A DNA stretch of 54,632 nt from a virus. Positions 1 to 54,632 of this stretch are shown here, piece by piece. Position numbers and translations under genes: made by a program. The notes beneath the pieces were generated by a model. It was not told the origin of the DNA. It did not search any database and worked only from the letters and a program-made list of their open reading frames with translations. Numbering within the stretch: the stretch's first letter is position 1; each line of letters starts with the position of its first letter. The stretch is from IMG/VR virus record IMGVR_UViG_3300004282_000003, positions 1 through 54,632 of that record; one strand, given 5' to 3'.

Positions 1-573
1 AAAGTTATTGATATATGTAAACATATTGATTTTATTCCTACCAAAATAAGAATAAATCCTACAAGATATGGTGTTAGAAAAAATCCCTATATGCTTTTTG
101 ATAGGTGTTTTAATGATGGTAATTATTTTACTGTTTATTTAGAAGATGATATTATTCTTTCTCCAGATACTTTTGATTTAGCTAATTATTACTGTGAAAA
201 TTTTAAAGAGGATCAATATCTTTTATTATCATTTTGTAATTATCTTGAGAATGGAAATGATTGTAATAAGATTATTGAATATAATGATTTTATAGCTATC
301 GGTTTTTGCTTTTTTTCTTATTCCTGGTATAATTGGATGAAACCATATTGGTTTGAGGATAGTATTACAGAAGGAATTGGTGGAGTTGGGTGGGATTGGT
401 CTTTAAGATCAGTAATGAAGAAATTTAAATTGAAAACTTTGACTCCAAGCATTGCCAGGAGTAATCATATGGGAGTAATTGGAACTCATTGTGGACCTAA
501 AACACACCAGAAATTATTTGGAAGTAAAATTCATTATACTGGTAGTGAATCTAATTTTTATTTAGAGGTTTAA
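1..573 (+). CDS. Glycosyltransferase-like protein, 5' end outside window
   Basis: The reading frame is open to the left edge, so the gene starts upstream of the window. Visible are an N-P-T-R-Y-G-V segment, then YLEDDIILSPD, which resembles the acidic nucleotide-sugar/metal-binding motif (EDD) of GNT-I-like GT-A glycosyltransferases, followed by a GVGWDWSLR segment and a His/Cys-containing end (SNHMGVIGTHCG). The family transfers a sugar from an activated donor. The acceptor is unknown; host surface glycan or phage DNA/protein are both possible. One base separates it from the next glycosyltransferase-like gene. Assignment rests on the EDD block only. Confidence 0.65.
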   Translation, partial: KVIDICKHIDFIPTKIRINPTRYGVRKNPYMLFDRCFNDGNYFTVYLEDDIILSPDTFDLANYYCENFKEDQYLLLSFCNYLENGNDCNKIIEYNDFIAIGFCFFSYSWYNWMKPYWFEDSITEGIGGVGWDWSLRSVMKKFKLKTLTPSIARSNHMGVIGTHCGPKTHQKLFGSKIHYTGSESNFYLEV

Positions 574-574
574 T

Positions 575-1441
575 ATGGAAGGTATTATTAATGATCTTTC
601 AAAAAAGAAAGTAGTTGATTATTTAAAAAATATAATTTCTGGAAAGATTTTATTACTTTTCCCTCATGGTCTTGGAGATTTAATATTATTTATGCCAATT
701 GTAGAAGAATTAAAAAGAAGATTTCCAAGAGTAAATATTAAAATAGGGGGAGATGGGAAAAGAGGATTTGGAGATATAATAGGAGATAATTTTTTTTCTA
801 TTGATGGTTTTGGAGATTACAGAAAAATTTTAAGACAATTTAGTTATGTTTTTAATATTCAATATCCAGAACCAGATATGAAAAGAAGTGTTGTTACTAT
901 ACAAAAACCATATTTGTGTAATTCTAAAGAAATTGGTTTAGAAGATTTTGTATGGAAACCTTACAGATTAAAAGTTGAATTGAAGAATGAAAATTCTAAA
1001 ACTATAGGAGTTCATTTTTTCGGCAATACAAATTCAAGACATAAAAATCCTACAGAAACTTGTGCTTCAAGAATTTGTAAAGAAATAAAAGAAGTGGGTT
1101 ATATACCATTTGAAGTTCATATGATTCATCATTTTACAAAGGATCAGAATCTATTTATTGGAAATAATCTTTTTGGAAAGGAGAACTCTTTAAGATCTGA
1201 GAAGCCAAATGTTCAAACTATGATTAATAAAATAGTAGAATGTAAATATTTTGTAGGTGTTGATTCTGGCCCTTTGTATTTGGCAGGTTCTATTTTAGGA
1301 TTTGATAAAGTAATTGGTGTTCAAAAGTATTTAGAAATAGGAAGATATTTACCAATTGAAATTCCTAAAATAGATGTTAGGTATTATAAACCAAGATCAA
1401 TATTTAATGAACTTAAAAGATTGGAGAATGGAAATGATTAA
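575..1441 (+). CDS. GT9-like (heptosyltransferase-type) glycosyltransferase
   Basis: 288 aa. The N-terminus has PHGLGDLILFMPIVEELKRR, the G-x-GD nucleotide-sugar loop typical of GT-B family 9 (ADP-heptose:LPS heptosyltransferase). The C-terminal half has FVGVDSGPLYLAGS, the donor-binding DSGPxxLA block of the same family. It is slightly shorter than bacterial WaaC/WaaF. It is translationally coupled to the preceding glycosyltransferase (1-nt gap) and overlaps the lipoprotein start. Inference: the pair builds or changes a glycan. A Gram-negative host would fit but is not proven. Confidence 0.7.
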   Translation: MEGIINDLSKKKVVDYLKNIISGKILLLFPHGLGDLILFMPIVEELKRRFPRVNIKIGGDGKRGFGDIIGDNFFSIDGFGDYRKILRQFSYVFNIQYPEPDMKRSVVTIQKPYLCNSKEIGLEDFVWKPYRLKVELKNENSKTIGVHFFGNTNSRHKNPTETCASRICKEIKEVGYIPFEVHMIHHFTKDQNLFIGNNLFGKENSLRSEKPNVQTMINKIVECKYFVGVDSGPLYLAGSILGFDKVIGVQKYLEIGRYLPIEIPKIDVRYYKPRSIFNELKRLENGND

Positions 1442-1817
1442 AAGATTATTATTGACTACCATAATTTGTTTGTTTGTTTTTGGATGTGCTACTCTCAAAC
1501 CTACTATTCCTGCTGGTTGTGAGAATAGTCTTATTTATAAAAATGCACCCTGGTCTTTTGTAATGCTTACTGGAGCTATAGATGCTGCTTATATAATTTA
1601 TACACAAAATCCAGAGTTGTATAAAAAAATTCAACAAGCAGCTAGAGAAGCAGAAGATACTTTAAACTCTTCTGGAATTATGACTTATGAAAGATTATCA
1701 AAAGTTCCAAATTTAACTCTTTTAATAACAAGTCAATTGTCTCTTATTTTTAGACCACAAGATACAATTGATACTTGTGATAAAAGAATTATTCTTGATT
1801 ACTTGAAAATGATATAA
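1434..1817 (+). CDS. Small lipoprotein
   Basis: 127 aa from ATG 1434, which is preceded by GGAG at 1423-1426 with a 7-nt spacer. Longer in-frame starts lie inside the previous gene without a better site. Basic start, hydrophobic stretch LLLTTIICLFVFG and Cys18 form a lipobox (VFGC), so a lipid-anchored envelope protein is likely. The mature part has a mid hydrophobic segment and no family I recognise. A spanin-like lysis role is possible, but no inner-membrane partner is visible beside it. Confidence 0.65.
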   Translation: MIKRLLLTTIICLFVFGCATLKPTIPAGCENSLIYKNAPWSFVMLTGAIDAAYIIYTQNPELYKKIQQAAREAEDTLNSSGIMTYERLSKVPNLTLLITSQLSLIFRPQDTIDTCDKRIILDYLKMI

Positions 1818-1828
1818 GGAAAAATAAA

Positions 1829-2371
1829 ATGAAATTTTCCCTTTGTGCTGGTGATATTTTCTTGTCTAAAAATCCAATGATATTTGGAAAAGCTATTTGT
1901 TTTATGGAAAGGCTTTGGTCAAAAGATCAACATGCTTTTTATGGTCATGCAGGAATTATTACCAGCACAAGAGGGAGAATTTTAGAAAGTTCTTGGAAAG
2001 TTCATATTGGGAATTTGAAACATTATGAAGGTGATAAAATAATTATTGCTAGATATAAATTTTTGAAAACAGATAAGTTTAAATTTGCTTTAGAAAAGAT
2101 AGCTAGAAATCATTTAGGTCAAATTTATCCTGTCCACCGTCTTTTCTTACATGCTTTTAATGTGGCCCATTTTTTCCATTGGAAAAGATGTACTTGTGCA
2201 GAGCTAACAGTTAAGTTTCTTCATCTTCTTTGTAGAGATGAAAACTTATATGAATTTGAACATTGGTATGGTTGGACTCCTGATGATCTGCATGATGTAT
2301 TTAGACGATGGACAGGACATTTTGATATTATCTTTGAAGGTGAATGGAATAGTTCCTATTTAAAATTTTAA
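1829..2371 (+). CDS. YiiX-like permuted papain-fold hydrolase
   Basis: 180 aa. FYGHAGII places His40 in the G-H-A/V-G context and CTCAELT places Cys123 in the C-A-E context of NlpC/P60-related YiiX/YebB-type circularly permuted papain-fold enzymes. These are predicted amidases or peptidases acting on peptidoglycan or lipid-linked substrates. Good site AAGGA before ATG 1829. It ends tail to tail with the minus-strand gene, overlapping by 12 bp, so transcription converges here without a visible terminator. Substrate unknown. Confidence 0.65.
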   Translation: MKFSLCAGDIFLSKNPMIFGKAICFMERLWSKDQHAFYGHAGIITSTRGRILESSWKVHIGNLKHYEGDKIIIARYKFLKTDKFKFALEKIARNHLGQIYPVHRLFLHAFNVAHFFHWKRCTCAELTVKFLHLLCRDENLYEFEHWYGWTPDDLHDVFRRWTGHFDIIFEGEWNSSYLKF

Positions 2372-2773
2372 CTTACAGGAACCAAGGACAAGTTCTGATT
2401 CTTTAGGTAGTTCAACTTGAGTTTTTATTTTTTCTGCAATTTCTTCAAAGGTTTTATTTGATTTTAATTCTCCAACTTCCTCTGACCATCTTTCTTCCAA
2501 GAAATCTATTATTCTTTTTTGACTATTTATAGTATTCTTTAGATCTTGTATAGTATTAGACATTTTTTGTATTGTATCTTGTAGAGCAGCTTTAACTTCC
2601 TTATTATGCTTTATATTTTTCATAAGATGGTGAGAAAATAATCTAAGTTCTAAATTATAAATTTCTAAATGTTTTATTCTTAATTCATTTTTTAATGTAT
2701 CTATTTCTTTGGATATTTGTATATCATTTAAATTATACATTTCATTAAACCAAATTTCTAACTTCTTTTCCAT
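2360..2773 (-). CDS. Coiled-coil protein of unknown function
   Basis: 137 aa, GGAGAAAAATT before ATG. The central two thirds is heptad-like, charged and Leu/Ile-rich, predicting a long coiled coil. The C-terminus ends in LGSCKLKF. No catalytic motif seen. It is the last gene of the long minus-strand series and overlaps the preceding zinc-ribbon gene by 29 bp. Confidence 0.6.
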   Translation of the reverse strand: MEKKLEIWFNEMYNLNDIQISKEIDTLKNELRIKHLEIYNLELRLFSHHLMKNIKHNKEVKAALQDTIQKMSNTIQDLKNTINSQKRIIDFLEERWSEEVGELKSNKTFEEIAEKIKTQVELPKESELVLGSCKLKF

Positions 2774-2936
2774 AATTTTTCTCCTTAGTAATTTTTCTAG
2801 GAAATGTGTAAGTACAAGCCAAGCATTTATACCAAGTTGTAATGAATCTTACCTCTAAAAATACAGATTTAAAATCTCTTAAAACATTGGTTTTTCCTTT
2901 ACACTTTGGACACCTAATTAAATTTAGTTTATTCAT
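2745..2936 (-). CDS. Small zinc-ribbon protein
   Basis: 63 aa with CPKC near residue 9 and CLAC near residue 38, a classic two-knuckle zinc ribbon. The N-terminus MNKLNLIRCPKC starts 4 nt inside the upstream gene end (ATGA-type coupling). A nucleic-acid or protein adaptor is the usual role for such phage ribbons. No specific family recognised. Confidence 0.6.
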   Translation of the reverse strand: MNKLNLIRCPKCKGKTNVLRDFKSVFLEVRFITTWYKCLACTYTFPRKITKEKNYGKEVRNLV

Positions 2937-3187
2937 TTTTTTTCTCTTTTCATTTTAAATAATAAGGTAATTTTTTTTATTTGAGCATCTGAAAATTTTA
3001 TTTCCTCTCTTTCATTAAAATAGAACTTACATTTTTTACATGAAAAACCTTCCCATCTAAAATATGCTGCATGGTCTAAACAATTACCATAAAATATACA
3101 ATTTACTTTTCTATGTTTGTCTGCCATTTCATATGTTTCTAATTCAAAATCTAACTTTTTTGGTTTTGGATAAATCAATTTATTCAT
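2933..3187 (-). CDS. Cys-rich small protein
   Basis: 84 aa with C-x4-C and FSCKKCKFYF, giving four cysteines able to bind zinc. Charged tail MKREKK. It overlaps both the primase end (4 bp) and the next gene start (4 bp), so it is translated in one operon with the primase. Function unknown. Confidence 0.55.
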   Translation of the reverse strand: MNKLIYPKPKKLDFELETYEMADKHRKVNCIFYGNCLDHAAYFRWEGFSCKKCKFYFNEREEIKFSDAQIKKITLLFKMKREKK

Positions 3188-4173
3188 AGATTATTTTCTT
3201 TAAATATTTTAAGAAATTCTTTTTCTGTTAAATCTCCAGGGTCTTTATCTTTAGGTAAAACTAAAAAATCAGAATCACAAAACAGTTTCATTTTTGTTTT
3301 ATAATAATCATGCCAACTATCCCCATCTAGCATGAAAATAACTTTTTCTGGTTTATATTTTTCCAATAATTTTATTTGTTCATCTGTCATTATTTTTGAA
3401 AATGTACAGGTTACATTATACCTTCTACTATAATATTTTTCAAGAAATTTATAAGTGTTTATATAATCAAATATACCTTCTACTATTAGTATTGGTTTAT
3501 TTTTTTCTATTCTATCTACTTTGTATAGATAATGATTTACCTCTCCCCTTTTTATATATTGACTTTGAGTGAAAGATCTAATTATATATCCAACTATTCT
3601 TCTTCTGTGAATAATTGGAATTAGAAGTTTTCCTTTGTAGGTTCCTTCTATTATTATTTTGAAATCATATTCTGTAAAGTCTTTTAATCTAAGATTTTTT
3701 TCTTTAGCAAAAGATGATATGAATGGAATATTTTTAAAAAAGCTTCTACCTATTGGAAGATAGACTATTTTTGGTAACTCTTTCTTTGTTTGTTTTCCTG
3801 GTTCCTCTATAGTTTTGGAAAGAATATTTTTTACTTTTTCTAAATTGTCAATGTATTCATCTGAATTAATATTTGTTTCTTCTAATATAAATTGTACTGC
3901 TTTTTTATGAGAAATATTTTTAATATCAGATACAAAAGAAATAAGGTTTCCAGAGTATTTACATTTCCAACAACTAAAAGTTTTGTTGTTTGTATTTATT
4001 GCAAAATGATTATCTGTATCACCACAATTCTCATTAAGACAAGGAGAGATGCCTATCCAACCAGTTCCAATGTTATCTCCTGACATTTTATAGTCAATAT
4101 TATTTTCATCTAAGAATCTGTATAAATCAAATTCTTGAATTGCTTGATTTACTAATGCATAATTAGTAGTCAA
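3184..4173 (-). CDS. DnaG-type DNA primase
   Basis: 329 aa. An N-terminal zinc ribbon (Cys45, Cys50, Cys68, Cys71) matches the DNA-sensing ribbon of bacterial/phage primases. A Toprim domain follows: ILIVEGIFD supplies the catalytic Glu (about residue 232) and FMLDGDSW the DxD pair (283, 285), with KDKDPGDL near the end as in DnaG. Much shorter than DnaG and lacking a helicase-binding C-terminal domain, as in phage primases. It makes RNA primers for lagging-strand synthesis. It overlaps the helicase-like gene upstream by 4 bp and lies in one operon with the DnaB-type helicase. Confidence 0.88.
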   Translation of the reverse strand: MTTNYALVNQAIQEFDLYRFLDENNIDYKMSGDNIGTGWIGISPCLNENCGDTDNHFAINTNNKTFSCWKCKYSGNLISFVSDIKNISHKKAVQFILEETNINSDEYIDNLEKVKNILSKTIEEPGKQTKKELPKIVYLPIGRSFFKNIPFISSFAKEKNLRLKDFTEYDFKIIIEGTYKGKLLIPIIHRRRIVGYIIRSFTQSQYIKRGEVNHYLYKVDRIEKNKPILIVEGIFDYINTYKFLEKYYSRRYNVTCTFSKIMTDEQIKLLEKYKPEKVIFMLDGDSWHDYYKTKMKLFCDSDFLVLPKDKDPGDLTEKEFLKIFKENNL

Positions 4174-5564
4174 TTTAATTCACTCCCCTCATATATTTCC
4201 TTTAACCATTTTTTTCTACTATAAATATTTTTTCTTCTTTCACTATATTTAATAAAATATTTGTCATGTTTTCCTATTTGTTCATAAATATCTAGTAATA
4301 ATAATTCATCTTTTATTTCTGTTTTTCTTCTACCCCTACCAATTTTTTGTTTTGTATTTGTAATAGATTTTCTAGCAGAACCTAAAACAACACAATCTAC
4401 ATTAGGAATGTTTGTTCCTGTAGAAAAAACAGGGGTAGCAATACAGAATTTTAATTTTCTGTTGTTTAATCTTTCTTTTATATCTTCTAGATCCTCTCTT
4501 TTTAATTTAGACCATGCAATTTCTGGTTTTGTATCTAGAAACTTTCTTGATAATCTTTTTAACATTTTAGCTTGTTCATATTCATCTACTAAAAGTAAAC
4601 AAGATTGTGTATTTTTTTTGTTAAAGGCCCATCTAACCATCTTTAAAAGAAATATACATCTTTCTTCATTTAGTAAAACATTTTCTCTGTATAGATCATA
4701 GTCTATATTTTCCGGTTCACAATAGAATTTAAACATATAAGCATTAACTGGTGCTACTCTCTTCTTTGCTTGTTTATCTGTAACAGTTATTATTTTTTCT
4801 CCCAATTGGCTTGTTAAATGAAACCATTTACTCTTTCTAGCTGAAGAAATAGGAGTAGCAGTTAATCCATATCTATACCATGTGGAATGAAAGTTTTTTA
4901 ATATTTCTTCTATAGCGTCTATTGCTAAATGACATTCATCTACAATAATTAAATCACAATATTTTCCTAGTTCTACTAAGTTTGGTATTTTCCTCATACT
5001 TTGATAAAGCATTACAGTAATTCTTTTTAATTCTTTTTTTCCATCCCCAAACAAACCTATTTTCATACCTAATAATTTTTGGAGTTCTCTTATTGTATTT
5101 CTAGCAATATCACCAGTTGGAACTACAATTATAGTTCTTGGTATATTGAATTTTTTTATTATTCCAGCAATTACTATTGTTTTCCCTGCTGCTGTAGGAG
5201 CTTCTATTACACCTGTTCTTTTTTCTTCTATGAGTTTTAATATTTTCTTTTGGTAATCTTCAAGTTCAATTTCTTTTAGGAAAACATCTTTTGTAAATTC
5301 TAAATAACTTTTTGTACTTTCTTTCATTGCTTTTACTTTTACTATATTCCTTTCTGCTTCTAATTTTCTTTTTATAAAAGGAACTAAACCAGTACCAAAA
5401 GAATTTGATCTTCTATCAAATGCAGATTTTTTAATAGAAACAAGTTTACCATCATATTGAGGAAGAACTGTTGTCTCAGTATAAGATAATAAATCATATA
5501 ATGTTTCTTTATCAATTACTGTAGTAACTTTAGATATAGAAGCATTTTCTTCTATAATTAACAT
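4170..5564 (-). CDS. SF2 DNA helicase (UvsW-like)
   Basis: 464 aa. Walker A APTAAGKT (about 122-129), DECH box in DLIIVDECHLA (about 209-212), motif III GLTATPIS, and motif VI QKIGRGRR are all present, so it should be an active SF2 ATPase. Domain order and position in a replication operon resemble T4 UvsW, which remodels forks and drives branch migration during recombination-dependent replication. Alternative: a RadD/Ssl2-like helicase. 4-bp overlap with the primase gene downstream and 12-nt gap to the DnaB-type helicase gene. Confidence 0.85.
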   Translation of the reverse strand: MLIIEENASISKVTTVIDKETLYDLLSYTETTVLPQYDGKLVSIKKSAFDRRSNSFGTGLVPFIKRKLEAERNIVKVKAMKESTKSYLEFTKDVFLKEIELEDYQKKILKLIEEKRTGVIEAPTAAGKTIVIAGIIKKFNIPRTIIVVPTGDIARNTIRELQKLLGMKIGLFGDGKKELKRITVMLYQSMRKIPNLVELGKYCDLIIVDECHLAIDAIEEILKNFHSTWYRYGLTATPISSARKSKWFHLTSQLGEKIITVTDKQAKKRVAPVNAYMFKFYCEPENIDYDLYRENVLLNEERCIFLLKMVRWAFNKKNTQSCLLLVDEYEQAKMLKRLSRKFLDTKPEIAWSKLKREDLEDIKERLNNRKLKFCIATPVFSTGTNIPNVDCVVLGSARKSITNTKQKIGRGRRKTEIKDELLLLDIYEQIGKHDKYFIKYSERRKNIYSRKKWLKEIYEGSELN

Positions 5565-5576
5565 TTTAGTTTCCTT

Positions 5577-6959
5577 TTAATAATCAACATCTTCATTTTC
5601 TGAATCCTCTTTGAATAGGAGATTTTCTGTAGCTTCTCCTAATGCTATTTGACCTCTTGCTAGATCTCTTACAAGAGAAATATCTTGGTGTCTAGGTCCA
5701 TGTCTATTCTCAGCAATATAAATTCTAGATACATTATATTTTTCTTCTGTTGGTGTTTGACAAATTGCTAATACAACATCACTATCAAATATAGGTTCAA
5801 TAGCATCTGCTATTTCATTTGATCTAAATATTTTTGCTGTCATTGCTTTTCTATTACCTTGTTGTGCTGTGAAGATTATTTGGTGTCTTTTCTTTGATAA
5901 TTCTTTTAATCCAAGTGTATTTTCAGCAATACGTTCTTTTTTATTTTGTCCTTTCTCAGTAGCCTTCATTATTCCTAAGTAATCAACTACTGTTACATCA
6001 AATATGTGTCCATGTGTTTGTTGTATCTTGTCTTGTATTAAATCTACCCCCATCCAATTAACTCTACCAGAAGAACAATCTGCAATGTATAAATCTCCCC
6101 CTAATCTTTGAATTGTATTTCTGGATTTTATTACTTTGTTTATATCATAAATTGAATCAACTTTCTTTTTAATCTTAACCCATTTCTCATTTTTAAATGT
6201 CATTGTTTCTATTGTTTCATGTTCTGTATTGCTAAAGAAACCAATACACTGATCGAATTTATCAACTATTTCTTGTTTACTCATTTCTCCTGTAACAAAT
6301 AAAACTTTTAATCCTTGAAGCATAGCAGCTACAGATAGTTCAACAAGCATTGTTGTTTTGCCAAATTTTGCTGCACCTAAGATAGTTATCAACCAAGCTG
6401 GATTAAAACCACCAATTAGTTTATCCAAACCTGGAATTAAAGAACGCATTTTATAACTTTTGCCTTGTATCCTTTTTTCTATATATTCTGTATCATCAAA
6501 GAAATTGAAATACTCTTGTTTAATATCTTCTGTTGATTTTATTGCATCTATTATTACTTTTTCTGCTTGGTCATATTGTTTTATTTTTATTAGTTGTGCA
6601 AAGTTTACTGCTGCTTCTTCTAATTTGAAATGTTTTACTGCATTTTTAATTTCTCCCAATATAAATTCTGGATTAGAATGATCTATATCTCTTAATACTT
6701 TTATTACGTCCATTGATTTGTTGTAAAGTTCTTTAGATATTTGCTTCTTTTGGTATTCTATAATATCATAGAAATGATCTTCTGGTGCTTTGTTATATTC
6801 ATCGTAGTAATCATATATTAATCTTATAAGAAACTTTTTTTCTTTTGTTTTAAATAAGTCTGGTTCAATTACTGGCCTAATTCTTTTTAAAAATTCTGTA
6901 TCCAAAATTGATTGAAGGAGAATGTGATTGAGAAAATTTATATTAAAATCTAGTTCCAC
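5577..6959 (-). CDS. DnaB-type replicative helicase
   Basis: 460 aa. The N-terminal helical region (about 1-150) resembles DnaB NTD, followed by a linker and a RecA-fold ATPase: Walker A GAAKFGKT (about 195-202), catalytic Glu in FVTGEMS, Walker B DVTVVDYLGIM, then an FTAQQGNRK block and YIAENRHGPRH, the Arg-finger region near the end. It should form a hexamer translocating 5'-3' on the lagging strand and pair with the primase gene just downstream. The tail is very acidic (EDSENEDVDY), a common protein-interaction feature in phage replication proteins. Confidence 0.88.
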   Translation of the reverse strand: MELDFNINFLNHILLQSILDTEFLKRIRPVIEPDLFKTKEKKFLIRLIYDYYDEYNKAPEDHFYDIIEYQKKQISKELYNKSMDVIKVLRDIDHSNPEFILGEIKNAVKHFKLEEAAVNFAQLIKIKQYDQAEKVIIDAIKSTEDIKQEYFNFFDDTEYIEKRIQGKSYKMRSLIPGLDKLIGGFNPAWLITILGAAKFGKTTMLVELSVAAMLQGLKVLFVTGEMSKQEIVDKFDQCIGFFSNTEHETIETMTFKNEKWVKIKKKVDSIYDINKVIKSRNTIQRLGGDLYIADCSSGRVNWMGVDLIQDKIQQTHGHIFDVTVVDYLGIMKATEKGQNKKERIAENTLGLKELSKKRHQIIFTAQQGNRKAMTAKIFRSNEIADAIEPIFDSDVVLAICQTPTEEKYNVSRIYIAENRHGPRHQDISLVRDLARGQIALGEATENLLFKEDSENEDVDY

Positions 6960-6977
6960 AGATTTCTCCTTATCGTT

Positions 6978-7166
6978 TTACTTTTTTATATTTATAAATA
7001 TAAGAAAAAATAATTCTGGTTTTGTTTTACTTTGATAAATACAATATAATTTTTCTGGAATTTTACTTATAATATGATTTATAGTAGATATTAAATCTTC
7101 AAAATGTGTTGCTTCTATTTCTATTACAGTTGTTCCAACTGTTAATTGTATATCATCAATTGTCAT
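6978..7166 (-). CDS. Small protein of unknown function
   Basis: 62 aa, mostly alternating hydrophobic residues suggesting beta strands; a Leu/Ile/Phe-rich end (FFLIFINIKK). GGAG-type site before ATG. It sits between the FEN nuclease and DnaB-type helicase genes in the replication operon, so a replication accessory role is possible, but nothing in the sequence identifies it. Confidence 0.5.
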   Translation of the reverse strand: MTIDDIQLTVGTTVIEIEATHFEDLISTINHIISKIPEKLYCIYQSKTKPELFFLIFINIKK

Positions 7167-7175
7167 TATTGCTCC

Positions 7176-8105
7176 TTATTTATATCTTATATTTCTAAAT
7201 GGTTTATCTTTATACCCATCAAATAATTTATTTATAAATGTTAATTTTTTAAGAAATGATCTAAAACCCCTATCTTGACAATACTCTACAAAATAATCTA
7301 TATCTATGCTAGTTTGTTTTTTTAACATTCTTCTATTTCTTTTTAACTTTCCCAATGTAGGATTTTGATTTTGTAAAGTGTAGAAAGGAAGTCTTGTTAA
7401 TCTCAAGAAGAACTCTATTTTTTCTTCATTGTCTTCAATTAAATTCTCTTTTCTTTCTGGTATTTGTTCTCCTTTTATATATTTAATTGCTGTTTTTTGC
7501 CCAATTCCTTCTATACCTATTATATTATCAGACTTGCAACCACCTATAGATTTTACATTAGCCCAATCTGAAGGAGCTATTCCATAATTATTAATAAACC
7601 AATCTTCAGTTAATAGTTTTTTAGTTTTTGGATTGTATATAAGAACTCTATCTTCAAAAAGTAATTGATAAATGTCTTCATCTCCTGTAACTATGATAAT
7701 TTTTAACTTTGGATTTTTTAGATGCTTTATTGTATATAAAGCAAAAAGATCATCTGCTTCCATTCCATTTTGTAAATAAGAAGCAAAACCTAATTTATTA
7801 TATTCCTTTCTGATATTTTCAGATTCTTCTTTTATTATTCTAATTTGTTGTACCACATTTTTATTTGTTTGTCCATACCTTTTTTGTTTATACTCAGGAT
7901 AAATTTCTCTTCTATATGATCTATCTGAATCCCACATTAAAATAATATTATCTGCTTTAAATTTTTTCTTTAAAGATATTAATGTACTAAAAAAACCATA
8001 ATGAACTCCTGTTCTTACTTCATTATGGGTTAAATTAAATTGTGTAGTTAAAGTTCTATAACACAAATATTTACTATCTATTAGTAATTCTATTTTTTGT
8101 TTCAT
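7176..8105 (-). CDS. FEN-family 5'-3' exonuclease (RNase H / flap endonuclease)
   Basis: 309 aa from ATG 8105, chosen because GGAG lies 6 nt upstream; a longer start would run into the preceding gene. Family motifs: LLIDSKYLCYR (first acidic residue), MWDSDRSYRREIYPEYK (helical arch), GMEADDLFALYT (acidic cluster), VTGDEDIYQLL, and GIEGIGQKTA (helix-hairpin-type DNA binding). It removes RNA primers and 5' flaps during lagging-strand maturation, like T4 RNase H or Pol I 5' nuclease. The polymerase here lacks a fused 5' nuclease, so this gene supplies it. Confidence 0.88.
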   Translation of the reverse strand: MKQKIELLIDSKYLCYRTLTTQFNLTHNEVRTGVHYGFFSTLISLKKKFKADNIILMWDSDRSYRREIYPEYKQKRYGQTNKNVVQQIRIIKEESENIRKEYNKLGFASYLQNGMEADDLFALYTIKHLKNPKLKIIIVTGDEDIYQLLFEDRVLIYNPKTKKLLTEDWFINNYGIAPSDWANVKSIGGCKSDNIIGIEGIGQKTAIKYIKGEQIPERKENLIEDNEEKIEFFLRLTRLPFYTLQNQNPTLGKLKRNRRMLKKQTSIDIDYFVEYCQDRGFRSFLKKLTFINKLFDGYKDKPFRNIRYK

Positions 8106-8118
8106 GTTATTCTCCAGT

Positions 8119-8487
8119 TTAAAAAATTGCAAGTTCTTTATCTTTATAATATCTTTTACATCTATTAACAAATCTTTCATATGCCTTTTTTATTCTTATA
8201 TCTTTTGGTGGAGCTACTGGTTCAATACTTTGTATTTTTCTATAAGCCTCAATCCAACCAAAGTGGGGTCTAAAAAAATCCTTTGGATTACAGGAAGACC
8301 AACTTATTGCAACTATATTTTCATCTACTGGAATTGCAACAAACATTCCTTTTCTAATAATCCTTTTACATCCTTTGGCATTAAATGGACAAGGATATTT
8401 AGTTATTTTATAATATTGAACCAAATGTTTTTTATCTCTATTGAAATAATTTTCAATTTCCCTTATTGAATAATCAGAAAAATTCAT
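8119..8487 (-). CDS. Conserved-looking hypothetical protein
   Basis: 122 aa from ATG 8487 with GGAGG 8 nt upstream; a TTG start 15 nt earlier would bury that site. The middle contains CPFNAKGCKRIIRKGMFV and ISWSSCNP, three to four cysteines that could bind metal, and a basic C-terminus. Lies directly upstream of the FEN nuclease. Family not recognised. Confidence 0.55.
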   Translation of the reverse strand: MNFSDYSIREIENYFNRDKKHLVQYYKITKYPCPFNAKGCKRIIRKGMFVAIPVDENIVAISWSSCNPKDFFRPHFGWIEAYRKIQSIEPVAPPKDIRIKKAYERFVNRCKRYYKDKELAIF

Positions 8488-8489
8488 TT

Positions 8490-8687
8490 TTATATCCTCC
8501 AAGATTTAATTTCTTCGTCTTGTTTTTTTCCATAGCAATAGTGATCTTTGTCACCACGAATTAAATGAACTAGATTATAAATTAATGCATTACTATTTCC
8601 TTCATCACTAGGAACTACTTGTTCAGTTACATTTTCTTTTACCCATTGTTCAAACCGTGTTTTTTCTATATCACTTAATTTCATCAT
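8490..8687 (-). CDS. Small hypothetical protein
   Basis: 65 aa from ATG 8687 (AGGGG 10 nt upstream; the next codon is also ATG). Helical N-terminus LSDIEKTRFEQWVKENV, then a His-Asp-rich part NLVHLIRGDKDHYCYGKK. Overlaps the upstream gene end by 17 bp. No family recognised. Confidence 0.5.
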   Translation of the reverse strand: MMKLSDIEKTRFEQWVKENVTEQVVPSDEGNSNALIYNLVHLIRGDKDHYCYGKKQDEEIKSWRI

Positions 8688-8970
8688 CAATTATAATCCC
8701 CTCTTTTTTACCAGTTTCCAAATTTAGTCTTAAAAACATTCTTCTATGAATTTCTCTTGTAAGTAATTGGTAGATATTCCAATCCATTTTATTATCCTTG
8801 GCTAGTTTCCTTCTATCTTTTCTTGAAAGTCTTTTTCCTAAATGTAGTTCTTTAATAATATCCATTGGAACATGCTGTGTTGCTAGTTCTCTTCTTTTTG
8901 TTGCTGGTATTTCATGTTCTCCAATTTTAATTATTATTTCTTTTTCTTTTTGTTCTTGAATTGGTTGCAT
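8671..8970 (-). CDS. Small charged hypothetical protein
   Basis: 99 aa, rich in Lys/Arg/Glu with HLGKRLSRKDRRKLAKDNK, a basic helical stretch that could bind nucleic acid. RBS AAAGGAAAAAATATG. Overlaps the upstream gene by 37 bp. Function unknown. Confidence 0.5.
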   Translation of the reverse strand: MQPIQEQKEKEIIIKIGEHEIPATKRRELATQHVPMDIIKELHLGKRLSRKDRRKLAKDNKMDWNIYQLLTREIHRRMFLRLNLETGKKEGIIIDDEIK

Positions 8971-9335
8971 ATTTTTTCCTTTTTATCAAAAATTTTTCTG
9001 TCCCAATTACGAGGATCTTGCCAACTTGTTGTTAGTATTTGGTCGAATCTTAATCCAGTTAATCTTTCTTCATTACAATCCATATATTTTCTACAAGGAA
9101 TAAGAATAATTTCTCCTTCCCACATTTCAAATTCTTTTTCTGGGTTATATGACTCTTTTTCATATTCCCCTTTTTTATATTCAGAAAGTAAATTTCCTAT
9201 AACAATAGAAAGAACTGCTGTACGTTCAAATTGTCCAACATTACTAACTGCAATAACCATTGATTTGGATATTACTTTAATAGCTCCTTCTCCATAAGCA
9301 AATTCTGATATAATATCTTTTTCTGATTCTTGCAT
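8934..9335 (-). CDS. Hypothetical protein downstream of RNR
   Basis: 133 aa from ATG 9335 with AAAGGA 6 nt upstream; a longer start would overlap the reductase gene. Contains FERTAVLSIVIGNLL and ILIPCRKYMDCNEERLTGLR, ending in a Lys run. Likely translated from the RNR message. No family recognised. Confidence 0.55.
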   Translation of the reverse strand: MQESEKDIISEFAYGEGAIKVISKSMVIAVSNVGQFERTAVLSIVIGNLLSEYKKGEYEKESYNPEKEFEMWEGEIILIPCRKYMDCNEERLTGLRFDQILTTSWQDPRNWDRKIFDKKEKICNQFKNKKKKK

Positions 9336-9346
9336 ACTTTTTCCTT

Positions 9347-11776
9347 TCAACCACATGAAGTGTAAAAGCACTCTGGATTAGTACATTGACCAGAACGACA
9401 ACCAGAATCATGTGAAAGTGTGAATTTTTTACAAACTGGACACTCAGAATAGTAACAAACATTTGTTACTAATTCATGTGGTACTTTTTCTTTTAAAGTT
9501 TCATCACTTGCTTTTTTAATGTCAGTATAATAACTATCCATTATAATACCAATTGCATCAATAATACTTTCTGCTGCAAAAGGTGTTTCTTGATCTTCAA
9601 ATAATCTAAACCAAAATTTATCTTCTCTTGTTCCTCTTAATAGAGAACTGATTTCATTGAAAGGAACTCCACTTTGTAAATTTTTAGATATTACTCTACC
9701 TAATGTATCCAATAAAAGGTTTTCTAGTTTACCTGATTTTCCTAGTCTTAGAAATGCCTCTAATGGTTTATTATTACTATCTTTATTTAAAGTTAAATAT
9801 AATCTTCCATGTGGAGTTTCTATTTCAAATGTTTTCCCATCTCTTGTAACAGGTCTTTTATTATGTGATTTTGTTTGTTCTTTATGCTTCCCCCACAATT
9901 CTTCAAACTCTTTTTCATTTAATGTTAGTGTACCAATTCCACTATCTTTTTCAATTGTTGGTATTTTTATTTTCTTTTCTCCAAAATTTATAGGTTGCCA
10001 ATCTAAACATTGATCTCTATAAATTGTAATTCCCTTTAATCCCAATCTCCAAGCAAGTACAAATATTTTTTCAATATCATGTTTTGTTGCATGATTAGGA
10101 AGATTACAAGTAGAAGAAATACCCAAGCTAATGTATCTTTGCCCTGCTGCTTGCATATTAAGTTTATCTAATGGATTAATATCATGTGCTGTAACAAATA
10201 TTTCTTGAACATTTTTTGGTATATCTCCAATTCCTTTTATAGATCCATTATTTTTTATAATTCTTTTATATAAACTTTTTCTAGATTTTATTTTTGTATT
10301 TTCATCTAAGTGGTTTATGATAGAATTCTCTACATAGTTTTCAAATTCTGGATTTACAAATGTCATAATTTCATGTGATTCAGCTAATTCTTTTTGCCAA
10401 ACAATAGCAGACAATGGTTCAAATGAATAAGAACAATCTGCTGATAATGCTGTTGTTCCTGTTGGTTGGCAAGTTGTCCATGTACAATTTCTAATACCAT
10501 ACTCATCAAATTTTCTTATAGTTTTTTTGGTACATCCATAATATAGAAGAAGATTTTTAAAATGTTTCCAATCATCTTCTGGAATTTTTATACCTCCTTT
10601 TTCTTTTGCTAATTTAATGGATGTTTTTATTGCTGTTTTAGTTAAACATTTACATATTTTTTTAAAGAGTTCTATAGCTTCATCACTATTATATGGAATT
10701 TCTAATTTTATAAATATATCTGCCAATCCCATTATTCCCAAACCAATAGGTCTAGTTGCTTTCATTTCTTCTTCAAATTTAGGATGTAAATAACTTGTTT
10801 TATCAATTACATTATCTAAAAATCTAACTCCTAGTTTTGTTAATCTTTCTAATTCTTCCCAATTAAAACCAATACTATTAGGATCTGTTTGGATTAAACA
10901 ATTATTAAGATTGATTGCTCCTAATACACAAGCACTCCAATCTGGTAAAGGAACTTCTTGACAAGCATTTGCACAATTAATTTTTCCTCTACTTGGAAAT
11001 GGATTGAATTTATTTGCAGTATCTATAAAGAGTAACCCTGGATCTCCTGTTTCCCATGCATTTTCTATTATTTTTTCCCACAAATCCTTTGATTGAATAT
11101 ACTGTTTAAAATCTGGATTATTATATTTTGAAATTGGATTTGGAGAAATACATTCAATATCTTTTTTAGGATCATCATTACAAATCATTGCCATAAAATT
11201 ATCTGGTGCTAACATTGAAATATTAAATGATCTTAAAGATTTCTTATCTCTTTTTGAATCTAATATTTCTAATGTATCTGGATGGTCATGTCTAAATACA
11301 GCAAGATTAGCTGCTCTTCTATTTTTTCCACCAGCCATTACTGTTTGAGATACAATTTCTAATACTTGTAAATATGCTAGAGGACCAGAAGCTTGACCAC
11401 TTGAAGAGATTGGACTTCCTTTTTCTCTTAAATTAGTAATGTTAATTCCAGCACCAGCACCACTAGCATAGATTCTAGAAAGAGTTCCCCACATATCAAT
11501 AATTGAATCCATTGAATCTTCTAGTTTGTATATAAAACAAGCCATTAATTGTTGATCTAATGGATTTGTACTTGTTGTTCCAGCATTTATTAATGTGGGT
11601 GTATTTGGTCTAAAAGATTTTGTTCTTAATATTTCAAAAAATTCAATTTCTTCTGTATCATTATTAGAAATAAATTCAGCAACTCTACGATGAACATCAT
11701 TTGGACGTTTTTCATCTAACTTTTTGTTAAAGTATAACTTTTGGTATATCTTTAAGGCATTTTCAGAATATTCCAT
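9347..11776 (-). CDS. nrdJ: Adenosylcobalamin-dependent (class II) ribonucleotide reductase
   Basis: 809 aa. FRPNTPTLINAGT (about 56-68), the Cys of QQLMACFIY (about 80), an ACQEVPL active-site loop (N-x-C-x-E type), ACVLGAINL carrying the partner Cys, and the phosphate-binding QPTGTTALSADCSYSFEP match B12-dependent NrdJ. A C-terminal zinc/redox tail has CYYSECPVC, CTNPEC and a final TSCG. It converts ribonucleotides to deoxynucleotides without needing oxygen or a second subunit, which suits a host making B12 and possibly anaerobic growth. ATG 11776 is preceded by TAGGAG, which overlaps the stop of the broken gene upstream. Partner in dNTP supply: the thymidylate synthase at 12974. Confidence 0.9.
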   Translation of the reverse strand: MEYSENALKIYQKLYFNKKLDEKRPNDVHRRVAEFISNNDTEEIEFFEILRTKSFRPNTPTLINAGTTSTNPLDQQLMACFIYKLEDSMDSIIDMWGTLSRIYASGAGAGINITNLREKGSPISSSGQASGPLAYLQVLEIVSQTVMAGGKNRRAANLAVFRHDHPDTLEILDSKRDKKSLRSFNISMLAPDNFMAMICNDDPKKDIECISPNPISKYNNPDFKQYIQSKDLWEKIIENAWETGDPGLLFIDTANKFNPFPSRGKINCANACQEVPLPDWSACVLGAINLNNCLIQTDPNSIGFNWEELERLTKLGVRFLDNVIDKTSYLHPKFEEEMKATRPIGLGIMGLADIFIKLEIPYNSDEAIELFKKICKCLTKTAIKTSIKLAKEKGGIKIPEDDWKHFKNLLLYYGCTKKTIRKFDEYGIRNCTWTTCQPTGTTALSADCSYSFEPLSAIVWQKELAESHEIMTFVNPEFENYVENSIINHLDENTKIKSRKSLYKRIIKNNGSIKGIGDIPKNVQEIFVTAHDINPLDKLNMQAAGQRYISLGISSTCNLPNHATKHDIEKIFVLAWRLGLKGITIYRDQCLDWQPINFGEKKIKIPTIEKDSGIGTLTLNEKEFEELWGKHKEQTKSHNKRPVTRDGKTFEIETPHGRLYLTLNKDSNNKPLEAFLRLGKSGKLENLLLDTLGRVISKNLQSGVPFNEISSLLRGTREDKFWFRLFEDQETPFAAESIIDAIGIIMDSYYTDIKKASDETLKEKVPHELVTNVCYYSECPVCKKFTLSHDSGCRSGQCTNPECFYTSCG

Positions 11777-11784
11777 TTTTTCTC

Positions 11785-11988
11785 CTACTGATTTCTAGCT
11801 AATGAAGCATTTGCCCACATTACAACTTCTTCTAGTTTTGTAAATGCTAAAGATTTTTCTCTACTGTCAGGACAAATATTATTAATTAAAATTCCAAATT
11901 ATTTTGCTTTTTCTCTTATATCTATAAACTTCATAACATTTTCATCTTTTGGTGGATGATAAGTAAATATTTTTTCAATATTAGTCAT
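11785..11988 (-). pseudogene. Acb2/Tad1-hairpin-like anti-CBASS gene interrupted by TAA
   Basis: ATG 11988 has AGGAG 6 nt upstream and overlaps the previous stop. The frame reads 29 codons (IFTYHPPKDENVMKF...IREKAK), then TAA at 11899-11901, then continues open for 37 codons (FGILINNICPDSREK... LEEVVMWANASLARNQ) to a TAG at 11785. Both halves together match, from memory, the small phage family with the Acb2/Tad1 hairpin domain, which sequesters cyclic nucleotide signals of CBASS/Thoeris immunity. There is no other lesion and no usable restart after the stop. GAA to TAA would be a single change. Recent decay, readthrough or a sequencing error are all open; family call not verified by search. 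Confidence 0.6.
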
Positions 11989-12175
11989 TATCTTCTCCTT
12001 GAGCTTCTATAACTATCATTCCTTTTTCAATATAAACAATATAACCTTCTACTTTTTCTATTTCTTCTATAGAAATAGAAGTTTTACCATTATAGTTTTT
12101 TAATACAAGAGCCGATAATATTTGTCCATGAATATCCATTTGTTTTCCATCAATTTTTATATTTATTTTTTTCAT
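11981..12175 (-). CDS. Small beta-rich hypothetical protein
   Basis: 64 aa with alternating hydrophobic strands (KINIKIDGKQMDIHG, EGYIVYIEKGMIVIEA) and an acidic end GEDND. Its stop overlaps the start of the broken Acb2-like gene, and its own ATG touches the stop of the HTH gene upstream, so these form one translational unit. No family recognised. Confidence 0.5.
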   Translation of the reverse strand: MKKINIKIDGKQMDIHGQILSALVLKNYNGKTSISIEEIEKVEGYIVYIEKGMIVIEAQGEDND

Positions 12176-12414
12176 TATCCTGTTCTCCTAAGAAATTCAA
12201 AAGTTTTTCTTTTTCTATCTCTATCTAGAGTACCTTCTATTGAAGCTGTTTTTCTATCTCTCATTAAATTATTTTGTCTTAGATATTTATTAACTGTATT
12301 TCTTCCAACTGATATTAATTGTGCTACCATGTCAACACTTAACCTTTGTCCTACATAAAGTTCATTTATTTTTTCTATTTGTTCTATTGTTAAAGTTGTT
12401 TTTTTTCCTTGCAT
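12175..12414 (-). CDS. Helix-turn-helix DNA-binding protein
   Basis: 79 aa from ATG 12414 (GAGAGGA 6 nt upstream). TLTIEQIEKINELYVGQ followed by LSVDMVAQLISVGRNTVNKYLR is a clear HTH of the transposase/Hin-recombinase or regulator type; the C-terminus is basic (RDRKRKTFEFLRRTG). Probably a small transcriptional regulator or a remnant DNA-binding domain of a mobile nuclease. Target unknown. Confidence 0.6.
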   Translation of the reverse strand: MQGKKTTLTIEQIEKINELYVGQRLSVDMVAQLISVGRNTVNKYLRQNNLMRDRKTASIEGTLDRDRKRKTFEFLRRTG

Positions 12415-12425
12415 AAATTTTCCTC

Positions 12426-12593
12426 TCAATCTTTTGGTTTAATTTCTATTTTTCCTTTTAGAATATGTTCATAAGATTTACTATTAACACCTTTTTTACC
12501 TACATTAAATAAATATTTTCCTAGTTTACTTAATGCATGATCTTCATCTTTTGCTTTCATATCCCCCAAAATATAAATTTGAAATTCTTTCAT
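12426..12593 (-). CDS. Small hypothetical protein
   Basis: 55 aa from ATG 12593, chosen for the GGAGG just upstream. An in-frame ATG at 12650 with AAGGG 8 nt upstream would add 19 residues and is also possible. Contains MKAKDEDHALSKLGKYLFN. Function unknown. Confidence 0.45.
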   Translation of the reverse strand: MKEFQIYILGDMKAKDEDHALSKLGKYLFNVGKKGVNSKSYEHILKGKIEIKPKD

Positions 12594-12666
12594 TTTTCCT
12601 CCTATTAATTGTTGGTTTGGTGATAGTATTTCAATTTCTGCTTTGAACATTTTTTTAACCCTTTAT

Positions 12667-12987
12667 TTAGAATTGTATCCATTCATTAATTGTTTCATCT
12701 TCATGTGTTACTTCTTTAGGGTATAATTCACTACCACATTTTGGACAATTTCCAAAAAAGTATCTACAAGTTTCTACTTTTCTTTTTAATATTTTATCAT
12801 ATTTTATTCCAGTATCTACTAATCCTGCTTCTGATTCATAATCGTGAAGAGGTAGAGTGAGTTTATTTTTCCAATTACATTCTTTATTAGTACAACATAA
12901 TTGTGTAAATGGATCATATTCTTCTATATCATATGTTTTTAGTTCATATCTTTTTGATTTATATCTTTTTAGTTTATATCTTTTCAT
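12667..12987 (-). CDS. Zinc-ribbon protein with basic N-terminal repeats
   Basis: 106 aa. The N-terminus repeats a 15-nt unit giving KRYK/KRYE steps (KRYKLKRYKSKRYELKTYD). Then CCTNKEC and NCPKCGSELYP form a zinc ribbon. The repeat probably arose by replication slippage. Overlaps the thymidylate synthase end by 14 bp. Confidence 0.55.
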   Translation of the reverse strand: MKRYKLKRYKSKRYELKTYDIEEYDPFTQLCCTNKECNWKNKLTLPLHDYESEAGLVDTGIKYDKILKRKVETCRYFFGNCPKCGSELYPKEVTHEDETINEWIQF

Positions 12988-13897
12988 TTGTTTTCCCCAA
13001 TCTTTGTTTTAATACTTCCAATTGAAAATCGTAACAATGCAAACTTTTAGAGGTAAAAGATAGTGGTCCAGGGTTTATGCCTAGTTCACCTGCTACATAC
13101 TCATTTAGCAATGTAAATCCCCCCATGTTAGTAGGCCATCCACCCCATAAATCCCAACTTCTATAAATTACTTTTGTTAATAAATAATCTTCTTCTGATT
13201 TATTAAAACCATGAGTAATACATTCACATTCAAAGCGTGTGTGATGTATATTATCTTTTATTATTCTTTCATATTGAAAAGGTTCATATTCAAATCCACA
13301 ATTTTTACATTTATAGTTTATGTTTTTAATAATTCCAAAGTCTAATCCTCTTAAACATGGAGAAGTTTTTCTTTCTTGTTCAGTTTTGTAGGGAATATCA
13401 TAAGCAAAATTAGATTCAGGATAACCAACTGTTAAATAACAATGTTCATTTCCAAAACCTTTTTCTTTGAAATGATTTATAATCCATTGAAGTTGGTTAG
13501 GTACATTTATTGGAAAATAGGCAACATCTAAACCATCATAAAATCTTATTCCTCCTGGTGGATAATAATTTCCACCAACTATAAATGTTGCATATTTATA
13601 ATCTTCATTATCTTTTATTTTTCCATTCATTAAGTAATCAGCAAAATACATTTCAATATCATGGTCTGTAGTTGGTGCTGGTAGATTACTTCCTTCAGGC
13701 ATAATAGGTGCTAAGGGTTTTTCGTGGGGTAAATGAATAAATCCTGAAACATCATCAAATGATAATCTTGTAGCTTCTTTATAAGAACCTTCTGTAATAA
13801 ATTTCTTTCTTCCATTATCATGTAAAGCTTGAAGTAGTTGGAACCAAGTGTCACCTAGAGTTGTTCCCTCAATAAAAACTGGTTTACAAATTGACAT
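12974..13897 (-). CDS. thyA: Thymidylate synthase (ThyA superfamily) with zinc-finger insertion
   Basis: 307 aa. SPCLRGLDF carries the catalytic Cys (about 181). YRSWDLWGGWPTNMGG and the end motif SKSLHCYDFQLEVLK match the Arg, Asn and His-x-Tyr substrate contacts of ThyA-fold enzymes, closest to the archaeal-type or hydroxymethylase branch. It methylates dUMP to dTMP or, if the branch differs, hydroxymethylates a pyrimidine nucleotide. Residues about 196-226 (YKCKNCGFEY...FECEC) form a four-Cys insertion between catalytic blocks that I do not know from ordinary ThyA. Works with the class II RNR to supply dNTPs. Confidence 0.8.
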   Translation of the reverse strand: MSICKPVFIEGTTLGDTWFQLLQALHDNGRKKFITEGSYKEATRLSFDDVSGFIHLPHEKPLAPIMPEGSNLPAPTTDHDIEMYFADYLMNGKIKDNEDYKYATFIVGGNYYPPGGIRFYDGLDVAYFPINVPNQLQWIINHFKEKGFGNEHCYLTVGYPESNFAYDIPYKTEQERKTSPCLRGLDFGIIKNINYKCKNCGFEYEPFQYERIIKDNIHHTRFECECITHGFNKSEEDYLLTKVIYRSWDLWGGWPTNMGGFTLLNEYVAGELGINPGPLSFTSKSLHCYDFQLEVLKQRLGKTNEKI

Positions 13898-13909
13898 AAT
13901 TAATCTCCC

Positions 13910-14176
13910 TTAGAATTTTGGATTTGATAATTTGGGGTCTTGTCTAGGTCCACCTGGATCTTTTTCTAAAGAAATAATAATTTTTCCTTTTTTAATTATA
14001 ATTAATTGTGTTATATCCACCCATTGAAGTTCTTGAATTATACCATCTTTAGCTGGTCCTGCAATTCCAATTCTAGAACATCCATTCATCCAATCTGTTC
14101 TTGCAACTGCAATTCCGGTAAGTCCACTAATAAGATCATTTATTTCATCACCAAATTCAATTTGTTTTTCTTTCAT
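13910..14176 (-). CDS. Conserved phage-type hypothetical protein
   Basis: 88 aa. FGDEINDLISGLTGIAVART and WMNGCSRIGI resemble a short family often seen in phage genomes (G-D-x-V-x-D... TG-x-x-GI... NGC-x-R); its function is not known to me. The end is Gly/Pro rich. Overlaps the upstream YkgJ-like gene by 20 bp. Confidence 0.5.
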   Translation of the reverse strand: MKEKQIEFGDEINDLISGLTGIAVARTDWMNGCSRIGIAGPAKDGIIQELQWVDITQLIIIKKGKIIISLEKDPGGPRQDPKLSNPKF

Positions 14177-14651
14177 TAAATTCCCCCCTTTCTTTTTTCA
14201 ATACTTCTGGTGGTTTTGAAATTAAATTCTTTTCAACTAAAAAATCAATAAGCATTTTATAAATTTGTGATTCTGTTGACAATTCCATTATTGAATTTAA
14301 ACCTATTTTACTTATTGAATCTGCTTCTTCTTTTGTCTGTTTACAATCAAAATATCCACATCCAAATGGTGAAAGTGAATGAATTAAACATTTTTCATCT
14401 TCTGTAAAGAAAATACAATAACCTTTTTCATTTCTTCTTGGAACTAATGTAGGGATTCTAAAAATTTCTTCTCCTTTCTGAACTATAGCTCCTGCTGAAG
14501 CTAGTAAAAAGGTTTCTGCAAAATATAATATATTTTCATAACCTAACAAGCTACAAATTGTAGTTATATCTGTTGGTACTAGATAACCTGGAAGGGTTTT
14601 GCAATTCCATTTGCATCTGTTACAATCACAAGAATTTCTTTTAAAATCCAT
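14157..14651 (-). CDS. YkgJ-like cysteine-cluster protein
   Basis: 164 aa. The N-terminus CDCNRCKWNCKTLPGYL and a later block CLIHSLSPFGCGYFDC match the CxxCxxxC... CxxH...P..C..F.C layout of YkgJ-type putative zinc or iron-sulfur cluster proteins, which in bacteria are linked to flagellin or oxidative modification. Substrate here unknown. Assignment is by cysteine spacing. Confidence 0.6.
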   Translation of the reverse strand: MDFKRNSCDCNRCKWNCKTLPGYLVPTDITTICSLLGYENILYFAETFLLASAGAIVQKGEEIFRIPTLVPRRNEKGYCIFFTEDEKCLIHSLSPFGCGYFDCKQTKEEADSISKIGLNSIMELSTESQIYKMLIDFLVEKNLISKPPEVLKKERGEFNERKTN

Positions 14652-14656
14652 ATTTA

Positions 14657-15004
14657 TTACCAGCTCCCTGTTGTTGTAGAAGTTGTAGAAGTATAGACTG
14701 TATTACCATAATTACTGGTATAAGTTCTTATTATAATAGATGGACGTTGAATTATTTTTGATTGTATTCTTATTTTCATAACTTCATCTACAATATGATT
14801 TATTATTTTCATTTTCTCTAAATTATTTGGATTGAAATCAGGATGATATTTCTTTGCTAATAGTTTTCTTTGTTTTTTTACTAATTTTTTAAAACTTTCT
14901 AATTTCTTTTTAGCATCTTCTATTGAAAGTTGTTCTTTAAAGAATTGGGTTTCCTCTTTTGGTATTTCTAGATGTAAATGAATATTTTCAAGTGTTACTG
15001 GCAT
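14657..15004 (-). CDS. J-domain (DnaJ-like) protein
   Basis: 115 aa. RKLLAKKYHPDFNPN with the invariant HPD at about 54-56, flanked by helix II (LVKKQRKLLAKKY) and helix III (LEKMKIINHIVDEVMK), is a J-domain. It should stimulate the ATPase of host DnaK. A Thr/Ser-rich tail (TSTTSTTTGSW) replaces the usual Gly/Phe and zinc regions, so the substrate specificity is unusual. Phages use host Hsp70 in replisome assembly (as lambda P with DnaJ/K), and this gene lies among recombination genes. Confidence 0.72.
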   Translation of the reverse strand: MPVTLENIHLHLEIPKEETQFFKEQLSIEDAKKKLESFKKLVKKQRKLLAKKYHPDFNPNNLEKMKIINHIVDEVMKIRIQSKIIQRPSIIIRTYTSNYGNTVYTSTTSTTTGSW

Positions 15005-15512
15005 TTAAGTCTCCACATTTAGGACAAACATTTTTATTTGATATAAATCTTCCACACTTTTTACACTTCCAATCTTTTACATCTTGTTTATAATTTTTCT
15101 TTTCTTGTTCTGTCATATTTTTCCAACCACCATAATTAACAAAAGATTCTGGTCTGTGATGCTTAAAAATATGTTCTGCTACTAAAAATTGATTTTCAGA
15201 TTTATATCCTGTATAGGCTACAAAATATTCTTGTTCAATTGAATCAAATGGAGCATAATGAATTTTACCATTTTGAGAGAATACAAGTTTTGCTACTTTG
15301 TGTGATTTTATGTTAGTAAAATAATTTTGTTCATCATCATATTTTGCTTCTACTATTGTACCAGTTCTTAAATTAGTATAACCAATATAATACATATAAT
15401 ATGGTTTTTCAGAATGATCTTCTTCCAATAAAATTCTTTTATCATTAAATTTTTCAATATAAACTATTTTAGTAACTTTTACCACATCACCAATCCTGAA
15501 TTTCTTGTGCAT
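14988..15512 (-). CDS. Hypothetical protein with C-terminal zinc ribbon
   Basis: 174 aa. N-terminus MHKKFRIGDVVKVTKIVYIE looks like a small beta-barrel (SH3/KOW-like). The C-terminus has WKCKKCGRF and NVCPKCGDL, a zinc ribbon. Overlaps the J-domain gene by 17 bp. Role unknown. Confidence 0.55.
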   Translation of the reverse strand: MHKKFRIGDVVKVTKIVYIEKFNDKRILLEEDHSEKPYYMYYIGYTNLRTGTIVEAKYDDEQNYFTNIKSHKVAKLVFSQNGKIHYAPFDSIEQEYFVAYTGYKSENQFLVAEHIFKHHRPESFVNYGGWKNMTEQEKKNYKQDVKDWKCKKCGRFISNKNVCPKCGDLNASNT

Positions 15513-15532
15513 ATCTTTTACTCCATTTTCCT

Positions 15533-16111
15533 TTAGTTGTCAATAGAAATTATATTGTCTGCTGATTCTATAACTTCTTCTTTGTGAGTAATAATTATTT
15601 GTTGCATTTTAAAACGATCAGTTATTTCTTTTAAAATAATACCCACTTTGGGTAAAAAATATTTAGATAAGTTTTTAAATGGTTCATCTGAAAATATAAT
15701 TGGTTCTGTTCCTTCCAAAGACCATGATGCCATTCTTAAAGCATAAGAAAAAATATCTACTTCTCCAACTGCTGTTACATCTCTTCTTATTTCCATTAAT
15801 ATGCCTTTCTTTTCAAGATAGAGAAAGGCTTCCTGTTGGTCATTCCTTGTTTTTATAACTATTTTAGCTTTGAATTTTTTACCAAAAAGACTTTGTAATA
15901 ATAATGTAACAGAATTTTCTAAATAATCTTTAGTTTTTTGAATTGTATTTTGAGCTACAAACATTACAGTTTGCTTTGCTTTTTCATGGTTTTCTATTTC
16001 ACTTTTTATTCTTCTTATTCTCACAAAAGAATCTTTATATTTTCTTTTTGCTCTAGAAAGTTCTGCATCTTTTCTTTCTATTTTTGTTATTAAAGAATTT
16101 AAATCTATCAT
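15533..16111 (-). CDS. Rad50/SbcC-like ATPase, C-terminal half (split gene)
   Basis: 192 aa. Coiled-coil start (about 1-55), then AVGEVDIFSYALRMASWSL in the place of the ABC signature, EPIIFSDEPF as Walker B plus catalytic Glu, and QIIITHKEEVI as the switch His. These are the distal pieces of an SMC-type head and there is no Walker A here; the Walker A half is the separate gene at 17331, with the nuclease between them. The two should assemble into one ATPase head like T4 gp46. The signature motif lacks LSGG, so confidence in activity is lower. Confidence 0.75.
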   Translation of the reverse strand: MIDLNSLITKIERKDAELSRAKRKYKDSFVRIRRIKSEIENHEKAKQTVMFVAQNTIQKTKDYLENSVTLLLQSLFGKKFKAKIVIKTRNDQQEAFLYLEKKGILMEIRRDVTAVGEVDIFSYALRMASWSLEGTEPIIFSDEPFKNLSKYFLPKVGIILKEITDRFKMQQIIITHKEEVIESADNIISIDN

Positions 16112-16365
16112 AACAATTCCTGTTCTTTTATTTCTTCCATTATACTCTCAAATTCAGTTTCAATTTCTTCCTCTTCTGATTTCAATTCTTTTGTTTCTGC
16201 TTTGATATAAATTTCTCCTTCTTCTGTTGATTTACAACCATATTCATCTTTAAGCTTTTTTAAGTAAAAGTTTCTTTCTGCTAATTTTTCTTGTAAATTC
16301 TCCTTCTTTCGGTTTAAGGATTTTAAAGTTTGTTGGAGATCTTCTTGCATAATTTTCAATTTCAT
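16108..16365 (-). CDS. Coiled-coil protein between Mre11 and Rad50-C genes
   Basis: 85 aa from ATG 16365 (AAGG 9 nt upstream). Almost wholly heptad-like Leu/Lys/Glu with one Cys in DEYGCKST. It overlaps the Mre11-like gene by more than 100 bp in another frame and the Rad50-C gene by 4 bp. It may be a third piece of the split Rad50 coil, which would otherwise be very short on the C-terminal side. Inference only. Confidence 0.5.
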   Translation of the reverse strand: MKLKIMQEDLQQTLKSLNRKKENLQEKLAERNFYLKKLKDEYGCKSTEEGEIYIKAETKELKSEEEEIETEFESIMEEIKEQELL

Positions 16366-17329
16366 ATTCATAATCCTTTCCAAAAACATCTATTAATGTT
16401 GTTCTAATTACTTGTTCTACTTTTCTTTCTATTCCAGGTTGCATTATTATTTCAAGTAGATCAACAATGAATTTTGTTTTATAATCTATATTCATTGATT
16501 TTAAACTAAAAATAAAATCCTCCAATCCAGAAACTAATGTAGATTTATCTCTAGTTTCTTCTAAATGATCTTCTGAAATAACTTCTTCAGATGGTTTGGC
16601 ACACTTCAATGGAATAAGATCATAATCATATTTTCCAAGATTCTTTTTCAATATAACAACACTTGGAAAAGTATTTATTTCATCTTCATTTGCCCTTCTT
16701 CTTGTAAGAGTTCCAGGGTTTATAAAAAGAGTATTTCCTTGTTCAAAAATCCCTCTTTTATGCCAATGACCACTTATAACTACTTCCATACCACTAAATT
16801 TTGGATTATCAGAATAAACATAATGTTCTTCATTATGTTCTTTAACAAATGGTGGAGGTTTCCTTTTACTCTTAGATTCTATTACTGCTTTATGCATAAT
16901 AACTATTTTTTTGTTAGTTATTAATCCTATGCTATCTCTAGATCTAATTTGTTCTATTCCTATCCCCCAATCTAAATATTGAATTATTTTTGTTGAAAGT
17001 ACATGCTGAACAAATGGATGAACATCAATCAAGAATCCTGTTGGTGTATTTCTACTTGATTCTAAATTATGAAAAAATAAATCATGGTTTCCATAAATAG
17101 TATAAAAAGGTCTTGTAATTACAGATGTTAAAATTCCAAGTATTCCTAATCCTATTTGTGGTGTATCTACTAAATCTCCAACATTAATAATAGGACATTT
17201 GTATCTTTCTGATAAATTCATTACTTCTTTTAATTTTCTAAATTGTGTATCTACTAAATCATCCTTTCTACATGGTGGATTTCTACCTGAAATATGTACA
17301 TCACCCAAAATTAAATATTCATTAACCAT
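16250..17329 (-). CDS. Mre11/SbcD-like exonuclease
   Basis: 359 aa. Calcineurin-type phosphoesterase motifs in order: LGDVHIS (Asp10, His12), NVGDLVD (Asp52), YGNHDLF (Asn81, His82, Asp83), IMHKAV, ISGHWHKRG and INPGTLTRR. The C-terminal part is helical and ends basic (FTRKISRKKLLLKKA). It is the nuclease subunit of the Mre11-Rad50/SbcCD complex (T4 gp47), resecting DNA ends for recombination-dependent replication. Sits 1 nt after the Rad50 N-half gene. Confidence 0.85.
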   Translation of the reverse strand: MVNEYLILGDVHISGRNPPCRKDDLVDTQFRKLKEVMNLSERYKCPIINVGDLVDTPQIGLGILGILTSVITRPFYTIYGNHDLFFHNLESSRNTPTGFLIDVHPFVQHVLSTKIIQYLDWGIGIEQIRSRDSIGLITNKKIVIMHKAVIESKSKRKPPPFVKEHNEEHYVYSDNPKFSGMEVVISGHWHKRGIFEQGNTLFINPGTLTRRRANEDEINTFPSVVILKKNLGKYDYDLIPLKCAKPSEEVISEDHLEETRDKSTLVSGLEDFIFSLKSMNIDYKTKFIVDLLEIIMQPGIERKVEQVIRTTLIDVFGKDYEYEIENYARRSPTNFKILKPKEGEFTRKISRKKLLLKKA

Positions 17330-17330
17330 T

Positions 17331-18377
17331 TTAGTTCCTTATTTTTTGATTGCATGTTGGACAAATTTTTAATATCTTCAATAGTTTGTTATGTTCTTTC
17401 TCCAAAGAAGATATTTCTTCTTGCAACTTTTCTATGGTTTCCTCATTCTCATTTATAGATTTTAATGTTTCTCGAAGTGCTTGTAGATGATCTAATCGTG
17501 TTATTACTTCAGAATTTACAATCAATAACTCTTCTAGTTTGTGTATGGATGGATTATATTTTTCCAAATCCAAATTATTTAATTCCCATAATTTAACAAT
17601 TGTCCCTCTCAAATTTTTTAGAAATTTTGATTTTTCAATTCCTTTATTTATTTTTTCTAATAGTGATATTGCTAACTTTTCAATCTCTTGTATTTTTTCT
17701 AAAGTAATTTTTATATCAGAAATAGATATAATTTTATCAATTATTCTTTTAAGTTCTTCAACCATTTTAATTCTTTTATCATACTTATTTTTTCTTTTAT
17801 TTAATTTTCCCAATTTTTCCTTTATTTCTGGAACTCCTTTTAATTTATCCATTTCTTGTTTAGCTTCTTGTTTCATCAAAATTTGTACTTTTTTATCAGA
17901 ATTTAATTTTCCAGTTTTCTTTTTTAAATCATCAATAATTTTTTCATAGTGTTCTGTTCCAGACAAATCATTTATATATTTTGCAACATTCCCTGGTGAA
18001 TCAAAAATTAGAAAATGTTTGTTTAATTGTCTTTGCCAATTAATAGGTTTCAAATTAAATAAATTTTTAATTGGTGGTGGTACTTTTGTTCCAAATGCAT
18101 TAAATGATTCTTTATATCCATTCATAAAAAGAATGTATTCTTTTGGTTTTCTTATAATCTTAAATTTATCAGTAGTAACAGTGATTCTATAATTTGGACT
18201 ATTGAAAATTTTTGTAGCATTTAATGGATGATTGTTAATTACTAAAGCTAATGCTCTAAAAATGGTACTTTTACCTGCTCCTGTTTCTCCTGTTATTATA
18301 TTTAAACCATCTGTTAGATTTACTGTTAGTTCTTTATGATTCCCAAAATTTTGTAATTTAATCTGTTTAATTATCAT
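17331..18377 (-). CDS. Rad50/SbcC-like ATPase, N-terminal half with zinc hook
   Basis: 348 aa. MIIKQIKLQNFGNHKEL and Walker A GETGAGKSTIF (about 30-40) begin the head; a long coiled coil follows; the protein stops just after CPTCNQ (Cys339, Cys342), the CxxC zinc hook. So the gene ends at the tip of the coil and the returning half is encoded separately at 15533. A normal Rad50 is one continuous chain, so this is a true gene split at the hook. Starts inside the end of a 56-aa Cys-rich gene. Confidence 0.82.
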   Translation of the reverse strand: MIIKQIKLQNFGNHKELTVNLTDGLNIITGETGAGKSTIFRALALVINNHPLNATKIFNSPNYRITVTTDKFKIIRKPKEYILFMNGYKESFNAFGTKVPPPIKNLFNLKPINWQRQLNKHFLIFDSPGNVAKYINDLSGTEHYEKIIDDLKKKTGKLNSDKKVQILMKQEAKQEMDKLKGVPEIKEKLGKLNKRKNKYDKRIKMVEELKRIIDKIISISDIKITLEKIQEIEKLAISLLEKINKGIEKSKFLKNLRGTIVKLWELNNLDLEKYNPSIHKLEELLIVNSEVITRLDHLQALRETLKSINENEETIEKLQEEISSLEKEHNKLLKILKICPTCNQKIRN

Positions 18378-18537
18378 ACGATTTCCTTATAAATAATGGA
18401 CAATTTTCATCTTTATTTAATATTTCCATTTTAAGTAATTTATTTTTTCTTAATTTTCCTGATTTTAATGTAGGACTAGCTTTTACTTCACAATTTTTTC
18501 TTTTACTGAATTTACAAAAACTACAATCTATTTTCAT
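18367..18537 (-). CDS. 56-aa cysteine-rich protein
   Basis: MKIDCSFCKF start with C-x2-C, then Cys16 and a later NCPLF, giving four cysteines and a basic middle (SGKLRKNKLLK). ATG 18537; the TAA at 18367-18369 lies 11 bp inside the Rad50-N gene. Shape and overlap pattern fit a real small gene. Possibly a zinc-binding nucleic-acid protein; function unknown. Confidence 0.55.
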   Translation of the reverse strand: MKIDCSFCKFSKRKNCEVKASPTLKSGKLRKNKLLKMEILNKDENCPLFIRKSYDN

Positions 18538-18540
18538 AAT

Positions 18541-18828
18541 TTAATTATTTCCAATATCTAAAAACTTACAAAGTATTTCATTTTCTGCTTCTTGTAATAA
18601 AACTAAGGAATCTCCTTTTATTGTATCTTCTCTTATTGATTCTAAAACATCAACTATAGTTAAATATATTTCTGTTTCAATATTTATTTTTAACCATTCT
18701 ACATCTTTTTCTATTTGTAAATATAGTAATCCATCTTCCTCTACAATTTTATTTACAGACCATCCATTTGTAGAAAAGTTTTTATGTATTGTGTGTACAA
18801 ATTCTAAATTATTATGATAGAAAGACAT
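18541..18828 (-). CDS. Small hypothetical protein
   Basis: 95 aa, acidic and beta/alpha mixed (LLYLQIEKDVEWLKINIETEIYLT; then a helical end rich in Glu). ATG overlaps the stop region of a 30-aa membrane peptide gene. No family recognised. Confidence 0.5.
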   Translation of the reverse strand: MSFYHNNLEFVHTIHKNFSTNGWSVNKIVEEDGLLYLQIEKDVEWLKINIETEIYLTIVDVLESIREDTIKGDSLVLLQEAENEILCKFLDIGNN

Positions 18829-18829
18829 T

Positions 18830-18922
18830 TTATCTTTTATCCTTAGTTCTATACATAAGAAAAACTACAAATAGTGTTCCTACTATAGCTGGAAGTATTA
18901 CTTGAAGAAAAAAGTTTAACAT
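18830..18922 (-). CDS. 30-aa single-membrane-span peptide
   Basis: AGGAG with an 8-nt spacer precedes ATG 18922. The product is almost entirely one hydrophobic helix (FLQVILPAIVGTLFVVFLMY) with a basic tail RTKDKR, so an inner-membrane microprotein. The strong ribosome site and tight packing between genes argue it is translated. Function unknown. Confidence 0.55.
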   Translation of the reverse strand: MLNFFLQVILPAIVGTLFVVFLMYRTKDKR

Positions 18923-18927
18923 ATAAA

Positions 18928-19464
18928 TTACTCCTTACTAATAAATTGTACTGGTAATTTCCATATTGGTAATTTCTTCAAGAAAGGCTTTACTTCCCTT
19001 TCCCATGATAACCCACCACAACCACATCCAGGTCTAGGAATTATAACTCTTTTCCATTTAAGAGCTTCCATTTGAGTTTGAAGACTGAAACAAGATTCTC
19101 TTATTAATTCTAAATCAGATTTATTGTATGGTGAATTTTTTGTTGGAAATGAAACTAAATAAGTCCCTGCATCTTTGTGTACAATACTTGCTCCATCACC
19201 AAATCTTAAAGAGATTGCAATTGCTTCTGGTAATTCTGGATATAGTTCTTTTGCTTCTTTTGCAATTCCTTTTCCCATTATATTTTTACCATTAACTACT
19301 TTTCTATTTGTACAAATACAAATTGCATTTGCTTTTCCAATATAATTCCAAATATCTCCTGTTATTTCTTTTGGTAAATCTCTTTTTAGTTCAATTTTTT
19401 TTGGTTTCTCTTTTTGAAAATATTTTTTAAACCGGATTAAATATTTCTTTGACTGTGGTTCCAT
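18928..19464 (-). CDS. Macro domain ADP-ribose-binding protein
   Basis: About 178 aa from ATG 19464; longer in-frame starts (to 19551) overlap the upstream gene further, so the start is uncertain. EITGDIWNY opens the fold, NIMGKGIAKEAKELYPEL is the ribose/phosphate loop, and IIPRPGCGCGGLSWEREV is the second nucleotide loop. Closest in style to Poa1p/DarG-type macro domains, which remove or bind ADP-ribose. In a phage this could reverse ADP-ribosylation by host defences (for example DarT) or recycle NAD products. Catalysis not proven. Confidence 0.78.
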   Translation of the reverse strand: MEPQSKKYLIRFKKYFQKEKPKKIELKRDLPKEITGDIWNYIGKANAICICTNRKVVNGKNIMGKGIAKEAKELYPELPEAIAISLRFGDGASIVHKDAGTYLVSFPTKNSPYNKSDLELIRESCFSLQTQMEALKWKRVIIPRPGCGCGGLSWEREVKPFLKKLPIWKLPVQFISKE

Positions 19465-19951
19465 TCTCAATAATTTGATTCTTGTAGTTTTCTTTTTCAG
19501 TTTTAAGCGTTTCATTATATTCATCCCATATTTGTTTGAATATTGATTCAAATGGTTCTTTTACTTTTTTCAATTCTCTCCATTCATTATTTAAATTAAG
19601 TATATAAAATTCTGTCATTGTTCTTGGATTTTTTGTTTCCATATAACAATCTGGATAAATTGTAATCTTAAATTTATTTCCATATAATTCTATTTCTTTT
19701 GGACCGTATATAAATGCATGATGTATTGGAAGAAAAGTTACTACTGAATTATTTTTCTTTCTTACTATTAATTTTATTGGTTCATCATTTTTGATTATAT
19801 AAGCTAATGTTCTTGAAATTGTTAATTTCTTTACAAATACTAATTCTCGTTTTTTCACTATTTCAACTATTTCCCTCATTGTTAGATTCACATGGTCGTA
19901 TCTTTGTACAAGACGTTCCTTTGAGTGCTGGTTTAGAGCTTTCTTCACCAC
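19427..19951 (-). CDS. Hypothetical protein, GTG start
   Basis: 174 aa. GTG 19951 is preceded by GGGAG at 8 nt, which supports that start. N-terminus ALNQHSKERLVQRYDHVNLTM, middle IVRKKNNSVVTFLPIHHAF strand-rich. Overlaps the nuclease gene upstream by 89 bp and the macro domain gene downstream. The N-terminal HSKERLVQRY pattern occurs in small phage proteins of unknown role. Confidence 0.55.
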   Translation of the reverse strand: MVKKALNQHSKERLVQRYDHVNLTMREIVEIVKKRELVFVKKLTISRTLAYIIKNDEPIKLIVRKKNNSVVTFLPIHHAFIYGPKEIELYGNKFKITIYPDCYMETKNPRTMTEFYILNLNNEWRELKKVKEPFESIFKQIWDEYNETLKTEKENYKNQIIENGTTVKEIFNPV

Positions 19952-20591
19952 GTTTCCAACTCCCTTCTAAACATTTTTCAATGTATGAATTAAATCCTAA
20001 AGTAATATAATTCATAAAATCTTTTAAATTAATTATTATTAATCGTTTATCTTTTAATAATTTTATTTTTATAAATATACCTACAAAATTTTTCAAGTAG
20101 TAATATTTATAATATCCAGTTAAACTTTCAAAAAGTGTTTCTGTAAAACAAACACAAGCAGATCTATTATTTCTTCTAAAAAATAAAATGGGTATTCTAT
20201 TAGTTTTTCTTGCTTCTTTTTTTGTTTGTTTCCAGAAATCTAAGATCATGGGTGTACCTTGTCTTGAATCTAAAATATCTAAAACATCCCATCTTGTTGA
20301 ACTCTTTTGTTTACTTTTCTTATTTTTCCATGATTTTGAATAGCCTGACTTACACTCCATGTTCCAGAGATCAATTAATGGTTTTCCTCTAGGATCAGAA
20401 AAACTTAAATCAGAATGTTGAAATGAAGTTTGTTTTCCTTTTTTTGCTCTTACAGTGGCCCTACCACCACTTGCTGAAGTAGGACAAAAAATAGATTCTA
20501 TTTCATTTTTAATCCAAATTATATCTAATAGTTTACAAACTTCCCATTCTAGTTTTTTCCCTTTTCTTTTCCCGTGTCCTGGTTTAGCCAT
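19863..20591 (-). CDS. PD-(D/E)XK nuclease, probable Holliday junction resolvase
   Basis: 242 aa. GKRKGKKLEWEVCKLL carries the first acidic residue (Glu15); HSDLSF supplies an Asp (about 61); LWNMECKSGY is the E-x-K catalytic pair (about 79, 81). The layout fits archaeal Hjc/phage resolvase-like nucleases, which cut branched DNA before packaging and in recombination. It is next to RecA- and Mre11-type genes. Alternative: a restriction-like nuclease. The last about 90 residues are extra to the catalytic core. Confidence 0.68.
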   Translation of the reverse strand: MAKPGHGKRKGKKLEWEVCKLLDIIWIKNEIESIFCPTSASGGRATVRAKKGKQTSFQHSDLSFSDPRGKPLIDLWNMECKSGYSKSWKNKKSKQKSSTRWDVLDILDSRQGTPMILDFWKQTKKEARKTNRIPILFFRRNNRSACVCFTETLFESLTGYYKYYYLKNFVGIFIKIKLLKDKRLIIINLKDFMNYITLGFNSYIEKCLEGSWKRGEESSKPALKGTSCTKIRPCESNNEGNS

Positions 20592-20593
20592 TT

Positions 20594-20890
20594 TTAGTGT
20601 CTCGCTTCTTCTATTTTTGGTTTTAGTTCTTCTCCAGATTTTTCTTTTTGAATTTCTTCTAAATTTTCAACTGCTTTTTCTGCTTTTGTTTTAATTTCAA
20701 CTAACATTTGTATTGTAAAACTTTTTAAATTTCCTAGTTGTGCATATAGATTTAAAACTAAAAATGCTAATACAAGAAGACACATTGCCACTTCCCATTC
20801 TCCCCTTGTAGCTAATCTAGCAAGAAGAAAACAATAACCTATTAAAATAAATATTATTGTTGTTCCAATAAAAAAGTTTCTATTTGTCAT
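20594..20890 (-). CDS. Membrane protein with C-terminal coiled coil
   Basis: 98 aa. Two hydrophobic helices (FFIGTTIIFILIGYCFLLA and EVAMCLLVLAFLVLNLYA) followed by a charged heptad-like end rich in Glu/Lys. Topology places the coil on one face of the membrane. No catalytic motif. Lies between the recombinase and nuclease genes with 1-2 nt gaps. Confidence 0.6.
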   Translation of the reverse strand: MTNRNFFIGTTIIFILIGYCFLLARLATRGEWEVAMCLLVLAFLVLNLYAQLGNLKSFTIQMLVEIKTKAEKAVENLEEIQKEKSGEELKPKIEEARH

Positions 20891-20891
20891 T

Positions 20892-21983
20892 TTATCCCCA
20901 TTTCGGCTTGCGCTTTAGTTCTGAATCTTCTTCAATATCATCCCAAGTTTTCTGAGCCATTTTAGATGCTCTTTCAAATTCTTTTGGATTTTTTTCAAAG
21001 TATTGAATTAGATTTTCTTTGTAATAACTTTTATCTTTAAATGTTATATAACCATTTTTAGATCTTTCTAATATTTTATTACTACAAAGAAAATCAATAA
21101 CTGAACCATAATTATCAAGACCATATTTAAAAATCACATCAAATTTTGCTTTCCTAAATGGTTTTCCTACTTTGTTTTTAGATACAAATGCTTCTACTGA
21201 TATTCCTTGTATAATTCCTTTTCTTTCTATTCTATCTTCTTCATTTAACCAAAATACTTGAGAACCATAATAGTCTAAAGCTCTACCACCAGATCTTTTA
21301 GATTTTCTTCCATATCTTGCCATTAAATCATCTCTTAATTGGGAAATAATAAATAAGATACAATTAGTTTCTTTTAAATCTTGTGATACATTTCTAAACA
21401 TTTCACTCATATATTTTGCTTTTGTTGCTCCGTAACTACCCCTTATTTTTTCTTCCTCTTCTCCCTCTTTTGATTTCTTTTTCAAAATCTTCTTAAATCT
21501 CTTTTGTTCAGCCTCATCACTCAAAGAATCAAGAGAATCTAAAACGTAAAATATAATATCATAATTTTTTGATTCATCAATATGAGAATATAATTTTTGG
21601 TGAAATTCTTCTACAGTTCTAGATGATTCCCAAATAATATCATCTAAAGGCATACCAAATTGTTCTCCTAAATCATAATCAAAAGCTGCTTCTGGTTCAT
21701 CATAAATGATTTTTACTTTTTTACCTTTTTTCAAATGTTCATTATACCAAATTCCATTTATTGCTTCACAAGCTAAAAGGGTTTTACCACTTGAATAATC
21801 ACCAACACAATTAACTACTCTTCCAATTCCATAACCTTTATCTTTATTTCCAGTTAAAGCAAGATTTAACATAACATCACCAGAAGATATAAATTTCTTT
21901 GGTGGGTGTTTTTCTGGTTTTAGAATGTTTCTTGTAGAAAGTTGTTTTCTTAATGATGTTTTATTTTTCAATTTTGGTTTCAT
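20892..21983 (-). CDS. RecA/UvsX-like recombinase
   Basis: 363 aa. Walker A GDYSSGKT (about 61-68), catalytic Glu in IIYDEPEAAFD, Walker B FYVLDSLDSLSD, and the SQLRDDLMARYGRK...RSGGRALDYYGSQVFWL region corresponding to L2 and the strand after it. It should form filaments on ssDNA and catalyse strand exchange. Genes for the SSB and a possible mediator are just upstream in the same direction, matching T4 uvsX/gene 32/uvsY logic. The basic N-terminus NKTSLRKQLS resembles the recurring tail described in findings. Confidence 0.87.
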   Translation of the reverse strand: MKPKLKNKTSLRKQLSTRNILKPEKHPPKKFISSGDVMLNLALTGNKDKGYGIGRVVNCVGDYSSGKTLLACEAINGIWYNEHLKKGKKVKIIYDEPEAAFDYDLGEQFGMPLDDIIWESSRTVEEFHQKLYSHIDESKNYDIIFYVLDSLDSLSDEAEQKRFKKILKKKSKEGEEEEKIRGSYGATKAKYMSEMFRNVSQDLKETNCILFIISQLRDDLMARYGRKSKRSGGRALDYYGSQVFWLNEEDRIERKGIIQGISVEAFVSKNKVGKPFRKAKFDVIFKYGLDNYGSVIDFLCSNKILERSKNGYITFKDKSYYKENLIQYFEKNPKEFERASKMAQKTWDDIEEDSELKRKPKWG

Positions 21984-21984
21984 A

Positions 21985-22194
21985 TTATTCCTCTAATATT
22001 ATATTTGTTATATCTACTGAGGTAGCACTTTCTCTTAATTTTTCTAATCCTTCTCCAAAAGAAGATAAATCTTCTAAGTCAACCATATAATATACACACT
22101 CTATAGTAATAACTAACCTCTTATTTTTATTTTTTCTAGCTTCTTTTAATTGTTCTTGTTTTTGTTCTTCTGTTCTAACATCAGCCATTGTCAT
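21985..22194 (-). CDS. Small hypothetical protein
   Basis: 69 aa. Basic helical N-terminus (EEQKQEQLKEARKNKNKRL), then LVITIECVYYMVDLEDLSSF. Directly precedes the recombinase with a 1-nt gap, so co-translated. Function unknown. Confidence 0.5.
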   Translation of the reverse strand: MTMADVRTEEQKQEQLKEARKNKNKRLVITIECVYYMVDLEDLSSFGEGLEKLRESATSVDITNIILEE

Positions 22195-22195
22195 T

Positions 22196-22378
22196 TTAAT
22201 TTTCCTTATATTCAGAATGTTTGTAATAATGAAAAATTGAGAAAATAATAAGGTATCTGATTTTTTTATTACTCTTTCTTATGTGTCTTGGAATTTTCAT
22301 AAAAAATATAAAATCTAGTATAAGTAATAATATATAAAATATAGTTGCAATCCAAAAAAATACATTTTCATAGAACAT
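22196..22378 (-). CDS. Small membrane protein
   Basis: 60 aa with a long hydrophobic stretch FFWIATIFYILLLILDFIFF and a basic, aromatic C-terminus (KIRYLIIFSIFHYYKHSEY). One or two membrane spans. First gene after the hairpin at 22391. Function unknown. Confidence 0.55.
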   Translation of the reverse strand: MFYENVFFWIATIFYILLLILDFIFFMKIPRHIRKSNKKIRYLIIFSIFHYYKHSEYKEN

Positions 22379-22390
22379 ATTTTCCCTTCC

Positions 22391-22414
22391 AGGGGTGAGA
22401 TTTCTCCCACCCCT
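22391..22414 (-). terminator. GC-rich stem-loop after the SSB gene
   Basis: AGGGGTG and CACCCCT pair (7 bp), with a further GA/TC closure across an A-C mismatch. It lies 12 nt after the SSB stop. No U-run follows on the minus strand, so it may stabilise or punctuate the mRNA instead of terminating. Member of the hairpin family discussed in findings. Confidence 0.55.
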
Positions 22415-22425
22415 TGTAGTAGATC

Positions 22426-23550
22426 TTAATCTAATTCTTCAGACAATTCTTCATAATAAGTAACAATTGCTTCTACCATTTCATCTTTGTCCATGTCTTC
22501 ATCTATTTGATCTTCAATTCCTTTTCTTTCACACCAAGCTAGAATTTTCTTTTCACTCAATTCAGATAATTCTTCTTCTAGTTCTTCTAAATCAGGAATA
22601 TCCTTTTGCCTTTGTTTTCTTTTAGAAACTGCTTTTCTTGAAGCTTCTAATTTAGAAGCACTCTTACCAGAAGGTTTCATTCTACCTTTAGGTTCTTCAT
22701 TTTCATCTTCATCTTCATCTGATTCTTCATGTTCAAGACCCTCTTCAGATTTCATTGATTCTTCTACTTCTTCATAAGTTGGAAAATGTAAAAGAACTTC
22801 AATAATATGTTTTCCTTGTTCTTCAGCATATTCTAAAATTTCAGTTAATTTCTCTTGAATTTCTTCAGGGATTTCATCATCCCGTTCAAGTAATTCAAAA
22901 GAAGTAAATTTGGGAAACTTCCCATCTTTTGATTCTGTAATTGCTTTCTTAAAATAAACAGTTCTACCTCCTGTAGTTCCAAAAGCAACAATATCAAGAA
23001 TTGTTTGTTTCTTTTTATCTTTTACAAGATTTTGTATCTCAAGATGAATTGCCTTTTTGCTGGCATTAAAAACACTAATTTTATACTCAGGATTTTTATC
23101 TTCTTTAAATTCTGCTGTTCTATCCCAAATCAAATAAATTGCTCTATCTGAAGGGTACAGCGATTTAATATATTTGGTAGTTGTTTGTTCAATTCTATAA
23201 AGTTTCTTTTGTTTACCACATCTATAACATGGTTTTGGAACATCTCTTCTTTGTGTACAAACAAAATTGTCAAGATTTAATCCAACATTATTATGGATTG
23301 AACATTCATAACAATAAGGTTTATTTTTCTTGAAAGACAAAGGTAAGATCTCAATAAAATTATCTCCAAGATTACCTTTAAATTCTTCAATCTCTAATTC
23401 TTCCAGTATATCTTTATTAAATGGAGACTTGCCAGAACTTAGTTTTGAACGCTTTTCCCTATTTTCATAAATACTTTGTAAAACTCCTTTATCTCTTTTT
23501 TCAAATCTACTTTGTTTTTCTTTCTTTACTTTCTTTTTTAATTTTCTCAT
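22426..23550 (-). CDS. Single-stranded DNA-binding protein (gp32-like)
   Basis: 374 aa. Lys/Arg-rich N-terminus (MRKLKKKVKKEKQ), then a zinc-binding core with Cys80, Cys83, His86, Cys98, Cys108, Cys111 (PYCYECSIHNNVG; KPCYRCGKQ) as in phage gp32-type SSBs, an OB-fold-like strand region, and a very acidic C-terminal part (ESDEDEDENEE) typical of SSB interaction tails. After that tail there is an extra basic then acidic segment, which is longer than usual. Position beside RecA-like and mediator genes supports the role. Followed by a stem-loop, suggesting high expression. Confidence 0.75.
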   Translation of the reverse strand: MRKLKKKVKKEKQSRFEKRDKGVLQSIYENREKRSKLSSGKSPFNKDILEELEIEEFKGNLGDNFIEILPLSFKKNKPYCYECSIHNNVGLNLDNFVCTQRRDVPKPCYRCGKQKKLYRIEQTTTKYIKSLYPSDRAIYLIWDRTAEFKEDKNPEYKISVFNASKKAIHLEIQNLVKDKKKQTILDIVAFGTTGGRTVYFKKAITESKDGKFPKFTSFELLERDDEIPEEIQEKLTEILEYAEEQGKHIIEVLLHFPTYEEVEESMKSEEGLEHEESDEDEDENEEPKGRMKPSGKSASKLEASRKAVSKRKQRQKDIPDLEELEEELSELSEKKILAWCERKGIEDQIDEDMDKDEMVEAIVTYYEELSEELD

Positions 23551-23552
23551 AC

Positions 23553-24077
23553 CTAATCCTTTCTGTTTTTCTTTGATTTTTGTACTTCCACATCACCAAA
23601 ATAATTTGCTAAATACAGTTCAATTGCACTCTTAATATTATATGTTCTATCTCTTGTTGCATCTTTAATAAGGTTCCATGTATCATGTTCTTCTTGAGCA
23701 TTTAGAAACTTCTTGAATTGTTTTTGCCAAGTTTTATTAGATGGTATTGCCATTTTCAAAATTGTATCTGTAACTTTTCCTTTCTCTAAACCATAATGAG
23801 TTGGATTATCCTTAATATCTTTTGCAATATCAAATTCTAGAATCTTTAAATTTGTTTTCTCCTGTTCCATTATTTTCTTTTTACGAGAATAGATTTTGGC
23901 ATGTTTTCTTAAAAGATTTGGTTGTTTTTGAACTTCAGTATGTAGGTTGTATAAATCAATTTCTAATTCTTTTATTACTTCATCATCATCTCCTTCTTCT
24001 ATGGTTGTTTTATCAAATACCATTTCTTCCATTTGTTCATAAGTAGTTTTCTTTTTTCCTAATGTTAATTTTCTCAT
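23553..24077 (-). CDS. Possible UvsY-like recombination mediator
   Basis: 174 aa, largely helical, with DLYNLHTEVQKQPNLLRKH, YSRKKKIMEQEK and an ELYLANYFGDVEV end. This length, helical content, and position 2 nt upstream of the SSB gene recall mediators such as UvsY that load the recombinase on SSB-coated DNA. No motif proves this. The N-terminus MRKLTLGKKK carries the recurring KLTL-type peptide. Confidence 0.5.
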   Translation of the reverse strand: MRKLTLGKKKTTYEQMEEMVFDKTTIEEGDDDEVIKELEIDLYNLHTEVQKQPNLLRKHAKIYSRKKKIMEQEKTNLKILEFDIAKDIKDNPTHYGLEKGKVTDTILKMAIPSNKTWQKQFKKFLNAQEEHDTWNLIKDATRDRTYNIKSAIELYLANYFGDVEVQKSKKNRKD

Positions 24078-24096
24078 ATTTCCCTTTCCAAAATAA

Positions 24097-24134
24097 TTAC
24101 CCTATGGTTAATATTTCTACCAACCATAGGGTAA
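24097..24134 (-). terminator. 13-bp perfect stem-loop
   Basis: TTACCCTATGGTT (24097-24109) pairs with AACCATAGGGTAA (24122-24134) around a 12-nt loop. It is 5 nt after the stop of the 24140 gene and before the mediator-like gene. No long U-run on the minus strand. The minus-strand loop again contains AGAAAT as in the G5/C5 hairpins. Confidence 0.55.
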
Positions 24135-24139
24135 TTTAT

Positions 24140-25018
24140 TTACTTCCTGAATGTGATCTTTCTTTTAAAAGATTCAATAGAACCTTCCAGAATTTCTTTT
24201 ACTTCATCCATTTTGGTTTCAACTTCCTTTCTAAGATCATCACTTTTCTTTAGATCTTTTGCATCAATGTCAACCATAACTTCCCGTGCATTTTCTACCA
24301 ATGTTTGTAAAACACCATCTTGAAAGATATTTTTGTTTTTCAATTCAGAAAAGAAAATATCAATCTTTTCCAATGTACTTTGTTTAAGCCTTCTTTTTTC
24401 TCCTGTATTTTGTCCTCTTAAAGTATTAACAATTGTTGTGATAGTTTTAAGAAAAGATTCTCTTAAAAATAAAACACTTTCTTTTCTAATATCTTCCATT
24501 GTATCTTTGTATTTTTGAACCTCTTGACGGTACAATTCAGGATTAATTGACTTTAATTCTCCAGGTACACCCATTGAAATTATCCTATAGGATAATCCAA
24601 ATTTACTACCAATATTATCTGGATAATCTGCATCATCAAACAATCCTTTTGGTTCCAGTTCCTTTCTAGCCTTTGCTTTATATTTGTCAAAATCATTTTC
24701 TAATTCTTCAATCAATCCTTGCAAATCTTCAATAATAATATCAATCTTTTCTGATACTGTTTCAAGATAATTTGCAGGAATAAAGAAAACACCACCACCA
24801 ATATTTGCCAAAGCATAAGTCTTGACTGTATTTCTTGCTTTGGTTAAACAATACTGAATCCCTTCCAGAGCAGTCTTAGAAATCAAAGACTTATTTGCTC
24901 TTACCCAATCATATAAATCTGTATCTTCTTGTAATTTTTCAATAGGAATTTTCTTTTGATTTCCCCAGGAATGTACTGTTAATACAAACAATAAACCTCT
25001 AGCTTCTTCTGTTTTCAT
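24140..25018 (-). CDS. Helical hypothetical protein, strongly expressed candidate
   Basis: 292 aa. Long helical and coiled-coil segments (EKIDIIIEDLQGLIEELEN; KMDEVKEILEGSIESF), with ALANIGGGVFFIPANYLE and YRIISMGVPGE in between. It is preceded by a promoter (25048-25076) and followed by a perfect hairpin, so it is its own strong transcription unit just upstream of the mediator and SSB genes. It ends in SFKRKITFRK, the recurring terminal peptide. Resembles helical DUF3150-like phage proteins, but I am not sure. Confidence 0.55.
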   Translation of the reverse strand: MKTEEARGLLFVLTVHSWGNQKKIPIEKLQEDTDLYDWVRANKSLISKTALEGIQYCLTKARNTVKTYALANIGGGVFFIPANYLETVSEKIDIIIEDLQGLIEELENDFDKYKAKARKELEPKGLFDDADYPDNIGSKFGLSYRIISMGVPGELKSINPELYRQEVQKYKDTMEDIRKESVLFLRESFLKTITTIVNTLRGQNTGEKRRLKQSTLEKIDIFFSELKNKNIFQDGVLQTLVENAREVMVDIDAKDLKKSDDLRKEVETKMDEVKEILEGSIESFKRKITFRK

Positions 25019-25047
25019 TTCATTTTCCCCTCACATTTTCTATTTTA

Positions 25048-25076
25048 TTTGTACTCTGAATTTGTAATTTTGTCAA
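25048..25076 (-). promoter_or_regulatory. Sigma-70-like promoter
   Basis: On the minus strand TTGACA, 17-nt spacer, TACAAA (4/6 match to TATAAT), about 30 nt before ATG 25018. A stem-loop ends the upstream unit just before it. Fits an early promoter for the 24140, mediator, SSB and recombinase genes. Confidence 0.6.
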
Positions 25077-25086
25077 GTGATTTCTT

Positions 25087-25104
25087 AGGGGGATTTCTCC
25101 CCCT
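25087..25104 (-). terminator. G5/C5 stem-loop
   Basis: AGGGGG and CCCCCT pair around ATTTCT. It lies 10 nt after the stop of the DUF2997 gene and just upstream of a promoter, so it separates two transcription units. Few U residues follow. Confidence 0.6.
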
Positions 25105-25114
25105 GTAATTACTC

Positions 25115-25324
25115 TCAGCCACATAAAGGTAAGTGCTTAACACAATTAACTTTTACACCTTCAGTTTCTTTTTGATAATACGCTGGTGTTAGTTGTTTAA
25201 AAGTTTCTGTTCCTAACAATTCCTTTAGAAATTCAGATTCTTTTATACAACTTTTTCCTGTAAATCCTTGAGTTTCAATTTTTACTTCACCATCATTATA
25301 AATATCAACTACAATTTTCCTCAT
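25115..25324 (-). CDS. DUF2997 protein
   Basis: 69 aa. IVVDIYNDGEVKIETQGFTGKSC matches the short DUF2997 family (strand, G-x-V-x-IE-x-GF-x-G-x-x-C). In cyanobacteria and some phages it accompanies DUF1257 (Ycf35) and a Ycf46-type AAA+ ATPase; both partners are immediately upstream here. Biochemical role not known to me. Confidence 0.7.
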   Translation of the reverse strand: MRKIVVDIYNDGEVKIETQGFTGKSCIKESEFLKELLGTETFKQLTPAYYQKETEGVKVNCVKHLPLCG

Positions 25325-25336
25325 TTTTAATCCTTT

Positions 25337-25744
25337 CTACGGAATATATATTTCAATTCTAGTCTTTGTTCTATTTCCATCTACAAGGTTCTTTTGTTCT
25401 TTTACTGTATAATTTTTCATTAAAGCTGCTTTTCTTGTAACTTGTTCAGTATATTTTTGTTTCAATAAACCACCACTATTACCAATTTTTTCTCCAAGAC
25501 CACCAGAGTAAAAAGGATCAAATTGTAAATTATAACCTATTCCTTTTACTTCTTGATCTTTAATAACTCCAACTTGATATTTACAATCTGGAAAACTAAC
25601 ATTATGGTCACATGGAGTAAATGCATTTCCATAATATGTAAATGTTTTTGTATCTCTATTTAGTTTCCCTCCTAATTCATTTGCTGCTTTTCCCAAACAA
25701 AGTAAATCTTTTATAACTAAATCAATTTTGCTAAGGTGTGACAT
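25337..25744 (-). CDS. DUF1257 (Ycf35-like) protein
   Basis: 135 aa. MSHLSKIDLVIKDLLCLGKA is the hallmark N-terminus of DUF1257/Ycf35, and the end RKAALMKNYTVKEQK also fits. Middle region is Gly-rich. Part of the ATPase-DUF1257-DUF2997 cluster. Role unknown, presumably a client or cofactor of the ATPase. Confidence 0.72.
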   Translation of the reverse strand: MSHLSKIDLVIKDLLCLGKAANELGGKLNRDTKTFTYYGNAFTPCDHNVSFPDCKYQVGVIKDQEVKGIGYNLQFDPFYSGGLGEKIGNSGGLLKQKYTEQVTRKAALMKNYTVKEQKNLVDGNRTKTRIEIYIP

Positions 25745-25762
25745 AATTTTTCTCCAATGCTA

Positions 25763-26032
25763 TTAAGATTGTTTTTGTGGATAGTAAATAAATTCTCCAT
25801 CATCAATAGTAAGAAAACCTCCACCACGACAAGGAATTGTCCAATATGTATCTGATATTCCACATCTTACAATTACTAATTTTCCAGTTTCTTTATTTTT
25901 TGCTTTACATCTTCTAGTTAATCCCCCTTTTGGGTATGTCATAGATTCTGGTTCTATCCAAGTTCCATTTTCTCCAAACCACGGTTTTTCAATTTTACCA
26001 AAACAATTAGAATCTCTTGGAAGTTTTGACAT
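25763..26032 (-). CDS. Small hypothetical protein in ATPase cluster
   Basis: 89 aa from ATG 26032, with GAGGA 8 nt upstream inside the end of the ATPase gene. Contains NCFG, RCKAKNKETGK, VRCGISDTYWTIPCRGGGFL, a Cys-rich beta-type protein. Co-transcribed with the Ycf46-like ATPase. Not recognised. Confidence 0.55.
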   Translation of the reverse strand: MSKLPRDSNCFGKIEKPWFGENGTWIEPESMTYPKGGLTRRCKAKNKETGKLVIVRCGISDTYWTIPCRGGGFLTIDDGEFIYYPQKQS

Positions 26033-26033
26033 T

Positions 26034-27530
26034 TTAATAATCCTCTTCTTCATCTTTTATTGTTCTGGTAATTTTGGCCTTGAAGTCTTCATCCAATACA
26101 GGTTTAGTTGATACCTTTCTTAAATCCAATTTCCTTTTCTTGAAATTAATTTTGTCTGATACTCCATTTGCCCTCCTAATTGTTTGTCCATATTCAGAAA
26201 TCATTTTAACTTCATTTGCTTTTGTTTTCTTAATAATTGGAATACTTTCAATACAATGATCTAAATCTTCAAAATGTGAATCTTTTGCTAATTGTTCAAT
26301 TTCTGAACCTGTCCACCCTTCCAATCTTTCAATTGTTCTTTCATCATTTGGAATATTACTTTTCCACTTTCTATTCATAATATCAATGATCTCTTTTCTT
26401 TCTAATTCATTAGGAAAGTTTACAAAGAAAAGAGCATCCCATCTACCCGCTCTTAAAAACTCAGGTGGCAATCCTTCAATTCTATTTACAGTTGCTACCA
26501 ACACTGCTTCTGATTTTCTTTCTTGACTCCAACTCAAGAAATGTCCTAATTGACCTTGTGAAACTCCTGAACTATCAGTTAATTGTCCAGAAGCACCAGC
26601 AAAACCTTTTTCAATTTCATCAATTAGGATAATTGCTTTTCCTAATGCATCTGCCATTTTTGTAAATGTTCTTGTTTTCTTTTCTGTTTCTCCAACAATC
26701 CCCCCCTTCATTGCTCCAATATCTGCAACTGCTAAAGGCCAATTGAAAATACTAGCTAATACTTTTGCAAATAAAGTTTTACCAGTTCCAGGGATACCAA
26801 TTAGCAATATTGATCTTAACTTTGGTAGATTTTCATTTCCTTTTTCCCAAGCTTTCAATCTATTAAAAACATATTTCTTAGCATTTTCTAAACCACCTAA
26901 ATTCTCCAATGGTTCCGGTTCAATAATATCCATAAAACCAGTTTTTCTAACCATTGATCTTTTCATTTGAATAAGGGATTCTCTATTCAAACTTTGATTC
27001 TCTATCAATTGCAATGAAACAGCATTTTCCCCTTCTTCCAGAGACAAACCTAAACATGCATCTGGAATTGAATCATCAAATTCTACATCGACTTGTTCTG
27101 TAAGCTCTCTTACTACAGTTTCAAATTCATCACGGCTAGGAAGAGGAAATTCCAATACAGTAATCATCTTTTCTAGCTGTGGTGGAAGTTGTGAGTTTGT
27201 TCCAACAATACATAAGGTAGTTTGATTGTTTTTTAATACTTGAGTATAATTCAAAAGATTTTGAATAATCTCAAAATTCTGAAGAAAAGGATCATAATTT
27301 TCTAGTACAACTAAAGTTTGTTTATAGTTAGTTGCACAATGTTTAAGTATTGAAATAGGATCTGAATATTGTTCTCCATTTTCAATGCTTAAACCATCTA
27401 CCATGTTCCAAGTTAATTTAACAACTGGTTCCTCTACAATAAGATTTTTAACAGCACGTTTAATTTCAAATGTTTCTACATACAAAAAAGGAAAACCACT
27501 TAAAACGTAATTAGTTAGATCAAGTTGCAT
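26034..27530 (-). CDS. Ycf46-like AAA+ ATPase
   Basis: 498 aa. An N-terminal mini-ATPase-like region lacking Walker motifs (1-200) is followed by a full AAA+ module: Walker A GIPGTGKT (245-252), Walker B AIILIDEIE (about 299-306), sensor 1 ATVNR, and arginine-finger region LRAGRWDALFF. This is the layout of Ycf46/FtsH-like AAA proteins. It has neighbours DUF1257 and DUF2997, a recurrent trio. Likely a remodelling chaperone acting in the cytoplasm. Near the C-terminus is KKRKLDLRKV, again the recurring peptide. Confidence 0.78.
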   Translation of the reverse strand: MQLDLTNYVLSGFPFLYVETFEIKRAVKNLIVEEPVVKLTWNMVDGLSIENGEQYSDPISILKHCATNYKQTLVVLENYDPFLQNFEIIQNLLNYTQVLKNNQTTLCIVGTNSQLPPQLEKMITVLEFPLPSRDEFETVVRELTEQVDVEFDDSIPDACLGLSLEEGENAVSLQLIENQSLNRESLIQMKRSMVRKTGFMDIIEPEPLENLGGLENAKKYVFNRLKAWEKGNENLPKLRSILLIGIPGTGKTLFAKVLASIFNWPLAVADIGAMKGGIVGETEKKTRTFTKMADALGKAIILIDEIEKGFAGASGQLTDSSGVSQGQLGHFLSWSQERKSEAVLVATVNRIEGLPPEFLRAGRWDALFFVNFPNELERKEIIDIMNRKWKSNIPNDERTIERLEGWTGSEIEQLAKDSHFEDLDHCIESIPIIKKTKANEVKMISEYGQTIRRANGVSDKINFKKRKLDLRKVSTKPVLDEDFKAKITRTIKDEEEDY

Positions 27531-27535
27531 TATTC

Positions 27536-27736
27536 TTATTCCTTTCCATTCAAAATCATTTGATTTTCATCTTCAATGTTTCTAAGAACCAAATCAATTG
27601 CATTTTCCAATGACACTGAACTTTTTGCATTTATTGCTAGATCATTTGTTGTTTCAATTTCCCAATATTGATTGTAGAAATTATAATCAATCTTTAACTT
27701 TAAATCTTTAATAATTTGAAAATAATCTTTTTCCAT
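27536..27736 (-). CDS. Small hypothetical protein
   Basis: 66 aa, IIKDLKLKIDYNFYNQYWEIE followed by an acidic helix (LENAIDLVLRNIEDEN). Just upstream of the ATPase gene in the same unit. Function unknown. Confidence 0.5.
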   Translation of the reverse strand: MEKDYFQIIKDLKLKIDYNFYNQYWEIETTNDLAINAKSSVSLENAIDLVLRNIEDENQMILNGKE

Positions 27737-27737
27737 T

Positions 27738-27917
27738 TTATTCTCCTTTTACTATTTTAACTTTTTGTGGATAGTAAAAATAACCTTTTGCTCTTTCATT
27801 AAGTTCTCTACAATACTTGTTTGCTTGTTTTCTAGTACCATCAAAAACACAATGTATTTCCCTTCTTGTATTACCTGGAACAACATAATAAATAGTTTTC
27901 ATCATAATTACAATCAT
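27738..27917 (-). CDS. 59-aa hypothetical protein
   Basis: ATG 27917 overlaps the previous stop (ATGA coupling), with AGGAG 9 nt upstream. YYVVPGNTRREIHCVFDG then a helix RKQANKYCRELNERAKGYFYY. Looks like a small alpha/beta domain. Function unknown. Confidence 0.5.
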   Translation of the reverse strand: MIVIMMKTIYYVVPGNTRREIHCVFDGTRKQANKYCRELNERAKGYFYYPQKVKIVKGE

Positions 27918-28213
27918 TTCCCTAATCTCCTTCCTTTTAGAGTTCTTTTAAATTCCCTTCTTCTTTCTTCTTTTAGTTCTTCCCTAACAATATCCATTGG
28001 TAAATCTGTAATTCCAGTTTCATCTAGTATAATATTTCTTTGTATTTTGTCAAGTGAATTTTTTAATTCTTTAAACTCTTCTGAATCAATAATTGTTAAT
28101 TGTGTTAAATCTTCTGTATCATATTCAGAACCAATTTCCATTCCATATTTAACAAAATCATATTGTCCTAGTGGTACTCTTATTTCTCGAAAATACCTGA
28201 ATGATCTTTTCAT
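27914..28213 (-). CDS. Small hypothetical protein
   Basis: 99 aa with basic ends (MKRSFRYFREIR; KRTLKGRRLGK) and a charged centre SEEFKELKNSLDKIQ. The gene contains a strong internal promoter match (28026-28053). Function unknown. Confidence 0.5.
   Translation of the reverse strand: MKRSFRYFREIRVPLGQYDFVKYGMEIGSEYDTEDLTQLTIIDSEEFKELKNSLDKIQRNIILDETGITDLPMDIVREELKEERRREFKRTLKGRRLGK
28026..28053 (-). promoter_or_regulatory. Intragenic sigma-70-like promoter
   Basis: Minus strand TTGACA, 16-nt spacer, TATACT. Both boxes are near consensus, inside the 27914 gene, and could drive the Ycf46-like ATPase cluster independently. In an AT-rich coding region a chance match is possible. Confidence 0.5.
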
Positions 28214-28215
28214 TT

Positions 28216-28407
28216 TTATTTCCTTATATAATTAGCTACTGCTAAAGCTAAATTTTTATGTTCTTCTAATATACAATTTACAGTTGGAGTTTCTAAATGC
28301 TTTTTTACTGAATATTTACTTCCATAATAAAGTTTCCCATTTTCTTTCCACCAAGCTACAGCACATTTTAAAACTTCAGCAATTTCAAGATTTCTATCTC
28401 TTTCCAT
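28216..28407 (-). CDS. Small hypothetical protein
   Basis: 63 aa. AEVLKCAVAWWKENGKLYYGSKYSV then an all-helical end EEHKNLALAVANYIRK. GGAAA-type ribosome site. Function unknown. Confidence 0.5.
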   Translation of the reverse strand: MERDRNLEIAEVLKCAVAWWKENGKLYYGSKYSVKKHLETPTVNCILEEHKNLALAVANYIRK

Positions 28408-28419
28408 ATTTTTTCCTTT

Positions 28420-28638
28420 CTAAGAAAGACTTAAAGTTCTCTCACCCTTTTCTTCAATTTTATCAATTTCTTCTATCCAATATCTAGGTTTGGTTTGTCT
28501 TCCTGTTAATATTTTTAAATTTTTCATCTCCAATCTATCTATTTCTTTTACGTCAGTAAAATAATAATGTGTAACAACTAAATCTCCACAATCTCTTTTT
28601 ATTTCTTTCAATCTTCCAATTAATCTACTAATTTTCAT
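28420..28638 (-). CDS. Small hypothetical protein
   Basis: 72 aa. The N-terminus KISRLIGRLKEIKRDCGDLVVTHYY resembles small phage proteins with an HTH-like opening, followed by a charged end. GGAG 8 nt upstream. Overlaps the preceding 40-aa gene by 4 bp (ATGA). Confidence 0.5.
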   Translation of the reverse strand: MKISRLIGRLKEIKRDCGDLVVTHYYFTDVKEIDRLEMKNLKILTGRQTKPRYWIEEIDKIEEKGERTLSLS

Positions 28639-28757
28639 TCTTTATTCTCCAATTTTTTTACTCTAATTTCTAGTTTAACTACCCAAAAAATCATACAGAC
28701 CATCCAAACAAATTCTAAAATTGGTTTTATTTTGGGATTCCAAATCCAATCAATCAT
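28635..28757 (-). CDS. 40-aa membrane peptide
   Basis: ATG 28757 overlaps the previous stop; TGA overlaps the next ATG. One hydrophobic helix (ILEFVWMVCMIFWVVKL) followed by a charged tail. Tight coupling on both sides supports translation. Function unknown. Confidence 0.5.
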   Translation of the reverse strand: MIDWIWNPKIKPILEFVWMVCMIFWVVKLEIRVKKLENKE

Positions 28758-29013
28758 AGTCATGTTTCTTTCCTTTACATTTGGGTTCAATTCTACCCTT
28801 TACTCTAAATTGATTATCTAAAATTCTATAATCACCATCACTCCATCTTTCAATTTTACCAACTCTTTCATATCTATTGTTATAAATTACTCCTTCTTTT
28901 ATAAATCCTTTTTTATTATATTTGGTATCGTAAATGTCATCTTCTGATATACTTATATCACACTTTATAAATAAAGCAAGCAAAAAGATTATAAATAGCA
29001 ATATTTTTTTCAT
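28750..29013 (-). CDS. Secreted or periplasmic small protein
   Basis: 87 aa with a signal peptide (MKKILLFIIFLLALFIKC). The mature part (DIYDTKYNKKGFIKEGVIYNN) is a short Y-D/G-R repeat type seen in exported bacterial proteins. Destination outside the cytoplasm. A Cys after the hydrophobic core is not in a good lipobox. Confidence 0.6.
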   Translation of the reverse strand: MKKILLFIIFLLALFIKCDISISEDDIYDTKYNKKGFIKEGVIYNNRYERVGKIERWSDGDYRILDNQFRVKGRIEPKCKGKKHDYD

Positions 29014-29237
29014 ATTGAGAAATCCCTATAAATAGTAGTTGTTTTTCCTTCACATACTTCCAAACATCTTTTTTTATAGCCATTACCAATATTAATTCCA
29101 TTGTAAAGCAAATAAGCCTGTGACCAATTTTTACTGGTATATTTTGTTTTGTAGCTTCCTTTTCCTTTTCCAATTTGAATTTTATAACATAAAAATTTAG
29201 GAAGAGATTTTATAAACATTGGTATTTTATTTTTCAT
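29010..29237 (-). CDS. Small basic hypothetical protein
   Basis: 75 aa, Lys/Gly rich (IGKGKGSYKTKYTSKNWSQ) with two Cys in KKRCLEVCEGK. Overlaps neighbours by ATGA-type junctions. Function unknown. Confidence 0.5.
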   Translation of the reverse strand: MKNKIPMFIKSLPKFLCYKIQIGKGKGSYKTKYTSKNWSQAYLLYNGINIGNGYKKRCLEVCEGKTTTIYRDFSI

Positions 29238-29394
29238 TTTCTTTTTCCTCTTTCATATATTGGTTGATTTCTTGTGCTTCGATAAACAACTCTTGAAAAC
29301 ATAAACTACAATCAGAATGTTCTTCTATTCCAACATTTTTTCTATAATTTTCATTATGACAATTACAATTACATTTTATTCTGTGTTTTTCCAT
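29227..29394 (-). CDS. 55-aa Cys/His-rich protein
   Basis: MEKHRIKCNCNCH, then CSLCF; five Cys and several His could bind zinc. The end is helical and acidic. ATG 29394 lies inside the previous gene's end. Function unknown. Confidence 0.5.
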   Translation of the reverse strand: MEKHRIKCNCNCHNENYRKNVGIEEHSDCSLCFQELFIEAQEINQYMKEEKENEK

Positions 29395-29594
29395 TCTTCT
29401 CCAACCTCTTCATAGGTTTTATTATATAATTCTTCTAATTGTTCACATCTATAAATAGTACATGCTGTAATATAGCTTATTTCATACCACTTATGGTTTC
29501 CACTTAAAACATCTAACAAAGCAAATTGTAATTCTTTTATTTTTTTATCTTTAATATCAAAAACTTTTTCAACCTGATCTGCAATTTCTCCCAT
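29376..29594 (-). CDS. Small hypothetical protein
   Basis: 72 aa, helical (IKELQFALLDVLSGNHKWYEI; CEQLEELYNKTYEEVGEEW). Begins directly after the polymerase stop (gap 0), so co-translated with DNA polymerase. Function unknown. Confidence 0.5.
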   Translation of the reverse strand: MGEIADQVEKVFDIKDKKIKELQFALLDVLSGNHKWYEISYITACTIYRCEQLEELYNKTYEEVGEEWKNTE

Positions 29595-30821
29595 TTAATT
29601 CTCCTTGCACATTGATAAGGTTTTCATGTTCATCCAATTCTTTCCAACACTCCATTCAGTTGCTAATTCAACTTTCTTTGGAATTGGTAAATTATGATTA
29701 ATCATTTCATAATCAACTAATTCCATTAATTCCAATGCTTCTTTTTTGTAAAACATAAAGAATATAGAATCATGTATTTGGGTACACATATAACTTTTCA
29801 AATTGCTTTGTAGTAGTTTCTCTTCAATTCTAATAATAGCATCTAGGAGAATATGGAAACTACAAGATTGAATTGGAAAGTTAAATATTTCATTTTGTGT
29901 TAATGGATAATTCCTTCTAAATCCTAATGGAGTTTCTATATAACCATTTCCATAATAGAATTGTAATTGATCTTCTTGCCATTCTTTTAAACCTTTATAT
30001 CTATTGAAAAATTCTTTTTGTGCTTCTGCAAAATGCTTTTCTGAATATTCAATATAAAATTGATTCCAAGGATCTTTATTGTAAGGAGATCCTTTCCTAT
30101 ATTTTTCTCTTACAAAGTTTTTATAAACATCAAACTTTCTAAATTCTCTTGCTATAGATATATTGCTAGCACCATAAATATTTGCAAATGTCCAATTGTT
30201 TTTTACAATATATCTTTCATCATCATGTAACTTTTTTACTTCTGGTAATTCATAATTCCATCCAAATATAACATTAGTCCAATGACTATGCATATCTAAA
30301 TCTTCATTTAAATCTTTTAATAATTGTTTATCACCACTTAAATTACCTGCTGTTTTAACTTCAGCACCTTCATAATCAACTTCTGCTAATAACCAATCTG
30401 GTCCTAAAGGAATAATTGGTTTTCTTAAAATCTTCCAACTCATTCCTTTTTTTATATCTCCATGTTTAGGTTGATTTTGAATATTTGGACTTGAACCAGA
30501 ACTTCTTACAGTTTCAGTAGTATTTAACCATAAATCAGGGTGTATAAAACTTGTTCTAAAACCTTTATATCTTATTCCTTCTTGAACCCATCTTCTCAAT
30601 TCAGCAAGATAGTTATTTTTAGCCTTTTCTAGTTTCCTATATTCCAATAACAAACTACAAAATTTAATCTTCTCTTTTTCAGCATAATGTAGAATGACAG
30701 ATTCATCTACACTTGCTTTCTTTTCACCGGATTTACCCCCTGCTGTTTCTTTTATTGGTTGAAGATTTAAATGATTGAATAGAAAATCTGAAACTTGCTG
30801 TGGACTACTTAGATTAAACAT
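29595..30821 (-). CDS. Family A DNA polymerase, catalytic half (split)
   Basis: 408 aa. Starts at FNLSSPQQVSDFLF, normally an internal thumb-domain position in Pol I. Then RSSGSSPNIQNQPK, motif A LAEVDYEGAEVK (Asp about 149), motif B RYIVKNNWTFANIYG with Lys and Tyr of the O-helix, and motif C TQIHDSIFF, where the usual HDE is HDS. It therefore has the palm and fingers but no exonuclease, which is in the upstream ORF overlapping by 8 bp. The pair should work together as a replicative polymerase. The Glu to Ser change is next to the catalytic Asp, not the Asp itself. Confidence 0.82.
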   Translation of the reverse strand: MFNLSSPQQVSDFLFNHLNLQPIKETAGGKSGEKKASVDESVILHYAEKEKIKFCSLLLEYRKLEKAKNNYLAELRRWVQEGIRYKGFRTSFIHPDLWLNTTETVRSSGSSPNIQNQPKHGDIKKGMSWKILRKPIIPLGPDWLLAEVDYEGAEVKTAGNLSGDKQLLKDLNEDLDMHSHWTNVIFGWNYELPEVKKLHDDERYIVKNNWTFANIYGASNISIAREFRKFDVYKNFVREKYRKGSPYNKDPWNQFYIEYSEKHFAEAQKEFFNRYKGLKEWQEDQLQFYYGNGYIETPLGFRRNYPLTQNEIFNFPIQSCSFHILLDAIIRIEEKLLQSNLKSYMCTQIHDSIFFMFYKKEALELMELVDYEMINHNLPIPKKVELATEWSVGKNWMNMKTLSMCKEN

Positions 30822-32439
30822 CTTTTTTCCTCATAGTCAATTTTCTTTTAATTGTTGTAATTATATTTATTGGTTCCTCTTCATCATCTGTATCATTTTT
30901 CTTTGGCTTTGTAAATACTTTATTCTTATTTTTTTCTAAATAACTTATAATATCTGGAAGATTTTCAATTTGGTCATATGTTTTTCTTAATTCACTATCA
31001 AGTAATTCTTCTAAAGTATCCAATTCAAATTCATCAACTGGCAATCCATTCCATGACATATTTGCAAATACTTCATGGCCTTTTAAGATAAAGTCATAAC
31101 ACCATCTAAACTTTTCAGTTTTATCTAACCAATTATCTAACAATTCATAATTGGCAAATGATGTTATTGAATCTAATCCAGAATATTGAATAAGATCATC
31201 TGGTGGACATAAATGAATTGTATTCTTTTTATCATTCTTATTTTTTATTTCTAAATACTTTTTTACTTTCTTATTATATTTTGGTAATCCAAATCTAACA
31301 AGGTTTTGAAAATCAAGAGAAGTGCAACCACCCCGTTCATCAATAACATGAGTAGCCAGCATTGTATCAAATGTATTTCTAATTATATTTCCTCTTGGAT
31401 TTAAATGATCTTTAAACGCAAAATCTCTTGGATTACTATCTTTAAATACCCAACGTCTAGTTACCAATTCTTCATATTTTACATTTTGAATTATAGTTAA
31501 AAGATCTTCTCTATTCAATAAATCAAAAACTTTATTTTTAAGTTTTGGAATTGGATCTTCATATCTTGGAATATAAATAACCCAAGCTTTTTTTCCAATT
31601 GCAAATGACATACACCAAACTTCAAAATTATCATCATAAGGTTTTAAATTGGTAGTTTCATAATCAAAAGAAAACTTTCCTGATTCTTCTATTTGCTTTT
31701 GCATTTTATCAAAATCATCTATATCTCTAATTTGTTTTATAGTTATTCCTGAAAGAACCTTTCTTTTCTTTAGAAAATTATTTACATATTTTCTTTTATG
31801 CAATAATCTTTTATATGAATCAAATATTCTTTTTAAATCTTTTTCTAATACAATTGCATTGCCAGGATTTCTTAAAATATTTGCCGGATGATTAGTACAA
31901 AATACTAAACAATTAAATTCATAGTTAGGAATAATTCTGTTTCTCAGTTTTGTTATGCCTTGTTTTTCTCCAAATAGATTCAACACTGAATTAGATGCTA
32001 CTTCACCCAAACAGATAATTACATTTGGTTTTAATTGTAATAGTTTTTCTTTTAATTTTGTTCGGCAACATCTAACATAGGTTTCTGACATTTTATTATT
32101 TGGAGGTCTACAAGCAACAGCATTAATAATACTACAATGTTTAATATAATTTCTTTTTATTGTTGATCTTAATAATTGTCCTGATCTACCAACAAAATTT
32201 ATTCCTCTTTGTTGCTCTTCTTCCCCTGGTGCTTCACCAACAAAAACTAAACCATTTGGTTGTGGATTTCCTATTTCAGTTATTCCTATTGGTTTATTTG
32301 TAGAAGATTTTAAACCACATTTATTACAATCATAAATTACTTTCTTTTTAGTTTCCCCCTCTGGAATATCAAAATAAAAATTTCCTTTTGATTCTATTTC
32401 TTTTGGTATTCCTATAATCCTTTTTAATGTAGTTTTCAT
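30814..32439 (-). CDS. Uracil-DNA glycosylase + 3'-5' exonuclease half of DNA polymerase
   Basis: 541 aa. Residues about 30-210: family 4/5 UDG with GEAPGEEE, FVGRSGQLL, NAVACRPPNN and a CTNHPANIL block, and Cys38, Cys41, Cys110 and Cys124/125 placed for a 4Fe-4S cluster. Residues about 240-450: DnaQ-like exonuclease (FSFDYETTNLKP, VKYEELV, IQYSGLDSI). The end is a thumb-like helix then an acidic linker and KRKLTMRKKDV. SPO1-like phages carry UDG-exo-pol in one chain; here the chain is cut before the polymerase core. It would proofread and bind or remove uracil. Confidence 0.82.
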   Translation of the reverse strand: MKTTLKRIIGIPKEIESKGNFYFDIPEGETKKKVIYDCNKCGLKSSTNKPIGITEIGNPQPNGLVFVGEAPGEEEQQRGINFVGRSGQLLRSTIKRNYIKHCSIINAVACRPPNNKMSETYVRCCRTKLKEKLLQLKPNVIICLGEVASNSVLNLFGEKQGITKLRNRIIPNYEFNCLVFCTNHPANILRNPGNAIVLEKDLKRIFDSYKRLLHKRKYVNNFLKKRKVLSGITIKQIRDIDDFDKMQKQIEESGKFSFDYETTNLKPYDDNFEVWCMSFAIGKKAWVIYIPRYEDPIPKLKNKVFDLLNREDLLTIIQNVKYEELVTRRWVFKDSNPRDFAFKDHLNPRGNIIRNTFDTMLATHVIDERGGCTSLDFQNLVRFGLPKYNKKVKKYLEIKNKNDKKNTIHLCPPDDLIQYSGLDSITSFANYELLDNWLDKTEKFRWCYDFILKGHEVFANMSWNGLPVDEFELDTLEELLDSELRKTYDQIENLPDIISYLEKNKNKVFTKPKKNDTDDEEEPINIITTIKRKLTMRKKDV

Positions 32440-32454
32440 ATTTTTCCTATAAAC

Positions 32455-32480
32455 AAAAAAAGGGGGATTTCTCCCCCTTT
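32455..32480 (-). terminator. Rho-independent terminator
   Basis: Minus strand GGGGG-AGAAAT-CCCCC flanked by AAA/TTT and followed by seven U residues, 25 nt after the stop of the 32505 gene. Best example of the recurring hairpin. It separates the acidic protein from the UDG-polymerase unit. Confidence 0.8.
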
Positions 32481-32504
32481 CTTTAGATTGTTGGAAGTTG
32501 ATTG

Positions 32505-34184
32505 TTACTCCATATCTTCTTTGATAATTTCAATCAACTGCTTTGTACGTTTACGGGCATAGATCTTATCCTTACCCTTTTCAATGAAAACAGGGACCAT
32601 CTTCTTAATAATAAAGTCATCATCCCTGCCCTTCTCAAGCATACGTTCTACCATTTGATAAGGAGTTTCTTCTTCCTCATCTTCTTCATCAACTTCAACT
32701 ATCTTCTTTGCGGGGCGACCACGTTTCTTTGTTTCTGAATCCTTTTTACTTTTTACCGTGTCTTCATCAGGTGTCAATTCCTCAATAAGTCTTTCACCCA
32801 ACTTCTTAACACTCTTCTTTTCCATTACACCAACTTTAATTTCAAGTTCCTTTGCAATTCCCAAAAGACCATCAAGATCTTTTGTTTTAACCATACTTAA
32901 AACCAAAGACTGATTAATTTCTACTGGTTCCTCTACTTCAGGAAATCCATCTTCTTCTACTTTTTCAACCATAAGAGCAATGGTAGCCTTTTTAGTAACG
33001 CCAGGTTTAATTTTCAAACCAAGCTTCTTAGCTGCTGATTTCAATTTACCAATAGGCATTGCTTCCCACTCTTCTGTTAATTCATCAATATCAACTTCAG
33101 ATTCCTTTTTGGCTTTCTTTTTCTTTTTAAAATCCAAAGGCTTTTCATCTTCATCTTCTTCTACAACCTTCTTTTTCTTTTTAAAATCCAAAGCCTTTTT
33201 AGGTGTGGGTGTTTCCTCTTCATCATCTTCTAGTTCTGCATCATGCCCCAATGCTTCAAGCATATTCTTCTTCAGTGTTCCAAACTTAATCTTTCCCCTA
33301 ATTGAAACACTTTCAAAGAGATCTTCATTTTCTTTATAGATTGTTTTCAAATCATCAACATCTTCTGCATCTGCAATTGCACTTGCAACTTCAAAAGTTT
33401 CCTCTGTTTCTTTTTCATCTCCACCAGTTTTTTCTTCAATAAATTCAATCATTGCTTCTTGCAATTCATCGAAGTTTTTCATCTTAGAAAACTTCTCAGG
33501 AAAAACTTCATATTGATCCATTACTTTCCTGAGTTCTTTAATTGTTTCACACTCTTCAACTTGATCTTGAATTTCTTCCCAATTAGTTTCCGGTTTCTTA
33601 GACTTCTTTTCTTTCTTTACTGGCTTTTCATCTTCATCTTCATCTACAACCTTCTTCTTAGATTTCTTTTCTTTCTTTGTTGGCTTTTCATCTTCCTCAT
33701 CTTCTTCAAACAAAGCCTCATCCAATCCTTCATACCATTCTACAAATTCATCACTGTAATTCGCTTCAGGATCAATTTCAGCAATGATAGATTTACACAT
33801 TTCCTCTTCATCCAAACCCTTGAGTTCAGAAACATCCAGACCAACTTCTTTTGCAAACTTCTTCAATTCTTTCATTTCCATAAAAATAGTCTCCAGTGAT
33901 AGTTTTGTAATGTTTGTTAGTTTAATTGCAATTTCAAGTTCATTAGCTGTAGCTCTTCTACGATTTTCTTTAATACATTTTACATAATACAAGTAAATAA
34001 ATGCCCTACTTAAAAGTAATTTTTCCCCCCTTCCATATTTTATTAACGCTCTTTGAATTACTGGATAATCAGAGACACCCAATATCTTTAGGCGACCACT
34101 GTTTATCATTCTAAAAATTTCTATTCTTCTTTTTAAGTCGTACAGGTAAGCTTTCCAAACAGGTAAATAAACAAATCTAACCAT
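32505..34184 (-). CDS. Large acidic/basic repeat protein with AT-hook
   Basis: 559 aa. Residues 1-95 look like a folded basic domain. From residue 101 a low-complexity region alternates acidic clusters with Lys runs (KPTKKEKKSKKKVVDEDEDE; LDFKKKKKVVEEDEDE repeated), and several short helical SAP-like modules (AKEVGLDVSELKG; AKKLGLKIKPGV; AKELEIKVGV). KKRGRPAKK near the end is an AT-hook. A second in-frame ATG after GGAGACTATTTTT at about 33881 has a good site, so a shorter form may also be made. Likely a nucleoid-binding protein. Terminator downstream and promoter upstream suggest high expression. Confidence 0.65.
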   Translation of the reverse strand: MVRFVYLPVWKAYLYDLKRRIEIFRMINSGRLKILGVSDYPVIQRALIKYGRGEKLLLSRAFIYLYYVKCIKENRRRATANELEIAIKLTNITKLSLETIFMEMKELKKFAKEVGLDVSELKGLDEEEMCKSIIAEIDPEANYSDEFVEWYEGLDEALFEEDEEDEKPTKKEKKSKKKVVDEDEDEKPVKKEKKSKKPETNWEEIQDQVEECETIKELRKVMDQYEVFPEKFSKMKNFDELQEAMIEFIEEKTGGDEKETEETFEVASAIADAEDVDDLKTIYKENEDLFESVSIRGKIKFGTLKKNMLEALGHDAELEDDEEETPTPKKALDFKKKKKVVEEDEDEKPLDFKKKKKAKKESEVDIDELTEEWEAMPIGKLKSAAKKLGLKIKPGVTKKATIALMVEKVEEDGFPEVEEPVEINQSLVLSMVKTKDLDGLLGIAKELEIKVGVMEKKSVKKLGERLIEELTPDEDTVKSKKDSETKKRGRPAKKIVEVDEEDEEEETPYQMVERMLEKGRDDDFIIKKMVPVFIEKGKDKIYARKRTKQLIEIIKEDME

Positions 34185-34255
34185 AATTCCCTTTTTTCAT
34201 AAATCCCCTCTAACAGTTTTTATTTTTGTTTCCCTCCAATTGAATTGTTGATTAT

Positions 34256-34284
34256 GTTATAAACTAGCCAATACAAAAAGTCAA
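34256..34284 (-). promoter_or_regulatory. Sigma-70-like promoter
   Basis: Minus strand TTGACT, 17-nt spacer, TATAAC, 70 nt before ATG 34184. It follows repeat element A directly, so element A ends the previous unit and this promoter starts the acidic-protein unit. Confidence 0.7.
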
Positions 34285-34295
34285 GCAAAAAATTC

Positions 34296-34330
34296 AATGT
34301 TTCTCAATTCGCTTGTAGATGATCTAATAG
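34296..34330 (-). repeat. Intergenic element copy A
   Basis: Minus strand core TAGATCA-nn-TACAAG then ATTGAGAAACATT. Immediately after the stop of the 34334 gene. One of seven copies (also 35007, 38186, 38664, 39428, 43031, 43085). CAAGC and GCTTG flank the core loosely as a hairpin. Confidence 0.75.
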
Positions 34331-34333
34331 ATT

Positions 34334-34981
34334 TTAATTTTTATATTCTTCAATGTTATAACTATTTTCAATACTCAGAAATTCCTCTTCAGTTATAAGA
34401 GGATAAAGTTCTTTTAATTTATTATATTTATTTCTTAATTGGTCAAAGAAATCTGCTTTTATTACTATTTCTTTAAAATCTTCTTTCATTAGTTTTGTTG
34501 TTACAGTATCTAAAGCCTTTTCAAATTTTGTTTTCCTTGTTTCTGGTTCGTAATTATTAATTAAATGATAAAGAATAAATTCATCTTTTACTGATCTATT
34601 ATATTCATTTTTAACATCAGCTCTTAGAGAAATTATACCAAGTTCTCTAAGAAGTTTTATTATTCTATGTTTATCTTTTATCCCTTCATCTTTCCAATAA
34701 TCTTTTATTATATTTTTAGAATTAATATAATAATTATAGGGTAATAATGCTGCCATTTCATAAAGATTTTCAATTTTATCTTGTTGTGCTTTTTTCATAT
34801 TGGTAAAAATATCTTTATTTATTTGTGCAAGTTTTTCAAAGTAATAAGCAAATTTATTCATACGTCTTACCCTTCCATTTTTCATTTTATAATTCTCAAA
34901 TTTTAGTTTTCTACTTTTTGAAATACATTTACAATACTTCTTTTGATCTTCTTTTCTAACTTCAGAAACATCATCTTCCAT
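34334..34981 (-). CDS. Helical hypothetical protein
   Basis: 215 aa from ATG 34981 (AAAGGA 9 nt upstream; an upstream TTG is unlikely). Basic N-terminus, then mainly helical and amphipathic (HRIIKLLRELGIISLRADV, DEFILYHLINNYEPE), which may hold a winged-helix-like fold. Preceded by repeat element B and followed by A. Function unknown. Confidence 0.5.
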   Translation of the reverse strand: MEDDVSEVRKEDQKKYCKCISKSRKLKFENYKMKNGRVRRMNKFAYYFEKLAQINKDIFTNMKKAQQDKIENLYEMAALLPYNYYINSKNIIKDYWKDEGIKDKHRIIKLLRELGIISLRADVKNEYNRSVKDEFILYHLINNYEPETRKTKFEKALDTVTTKLMKEDFKEIVIKADFFDQLRNKYNKLKELYPLITEEEFLSIENSYNIEEYKN

Positions 34982-35006
34982 TTTCAACTTTCCTTTCTTA
35001 CAAGCT

Positions 35007-35042
35007 AATGTTTCTCAATTCGCTTGTAGATGATCTTATCGG
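35007..35042 (-). repeat. Intergenic element copy B
   Basis: Same core as A, overlapping the stop codon of the 35036 gene. TACAAGC and GCTTGTA make a 7-bp stem around it. Followed directly by the ribosome site of the 34981 gene. Confidence 0.75.
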
Positions 35043-35299
35043 TCATGGTATTCTTCTAATTCACTTTGTTTAATGAATACAGGAAACAATGAATCAATCT
35101 TTATTCTCACTCTACGGTGTAAATGCAATATGCTATAAGCAATTTTTCCTTTCCTTTTTGTTTTCCATTTAAGTTTATTATAATTCCAATCTACTCCATT
35201 TGCAAGCAAAATCTCACCCTTTTGTAATTCAGGATGTTTATTACTATGAACACCCTTTAACATTAATCTTTTAGGTTTTTTAATTTTCTTTTGTTTCAT
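35036..35299 (-). CDS. Small basic hypothetical protein
   Basis: 87 aa, Lys-rich start MKQKKIKKPKRLMLKG, WNYNKLKWKTKRKGKI and an acidic end. Stop lies inside element B. AAAGGATAGAAA site. Function unknown. Confidence 0.5.
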   Translation of the reverse strand: MKQKKIKKPKRLMLKGVHSNKHPELQKGEILLANGVDWNYNKLKWKTKRKGKIAYSILHLHRRVRIKIDSLFPVFIKQSELEEYHDR

Positions 35300-35302
35300 T
35301 TT

Positions 35303-35602
35303 CTATCCTTTGAAATTATCTTTTTGTTGTCTATATTCTACCCAACATCCAGACAAATATTTCTTATTATCATCTTCATATTTTCTATTCTTTTGAAAAT
35401 ACCAACCAACAGGATTAGGAGAACCATCTGGAGAATCTACATAAATTTTGCTAGTACATTTTCCATATTCACTAACTAAAAACTTAAACAATTTTCCTTT
35501 CTCATTTATATTGTAATCAGTTTTATACCAATCAATTTCATTTACTCTATAATGTTCTGTTTCATTTACCCATGTTTCTTTAATCCAAATGTTATTATTC
35601 AT
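35303..35602 (-). CDS. Small hypothetical protein
   Basis: 99 aa rich in Trp/Tyr (WIKETWVNETEHYRVNEIDWY; YFQKNRKYEDDNKKYLSGCW). Possibly a beta-rich binding protein. Overlaps the upstream gene by 4 bp. Function unknown. Confidence 0.5.
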   Translation of the reverse strand: MNNNIWIKETWVNETEHYRVNEIDWYKTDYNINEKGKLFKFLVSEYGKCTSKIYVDSPDGSPNPVGWYFQKNRKYEDDNKKYLSGCWVEYRQQKDNFKG

Positions 35603-35898
35603 TTTACTTTATCCTCTATATTAAAAGTTTTTAATTCATTTAAAATTTTATTTGCTTCACGAATTAAATAATTTTCTAATGGTTCATATTCTTCTGTTTC
35701 CTCATTTTGTTTTCGTTCATCATCATCAGAGTTCCATATTTGAAAACCAAGAAAGTTTATTATTACACAATAACCATCAGTTTTCATTTCAAATAAAGAA
35801 CCTAGAAGAAAACTATCTTCTGTAATTTGTTCTTCAAATATTTCATTAACCTTTTGAAGAGAATCTAATACCTCATTTAAAAATCCTTTATATATCAT
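35599..35898 (-). CDS. Small acidic hypothetical protein
   Basis: 99 aa. VIINFLGFQIWNSDDDERKQNEETEEYEPLE suggests a small alpha/beta acidic protein, a shape also seen in DNA-mimic or inhibitor proteins, though not provable. Start overlaps the upstream gene by 11 bp. Confidence 0.45.
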   Translation of the reverse strand: MIYKGFLNEVLDSLQKVNEIFEEQITEDSFLLGSLFEMKTDGYCVIINFLGFQIWNSDDDERKQNEETEEYEPLENYLIREANKILNELKTFNIEDKVK

Positions 35899-36307
35899 TA
35901 TATGAAATCCTTTCTATTAATCTAAATGATTTTGTAAGAATAACAATTGGATAAAATTCACTTGAAAATATATTAGTTTCTTTATGTTCTACAATTCCTT
36001 CAGCATATTGAATTTTATAAAGAGAAAACCTTGAATATGGAAAATCATAAATCATAGCTTTATAAAATTCTCTAGCTTCATTTATATCTTTTATAATACA
36101 AAATCCTACTTCTTGATTCCAAACATCTTTTTTCCAATTAATCCAACCACAAATTCCATTTTCTTTTTTATCTTTTGAAATTGGAATTTTATAAACATGA
36201 AATGGTGGATATAAGTTATTTTCTTCAGTACAAATATTTTCAAACAACTTGTAAGCAATTCCATAAACTTTTGTTCTTATAGATTCTGGATGAATTGTAT
36301 TGCACAT
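35888..36307 (-). CDS. Small hypothetical protein
   Basis: 139 aa from ATG 36307 (AAAGGA 7 nt upstream; earlier start would overlap the upstream gene). IHPESIRTKVYGIAYKLFENI opening, then GICGWINWKKDVWNQEVGFCII. Function unknown. Confidence 0.5.
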   Translation of the reverse strand: MCNTIHPESIRTKVYGIAYKLFENICTEENNLYPPFHVYKIPISKDKKENGICGWINWKKDVWNQEVGFCIIKDINEAREFYKAMIYDFPYSRFSLYKIQYAEGIVEHKETNIFSSEFYPIVILTKSFRLIERISYNDI

Positions 36308-36320
36308 TATTTTATCCTTT

Positions 36321-36587
36321 CTATTCAACTGCTACAATAAAAGATTCTCTAATATCCCATTTAAGTTCTTGTTGATTAAATTTTTTACCAAGTGATTCTT
36401 CATTTAAAAGCATATAACTAAATGGTTCTTCTTTTGGATAAGCACCTAAAACAGATAAACATGACAAAGTTATTTGAACAACAATATAAGTTTTATCTTC
36501 TATAATTCTTTTTGTATAATTTTCCATTATCTTTACTAACTGACCAATTTGAAATTTTGGTTTTGGAAATGTTTCTGAGAATTTCAT
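36321..36587 (-). CDS. Small hypothetical protein
   Basis: 88 aa. KFQIGQLVKIMENYTKRIIEDKTYIVV is an SH3/KOW-like beta-barrel opening. AAAGGAAATTGAAATT site. Function unknown. Confidence 0.5.
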   Translation of the reverse strand: MKFSETFPKPKFQIGQLVKIMENYTKRIIEDKTYIVVQITLSCLSVLGAYPKEEPFSYMLLNEESLGKKFNQQELKWDIRESFIVAVE

Positions 36588-36602
36588 AATTTCAATTTCC
36601 TT

Positions 36603-36884
36603 TCATTTCATAAGTTCTAACAAGTTATAATCCCCTTCATAATACCTTGCCATTTTCTTTAGTTTCTGATGATAATAGTTTGCAAGCAATTCCCAACCTT
36701 GACTGACCAAAGCGTAAGGACGGCCAAATATAGGTGCTTTTTCATCATATAACCAGACAAACAAATCCGGCCTATATTGTTCTGTTATATCTTTAATATC
36801 ATTTAACCATTCTTGAGGAACAGCATAATCAAAAACTTTTCCTGTTAAAAACAAATCTTGTTTACACAAATCTTCTTTTGTCAT
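36603..36884 (-). CDS. Small hypothetical protein
   Basis: 93 aa from ATG 36884 with AAAGGAAATTGAAA. Contains WLNDIKDITEQYRPDLFVWLY and GWELLANYYHQKLKKMARYY. Lies just downstream of the radical SAM gene. No family recognised. Confidence 0.5.
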   Translation of the reverse strand: MTKEDLCKQDLFLTGKVFDYAVPQEWLNDIKDITEQYRPDLFVWLYDEKAPIFGRPYALVSQGWELLANYYHQKLKKMARYYEGDYNLLELMK

Positions 36885-36899
36885 TTTCAATTTCCTTTC

Positions 36900-37643
36900 T
36901 TATTTTACAAATTGCTTAACATAATTTATAAACATATCTCCACTCATTTCATTTACATGACAAATAATATTTTGTTTTTTATCTTGATTTTTATAAGACC
37001 AATCACAACCGCAAATCACATTTCCCTTACAATTTAAATAAATTGGAATATCTCTTATTTCTAAATCTTCTTGTGAATCATCAATAATATCTTCAAGTGT
37101 ATAACTAGAATTTATCAATTCATGTTTATTATCTCTACCACCAATTCCATTTTCTTTTGCCCTGCCTTCATTTATTGTATTATCTATTGTATTATCTCCA
37201 TATCTTTTACGTTCATATTTTGCACTTGTAAACTTAAACACTTCTAATTTCTTTATATTTTCTTTTGTTATTTCATCATGGTAATAGTCATTACTATAAC
37301 TCAATGCAGAAATTTCGTTCTCATCACAATAGCAATATAATCTCATTACTGCAAGCAAAAAATCATTAGTTACAACTTTTGCATTTGTAGCTATGTAAAA
37401 ATTACCAATACCAACTTTATATTTCTTAGCCATATCAACTATTGTATTAATTTTATGTGGTGCAATGCTAGGCTCACCACCTGAAATTGTTAAACTAGAA
37501 ATATAACCAACTTTTGAAAAGAAAGTTTCAATATCATAATCATATATTTCTTTATTTTGTGCTTTTCCTCTTAAACAATGTCCACACTCCATGTTACATT
37601 TTCTTGTTATCTCAATTATGACATTGTTAATATCAAGTTTCAT
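36900..37643 (-). CDS. Radical SAM protein
   Basis: 247 aa. CNMECGHC (Cys16, Cys20, Cys23) is the CxxxCxxC 4Fe-4S cluster motif, LTISGGEPS is the SAM-binding GGE(P), and the C-terminal part has CKGNVICGCDW and a further Cys, a reduced SPASM/twitch-like auxiliary cluster region. It uses SAM radicals, typically to modify a peptide, RNA or nucleotide. Substrate unknown; neighbours are small unknown genes, so a peptide modifier is possible (inference). Shorter than most. Confidence 0.78.
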   Translation of the reverse strand: MKLDINNVIIEITRKCNMECGHCLRGKAQNKEIYDYDIETFFSKVGYISSLTISGGEPSIAPHKINTIVDMAKKYKVGIGNFYIATNAKVVTNDFLLAVMRLYCYCDENEISALSYSNDYYHDEITKENIKKLEVFKFTSAKYERKRYGDNTIDNTINEGRAKENGIGGRDNKHELINSSYTLEDIIDDSQEDLEIRDIPIYLNCKGNVICGCDWSYKNQDKKQNIICHVNEMSGDMFINYVKQFVK

Positions 37644-37657
37644 GTTTTAATTTCCTT

Positions 37658-37930
37658 TCATTTATCAACAAAAAACATTGTTTTTTCTTCGTTGTTTGGT
37701 TCAACAATAATCATAGGAAGCATTTCTTCAATATCAGTATAATACAAAAAGCCAGTTGATAAACTTATACTAACAATATATTTTTCAAATTCATATTTAA
37801 TTTCTGGAAATAGTATTTTTCTTTTATTTTCTTCTAAATGAATTGCCATATATATTTCTTTTGAATTGTAGTGTCTCCAACACGCCCCTGGTTGTGGAAT
37901 TTTAATAGTATTAATAAATTGAACTCTCAT
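37658..37930 (-). CDS. Small hypothetical protein
   Basis: 90 aa from ATG 37930 (AAAGGAAATTGAAA). IKIPQPGACWRHYNSKEIYM and a beta-rich end. Directly upstream of the radical SAM gene in the same unit, so it could be a partner or substrate; no evidence beyond position. Confidence 0.45.
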   Translation of the reverse strand: MRVQFINTIKIPQPGACWRHYNSKEIYMAIHLEENKRKILFPEIKYEFEKYIVSISLSTGFLYYTDIEEMLPMIIVEPNNEEKTMFFVDK

Positions 37931-37944
37931 TTTCAATTTCCTTT

Positions 37945-38154
37945 CTATTTGGTTACAATTTCAAATAATTCTTTTTGTAATATATTAATTTCTAATCTGT
38001 CATAATATGAATAATTATATTCACTACCAATAAAATGATTGAATTGACTTAGATATTGATTTCCCATATTTTCATAACACTTTTTTATACGTTCTGAATT
38101 GAATTTTCTTTTTAATGATTCAAATTTTTTTCTTATACTAGAAATACTTTTCAT
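37945..38154 (-). CDS. Small basic hypothetical protein
   Basis: 69 aa from ATG 38154 (AAAGGAAATTGAAA). A longer frame runs through hairpin element C and is not credible. Helical (SISSIRKKFESLKRKFNSERI). Function unknown. Confidence 0.45.
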   Translation of the reverse strand: MKSISSIRKKFESLKRKFNSERIKKCYENMGNQYLSQFNHFIGSEYNYSYYDRLEINILQKELFEIVTK

Positions 38155-38169
38155 TTTCAATTTCCTTTC

Positions 38170-38221
38170 ACTACAAGGCAATTGCAATGTTTCTCAATTG
38201 CCTTGTAGTTGATCTAATAGG
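38170..38221 (-). repeat. Intergenic element copy C with 15-bp hairpin
   Basis: Core at 38186-38221. In this copy ACTACAAGGCAATTG (38170-38184) pairs perfectly with CAATTGCCTTGTAGT (38195-38209) around a 10-nt loop. It sits between a stop codon and the ribosome site of the next gene. Clearest structured member of the family. Confidence 0.8.
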
Positions 38222-38225
38222 TTTT

Positions 38226-38639
38226 TTAAGAATATTTTAAACCACTTTCATGCAAAATTTCTAAAATTGGAATTTCCGTTTGATATTTTTCTACAAAATC
38301 TTCCATACTCAAATTCATATCAAAATCTTCATTTAACCTTTTTGCAAATTTTATTACATTCTTTAAACTACCTTGTAAATCACCACCAAAATTATAACCT
38401 GATTTATGAGTTACACACCATTTATTTGTAAAATAACTATAAATTTGTGTTGGTTTTCCATTAGGCCAACTATGTTCCATCCACAATTGTTTATGAACAA
38501 ACAAATTTCCAACTTGAATTGCTTTTACAGTTGTATAAAATATTTCACTATTCCAAAAGTAAGAAACATTTGCAAAACCAAACTTGTATCTACCATCATT
38601 AAAATAATTTTCTACAGGTTTTCCAATTTTCTTTTCCAT
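38226..38639 (-). CDS. Hypothetical protein
   Basis: 137 aa from ATG 38639 (AAAGGAAATTGAAA). Aromatic-rich (GFANVSYFWNSEIFYTTVKA, KQLWMEHSWPNGKPTQIYS) then a helical end. Flanked by elements C and D. Function unknown. Confidence 0.5.
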   Translation of the reverse strand: MEKKIGKPVENYFNDGRYKFGFANVSYFWNSEIFYTTVKAIQVGNLFVHKQLWMEHSWPNGKPTQIYSYFTNKWCVTHKSGYNFGGDLQGSLKNVIKFAKRLNEDFDMNLSMEDFVEKYQTEIPILEILHESGLKYS

Positions 38640-38663
38640 TTTCAATTTCCTTTCTGAGATTTT

Positions 38664-38699
38664 AATGTTTCTCAAACAGCTTGTAATAGATCAAATAGG
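38664..38699 (-). repeat. Intergenic element copy D
   Basis: Core GATC-TATTACAAG then TTTGAGAAACATT on the minus strand. It includes the stop of the 38691 gene (TGA in TTTGATC). The 5' stem is changed, but TGAGA/TCTCA can still pair. Confidence 0.7.
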
Positions 38700-39164
38700 A
38701 AAATCACAATAACCAATTGACCAAACTCTTAATTCACCATCAGAAACTTTAGTTGTTTTAAATTCAGCTTCTAACAAATCAGGTAAAACTTCATTTTTTA
38801 GAAAATATTCAATTTCTTGATAAACAAAATCTTCATCTGGTTTGTAATAATTTTTCCATTGTCTTTCAGCACCTACAATTTTTGAAATTTCAAAATTCAA
38901 TGGGATAATAACAGTATCAAAAATACTTGTTGGTATACCAAAAATTCCTAACAAATCCTTTTTGATAATATCCCATTTTATATGATATTGTTCATATCCA
39001 TTGTGATAGCCGTTCTGATCCATACTATAGCGACTATAAATCATTTTTAATTGTTTATTCTTATTTACATAGTCAATTGAAACTTTATTATAAAATTTTT
39101 CTGTTAATGTTTCAAAAAAGGCAATGGTATCCACTGCCTTTACTTCATATTCAGTGTTTTTCAT
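38691..39164 (-). CDS. Hypothetical protein
   Basis: 157 aa, GGAGAAATAAA site. Acidic with aromatic residues (YHNGYEQYHIKWDIIKKDLLG). Ends inside element D. No family recognised. Confidence 0.5.
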   Translation of the reverse strand: MKNTEYEVKAVDTIAFFETLTEKFYNKVSIDYVNKNKQLKMIYSRYSMDQNGYHNGYEQYHIKWDIIKKDLLGIFGIPTSIFDTVIIPLNFEISKIVGAERQWKNYYKPDEDFVYQEIEYFLKNEVLPDLLEAEFKTTKVSDGELRVWSIGYCDFPI

Positions 39165-39165
39165 T

Positions 39166-39411
39166 TTATTTCTCCATTTGTATAAAACTTGTAGAATGAA
39201 AAATAACTACTTCATAATCATCATGTTCAAAAATACCATTTTCAATATATTTTTCTATTTCAAAAAATTCAACTCTGTCTGGATAATTGTCTGATACAAT
39301 TTTTATAAATAATTCCTCTGCTTGTTTGTTTCCCTCAAGACTTTCCTCAAAAGAAACAAGATTCATAATACAACCGCCAGTTAATTCAATTACATTTACA
39401 GTTTGAATCAT
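39166..39411 (-). CDS. Small acidic hypothetical protein
   Basis: 81 aa, strongly acidic (FEESLEGNKQAEELFIKIV; FEIEKYIENGIFEHDDYE). AAAGGAAAAGAAA site. Function unknown. Confidence 0.45.
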   Translation of the reverse strand: MIQTVNVIELTGGCIMNLVSFEESLEGNKQAEELFIKIVSDNYPDRVEFFEIEKYIENGIFEHDDYEVVIFHSTSFIQMEK

Positions 39412-39427
39412 TTTCTTTTCCTTTTTT

Positions 39428-39462
39428 AATGTTTCTCAATTTGCTTGTAGTTGATCTAAATA
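39428..39462 (-). repeat. Intergenic element copy E
   Basis: Same core, overlapping the TAG stop of the 39456 gene. Lies directly before the ribosome site of the 39411 gene. No clear flanking stem in this copy. Confidence 0.7.
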
Positions 39463-39659
39463 CAATGCGATGCAACAGCTTCACCACCAATTTCAATTTC
39501 ATTAGGTAGAGGTTTTAAAAGAACTTGTACTTCTTTTTTACAAACAAAACAACTTGAAATGAAATTTCCTTTTTCTAATTTTGTAAATCTTTCCATTTCG
39601 TGACCTCTAAATCCACATGCTTCTAGTGTCTCTTTTTTCAATCTTCGTTCTTTTGTCAT
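39456..39659 (-). CDS. Small Cys-containing hypothetical protein
   Basis: 67 aa from ATG 39659 (AAAGGA 9 nt upstream). LEACGFRGHEMERF, SSCFVCKKEVQ and HCI supply four Cys and two His, a likely zinc-binding module. It is preceded by a long structured leader and its own promoter. Function unknown. Confidence 0.5.
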   Translation of the reverse strand: MTKERRLKKETLEACGFRGHEMERFTKLEKGNFISSCFVCKKEVQVLLKPLPNEIEIGGEAVASHCI

Positions 39660-39810
39660 TTTCATTTTCCTTTCATTTTGCTTGTAATAAATCAAATAAT
39701 ATAAATGTTTTTTTCTTATAATCCTTTTGATTATAAGAATGATTATATCATTTGACCTATTTTTTAAAACAAGATTATTAATTGACTGGATATTTTTCAA
39801 TCCAGTCAAG
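39660..39810 (-). promoter_or_regulatory. Structured 5' leader with two hairpins
   Basis: About 140 nt lie between the promoter at 39811 and ATG 39659. On the minus strand TTGACTGGA pairs with TCCAGTCAA (9 bp), and TTCTTATAATC pairs with GATTATAAGAA (11 bp). A degenerate copy of the intergenic element (TTACAAGC... type) follows near 39674-39700. This is a candidate RNA control region. Confidence 0.55.
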
Positions 39811-39839
39811 TCTATAATCTTATTTTAATTCAATGTCAA
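39811..39839 (-). promoter_or_regulatory. Sigma-70-like promoter
   Basis: Minus strand TTGACA, 17-nt spacer, TATAGA. The -35 box overlaps the stop of a 19-codon ORF. Drives the 39456 gene and the genes after it. Confidence 0.7.
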
Positions 39840-39895
39840 ACAAAATATTTGTTTAAAATGAAAGTGAAGAACAATCCTGCTAGTATATAAGACAT
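39836..39895 (-). CDS. 19-aa hydrophobic peptide (possible)
   Basis: AAAAGGATAAAA precedes ATG 39895. Product MSYILAGLFFTFILNKYFV is almost entirely hydrophobic. Good ribosome site, but so short that chance is possible. Its end overlaps the -35 box of the promoter at 39811. Confidence 0.35.
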   Translation of the reverse strand: MSYILAGLFFTFILNKYFV

Positions 39896-39910
39896 TTTTA
39901 TCCTTTTCAG

Positions 39911-40045
39911 TTAATATCCTAATCCTTTTCCTAATAGCATAATCATTAAAAACAAAATGACTATACCAACAAATCCAAGAATATCCTGAGTAATTGTTTG
40001 TGGTTTATAGTACGTTTTTCCTTTGTACTTGTTTTTGTATCTCAT
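39911..40045 (-). CDS. 44-aa single-span membrane protein
   Basis: AAAGGAAATCCAAA precedes ATG 40045. Basic N-terminus (MRYKNKYKGKTYYKPQ), then one hydrophobic helix (ILGFVGIVILFLMIMLLGKG). Overlaps the preceding gene by 41 bp. Function unknown. Confidence 0.5.
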   Translation of the reverse strand: MRYKNKYKGKTYYKPQTITQDILGFVGIVILFLMIMLLGKGLGY

Positions 40046-40325
40046 TTTGGATTTCCTTTCTTCTAGAAACTAATTTATTTCTGATATAAAAACATGGATA
40101 ACGACTACTTTTATTAAAACTTTGTAAAACATCAAAAGAACAAACATCAAAATCAAATGTTTCTGATACAAAATCCTCTCTTTTCTTCAATATTTTTGGT
40201 TTTTCCTTTCTTATTTCTTTTGGTGAAATGAAAACTGCTTCACCTTTCTCATATAAATGTTTTGCTTTTACTTTATTTATTCTAATATATAAAAAGTTTC
40301 CTTTTACTTGAGTTCTTTTCAGCAT
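40005..40325 (-). CDS. Small basic hypothetical protein
   Basis: 106 aa. LKRTQVKGNFLYIRINKVKA opening, then Lys-rich helices and a Cys in FDVCSFDVLQ. The start carries AAAGGAAATCCAAA, complementary to the conserved hairpin loop described in findings. Function unknown. Confidence 0.5.
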   Translation of the reverse strand: MLKRTQVKGNFLYIRINKVKAKHLYEKGEAVFISPKEIRKEKPKILKKREDFVSETFDFDVCSFDVLQSFNKSSRYPCFYIRNKLVSRRKEIQNEIQKQVQRKNVL

Positions 40326-40343
40326 TTTGGATTTCCTTTCATT

Positions 40344-40517
40344 TCATATTGTTGTATAAATATGAATTATTTCATTATATGCTTTATCTAATGAAAAATC
40401 CTGTGATTCAGAAAGATTTTCTCCACTTTTAATCCTTTCTTTTATTTTTTGAACCATTTCATTAATACCATCAAGAGTTTCAATTAGATTTTCTCTATAA
40501 ACCACCATTTCTGACAT
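40344..40517 (-). CDS. 57-aa helical hypothetical protein
   Basis: ATG 40517 with AAAGGAAAAACAAA. Wholly helical and charged (ENLIETLDGINEMVQKIKE). The reading frame fills the gap between neighbours exactly. Function unknown. Confidence 0.5.
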   Translation of the reverse strand: MSEMVVYRENLIETLDGINEMVQKIKERIKSGENLSESQDFSLDKAYNEIIHIYTTI

Positions 40518-40532
40518 TTTGTTTTTCCTTTC

Positions 40533-40730
40533 TCAGAATATGTTTCTAATCAAAAAATAAAAACCTTGTTCAGTCACTTCAGATTCAATATATCTATGAT
40601 CTTTTGTAATTGTTTCTTTTTTATTCATTGAAATATCATCAATTTTTTTTGTAAAGATATAAAGTGAAGTTTCATCACCAGTTAAAACAAGTTTCAAACC
40701 TTCATTAGAAAATGTCATTTGTACTTTCAT
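40533..40730 (-). CDS. Small hypothetical protein
   Basis: 65 aa, beta-rich (VQMTFSNEGLKLVLTGDETSL, YIESEVTEQGFYFLIRN). AAAGGAAAACAA site. Function unknown. Confidence 0.45.
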   Translation of the reverse strand: MKVQMTFSNEGLKLVLTGDETSLYIFTKKIDDISMNKKETITKDHRYIESEVTEQGFYFLIRNIF

Positions 40731-40748
40731 TTGTTTTCCTTTCTTTTG

Positions 40749-41045
40749 TTAGTTTTTCACATTGTAAACATCATCTTCAGTTAAAATCTGCATCAATACT
40801 CGTTTTGTTTTCATAAAAGGATAGAAATAAACTCTACCCATTTTGTATAAGTCTTTTTTCTCCAAAACTTCAAACATGGTAGCATCTTTTTCATTACTAC
40901 ACAAACAAAATTTATCACAAAATTGTTTTCTTTTTTCTGAGTTTAAATAAATGAAGTTGATTGATAATTCATCAAACTTCACTTGTTCCAAGATGTTATA
41001 CTTCCCATTTTTCAATTTTCTAATCTGTGAAATGTAAAATGGCAT
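40749..41045 (-). CDS. Small hypothetical protein
   Basis: 98 aa from ATG 41045 (AAAGGA site), with an alternative ATG-type start two codons earlier. Contains CDKFCLCSNEKDATMFEVLE and a basic end. First gene after the terminator at 41090. Function unknown. Confidence 0.45.
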   Translation of the reverse strand: MPFYISQIRKLKNGKYNILEQVKFDELSINFIYLNSEKRKQFCDKFCLCSNEKDATMFEVLEKKDLYKMGRVYFYPFMKTKRVLMQILTEDDVYNVKN

Positions 41046-41089
41046 TTTCATTTTCCTTTCATTTTGTAGGTTTTACAATTTTAAGACAC

Positions 41090-41134
41090 AAAAAAAGGCC
41101 ATAAATAGTCTATAAATAGACTATAAATGACCTT
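41090..41134 (-). terminator. Rho-independent terminator
   Basis: A long imperfect palindrome (AAGG-CAT and ATAGTCTAT with ATAGACTAT) is followed on the minus strand by seven U residues at 41090-41096. It ends the unit that includes the 41190 gene. The two internal AA/AA mismatches are symmetric. Confidence 0.75.
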
Positions 41135-41189
41135 ATTTTATATCTTAACAATATGAAGTTAGCAGTCGGTCAAAACCACTAACAAAAAG

Positions 41190-41465
41190 TCAAGATATAA
41201 CTGTACTACAAAACCAATTTATATTCCTTTTGACATTTTGAGCCTTTTTTGTCTTTTCTATTCTCTTTTGAATATGTTTGAAAATAGAAATCAATTTTCT
41301 TCCGGCTTTTCCAGTATGACATTCAAATTTTATATCAATATCATTTCTGGAAAATGAAAAATAACTTGAATAATCACGAATTGAAAAAGTCACATTGTAA
41401 CTTAAAGTATGATTTTTCAATTCTGCCAAAATAACTCTTGCTGCTGTTTTTTCAAATTGTGTCAT
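41190..41465 (-). CDS. Small hypothetical protein
   Basis: 91 aa. MTQFEKTAARVILAELKNH, then YSSYFSFSRNDIDIKFECH and a basic helix. Preceded by a GAAAGGAACAAGAAA leader and hairpin 1. Function unknown. Confidence 0.45.
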   Translation of the reverse strand: MTQFEKTAARVILAELKNHTLSYNVTFSIRDYSSYFSFSRNDIDIKFECHTGKAGRKLISIFKHIQKRIEKTKKAQNVKRNINWFCSTVIS

Positions 41466-41530
41466 TTTCTTGTTCCTTTCATGTTAGTTGTTTTTATTTT
41501 GTTACTCACTTCTACGTTACAAATCATTTT

Positions 41531-41580
41531 CCATTATTTCAATCTGCTAATTTATCCAAAACTAACAGATTGAATAATGA
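41531..41580 (-). promoter_or_regulatory. Conserved-loop hairpin 1
   Basis: Minus strand stem CATTATT-CAATCTG-TTA with TA-GCAGATTG-AAATAATG around the loop GTTTTGGATAAAT. It lies just after the stop of the 41584 gene. Loop identical in the hairpins at 42618 and 42696, stems different but still paired. Confidence 0.7.
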
Positions 41581-41583
41581 AAA

Positions 41584-41754
41584 TTAATCAATTGAGATAA
41601 GACAAATTTCTCTATGGGTAGAATCAAGAATCATTTGATCCACTTGAGAAATTTTTCCTCCATTTATAACTTTTTCTTTGAGTTTGTTTGCAATAAAACT
41701 GATGTTTTCCAAAACTGCAATGATATTTTCTTCTTTTTCAAACAAATCTTCCAT
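41584..41754 (-). CDS. Small acidic hypothetical protein
   Basis: 56 aa from ATG 41754 (AAAGGA 8 nt upstream); a longer frame would cross the neighbouring gene. Helical (EENIIAVLENISFIANKLKE). Function unknown. Confidence 0.45.
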   Translation of the reverse strand: MEDLFEKEENIIAVLENISFIANKLKEKVINGGKISQVDQMILDSTHREICLISID

Positions 41755-41917
41755 TGTTTTTTTCCTTTCTTCTCTGAGAGAATTGTAAAATTTCAAGTCT
41801 ACACTGAGCCGCATACATAACAAGTCGTTTGTGTTCCTCTTTTGTTTTTGGTTTTAGATTACTAGGTAAGGTTTGTACATCTTTTAAAGCGAGTTTTGTC
41901 AAATCTTGAGCAGTCAT
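41738..41917 (-). CDS. 59-aa hypothetical protein
   Basis: ATG 41917 with AAAGGAAAATGAA. Helical, basic, (ALKDVQTLPSNLKPKTKEEH; YAAQCRLEILQF). Overlaps the next gene by 17 bp. Function unknown. Confidence 0.5.
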   Translation of the reverse strand: MTAQDLTKLALKDVQTLPSNLKPKTKEEHKRLVMYAAQCRLEILQFSQRRKEKNNGRFV

Positions 41918-41918
41918 T

Positions 41919-42179
41919 TCATTTTCCTTTCTTATAACGATCTGCTATTTGTTCAATTCTTTTCATAATGTCAAACAAATCTTCTGCATTTGTATTAAAA
42001 CCAAAATAATCTGTTACATCTTCATAAAAACCTTGTCCTTTGTAAACTCTGATATTTGTTCTTGATAATTGTTGTAATGCTCCACAAAAATCATCCATAG
42101 AAATTGAAATTTCAAATCCTCTAAAGATGATTTTTGTACAAAATTGTTCTTGAGTTAATGGTTTTGGTGAGTAAATCAT
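41919..42179 (-). CDS. Small hypothetical protein
   Basis: 86 aa. IIFRGFEISISMDDFCGALQQ then DLFDIMKRIEQIADRYKK. AAAAGGATTAAAACC site. Function unknown. Confidence 0.45.
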   Translation of the reverse strand: MIYSPKPLTQEQFCTKIIFRGFEISISMDDFCGALQQLSRTNIRVYKGQGFYEDVTDYFGFNTNAEDLFDIMKRIEQIADRYKKGK

Positions 42180-42205
42180 GGTTTTAATCCTTTTCTAGTT
42201 AGTTG

Positions 42206-42574
42206 TTAGTTGAAACAAATGTAAACTTCTTTTCTCAGTGAAAATTTCTTCTTATTTCTTCTAATTTTAGCAAATCCATGAATTAAACCATCTTTTTCTA
42301 ATTGATTTGTAGCTTTCATCTTTTTTGTAACAGGAATAAACTTGAATTGTTCATCCTCAAAACAAGATTCAGATTCAGGTAAAAGAAAAATTGAATCTAA
42401 ATCTTTTTCAGTTGGTTCTTTTAATTCAATTGAAATTTTGTAACCATTTTCTTGATATTTTCTTAAATAAACCCTGCTATCCAATATTTCTTGACTAATT
42501 TGTTTCTTTTTCTTCTTCTTAAAATTGATTTTCTTAAAACTTGGAATTTCTGATCTTTTCAATGTAAATTTCAT
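42206..42574 (-). CDS. Small basic hypothetical protein
   Basis: 122 aa. MKFTLKRSEIPSFKKINF and a Lys run, then a beta-type end NKKKFSLRKEVYICF, which contains KFSLRK, a relative of the recurring terminal peptide. Downstream of hairpins 2 and 3. Function unknown. Confidence 0.5.
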   Translation of the reverse strand: MKFTLKRSEIPSFKKINFKKKKKKQISQEILDSRVYLRKYQENGYKISIELKEPTEKDLDSIFLLPESESCFEDEQFKFIPVTKKMKATNQLEKDGLIHGFAKIRRNKKKFSLRKEVYICFN

Positions 42575-42617
42575 TTGTTTTTCCTTTCTTGTTAGTTGTT
42601 AGTTTAAAACCATTATC

Positions 42618-42652
42618 AAAGGATGTTAATTTATCCAAAACTAACATCCTTT
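42618..42652 (-). promoter_or_regulatory. Conserved-loop hairpin 2
   Basis: Minus strand AAAGGATGTTA pairs with TAACATCCTTT around GTTTTGGATAAAT (11-bp stem, identical loop to 41531). Lies in the leader of the 42206 gene. Six T follow on the plus strand only. Confidence 0.75.
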
Positions 42653-42695
42653 TTTATTTAGTTGTTTCTGTTTTGTTCACTTTCTGTTAGCCAAT

Positions 42696-42738
42696 ATTAC
42701 AAACTGCTAATTTATCCAAAACTAACAGTTTGTATAAT
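42696..42738 (-). promoter_or_regulatory. Conserved-loop hairpin 3
   Basis: CAAACTG pairs with CAGTTTG plus TA/TA closure around the same GTTTTGGATAAAT loop. It lies between a 6-bp hairpin (ACTCAC/GTGAGT, 42740-42756) and hairpin 2, after the 42767 gene. The 42575-42766 stretch is otherwise gene-free. Confidence 0.75.
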
Positions 42739-42766
42739 GACTCACGGGCAGTGAGTTAGTTACAAT

Positions 42767-42919
42767 TTACAGATTTTCAATTGGAAAATCAACTTCAATT
42801 CCATTTGTAAGAGTAACCTTAACTCCCACAAACATTTTCCAATTCAAATCTTCTTGAGGAAACATTTCATTTACCATTTGTTCAATTTCATGTTCTTTCA
42901 TTTCAATTGTAAATTCCAT
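42767..42919 (-). CDS. 50-aa acidic protein
   Basis: ATG 42919; product MEFTIEMKEHEIEQMVNEMF then VGVKVTLTNGIEVDFPIENL, an acidic alpha/beta mini-protein. It is the first gene after a near-consensus promoter at 42972. Its ribosome site is weak (GAAAGTGAACAAGAAA, a one-base variant of the local leader). Function unknown. Confidence 0.5.
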   Translation of the reverse strand: MEFTIEMKEHEIEQMVNEMFPQEDLNWKMFVGVKVTLTNGIEVDFPIENL

Positions 42920-42971
42920 TTTCTTGTTCACTTTCTGTTAGTTGTTAGTTTCAATCCTTACTTTCATTATC

Positions 42972-43000
42972 AGTATATAATAGTTTTTAATCTATGTCAA
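42972..43000 (-). promoter_or_regulatory. Near-consensus sigma-70 promoter
   Basis: Minus strand TTGACA, 17-nt spacer, TATACT. It opens the whole 34-43 kb accessory series on the minus strand. Elements F and G lie immediately upstream. The best promoter match in the window. Confidence 0.82.
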
Positions 43001-43030
43001 TCAAATATTCTTTTTTCAATACAAAAAAGT

Positions 43031-43066
43031 AATGTTTCTCATTTACCTTGTAATTGATCTAATAGG
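43031..43066 (-). repeat. Intergenic element copy F
   Basis: Core TTAGATCAATTACAAGG then ATGAGAAACATT on the minus strand. Sits 30 nt upstream of the promoter at 42972 and next to copy G; here there is no gene upstream on this strand, so it is not just a gene end. Confidence 0.75.
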
Positions 43067-43084
43067 TTTTCATTTACAAATATC

Positions 43085-43118
43085 AATGTTTTTCAATTGC
43101 CTTGTAGTTGATCTAATT
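43085..43118 (-). repeat. Intergenic element copy G
   Basis: Core with GAAAAACATT instead of GAGAAACATT, otherwise the same. Tandem with F (54-bp period). Confidence 0.7.
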
Positions 43119-43274
43119 ACAAATTAAAAAATCCTTTGATTATTTTTCTTCCATGATATATATGTACCTGGATGACTTATAAATATTGATGCAGATATTC
43201 CTATATATTGATAAATAGAAATGAATTACAAATTGAAATGAAATGAAAACAAAAAAAGGTTAAAATGAGGTTTT

Positions 43275-43314
43275 ATTAGGTATATTGTGCGGTCCAATTA
43301 GGTATATTATACCT
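43275..43314. promoter_or_regulatory. Operator-like direct repeat and palindrome
   Basis: ATTAGGTATATT occurs at 43275-43286 and 43297-43308, spaced 22 bp (two helical turns). The second copy is part of the perfect 15-nt palindrome AGGTATATTATACCT (43300-43314). This is the expected look of a dimeric repressor site between divergent promoters. Confidence 0.6.
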
Positions 43315-43393
43315 GATTTTGCAATAAAATCAATCAAATAAAACAATCTGTTAAAACCTAATTGAAAAGGTTTTGACTGATTGAAAAGGGTAG

Positions 43394-43427
43394 AAAGTGA
43401 ATTGAAAAACAATAATTCACTTTTTTT
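43394..43427 (+). terminator. Plus-strand terminator without upstream gene
   Basis: AAAGTGAATT pairs with AATTCACTTT around ten bases, followed by a T-run. There is no plus-strand gene before it, so it may end a small RNA transcribed from the operator region, or shield the downstream promoter from read-through. Confidence 0.6.
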
Positions 43428-43455
43428 GATTTTGATTATAGAAAAACATCATTTT

Positions 43456-43483
43456 TTGCTTGACAGTTTTTCCGCTATATAAT
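43456..43483 (+). promoter_or_regulatory. Plus-strand promoter
   Basis: TTGCTT, 16-nt spacer, consensus TATAAT; an overlapping TTGACA at 43460 would pair with TAATGG at 17 nt. Either way the start lies about 80 nt before ATG 43575. Confidence 0.6.
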
Positions 43484-43574
43484 AATGGTTGAATCGTAAC
43501 ACGAAACATTGATTCTGCTTGATTGGCAAGCAGAACGAAAAAACGCAACAAACAAAATGGAAGGAAAAGAAAAA

Positions 43575-44345
43575 ATGAACTTCAAAAAATCAACAAAAGA
43601 AGCAATGGTTCCAATGGAAAAAAATCTCAGTACATTGGAGAATTTACTTGTCAATCGTTTCGACTTGCAACTTGCAAAAACTAATACCCTTGCCGAACAA
43701 TATATTATTTTGAGTCAGCGAATAGCAGTCATCGAAACGACTGCAAAGGAAACAAATGACTTGATTAAAACATTGTTTGGTAAGGTGTCATCACTGGAAA
43801 AGAGTTTAGGTGATACAAGAAAAAACGAAGTTGCAAAGGAACTTGCTGGCAATGTTATTCCGCACACTGCTACCAGCAAAAAGATTAAAGGTTTAACAAT
43901 AAATGAAGATAGATTTTTGGAACTCAGAGAAGAAATGACCCAAGAGGATTATCCAGACTTTGAAAGGTTTTATTCTATAGTTAAAACATGGTGCAAAAAG
44001 GATGCGTGGAAAACATTCGGTAAGAAAAGTATGCAAGCGCAAGCAAAGGAACTTTGGGATAATGAAGTTTCGAAGCTTGACCCAATGAGTCAGGAACTAG
44101 ACGAAACACCATATAAGTTTCCTGAAAAATCAGTTGAAACGAAAGCACAAAGCCAAACTGAAATATGGTCGAGTACAATGGGTATCGACAAAACACTGCT
44201 TGACAAAGCCGTTAGTGGAGTCAGGCAATGCACAGAGGACGAACTAGAAATCAAGTCCGTATTGGAGTTTCTGAAAGTGGACTTGCATAGTCCTTCAATT
44301 AAAGCTTTCAGCAAGTGGATTTTGAGTTTGTGCAAGACCGGCTAA
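43575..44345 (+). CDS. Hypothetical coiled-coil protein of plus-strand island
   Basis: 256 aa from ATG 43575 (AAGGA 9 nt upstream; earlier in-frame ATGs lack a site). N-terminal coiled coil (LSTLENLLVNRFDLQLAKT; VIETTAKETNDLIKTLFGKV), a mid domain with DYPDFERFYSIVKTWCKKDAW and helical C-terminus. Base and codon use is visibly richer in G/C (CGA, GCG, GAC) than neighbours, pointing to recent transfer. No family recognised. Its stop lies in a 19-bp tandem duplication. Confidence 0.6.
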   Translation: MNFKKSTKEAMVPMEKNLSTLENLLVNRFDLQLAKTNTLAEQYIILSQRIAVIETTAKETNDLIKTLFGKVSSLEKSLGDTRKNEVAKELAGNVIPHTATSKKIKGLTINEDRFLELREEMTQEDYPDFERFYSIVKTWCKKDAWKTFGKKSMQAQAKELWDNEVSKLDPMSQELDETPYKFPEKSVETKAQSQTEIWSSTMGIDKTLLDKAVSGVRQCTEDELEIKSVLEFLKVDLHSPSIKAFSKWILSLCKTG

Positions 44346-44372
44346 TAATCACTAGACCGGCTAATAATCACT
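44335..44372 (+). repeat. 19-bp tandem duplication across a stop codon
   Basis: AGACCGGCTAATAATCACT occurs twice head to tail; the first copy contains the TAA stop of the preceding gene. Looks like a recent slippage or insertion scar. Confidence 0.8.
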
Positions 44373-44389
44373 CCAAACCACCATTAAAA

Positions 44390-44423
44390 TTACGGGTAGC
44401 AGTCATTAGATTGCTACCCGTAA
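44390..44423 (+). terminator. 12-bp stem-loop
   Basis: TTACGGGTAGCA pairs with TGCTACCCGTAA around a 10-nt loop, then CCTTTTCT. Between the two plus-strand genes, so it either terminates or attenuates transcription into the second. Confidence 0.65.
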
Positions 44424-44448
44424 CCTTTTCTGAAAGGATATTAAGCTA

Positions 44449-44877
44449 ATGAGAATAGACTTCAAAAAACGCCCAAAATCGACTAGCAAGCAGTCACCTC
44501 CTGGCAAGCAGTCACCTCCTGGCAAGCAGTCACCTAATCTTCCCATGTTAGCAAGTGACTATTCGCCATATTCAGGCATGATTTTGACAAAGGTGGGATT
44601 AATTAAAGAAATCAAGTCGAGAATGTACAAGTTTTTGTTTAATTGGATATGCAGTCAAGTCGCAATGAGTACGAACCACAAAGATCTTTTTTCCGTGATA
44701 GAAGCAAAAACAATTGCAAGTGAATTAAACAAAGTTTTTAATAAAGTTATGACACTTGCAAGCGATAAAGAAAATAGAACAACAAAAAAAGAACTTCAAT
44801 TGTTAGTTATAAATTCATGTAAGGATATTGCCTCTTGCATGATAAATGAATTAAGTTTGTTAGATATTGACTTATAA
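44449..44877 (+). CDS. Hypothetical protein with proline repeat
   Basis: 142 aa. KQSPPG repeats from an 18-nt DNA repeat (44488-44541), then a helical part (GLIKEIKSRMYKFLFNWICSQ; KTIASELNKVFNKVMTLASD). AAAGGA 10 nt upstream. Second gene of the island, possibly working with the coiled-coil protein. Function unknown. Confidence 0.55.
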   Translation: MRIDFKKRPKSTSKQSPPGKQSPPGKQSPNLPMLASDYSPYSGMILTKVGLIKEIKSRMYKFLFNWICSQVAMSTNHKDLFSVIEAKTIASELNKVFNKVMTLASDKENRTTKKELQLLVINSCKDIASCMINELSLLDIDL

Positions 44878-44889
44878 TAACAATCAACT

Positions 44890-44943
44890 GAAAACAAGTG
44901 ACTTATGTTTATTAGAAGCTTTATTTATAAGTCACTTGTTTTC
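44890..44943. terminator. 17-bp perfect stem-loop ending the island
   Basis: GAAAACAAGTGACTTAT pairs with ATAAGTCACTTGTTTTC around a 20-nt loop. The strand symmetry could stop transcription from both sides, which converge here. Confidence 0.7.
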
Positions 44944-45030
44944 ATTTCAATTGTATTTGTTTTCATTTCATTTCAATTGTACTTCAATCGAGCCGACCTT
45001 ATAAATATTTTTTTTTGTTATATGTGCATG

Positions 45031-45139
45031 TACCCCCGCTCCAAATTTTTCACTAAAAATTATATTTGAAAACCTTTTTCTATTAACTACTAACATCTAC
45101 CCCCACTCCAAAAATTTTACCAAAATTTATATTTCAAAA
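45031..45139. repeat. Imperfect 42-bp direct repeats in gene-free stretch
   Basis: TACCCCCGCTCC... (45031-45072) and TACCCCCACTCC... (45098-45139) align along their length, ending TATATTTGAAAA / TATATTTCAAAA. Minus strand reads GGAG-YGGGGGTA. The region 44944-45192 has no gene. Role unknown; protein-binding site or remnant possible. Confidence 0.65.
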
Positions 45140-45192
45140 ACTAATTTCTATATTTCTTATTCTATCTATAATATATGATACCAACTAATAAT

Positions 45193-45384
45193 CTACACTA
45201 CTTTTATATAAAACTTTTCTCTCATTTGTTTAGTTATCATTTCAAGATTACTTATATAGGTATTGTATGTTAGTTTTCTTTCTATTGCATCTGCACTCAT
45301 ACCAATTACTAATTTACAAAACTTACAATACTCTAAATGTTTTTCTTCATTATTTGTTATTGAATTTAAAATATCATTATTCAT
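45193..45384 (-). CDS. Small hypothetical protein
   Basis: 63 aa with CKFCKLV (CxxC) and an acidic N-terminus; ERKLTYNTYIS in the middle. AGAAAGAAAATAAATT site. Function unknown. Confidence 0.45.
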   Translation of the reverse strand: MNNDILNSITNNEEKHLEYCKFCKLVIGMSADAIERKLTYNTYISNLEMITKQMREKFYIKVV

Positions 45385-45446
45385 AATTTATTTTCTTTCT
45401 AAAATTTTATAAATTAAAAAAAGTTTAGTTTTCATGTTTCATTCCT

Positions 45447-45659
45447 CTAGGTCAAAAAGTAACCTCTACTAGAAAAGTTTAATCAAGAATTATAATTTGT
45501 ATTAGAAAAGTAATTTGTTAAAAAATATTTTATAAAAAAGTTTAAGCTTTTGGTATGGTTTTTGACCAGTAAACTGAAACTACTTTTGAGAAAACTTTTT
45601 ACTAATTACAATTTTTATTAAAAAAGTAATTTTATAGAAAACCTTACTTTTTGACATAG
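45447..45659. repeat. AT-rich repeats region, possible origin-like
   Basis: Gene-free 45385-45673. An inverted pair CTAGGTCAAAAAGTAA (45447-45462) / TTACTTTTTGACATAG (45644-45659) flanks two 30-bp direct repeats (45489-45518, 45605-45634). Very A/T rich. A replication start is one possibility; no direct evidence. Confidence 0.5.
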
Positions 45660-45673
45660 AAAGTAAGAAATTT

Positions 45674-46204
45674 TTAAACTTTTCTTAAAGTAAGTTTTCT
45701 TTTTAAGATTATTACTTGTTGTTTTTCTACTTCACAAGTTTTAACTTTTTGAATAATACCCAAAGGCTGTTTTACACCAGCAATAACTGGTTCTAAAAGT
45801 TCTAATGGATTCCATCCTTTTTCAATTAGTAAAGAATTTAACTCTGCTGATACTTGGTGTGGTTCAGAATTTAAAAACATTCTTTGATGATGAACAAAAA
45901 TTTTGATACTAGCTGTTATTCTTCCTGAAGAAATTCTTCTTCTAGTTCCATCATTAAATACAAAATCATTATGTTCATAATGAAATTCAAAATTTAATAG
46001 TTCTCCATTTATTTCTCTACTCATACCATTTTCATCATCTATAATAAAACTTAAATTATTATGAGAAAAAAATTCACTAAAAGAACTTTCATCATTAACA
46101 GTACATTCAAAATTTAATTCTAAATGAGAAAAATTTTGATTAAAATGTAATTCAGTTATTCTACCTAATGGAGAGAATGAATTGTCTGGATCTTTAAGTA
46201 TCAT
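45674..46204 (-). CDS. Beta-rich hypothetical protein with recurring tail
   Basis: 176 aa. Predicted mostly strands (LGRITELHFNQNFSHLELNFE; SFIIDDENGM), helical end, then ILKRKLTLRKV. Its start lies inside the previous gene's tail. Sister in style to the 46194 gene, maybe a distant paralogue. Function unknown. Confidence 0.55.
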   Translation of the reverse strand: MILKDPDNSFSPLGRITELHFNQNFSHLELNFECTVNDESSFSEFFSHNNLSFIIDDENGMSREINGELLNFEFHYEHNDFVFNDGTRRRISSGRITASIKIFVHHQRMFLNSEPHQVSAELNSLLIEKGWNPLELLEPVIAGVKQPLGIIQKVKTCEVEKQQVIILKRKLTLRKV

Positions 46205-46625
46205 TTTTACACCTTAATGTTAGTTTTCTTTTTAATGGATAAGTAGATTCTACTAAAACTTTATTTGGAGAATCTGTTAAAAACATATTTTTGATTTCAA
46301 AAGTAAATGATAAAAAAGAATATATAACTTCTATTATTTTTCCATAAAGTACCCACTCTTCTCCTTCCTTTGTTGTAAGTCTAAAAGTAACAAAATGATT
46401 AACTCTATTTGAAATAAAAGAAGAATCATAATCATAAATCTCATATTGAGGAATAAATTCAATTCTCATTAAATCTTTTGTTAAAAACTTACATTTAACA
46501 TTTCCTAATCTTTGCTGAGAATCATATTTTACAATTGGATCATTTGTTAATAAATGTTTTGAATAAAGATATTCTAATTCTCCTTCTTTTATTTTCTTAC
46601 TTATCAAAGTCATCATATGATTCAT
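46194..46625 (-). CDS. Beta-rich hypothetical protein with recurring tail
   Basis: 143 aa. NHFVTFRLTTKEGEEWVLYGK and FLSFTFEIKNMFLTDSPN are strand-like; ends LKRKLTLRCKNDT. The last bases also form the ribosome site (TTAAGGTG) of the next gene. Function unknown. Confidence 0.55.
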   Translation of the reverse strand: MNHMMTLISKKIKEGELEYLYSKHLLTNDPIVKYDSQQRLGNVKCKFLTKDLMRIEFIPQYEIYDYDSSFISNRVNHFVTFRLTTKEGEEWVLYGKIIEVIYSFLSFTFEIKNMFLTDSPNKVLVESTYPLKRKLTLRCKNDT

Positions 46626-46870
46626 TATGATTTACTCGCTTCAATAATTGATTTAATATTCCAAGGTTTATTATACTCTTCTTCCCATTTCTTTTTGTCT
46701 TCTTCATTATACTCTTTTAATTTATAAAACTTATCATTAATTACTGTTTCATTTATTTGTAAGATTTTTGCTGGAAAAATATAAGATGAACACATACAGG
46801 AAGGACATTGACTTTCTTCTTCAAATACTTCATCACATTCAACACATAGTTTTGCTCTAGAGAATTTCAT
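46625..46870 (-). CDS. Zinc-ribbon protein
   Basis: 81 aa. LCVECDEVFEEESQCPSCMC gives a CxxC...CxxC ribbon at the N-terminus, as in phage DUF-type ribbons; then a charged helix. Short gap to neighbours. Function unknown. Confidence 0.55.
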   Translation of the reverse strand: MKFSRAKLCVECDEVFEEESQCPSCMCSSYIFPAKILQINETVINDKFYKLKEYNEEDKKKWEEEYNKPWNIKSIIEASKS

Positions 46871-47101
46871 TTAATCTCCTTCTTCTAATGCTCTAATTTC
46901 TTCATTATCTGGTAAAACCTTTCCACCTACTACTTTAGGAACTAATTCCCAATGTTTTAGATTTGCTATTTCTATTAAAGCTTCTTCTCTTGATTTATTC
47001 CAAGCCATTTCTGCTATTCTTCTTAATGCAAAAGCACTCATTTCTACAAAGTTTCTTCTTGCTTCAAAACTTATTGTTCCCCACCATTCATTAAATGTCA
47101 T
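46871..47101 (-). CDS. Small helical hypothetical protein
   Basis: 76 aa. MTFNEWWGTISFEARRNFVE then SAFALRRIAEMAWNKSREEAL. Trp-rich amphipathic helices; acidic end. Adjoins lysis-type genes. No family recognised. Confidence 0.45.
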   Translation of the reverse strand: MTFNEWWGTISFEARRNFVEMSAFALRRIAEMAWNKSREEALIEIANLKHWELVPKVVGGKVLPDNEEIRALEEGD

Positions 47102-47295
47102 TTTATTTTATCCCAAAATAAATAAATAATTTGAATTAATAAAACTATACTTCCACCAATTAATTGAAAAACAACTGCTTTTTTATAAGAATATTTTTTA
47201 TTAACAGTAAGAGAAATAAAATAAATACTTGTAAGTGTTATTGCTACATAAAATATACTAATCAATTTTCTTTTTCCTTCCTCTCTTTCCTCCAT
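47098..47295 (-). CDS. Two-span membrane protein, possible holin
   Basis: 65 aa (ATG 47295; TTG 47265 has a better AAGGA spacing and would give 55 aa). Two hydrophobic helices (LISIFYVAITLTSIYFISLTV; AVVFQLIGGSIVLLIQIIYLF) joined by a short Lys/Tyr loop. Small size, topology and position two genes from the lysozyme suit a holin, which times lysis, but this is positional inference. Confidence 0.5.
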   Translation of the reverse strand: MEEREEGKRKLISIFYVAITLTSIYFISLTVNKKYSYKKAVVFQLIGGSIVLLIQIIYLFWDKIK

Positions 47296-47500
47296 GTTCT
47301 CCCATACCAGTAATTGTATCTACAATATTAAAAGGAGCATTTGAATTAGTTGCTTTTAAACCAGCAATACAATCTATTCTATTTTTGTAGCCATCACCAG
47401 CACTACTAGCAATTATATTTCCATTACTAGAAATTAATCTCCATCTCCATTCATTTTTTGCATCTTTATAAACTTCAAATCTTGCATCTCTCATTTTCAT
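47258..47500 (-). CDS. YegP/DUF1508-like protein
   Basis: 80 aa. ARFEVYKDAKNEWRWRLISS and NGNIIASSAGDGYKNRIDC match the DUF1508 (YegP) repeat unit, here once. Basic tail KRGRKKK. The family's role is unknown; it is often found in phage and bacterial genomes. Confidence 0.7.
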   Translation of the reverse strand: MKMRDARFEVYKDAKNEWRWRLISSNGNIIASSAGDGYKNRIDCIAGLKATNSNAPFNIVDTITGMGEHGGKRGRKKKID

Positions 47501-47943
47501 ATTAACTCCTTTGCTTCTTCAAATAAACAATCTTTTTCCATCATCAATGATAAATGTTTTGCTCTATTTTTTACTTGAGTTGCCCATTTACTTTTTAACA
47601 TTTCTTTTGCTGCTAATTTATAATTTCCTTCTTCAATTAATTTTAATGTTTTCTTAAATTTCAATAATCCTGATATTCCTAAATTAAAAGCCATATCAAC
47701 TAAAACATCTTGTCTATTTATTGTAATATTTTTAAACCAACATAATTTTTTTCTTAAATCTGCTTCAGTATAAGAAATATCATTTTCCAATAAATAATAA
47801 ACTTCTTCAGTTGATAAACCTTTATCTTCAAGATTTCTTCCAACTCCTATTGTTGGTTTTCCTGCTGGACAAATATATAATTTATTTTTAAAACCTTCAT
47901 GTTCTATTAACATCTGATTTATTTGTAAATTAAAATCTATCAT
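47497..47943 (-). CDS. GH24 lysozyme (endolysin)
   Basis: 148 aa. HEGFKNKLYICPAGKPTIGVGRN has Glu16, Cys25 and Thr31 in the E-x8-C-x5-T layout of phage GH24 muramidases (Cys in place of Asp). RQDVLVDMAFNLGISGLLKFK and KWATQVKNRAKHL complete the fold. It cleaves peptidoglycan glycan strands at lysis. No signal peptide is visible, so it needs a holin. Confidence 0.88.
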   Translation of the reverse strand: MIDFNLQINQMLIEHEGFKNKLYICPAGKPTIGVGRNLEDKGLSTEEVYYLLENDISYTEADLRKKLCWFKNITINRQDVLVDMAFNLGISGLLKFKKTLKLIEEGNYKLAAKEMLKSKWATQVKNRAKHLSLMMEKDCLFEEAKELI

Positions 47944-47962
47944 TTCTTATCCTTAAAAAGTA

Positions 47963-47982
47963 ATGGGGGATTTCTCCCCCAT
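47963..47982 (-). terminator. G5/C5 stem-loop
   Basis: ATGGGGG pairs with CCCCCAT around ATTTCT, between the 48023 gene and the lysozyme. The same hairpin type follows five other genes. No U-run; may control relative expression. Confidence 0.6.
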
Positions 47983-48022
47983 ACAATCATCATTTAGGTT
48001 TTTTTAAATAATCAATCTCCTT

Positions 48023-48217
48023 TTATGGATTAGCTGCTACCTTATCAGCTAATTTCTGACGTTCAGTAGCAAATTCAGTAGCAAATGTTTGAGCTTGTTC
48101 CAACGTAACAGCATCTTGTACACCAGCTACCAATTTATCAATTAATACTAATACAGAAGCAACTACACCTTTAGTTGCTTCTACTTCAGCCGAAATTACA
48201 TCAAAACCTAAACTCAT
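48023..48217 (-). CDS. 64-aa protein, likely highly expressed
   Basis: From ATG 48217 (GGAG with a 6-nt spacer; longer starts have no site). MSLGFDVISAEVEATKGVVAS, then an Ala/Val-rich helix (LVLIDKLVAGVQDAV) and helical end. Codon use is less A/T rich than neighbours. It is preceded by a 548-bp gene-free leader and followed by a hairpin, suggesting abundant expression. Function unknown. Confidence 0.6.
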   Translation of the reverse strand: MSLGFDVISAEVEATKGVVASVLVLIDKLVAGVQDAVTLEQAQTFATEFATERQKLADKVAANP

Positions 48218-48765
48218 TTTATACTCCATTAATATTAGGTGAATTAGTAAATTGTCCACTTTTTTGTGTAATTCATCATCACGGAATAACCAAGATAAAA
48301 TCAATAGAATAACCCCCTTTCCTTATTTATTATAGTTTCTTTCTCCTTTCTATATTTATTTAGTTCTTTGCGACTCATTACATTTCTGTACCTTTTCTGT
48401 TCCCTTCTATACCTTTTCACTTCCTATTCATACCATTCATTACCTTTTCATTTCCCTTTTGCTCTATACACTACCTTTACCCATCCCCACAGTTTAGCTT
48501 ACTACCGTTTCCCTTTGAAACGATTCAACTCGTAACCATTTCTTTTCTAGTCGAAACCCTTCTGCTCTCCACTTTAACTATTCGTTACTTTTCTTTTCTG
48601 ATCCTTACAATTACATATTCTTTCCCTTCTGCTCTCCACTTTAACTAAACGATACCTTTCTTCTCCAATCCTCACAATTACATATTCTTTCCCTTCCAGA
48701 CCTTTCGTTTCTCCGCTTTCTCGTTTCGTTACTATTCTATACCTTTTCTTTTTATAACTTCCCTT
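48218..48765 (-). ncRNA. Gene-free purine-rich region, candidate noncoding RNA or long leader
   Basis: No credible reading frame on either strand. The minus strand is mostly A/G with short repeated words such as AAAAGGTA-nn-GAA (at least six variants). It is the largest gene-free stretch in the window and less A/T rich than it. It ends at the ribosome site of the 48217 gene. Could be a structured or purine-rich leader RNA, or a DNA site. Type is uncertain. Confidence 0.45.
48557..48690. repeat. 67-bp tandem repeat, two full copies plus decayed copies
   Basis: 48557-48623 and 48624-48690 both begin CCCTTCTGCTCTCC and end ACAATTACATATTCTTT. The centres differ (TATTCGTTACT versus TAAACGATACC). 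A partial third copy starts at 48691 and a degenerate one precedes (about 48508-48556). Confidence 0.85.
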
Positions 48766-49389
48766 TTATTTTTTCCCTCCTTTTTTCTTTTTACTAATTT
48801 TACCATTAGAAATTGTTTCCCATGTAAAACTTCCATTACCACCACCACGCCAACAACCAATTCCTTGATCTCCACCATAATCAAGAATTGATTCTATTTT
48901 ATCCCAAGTTAATTCACTATGTTTATATAAACGTAAAATAAATTCAATTGAGGTTCCTTCATTAACATAATCAGAACAAGCTAAAGATATTCTTTGTCCT
49001 CTAGCTGTTTGTCCTATCATTGGACGTTCTATTTGTCCATCTGGTTTTTCTTTAATCCAAATAAATCTTGGATAGACAAATAAAAAATCTACAACTTTGG
49101 ATCTTAATGCTTTAACTTTTAACATATTTTTACATACATTTGCTGCGTGTTTTAAAAATCCCTTAATTTGATAATTAACAAAATAAATACCTTCTTCATC
49201 TGTATGAAAAATAGTTTTACTTTTGCGTTTTTCTGTAGTTTCTTCTGGAAGCATTTCTAACTCTTCTTCCAAGTTTTCTGATTCTTGTCCTATGAATTGT
49301 GTATATAATTCTTTATTCTCTGGTGACATTGCTAGACATGGAGTTGTAAAAGTTATTTTAAATTTTCTTTCCTCAAATTCCAATCCCAT
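48766..49389 (-). CDS. Phage protein with glycine-rich loop (RAMP-like?)
   Basis: 207 aa from ATG 49389 (GAGGG 8 nt upstream). FTTPCLAMSPENKELY, IYFVNYQIKGFLKHAAN, ERPMIGQTARGQRISLACSD and GGDQGIGCWRGGGNGSFTWE are motifs I associate with an uncharacterised phage family. The Gly-rich loop near the C-terminus recalls RAMP/Cas7-type RNA-binding folds, which is only a resemblance. Own promoter at 49409. Basic Lys tail. Confidence 0.6.
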   Translation of the reverse strand: MGLEFEERKFKITFTTPCLAMSPENKELYTQFIGQESENLEEELEMLPEETTEKRKSKTIFHTDEEGIYFVNYQIKGFLKHAANVCKNMLKVKALRSKVVDFLFVYPRFIWIKEKPDGQIERPMIGQTARGQRISLACSDYVNEGTSIEFILRLYKHSELTWDKIESILDYGGDQGIGCWRGGGNGSFTWETISNGKISKKKKGGKK

Positions 49390-49408
49390 AATTTTTTCCC
49401 TCACTTGT

Positions 49409-49437
49409 ACTATAACTTTATTTTTACAGAAAGTCAA
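49409..49437 (-). promoter_or_regulatory. Sigma-70-like promoter
   Basis: Minus strand TTGACT, 17-nt spacer, TATAGT, about 13 nt downstream to the leader of ATG 49389. Overlaps the stop region of the 49434 gene. Confidence 0.75.
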
Positions 49438-49637
49438 CTAGCTATTTTTTTAAAATCAATTGGTTTTTGTCTTACTGATTTTAATATTTCTTCTATTGGT
49501 AAATCACATTCTGGAGAAATTTTATAAACTATGGTTTCATAAACTAACATACACTTTTTACATTTATAAATATGACTATTTTTAGTTGTAGTTGGTATAT
49601 AATTCATAAAACCATAACATTTAAGACATTGATTCAT
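49434..49637 (-). CDS. Zinc-ribbon protein
   Basis: 67 aa. CLKCYGFM and YKCKKCMLVYE form a two-knuckle zinc ribbon, with an extra Cys in SPECDLP. AAAGAAATG site. Function unknown. Confidence 0.55.
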   Translation of the reverse strand: MNQCLKCYGFMNYIPTTTKNSHIYKCKKCMLVYETIVYKISPECDLPIEEILKSVRQKPIDFKKIAS

Positions 49638-50107
49638 TTCTTTTTCAATCTCCTTTTCTTACTTTTACTTTTGTCATAAGATGATCTTATATAATCATAT
49701 GTAGAAAATAAAATACAATGTTTATTGTACAAACTTTCTTCTTTAAACAATGTAGAATATAAAATAAGAATCAAATGACTTTTTATTAAAATAATTCTGT
49801 GTATTTTTGGATCTCTTTCTTCTATAAGATTAGAATAATTTTCTTTTCTAGATTCAGATAAATAAAACCAATTTGATACACTTTCTGGTCCTGGGATATT
49901 TGATTCAGAACCACTACCATAACAAACACATTCTTGTAGAAAACTTATTGCATCTTTTGTATTATCTATTCTTCTTAAAGAAAATTTATTACTTCTTTTT
50001 TTGCTTACTCTTTTTAGTTTTCTTCTTTTGGTTTTCTCTACGATCTCTTTCTTCAGGATTATTCTTATCGGTTTTGATTTTCTTTTTATCTTTATTCTTT
50101 TTGTCAT
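49634..50107 (-). CDS. Basic hypothetical protein
   Basis: 157 aa. Very basic N-terminus (KRIKIKRKSKPIRIILKKE, RSNKFSLRRIDN) followed by a folded part (IHRIILIKSHLILILYSTLF) and a KSKSKKRRLKKK end. The FSLRR piece is a relative of the recurring peptide. Nucleic-acid binding is plausible. Confidence 0.5.
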   Translation of the reverse strand: MTKRIKIKRKSKPIRIILKKEIVEKTKRRKLKRVSKKRSNKFSLRRIDNTKDAISFLQECVCYGSGSESNIPGPESVSNWFYLSESRKENYSNLIEERDPKIHRIILIKSHLILILYSTLFKEESLYNKHCILFSTYDYIRSSYDKSKSKKRRLKKK

Positions 50108-50110
50108 TCA

Positions 50111-50365
50111 TTATTTACTCCTTAAATTTGCTTTTTTTAAATTTGCTTTTTTTAAATTTGCTTTTTTTGATATACCAAGGGATTCCATAATTCGTTTTTC
50201 AAGTTCAGATTTCATTGGGACAATTCCATTTAATGTTCTACTCAAAATAGTTTCAGATGGCGATCCTCCAAGAGCTTTTCGTAACTTCCACAATGGAATT
50301 TTTTGTTCTTTAATTATTTTATATAAAGGATGTTCAATTATTTCAATATCTGATATTAATTTCAT
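50111..50365 (-). CDS. XRE-like helix-turn-helix regulator
   Basis: 84 aa. HPLYKIIKEQKIPLWKLRKAL then SETILSRTLNGIVPMKSELE matches the Cro/C1 HTH. The C-terminus is three tandem LKKAN units from a 15-nt DNA repeat (50124-50168). Likely a small repressor, maybe of the phage's own promoters; target not known. Confidence 0.65.
   Translation of the reverse strand: MKLISDIEIIEHPLYKIIKEQKIPLWKLRKALGGSPSETILSRTLNGIVPMKSELEKRIMESLGISKKANLKKANLKKANLRSK
50124..50168. repeat. 15-nt coding tandem repeat x3
   Basis: AAATTTGCTTTTTTT three times within the HTH gene end, coding KKANL units. Slippage-prone; copy number may vary among relatives. Confidence 0.85.
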
Positions 50366-50368
50366 TAC

Positions 50369-50674
50369 TTACTCCTTTCTTATATTTCTTAAATTAGGAT
50401 CAGCATTAGGTAGTGGTTCTCTTATATTGAATTGATGTTTAGCCAAAGCTTTTGATGTTATTAAAAACATTTCTTTTCCTTCTTTAGTTGTAATATCTGG
50501 AGAAAGAAGATAAAAAAACTCTTTTAGATCAAAATAATCTTTCTCTTCTGAAAATTCAATTGGTTTTTCATAACCACTACTAAAAATAATTTTTATTGAT
50601 TTATATAGATCAATGAATTGTATTAATTCTACTGATCTTAAATCAATAACTGTTTCTTTTATTCTTATTAACAT
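50369..50674 (-). CDS. Small hypothetical protein
   Basis: 101 aa. LIRIKETVIDLRSVELIQFID beta-type opening, acidic middle and helical end. Function unknown. Confidence 0.5.
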   Translation of the reverse strand: MLIRIKETVIDLRSVELIQFIDLYKSIKIIFSSGYEKPIEFSEEKDYFDLKEFFYLLSPDITTKEGKEMFLITSKALAKHQFNIREPLPNADPNLRNIRKE

Positions 50675-50676
50675 AT

Positions 50677-50880
50677 TTATTCTTCTCCTTCTATGAGTTC
50701 TATTCTTCCTCTATGAAGGGCAGTAAAAAATTCTATTGTTGGATGTTTTTCTCTAGTAAGTTCTAATGCTTTTTCAAGAGTAGAAGCAACAACGTGACAA
50801 TGAATATTATCTTTCCAGGTTTTTTTTGGATCTTCAGATCTTTTGCTTCCCTGTATTTCCCAATATATTTTATTTTTCAT
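50677..50880 (-). CDS. Small hypothetical protein
   Basis: 67 aa. IYWEIQGSKRSEDPKKTW, HCHVVASTLEKALELTREKHP resembles small phage alpha/beta proteins. AAAAGGACAAAA site. Function unknown. Confidence 0.5.
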   Translation of the reverse strand: MKNKIYWEIQGSKRSEDPKKTWKDNIHCHVVASTLEKALELTREKHPTIEFFTALHRGRIELIEGEE

Positions 50881-50894
50881 TTTTGTCCTTTTAT

Positions 50895-50909
50895 GGGGGG
50901 TTTCCCCCC
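50895..50909 (-). terminator. G6/C6 stem-loop
   Basis: GGGGGG pairs with CCCCCC around a 3-nt loop, after the stop of the 50925 gene. No U-run. Variant of the G5/C5 hairpins. Confidence 0.55.
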
Positions 50910-50924
50910 CTATTTCTTAATTGA

Positions 50925-51278
50925 TTATTCTGTTTCCTCAGTATCTTCATCAACAGCTTCTTCGTCTGCAACTATGACTTCTGGTTCAAGAGGAATGTAT
51001 TTTCCAAATTCTTTTTTCCATCTTGATACACTCAAAGGAACTCCTGTTTTCTCATTGCAAATATAACAAGTTTTCCATTGTCCATTAGAAATTGTAAAAG
51101 TTATTTCTTCCTCTTCACCATCTTCAGAGTAAGTAGAAAAATATAAACAACCACTATCAATGCTTATAGTATCTGCAAAGACATAAATTTCTTCTTGTTC
51201 ACTTATGGCTTTATATACTTTAATACAATAACAATTTACACCCCAATCTTCTGCTTCTTTAAATTGTGATTTATCCAT
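50925..51278 (-). CDS. Hypothetical protein with acidic tail
   Basis: 117 aa. VNCYCIKVYKAIS, CYICNEKTGVPLSVSRWKKEF then an acidic end (VADEEAVDEDTEE). A small Cys-bearing protein with a negatively charged tail. GGAGAAATA site. Function unknown. Confidence 0.5.
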   Translation of the reverse strand: MDKSQFKEAEDWGVNCYCIKVYKAISEQEEIYVFADTISIDSGCLYFSTYSEDGEEEEITFTISNGQWKTCYICNEKTGVPLSVSRWKKEFGKYIPLEPEVIVADEEAVDEDTEETE

Positions 51279-51288
51279 TATTTCTCCT

Positions 51289-51807
51289 TTAAAGTGGTTG
51301 AATTACAAAACCTGTTTTTTCTTTTCTAATTTTACTGTGAGTTAAAAATAATTTGTTAAAGTTCTGTTTCTTTTTTAAATTTATTTTCTTTATTATATAC
51401 CCTCCTAGTTTTTTAGTTTGTTTAATTTTTAAAATATCCCCTTCTATTATTAAATTTAAACCTAGTACATGAAGAATTTCTCTGTTTATTTCTTGTATCA
51501 CCCCCATTTCTATTAAAGCTAATAGATCTATTTCTGTACAGGTTTCCTCCATAGATAACGATAGTATTCCTTGTTTTGCAAAATTAATTATTTGTTCTTT
51601 TAGTATTATTCTTATATCATTGTCAAAAGATTTTCTTGGAAACTTTTTTACTATTCTTCCCCTCTTACATTTAATACATTTTTTTATTTCTTTTATCTTT
51701 TCTTCTTGTTCTTCATCAAAATTTTTCTCAGGTGGATTTTTTGCTAATTCTTGTCTTTTTATACAACTTTTAGTTGTTATAATTGAATTATTCTTTTTGC
51801 ATTTCAT
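51289..51807 (-). CDS. Hypothetical protein with Cys motif
   Basis: 172 aa from ATG 51807 (GGAGGGGGGA just upstream; a GTG start is less likely). SCIKRQELAKNPP and KCIKCKRGRIVKKF (CxxC) then a strand/helix region (INREILHVLGLNLIIEGDILK). No family recognised. Confidence 0.5.
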   Translation of the reverse strand: MKCKKNNSIITTKSCIKRQELAKNPPEKNFDEEQEEKIKEIKKCIKCKRGRIVKKFPRKSFDNDIRIILKEQIINFAKQGILSLSMEETCTEIDLLALIEMGVIQEINREILHVLGLNLIIEGDILKIKQTKKLGGYIIKKINLKKKQNFNKLFLTHSKIRKEKTGFVIQPL

Positions 51808-52282
51808 TCCCCCCTCCACCAATAACTTCTCTATTTAATTTCTTTCTTTTGGTTGGGAGAAATGTTGATATTCTATCAAATTCACTATTTAATACTATTG
51901 GTTCTACAAAACATCTTATTTTTTGATATATTTCTTTGGTTATTTTGTTTTCAAAAAAGATTTTCTTATCAAAATAGGAAGCAATAGTAATTTTCATTAT
52001 TGATTGTATTGATAAGTTACTATTTGTTCCATTTAGAATTAATATAGCATGAGAACTTAATATTAATTCTATTTCTTTGTTAAATACCGCTTTTTCTAGG
52101 AGAACAACATAATTGTTGTTTGGATCTCTAGATCTTATTTGTTTAATTGCATTAATGTCAATATCTTTACCATCAAAATGAATAATTAATGGTATATTTG
52201 TTAATATATGTTTTAATTCTAGTAATTTTTCAATGTCTTTTGTTGTTGGAGAAAAAGATTCTTCGATTACAAATATTCTCAT
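51788..52282 (-). CDS. Hypothetical alpha/beta protein
   Basis: 164 aa. RIFVIEESFSPTTKDIEKLLE then repeated hydrophobic strands (VVLLEKAVFNKEIELILSSH; AILILNGTN). Possibly a Rossmann-like domain. Ends with Gly-rich GGGGNE. Function unknown. Confidence 0.5.
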   Translation of the reverse strand: MRIFVIEESFSPTTKDIEKLLELKHILTNIPLIIHFDGKDIDINAIKQIRSRDPNNNYVVLLEKAVFNKEIELILSSHAILILNGTNSNLSIQSIMKITIASYFDKKIFFENKITKEIYQKIRCFVEPIVLNSEFDRISTFLPTKRKKLNREVIGGGGNEMQKE

Positions 52283-52296
52283 TTCCCCCCCTGTTA

Positions 52297-52338
52297 TAAA
52301 AAGAGGGTATAGAACTTTTTACAGTAAACTATACCCTC
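52297..52338 (-). terminator. Rho-independent terminator
   Basis: GAGGGTATAG pairs with CTATACCCTC (10 bp) and is followed on the minus strand by TTTTT. About 30 nt after the stop of the AT-hook gene. Confidence 0.78.
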
Positions 52339-52368
52339 CTTCTGTGAAAATAAAAAATGTTGCTTGTT

Positions 52369-52758
52369 TTATTCTACTTCTGATTCTACTTTTCCCTTAG
52401 ATTCTTGTAAAATAACTCTAAACTCTTTGCAAAGTTTAGTAATATTCATACAATGTTGCCTTGCAACTTTAATGGAAGACTTGTTAGCATAATCAACAAA
52501 TTTATTTACAGCTAATCGGAGTTCTTTCATTTCAGATTCAAGATCAGAGTAATAATCTGTAATAGAATCTTGAACCTTTTCAGGAACAGAATATGTTACT
52601 CCTACAGGTCTTCCTCTTTTCTTTTCAACTTTCTTTTTACTTTTCTTTTCTGGTTCTTTTTCCTTTGTAGATTTTACTACTTTTTTCTTAGGCAATTCTT
52701 CTTCCTTAACAATTTTCTTAAAAACTTTCTTTTTACTTCCTGCAACTGGCCTAGGCAT
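52369..52758 (-). CDS. Histone H1-like AT-hook protein
   Basis: 129 aa. Lys/Pro-rich N-terminus (KKKVFKKIVKEEELPKKKVV) and KKRGRPVG, an AT-hook. C-terminal helical part (EMKELRLAVNKFVDYANKSS; ARQHCMNITKLCKEF) resembles a phage H1-like family. Binds A/T-rich DNA minor grooves; may organise the phage genome or host nucleoid. Has its own terminator. Confidence 0.68.
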   Translation of the reverse strand: MPRPVAGSKKKVFKKIVKEEELPKKKVVKSTKEKEPEKKSKKKVEKKRGRPVGVTYSVPEKVQDSITDYYSDLESEMKELRLAVNKFVDYANKSSIKVARQHCMNITKLCKEFRVILQESKGKVESEVE

Positions 52759-52815
52759 AATCTTTTTCCTTTTTTAGTTTTTAAATTAATGTTATTAACA
52801 AAATTACCAGCAAAA

Positions 52816-53244
52816 TTACTCTTCTTCCTTTGTTTTATTTTCTTTCTGTAAATTTAATACACCAATTGGAATATTACTTTCTTTTTTAAAAATTAATACT
52901 TTGTTTGTTGTTTCCTTTCCTAAAAATTTTTTTAATTTAAAAAAATGTAGTTCTCCTTTTAGTTTTGTGAAGTAGTTATAATAAATAATGTCTGCAAAAT
53001 GATCTCCAAAAACAACTTTACTTCCATTTACTACTGGTTGTGTTTCTATGTCAAGAGAAAAAGTTAAATTCTCTTTATCAAAGGAAAATTTTTTATATTT
53101 TATATTTAACTTTGGTAATTTTTTTAAACCAAAGTGAGCAAAGTTTTTATTATCAGTGAAAGCATATCCAGAGAAGAAAAGCCTATCACTATCAAAAATA
53201 GATTCTTCTTTCTTTTTTAGCTTTACTTTTTTAGTAGTCTTCAT
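52816..53244 (-). CDS. Hypothetical protein
   Basis: 142 aa from ATG 53244. Lys-rich start (MKTTKKVKLKKKEE), beta-rich core (LKKLPKLNIKYKKFSFDKE), acidic end. GGAG is 12 nt upstream. Function unknown. Confidence 0.5.
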   Translation of the reverse strand: MKTTKKVKLKKKEESIFDSDRLFFSGYAFTDNKNFAHFGLKKLPKLNIKYKKFSFDKENLTFSLDIETQPVVNGSKVVFGDHFADIIYYNYFTKLKGELHFFKLKKFLGKETTNKVLIFKKESNIPIGVLNLQKENKTKEEE

Positions 53245-53716
53245 CTCTGTATTCAACTCCAGCATATTCTCGTCCTATTTCATCTTTAACATCTTGAAAA
53301 TATTGTTGTAGAGAATATTTATTTTTTTTATCAGAACAATATTTTTCAATTTTATAACAAATAAGTTTTCTCCAAAAAGCTTTTGGATTCCAAGTTGGAC
53401 AAATTTCTTGTGGTCTAACTGCTTTGGAAAAATAACCACAACAACCATTTAAAACAGCTATTTTCTTAAAAAATCTATTAAAAGGACTTAAACCAATATA
53501 ATGTTCACAAGATTCACAACAAGAAATCTTGAAAACAAAATCTAAACCAAAGTGTATTTTTAAGTGATTTGTGTATAAAAGTTCTATAAATTCATTGGAA
53601 CCATCAACACTATTAAAATTTTCTTGTATTGTTTCTGCAATTCCTCCTAAAACATCATAAAGTTCTGCTCTTTCACGAAACCTATCTTTAACTTTTTTAT
53701 TTAAAGGCCAAGACAT
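53231..53716 (-). CDS. Cys-rich hypothetical protein
   Basis: 161 aa. RERAELYDVLGGIAETIQE, then FKISCCESCEHYIGLSPF, VLNGCCGYFSK and ICPTW: at least six Cys in pairs, likely a metal site. AAGGGGGTG site. Function unknown. Confidence 0.55.
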   Translation of the reverse strand: MSWPLNKKVKDRFRERAELYDVLGGIAETIQENFNSVDGSNEFIELLYTNHLKIHFGLDFVFKISCCESCEHYIGLSPFNRFFKKIAVLNGCCGYFSKAVRPQEICPTWNPKAFWRKLICYKIEKYCSDKKNKYSLQQYFQDVKDEIGREYAGVEYRDEDY

Positions 53717-53758
53717 AATTTAAAATCACCCCCTTCCGTTTTTCTTATTGTTAATTTT

Positions 53759-53787
53759 CTTTTAACAGAAGCTAAAAGAGAAGTCAA
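53759..53787 (-). promoter_or_regulatory. Weak sigma-70-like promoter
   Basis: Minus strand TTGACT, 17-nt spacer, TAAAAG (4/6). Follows the stop of the 53784 gene. Weak; could be chance. Confidence 0.35.
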
Positions 53788-54632
53788 GCATTATTTTTAT
53801 CTTTTTTATCCTCTCCAAAGGATTCATACCCTGGAGTGTTTCTAATGTAGCGAAAGAATTGACCTTTTACATCTCCACTTATTAAATAATTTATATTTGG
53901 AACCCAATCAGACTTATTACCTGTTATTTTGTAAGCATACTCAAAGTATTGGCTAATATAAGTATTTATGGTGAAATCACAAAGATTCAAAGTCAAATGA
54001 TCTTTAACCATGTTATCAGAAAAAATTGAAAGTCTAGTTAAATTAGAATAAATTTCATCGTTAGCAAGTTTTTTAGATCCTTTGAAAAAATATTTTATTA
54101 GATACTTTTTTACTCTTTCAAGTGTTTTCTCATATTTGGAACCAATACCATAAATTTTATTAAATGCTTTTTCTTTTGGAAGCAAACAACTTTCAAACCA
54201 ATCTTGATAAAAACTAGGAACAACTAAAAAGTTATCAAGAAATTTTATATTTGATTTTCTATATTTTAATTGAGGATGTTGTTTAGTTATATTTACAAAA
54301 TTATCTATTGCTAGTTTAAAATTATCAGTAGTTATTTTATGAGTAAACATTCTATAAGTAATAGCAAGTCTAATAAGTTTAAATGTGTTGCTTTCTACAC
54401 TATCCAAAGAAATTCTATGTTTTGCAAATCTATCTGTATCTGATAAATTCCAAGTTTTTATTATTTCCAATACATCTTCATTTTTTGCTGGCAATATATT
54501 TTTTTCTACAAGAGTTTCAAAACTTTTAAGCAACCATCTATGAGAATCAATATGGGTGAGAAAACTTTTTGGATCAATGTCATAATCGGAGAAAGTGACA
54601 AAATTCCTTTTTAGTACAAATCTTTTAGGTTT
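53784..54632 (-). CDS. Hypothetical protein, 5' end outside window
   Basis: At least 282 aa; the frame is open to the right edge. Mainly helical (TFKLIRLAITYRMFTHKITT; LKSFETLVEKNIL; KYEKTLERVKKYLIKYFFKG) with WFESCLLPKEKAF. No family recognised. Ends KKDKNNA; a matching KRKLTIRK-coding stretch lies just after its stop in another frame. Confidence 0.55.
   Translation of the reverse strand, partial: KPKRFVLKRNFVTFSDYDIDPKSFLTHIDSHRWLLKSFETLVEKNILPAKNEDVLEIIKTWNLSDTDRFAKHRISLDSVESNTFKLIRLAITYRMFTHKITTDNFKLAIDNFVNITKQHPQLKYRKSNIKFLDNFLVVPSFYQDWFESCLLPKEKAFNKIYGIGSKYEKTLERVKKYLIKYFFKGSKKLANDEIYSNLTRLSIFSDNMVKDHLTLNLCDFTINTYISQYFEYAYKITGNKSDWVPNINYLISGDVKGQFFRYIRNTPGYESFGEDKKDKNNA

Follow-up and report, generated by a model that had tools for sequence, protein, structure and literature searches.

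A probable recent nonsense mutation in the Acb2-type sponge gene of an uncultivated phage

In the work that led to the discovery of Acb2, a no-stop mutant (X37Q) of phage PaMx41 was found to make a long gp24 and to evade CBASS (reviewed in PMC10419184 and PMC12043709). In the genome record of PaMx41 (KU884563), orf24 is naturally interrupted by a stop at codon 37, and the phages Neko, Ph_15, PaP2 and PaMx33 carry uninterrupted 93-aa genes at the same position. Possessing Acb2 can also be harmful to a phage. In the Panoptes defense, a decoy cyclic nucleotide restrains a toxic effector, which is released when Acb2 sequesters the nucleotide; in 14 of 15 T4 mutants that escaped Panoptes, acb2 was the only gene with lesions, some of which were premature stops, and PaMx41 was cited as a sign of such pressure in the wild (PMC12657218). 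T4-like phages that are naturally resistant to Panoptes have loss-of-function mutations in acb1 or acb2 (PMC12657230). In a further Pseudomonas phage, FBPa48 (ON857941, our sequence L240, 22224-22457), we observed that the acb2 locus is shorter than that of its sisters; the annotated ORF has 38 codons and the locus aligns in two pieces that cover 60% of the query, possibly marking another natural loss.

The gene described here comes from an uncultivated phage and lies in IMG/VR record IMGVR_UViG_3300004282_000003, the whole of which (54,632 nucleotides) we call the window. It is encoded on the minus strand, which the first-pass annotation had left unstated, and is read from 11988 to 11785 as a frame of 67 codons with one interruption; the translation is MTNIEKIFTYHPPKDENVMKFIDIREKAK, a stop, and FGILINNICPDSREKSLAFTKLEEVVMWANASLARNQ up to the terminal stop. 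This translation bears out the earlier claim of a single in-frame TAA at codon 30 (11899-11901) and no other damage: the TAA is the sole defect, the frame is free of indels and the terminal stop is a TAG. The ribosome site is likewise normal, a Shine-Dalgarno AAGGAG on the same strand (11995-12000) standing 6 bases 5' of the ATG. The TAA separates a residual open frame of 29 codons (11902-11988) from a remainder of 37 codons plus the terminal TAG (11785-11898). Since no in-frame ATG, GTG or TTG occurs between the TAA and codon 57, a useful restart after the stop is absent, as had been proposed.

The acb2-like locus occupies a 204-bp gap in a dense array of minus-strand genes, most of which touch or overlap. 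On one side, a 64-aa ORF with no Pfam family (11981-12175, minus strand) ends at 11981 and shares 8 bp with the start of the acb2-like gene. On the other, an intact gene for the large chain of ribonucleotide reductase (809 aa; 9347-11776, minus strand; PF02867, E 2.3e-115) starts at 11776, its own ribosome site overlapping the terminal stop of the acb2-like gene. The same array includes a thymidylate-synthase-like gene (12974-13897, minus strand; PF00303, E 2.1e-6, above the curated cut-off). Reductase and ThyX genes also precede the family member of Mycobacterium phage CRB1; elsewhere the neighbors of the family gene differ, and consequently we did not use the reductase/thymidylate-synthase context as functional evidence.

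As to the window at large, a search with about 50 of its proteins gave no Pfam match for most, and none was recognized as a terminase or capsid protein. The record resembles the replication portion of a larger phage rich in AT (27% GC). Its DNA polymerase is spread over two minus-strand ORFs, the first of 541 aa and the second of 408 aa, with an 8-bp overlap (29595-32439). The 408-aa ORF has a ribosome site of its own, so this looks like a natural split and not a sequencing frameshift; by eye, the N-terminus of the 541-aa ORF resembles a uracil-DNA glycosylase. Also on the minus strand, a metallophosphoesterase gene adjoins an exonuclease/SbcC-like gene (16250-18377), and the two are perhaps an SbcCD-like pair.

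The assignment of the frame to the Acb2/Tad1 hairpin family was upheld by a profile search with the two halves joined. With codon 30 entered as an unknown residue, the read-through frame matches the whole of profile PF24729 (Acb2/Tad1 hairpin; residues 9-65, E 4.6e-20; 72 bits, the cut-off being 27) and PHROG 1454 (E 5.3e-24). The 37 residues past the TAA match PF24729 independently (E 1.4e-13, 51.2 bits); the first 29 residues are below the Pfam threshold and match PHROG 1454 at E 0.002. At 27% GC, stops are expected in about 8% of the codons of a random frame, and a random frame of 65 codons would contain no more than one stop with P of about 0.023; the Pfam match removes a chance origin altogether.

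The highest identity to the read-through frame found by tblastn was 61%, to Paenibacillus phage proteins. Some Paenibacillus phage members of the hairpin family are labelled "(putative) phosphomannomutase" (for example in MH460825, our L022, 3989-4204, and in KT361652), which looks like a propagated misannotation. With a profile built from 29 sequences, the best solved relative was Acb2 homolog 43 (PDB 9ptq, E 5e-9), followed by Tad1 entries (7e-4 to 9e-3) and T4 Vs.4 (0.19). T4 Vs.4 also passes PF24729 (E 7e-20); its direct profile alignment to our gene is weak and spans only the C-terminal part of Vs.4. Tad1 (Thoeris anti-defence 1) shares its C-terminal hairpin with the window gene (profile E 7e-4) but has an extra N-terminal beta-sheet part, whereas the window gene is the hairpin alone. 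Membership in this family suggests that the acb2-like subfamily would have anti-CBASS activity. The frames of homolog 43 and of the actinophage and Paenibacillus phage hairpin proteins are uninterrupted, as expected of an active Acb2, unlike that of the window. Because of the TAA at codon 30, we therefore file the window gene as a broken member of the family and not as an active Acb2.

When the TAA was read as Q, AlphaFold2 predicted helices at residues 4-9, 17-38 and 43-65 with a mean pLDDT of 84.5, and this model agrees with the published layout of Acb2, which has one short and two long antiparallel helices (PMC12043709). Foldseek neighbors in BFVD carry the name Acb2/Tad1 hairpin; against the PDB there was no significant match, Tad1 appearing at ranks 1, 2 and 4 with E above 1. 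Codon 30 falls within the first long helix (model residues 17-38), so that the natural product would lack the whole second long helix. What is left is the short N-terminal helix and somewhat more than half of the first long one, including the conserved Tyr10. This residue is kept in 85% of relatives and was placed by eye, the alignment to T4 Vs.4 being C-terminal only, in a position like that of Tyr8 of T4 Acb2, which contacts the nucleotide. Past the TAA lies the stretch that the family conserves best (P40, R43, E44, TKLEE, W58 and R65), and it is retained in full.

How long ago the gene was interrupted can be judged from its state of preservation. At 23 well-conserved columns the frame shows 2 departures, compared with 0 to 5 in 48 relatives. 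A departure at residue 32 is unique to the window frame among these 48; Ala occupies that position in 96% of them. Retention of the conserved residues, together with the absence of indels, indicates that the loss is too recent for decay to have set in. No second copy of the family that would render the loss harmless is present in the record. An intact allele of this very phage was not found, only relatives about 60% (up to 64%) identical, the nearest of which are intact; a search for close relatives of the phage in which the allele is intact returned only an identical contig and reductases at 43-44% identity.

We then asked how often family copies are interrupted in this manner. Family queries were run in four scans of IMG/VR and one of GTDB genomes, and six-frame reading with a profile gave 172 distinct family stretches. 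A stop lies within the domain in two of them, the window gene and that of IMGVR_UViG_3300047447_000040 (L014), a count that is a lower bound because the survey relies on conserved peptide patterns. The survey covers the acb2 family without a control family, and so says nothing on whether acb2 breaks more often than other small genes. One stretch (L154) was left out of the count since its stop precedes the start. Two others, L013 and L068, were considered as frameshifted copies and rejected: their upstream frames lack the N-terminal half, so they look truncated or fused.

In L014 the acb2-like gene is at 2774-3019 and its TAA stands one aligned codon after that of the window. A sister of this phage, L012, has an intact acb2-like gene encoding a protein 90% identical, while the portal genes of the two share 74% DNA identity. 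When 48 ORFs of L012 were matched in L014, stops were found in only two, both antisense to the acb2 region, which we judged to be artefacts of the ORF picker; about 40 other orthologues showed no stop. The acb2 stop is thus the only lesion seen in L014. L014 combines a premature stop with an intact sister, whereas the window has the stop but its nearest intact relatives are about 60% identical.

The reading we favor, with a probability of roughly 0.8, is that this uncultivated phage carries an Acb2-type gene for a cyclic-oligonucleotide sponge whose function was lost recently, and naturally, through a nonsense mutation. Of the three readings offered by the first-pass annotation, recent loss is thus the best supported. 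A base-call error, another of them, or an assembly error hiding an intact gene is improbable: the same base is called in two separate contigs, the other being IMGVR_UViG_3300004155_000077, which carries the identical TAA and is 100% identical over all 9,594 bp. That contig probably represents a different assembly, though perhaps one made from the same sample. No other family-like frame broken by a single stop was seen in the 54.6-kb window. Among in-frame pairs with one stop between them in its non-genic DNA, only the acb2-like pair resembles a known family by inspection; four other such pairs look like low-complexity frames, likewise by inspection and not by profile search. Moreover, natural acb2 stops are known in cultured phages. 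The remaining reading, functional readthrough of the TAA yielding some full-length sponge at a low level, was left with no positive sign. It keeps a small probability because a clean frame with its conserved residues kept past the stop looks alike under ongoing readthrough and under recent loss. Against it, the base after the TAA is T, and a U directly after UAA makes for strong termination. Shuffled sequence folds as well as the RNA 3' of the stop (z -0.25), no Rfam element was found, the window has no tRNA gene, and codon 32 deviates from the Ala kept in 96% of relatives.

Two further readings fared worse still. The 29-residue N-terminal peptide could have a job of its own, for instance as a leader coupling translation of the next gene, as its strong ribosome site and its position directly before the reductase gene might suggest. 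We consider this very improbable, since the reductase gene is served by a ribosome site of its own, the 37 codons past the stop keep the conserved residues of the family, and only 2 of the 172 distinct family copies have a stop inside the domain. Recoding of TAA as an amino acid, missing from the alternatives of the first-pass annotation, has nothing in its favor except the open frame itself. Of 99 ORFs picked greedily from the window, 63 end with TAA, which is thus the commonest terminator, and no tRNA genes, hence no suppressor tRNA, were found in the 54.6 kb; TAA is therefore not recoded. Long genes, such as that of the 809-aa reductase, are also open under the standard code. In L014, too, other genes end with TAA and the record is free of tRNA genes. 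On stop use and the absence of tRNA genes, we rejected recoding for both phages, its residual probability being negligible.

As a probable natural and recent nonsense allele, the window gene is a fresh example of an already known phenomenon, the natural acb2 stops of a few cultured phages. Like PaMx41 orf24, it is naturally cut short by a stop within the first half of the gene, and the sisters of PaMx41 are intact; unlike the window phage, PaMx41 is a cultured Pseudomonas phage of another branch, with a longer protein whose function was tested. The T4 acb2 (vs.4) Panoptes escapers share with it the loss of acb2 function, premature stops included, which permitted T4 growth (PMC12657218), but they arose under laboratory selection against a known defense, whereas the window is the record of an uncultivated virus. 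Intact relatives would be expected to assemble as hexamers, binding the second messengers of CBASS and related systems and hiding them. The TAA at codon 30 would end translation midway along the first long helix, the second long helix would never be made, and no sponge would result; termination at this TAA is presumably efficient and the short 29-residue peptide probably inactive.

Such an allele would be tolerated in a host without CBASS, or favored where a guard such as Panoptes punishes Acb2. Pressure from CBASS or Panoptes is a plausible background to it, and the loss could be either neutral (in a CBASS-free host) or favored (under a Panoptes-like guard). The stops of the window gene, L014 and PaMx41 all lie within the first long helix (n = 3 cases only). 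An unlikely but wider possibility is that wild phages repeatedly toggle acb2 by single nonsense changes, CBASS favoring its retention and Panoptes-like guards its loss; if that were true, the window, L014 and PaMx41 would represent three independent "off" states.

The Panoptes papers describe Acb2 as posing a dilemma for phages and cite a few cultured phages with broken copies. Clean and recent nonsense alleles in uncultivated phages are the evidence needed on how widespread the loss of acb2 is, and the finding of two unrelated lineages in one small survey suggests that such losses can be counted in metagenomes. The finding is also a warning that annotating a counter-defense gene from a family match by itself can overstate the capacity of a phage.

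Follow-up and report, generated by a model that had tools for sequence, protein, structure and literature searches.

The array and its surroundings

The window, by which we mean the whole stretch of viral DNA analysed (54,632 nucleotides, IMG/VR record IMGVR_UViG_3300004282_000003), contains a gap of 548 bp at 48218-48765, flanked by an open reading frame (ORF) whose end is at 48766 and by an ATG at 48217. No other gap of the window is as long (the next two measure 311 and 309 bp), with the reservation that positions 48218-48304 may belong to the downstream ORF as an in-frame extension of its N-terminus. Both the exceptional size of this gap and its one-strand A/G bias, recorded in the first-pass annotation, were reproduced here. 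The strongest purine bias on the minus strand was found in this same stretch, devoid of plausible genes, and pyrimidines constitute 75.7% of the plus strand over 48310-48765, where the maximum of the entire window falls (window mean 58.8%, sd 5.3%).

Most of the gap is occupied by an array of pentanucleotides (Table 1), each composed of a fixed G, then A or T (58% and 39%, respectively; almost never G), and three variable bases. On the minus strand, G recurs with a period of 5.155 nt across the array, whose parse starts with GTATA GAATA GTAAC GAAAC and comprises 82 anchors (88% of them G), separated by 67 steps of 5 nt and 14 steps of 6 nt. The longer steps, of the type GAAAAG followed by GT, occur about once per 6 repeats, and the AAAAGGTA words are these very steps (GAAAAG followed by GTA). 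The best local repeat parse scored 48.1, whereas 200 shuffles reached no more than 10.4; when both strands were scanned the array was the sole place in the window with such a parse. The two 67-bp tandem copies reported previously are indeed present; they are a tandem duplication of 13 array repeats (11 of 5 nt and 2 of 6 nt), 67 bp being the length expected of 13 steps at the array period. As to the decayed copies described around them, a third, less similar copy does exist; however, given the period of G and the outcome of the repeat parse, the sequence is more aptly described as an array of strict period whose letters vary. Nor is it a frame-shifted gene, as had been considered, since the repeat period is 5 nt and no reading frame is conserved.

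No CRISPR-like exact repeats were found, and the exact DNA of the array had no match in viral contigs. An Rfam search over the window and 15 related loci gave no match in any array and no hammerhead, and no folding signal indicative of a structured 3' tail was detected after the window array (z -0.12 for 48215-48330).

Table 1. Features at the array locus of the window
Feature	Position	Strand	Remarks
Intrinsic-terminator-like hairpin	47963..47982	-	8 pairs, then T-run
64-aa ORF after the array	48023..48217	-	possible TTG start at 48304
vrRNA-like array	48310..48765	-	~75-80 pentanucleotides; strongest core 48366-48748
Two 67-bp copies	48557-48623 and 48624-48690	-	88% identical
Third copy of the 67-bp unit	48701-48767		63% identical
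vipr-like gene	48766..49389	-	207 aa, RAMP/Cas7 fold; ATG at 49389
Promoter-like TTGACT-17-TATAGT	49409..49437	-	just upstream of vipr-like ATG; 10/12 matches

The gene adjoining the array encodes a protein that gave no useful match in Pfam, PHROGs or NCBIfam. Its AlphaFold model (pLDDT 90.3, pTM 0.83) was most similar in Foldseek to a type VII Cas7 among PDB structures (E 1.2e-7), and matched also Csm3/Cmr RAMPs; the E values to type VII and type III Cas7 proteins ranged from 1e-7 to 1e-5, and the best 50 PDB matches listed were all CRISPR RAMP proteins. The family profile likewise matched type VII Cas7 (E 3.3e-4) and Csm4 in the PDB, and two family members had Pfam RAMP matches. A glycine-rich loop is typical of RAMP proteins; that of the window protein (DYGGDQGIGCWRGGGNGSF) lies at the C-terminus and is nearly invariant in family alignments. 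The first distant relatives were found in human-gut phages, at 33-35% identity. In total, 145 relatives were collected in viral contigs (80 kept), together with 60 loci in bacterial assemblies, mostly of Clostridia; loci L219 and L220 belong to Porcincola intestinalis, a cultured host. Genes of repressors, integrases and SSB often lie near the vipr-like loci, and no recurrent partner or accessory gene (vap or cas-like) was found in these neighbourhoods.

The terminator-like hairpin is a possible end of a predicted transcript carrying the gene, the array and the small ORF; five terminator-like sites were found in the region, with 0.5 expected. Promoter-like sites numbered 11 against 12.1 expected, so the match upstream of the vipr-like gene is not above chance. 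The 64-aa ORF has no relative or family that we could find, viral contigs included. Elsewhere in the window, a DNA polymerase is encoded on the minus strand in two overlapping ORFs (29595-30821 and 30814-32439) corresponding to successive parts of phrog_17, a split which is either natural or an assembly frameshift. Other repeats comprise perfect short tandem repeats with GC-rich units (19 bp x2 and 18 bp x2.8) in a small plus-strand gene block at 44315-44535, a 60-bp tandem repeat at 33595-33709 within a 559-aa ORF lacking a PHROG match, and three exact 15-bp repeats at 50122-50168, which give an 84-aa ORF a C-terminal series of KKANL repeats.

Pairing and organization of genes and arrays in the family

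Arrays were sought at related loci by a composition-corrected spectral scan, which detected none in 1.25 Mb of control sequence. As a cross-locus test, a plain local repeat score was abandoned, because G-rich controls inflate it. A same-strand array adjoins the gene in 132 of the 145 loci encoding the window protein or its relatives, that is, in 80 of 85 viral or phage loci (the window included) and in 52 of 60 genome loci. Of the 13 loci with no detected array, five are cut short in the flanks or in the gene, and in a further two an array is visible on inspection. One 254-kb contig carries a vipr-like gene with no detectable array, and its record holds two matches. The arrays immediately adjoin the RAMP-fold gene, on either its stop-codon or its start-codon side, and those lying downstream start at the stop codon (median -5 nt). 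The leader and the replication or packaging site proposed in the first-pass annotation are not supported, since the array travels with the RAMP-fold gene, on the same strand, before or after it, and not with the small ORF downstream.

In 126 arrays, 5-nt steps number 9342 and 6-nt steps 1835, with 61 steps of other lengths. Array length ranges from 22 to 706 repeats (median ~80). Anchor positions are occupied by G in 94% of cases, compared with 70% in shuffled sequence, and the G is followed by C, A or T. The family consensus of the 6-nt step is GCAAWG, followed by GC. Between successive 6-nt steps, runs of 4-6 steps of 5 nt are the most frequent (sd 2.0, against 5.5 for random placement), and the lengths of successive runs are uncorrelated (0.03); therefore, an array consists of independent modules of ~31 nt. 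A circular HMM fitted best with a period of 31 among periods to 41, its double, 62, being slightly better, and a period of 6 gave a fit no better than background. The second anchor base varies, being GC in most phages, GT in L198 and L218, and GA or GT in the window. This variation correlates only partially with GC content (r 0.51, loci L087-L226) and may reflect protein specificity. The largest array, with GT anchors and ~700 repeats, extends over 3.6 kb after the gene of L218, and it is preceded by a strong hairpin and followed by a terminator-like one.

In close pairs of arrays the anchor Gs were 98.4% identical, in comparison to 82.1% for other Gs (p 8e-30), and the G closing each 6-nt step was unchanged in all 156 comparisons. 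Phages whose genes are 89% identical can nevertheless have arrays with no detectable similarity. Folding in arrays of related phages, suggested in the first-pass annotation as a check, was not apparent: fold energies of 17 arrays equalled those of shuffled sequence (mean z 0.01). Conservation of the anchors together with the lack of a folding signal indicates that what is selected is how the Gs are spaced along single-stranded sequence devoid of structure, which a protein reading along RNA would be expected to require.

A probable guide-RNA system and its alternatives

The view that nothing among known feature types explains the gap was justified until April 2026, when a preprint which now explains it described VIPR (Viral Interference Programmable Repeat; bioRxiv 2026.04.26.720920, PMC13142463). 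In this system, phage RAMP proteins (Vipr) operate with guide RNAs made of YNNGG pentanucleotide repeats; the guides read DNA via variable dinucleotides, with one target base skipped, and silence competing phages (PMC13142463). VIPR is proposed to be both pre-CRISPR RNA-guided recognition and an inter-phage weapon. We located the VIPR locus of Escherichia phage SUSP1, composed of Vipr (28474-29061), vap1, and vrRNAs in both gaps. The SUSP1 vrRNAs can be parsed with the same 5-nt anchors as the window family, and the last step of the two clearest repeat tracts is 6 nt long (GTATGG followed by GT); other phages of the SUSP1 clade have discrete tracts of ~10-15 repeats. In hhalign, the window family matched SUSP1 Vipr alone with an E of 4e-4 and a 7-member profile of SUSP1-type Vipr with an E of 7.3e-5 over 173 columns, whereas the control with vap1 gave 0.43. 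Thus, the family shares several characters with VIPR: a small single RAMP-fold protein with a G-loop and an RRM-like core, homology to Vipr, adjacent tandem pentanucleotides with a fixed G and variable bases, and loci that are mainly of phages or proviruses.

It is, in our opinion, very probable that the window locus is a VIPR system, in which a RAMP protein and a guide-RNA array would, by analogy with SUSP1, silence rival phages. This interpretation is based on the protein's fold and its homology to SUSP1-type Vipr, on the pairing of gene and array on one strand, on the strict period and on the conserved anchors. From the published system we infer transcription, RNA binding, guide function and targets of the window array. 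The array would be transcribed from the gene's strand as a guide RNA, along which Vipr-like subunits would be arranged, one per repeat and each holding on to its fixed G; a DNA target would be specified by the variable bases located between these Gs, and binding of the target would then silence genes of competing phages or satellites. Noncoding RNA was therefore the right candidate among those named previously, though transcription itself is predicted by analogy. The recurring 6-nt step probably delimits protein blocks or staggered guides, given that a step of this length ends the SUSP1 repeat tract immediately ahead of the tail.

When 36 decoding rules were applied to 6.6 million target letters (contigs of 50 related viruses and the other loci), nothing rose clearly above reversed-sequence controls. 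The published rule (NN at offsets 2-3 after the anchor, skip 1) gave a slight excess, 20 versus 8 at a score of at least 17, which does not stand clear of the noise. The best match, of the L136 array to L212:2156 (27/30 letters), lies where a host lipoprotein-like gene begins and appears fortuitous. The paucity of clear targets would be understandable if the array RNA were not a guide, and the RAMP protein coated it as a decoy, sponge or structural filament, e.g. against host CRISPR or another RNA-based defence. Continuous arrays of up to 706 repeats, far longer than SUSP1 guides, and the fast drift of variable bases could be explained in the same way; however, rapidly changing variable bases are equally expected of guides, and the homology to SUSP1-type Vipr is accompanied by the same pentanucleotide layout, for which guide function was demonstrated in SUSP1 (PMC13142463). 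Hence, we regard such a role as improbable.

Still far less likely is a DNA-level element, such as an origin, a packaging site or a DNA-wrapping site, whose bases would be in phase with the helix. The period of 5.16 nt is near half a helical turn and remains coherent over ~90 nt, but the strand polarity shared with the gene in the 132 paired loci and the apparent terminator closing the L218 array argue against such an element, as does the expression of SUSP1 arrays as small RNAs (PMC13142463). Helical phasing was rejected because the 5-nt run lengths are independent, which fits separate modules rather than phase locking. Equally implausible is a long untranslated leader regulating the 64-aa ORF, directly upstream of which the array lies, as no relative of this ORF was found at other array loci, some arrays are upstream of the RAMP gene, and neither the 17 arrays nor 48215-48330 gave a folding signal.

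If the VIPR interpretation is correct, the window locus and its relatives would represent a large branch, mostly in phages of gut and rumen Clostridia, that combines one protein with very long arrays. The ~31-nt module constitutes a second layer of order, absent from the main text of the preprint, and raises the question of how 6-nt steps split one RNA into guides. In addition, G recurring every 5.16 nt provides a simple signature for finding such loci independently of protein homology.

Relation to known systems

The window protein shares its fold and glycine-rich loop with Cas7 of types VII and III (Csm3, Cmr4), and like Cas7 it would be expected to bind RNA as multiple subunits. Nevertheless, class 1 CRISPR-Cas has a cas operon and a repeat-spacer array, and the window locus has neither; moreover, Cas7 on crRNA has a 6-nt period, in contrast to the 5 nt of the window family arrays. 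TIGR-Tas (PMC12045711) is likewise an RNA-guided system of phages in which a single protein is accompanied by a repetitive array; however, as described in the literature, it employs a Nop domain and other array units, whereas the window protein has a RAMP fold. Racr RNA anti-CRISPRs (PMC10651486) are similar in being phage noncoding RNAs near CRISPR-related parts, but they are solitary mimics of CRISPR repeats, while the window array is periodic and hypervariable and has its own protein.

The closest counterpart is the type II VIPR of SUSP1. Common to both loci are a phage-encoded RAMP protein of ~20 kDa, pentanucleotides with a fixed G anchor and variable bases on the sense strand of the gene, 6-nt steps, and long intergenic flanks coding RNA, putatively so at the window. 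The SUSP1 motif is GGY, whereas in the window family only one G is present and the next base is C, A or T, so the strict GGY form does not occur in it. SUSP1 has vap1, and its vrRNAs are discrete, each with 9-16 repeats and a structured tail at the 3' end, while the window family has continuous arrays and no recurrent vap gene; the 6-nt step closes a tract in the former and occurs inside the array, about every 6 repeats, in the latter. With a continuous array, no folded tail and no recurrent partner gene, the window locus is therefore classed as VIPR but not type II. We tentatively propose, at slightly less than even chances, a subtype in which a single tail-less RNA, continuous over tens to hundreds of pentanucleotides and punctuated by a 6-nt step roughly once in six repeats, would carry many overlapping guides or protein blocks and work with one protein and no accessory gene. 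The preprint (PMC13142463) distinguishes seven VIPR types and refers to staggered arrays, in which vrRNAs overlap, as well as to a related consensus in its supplement; loci of the window type could be this form.
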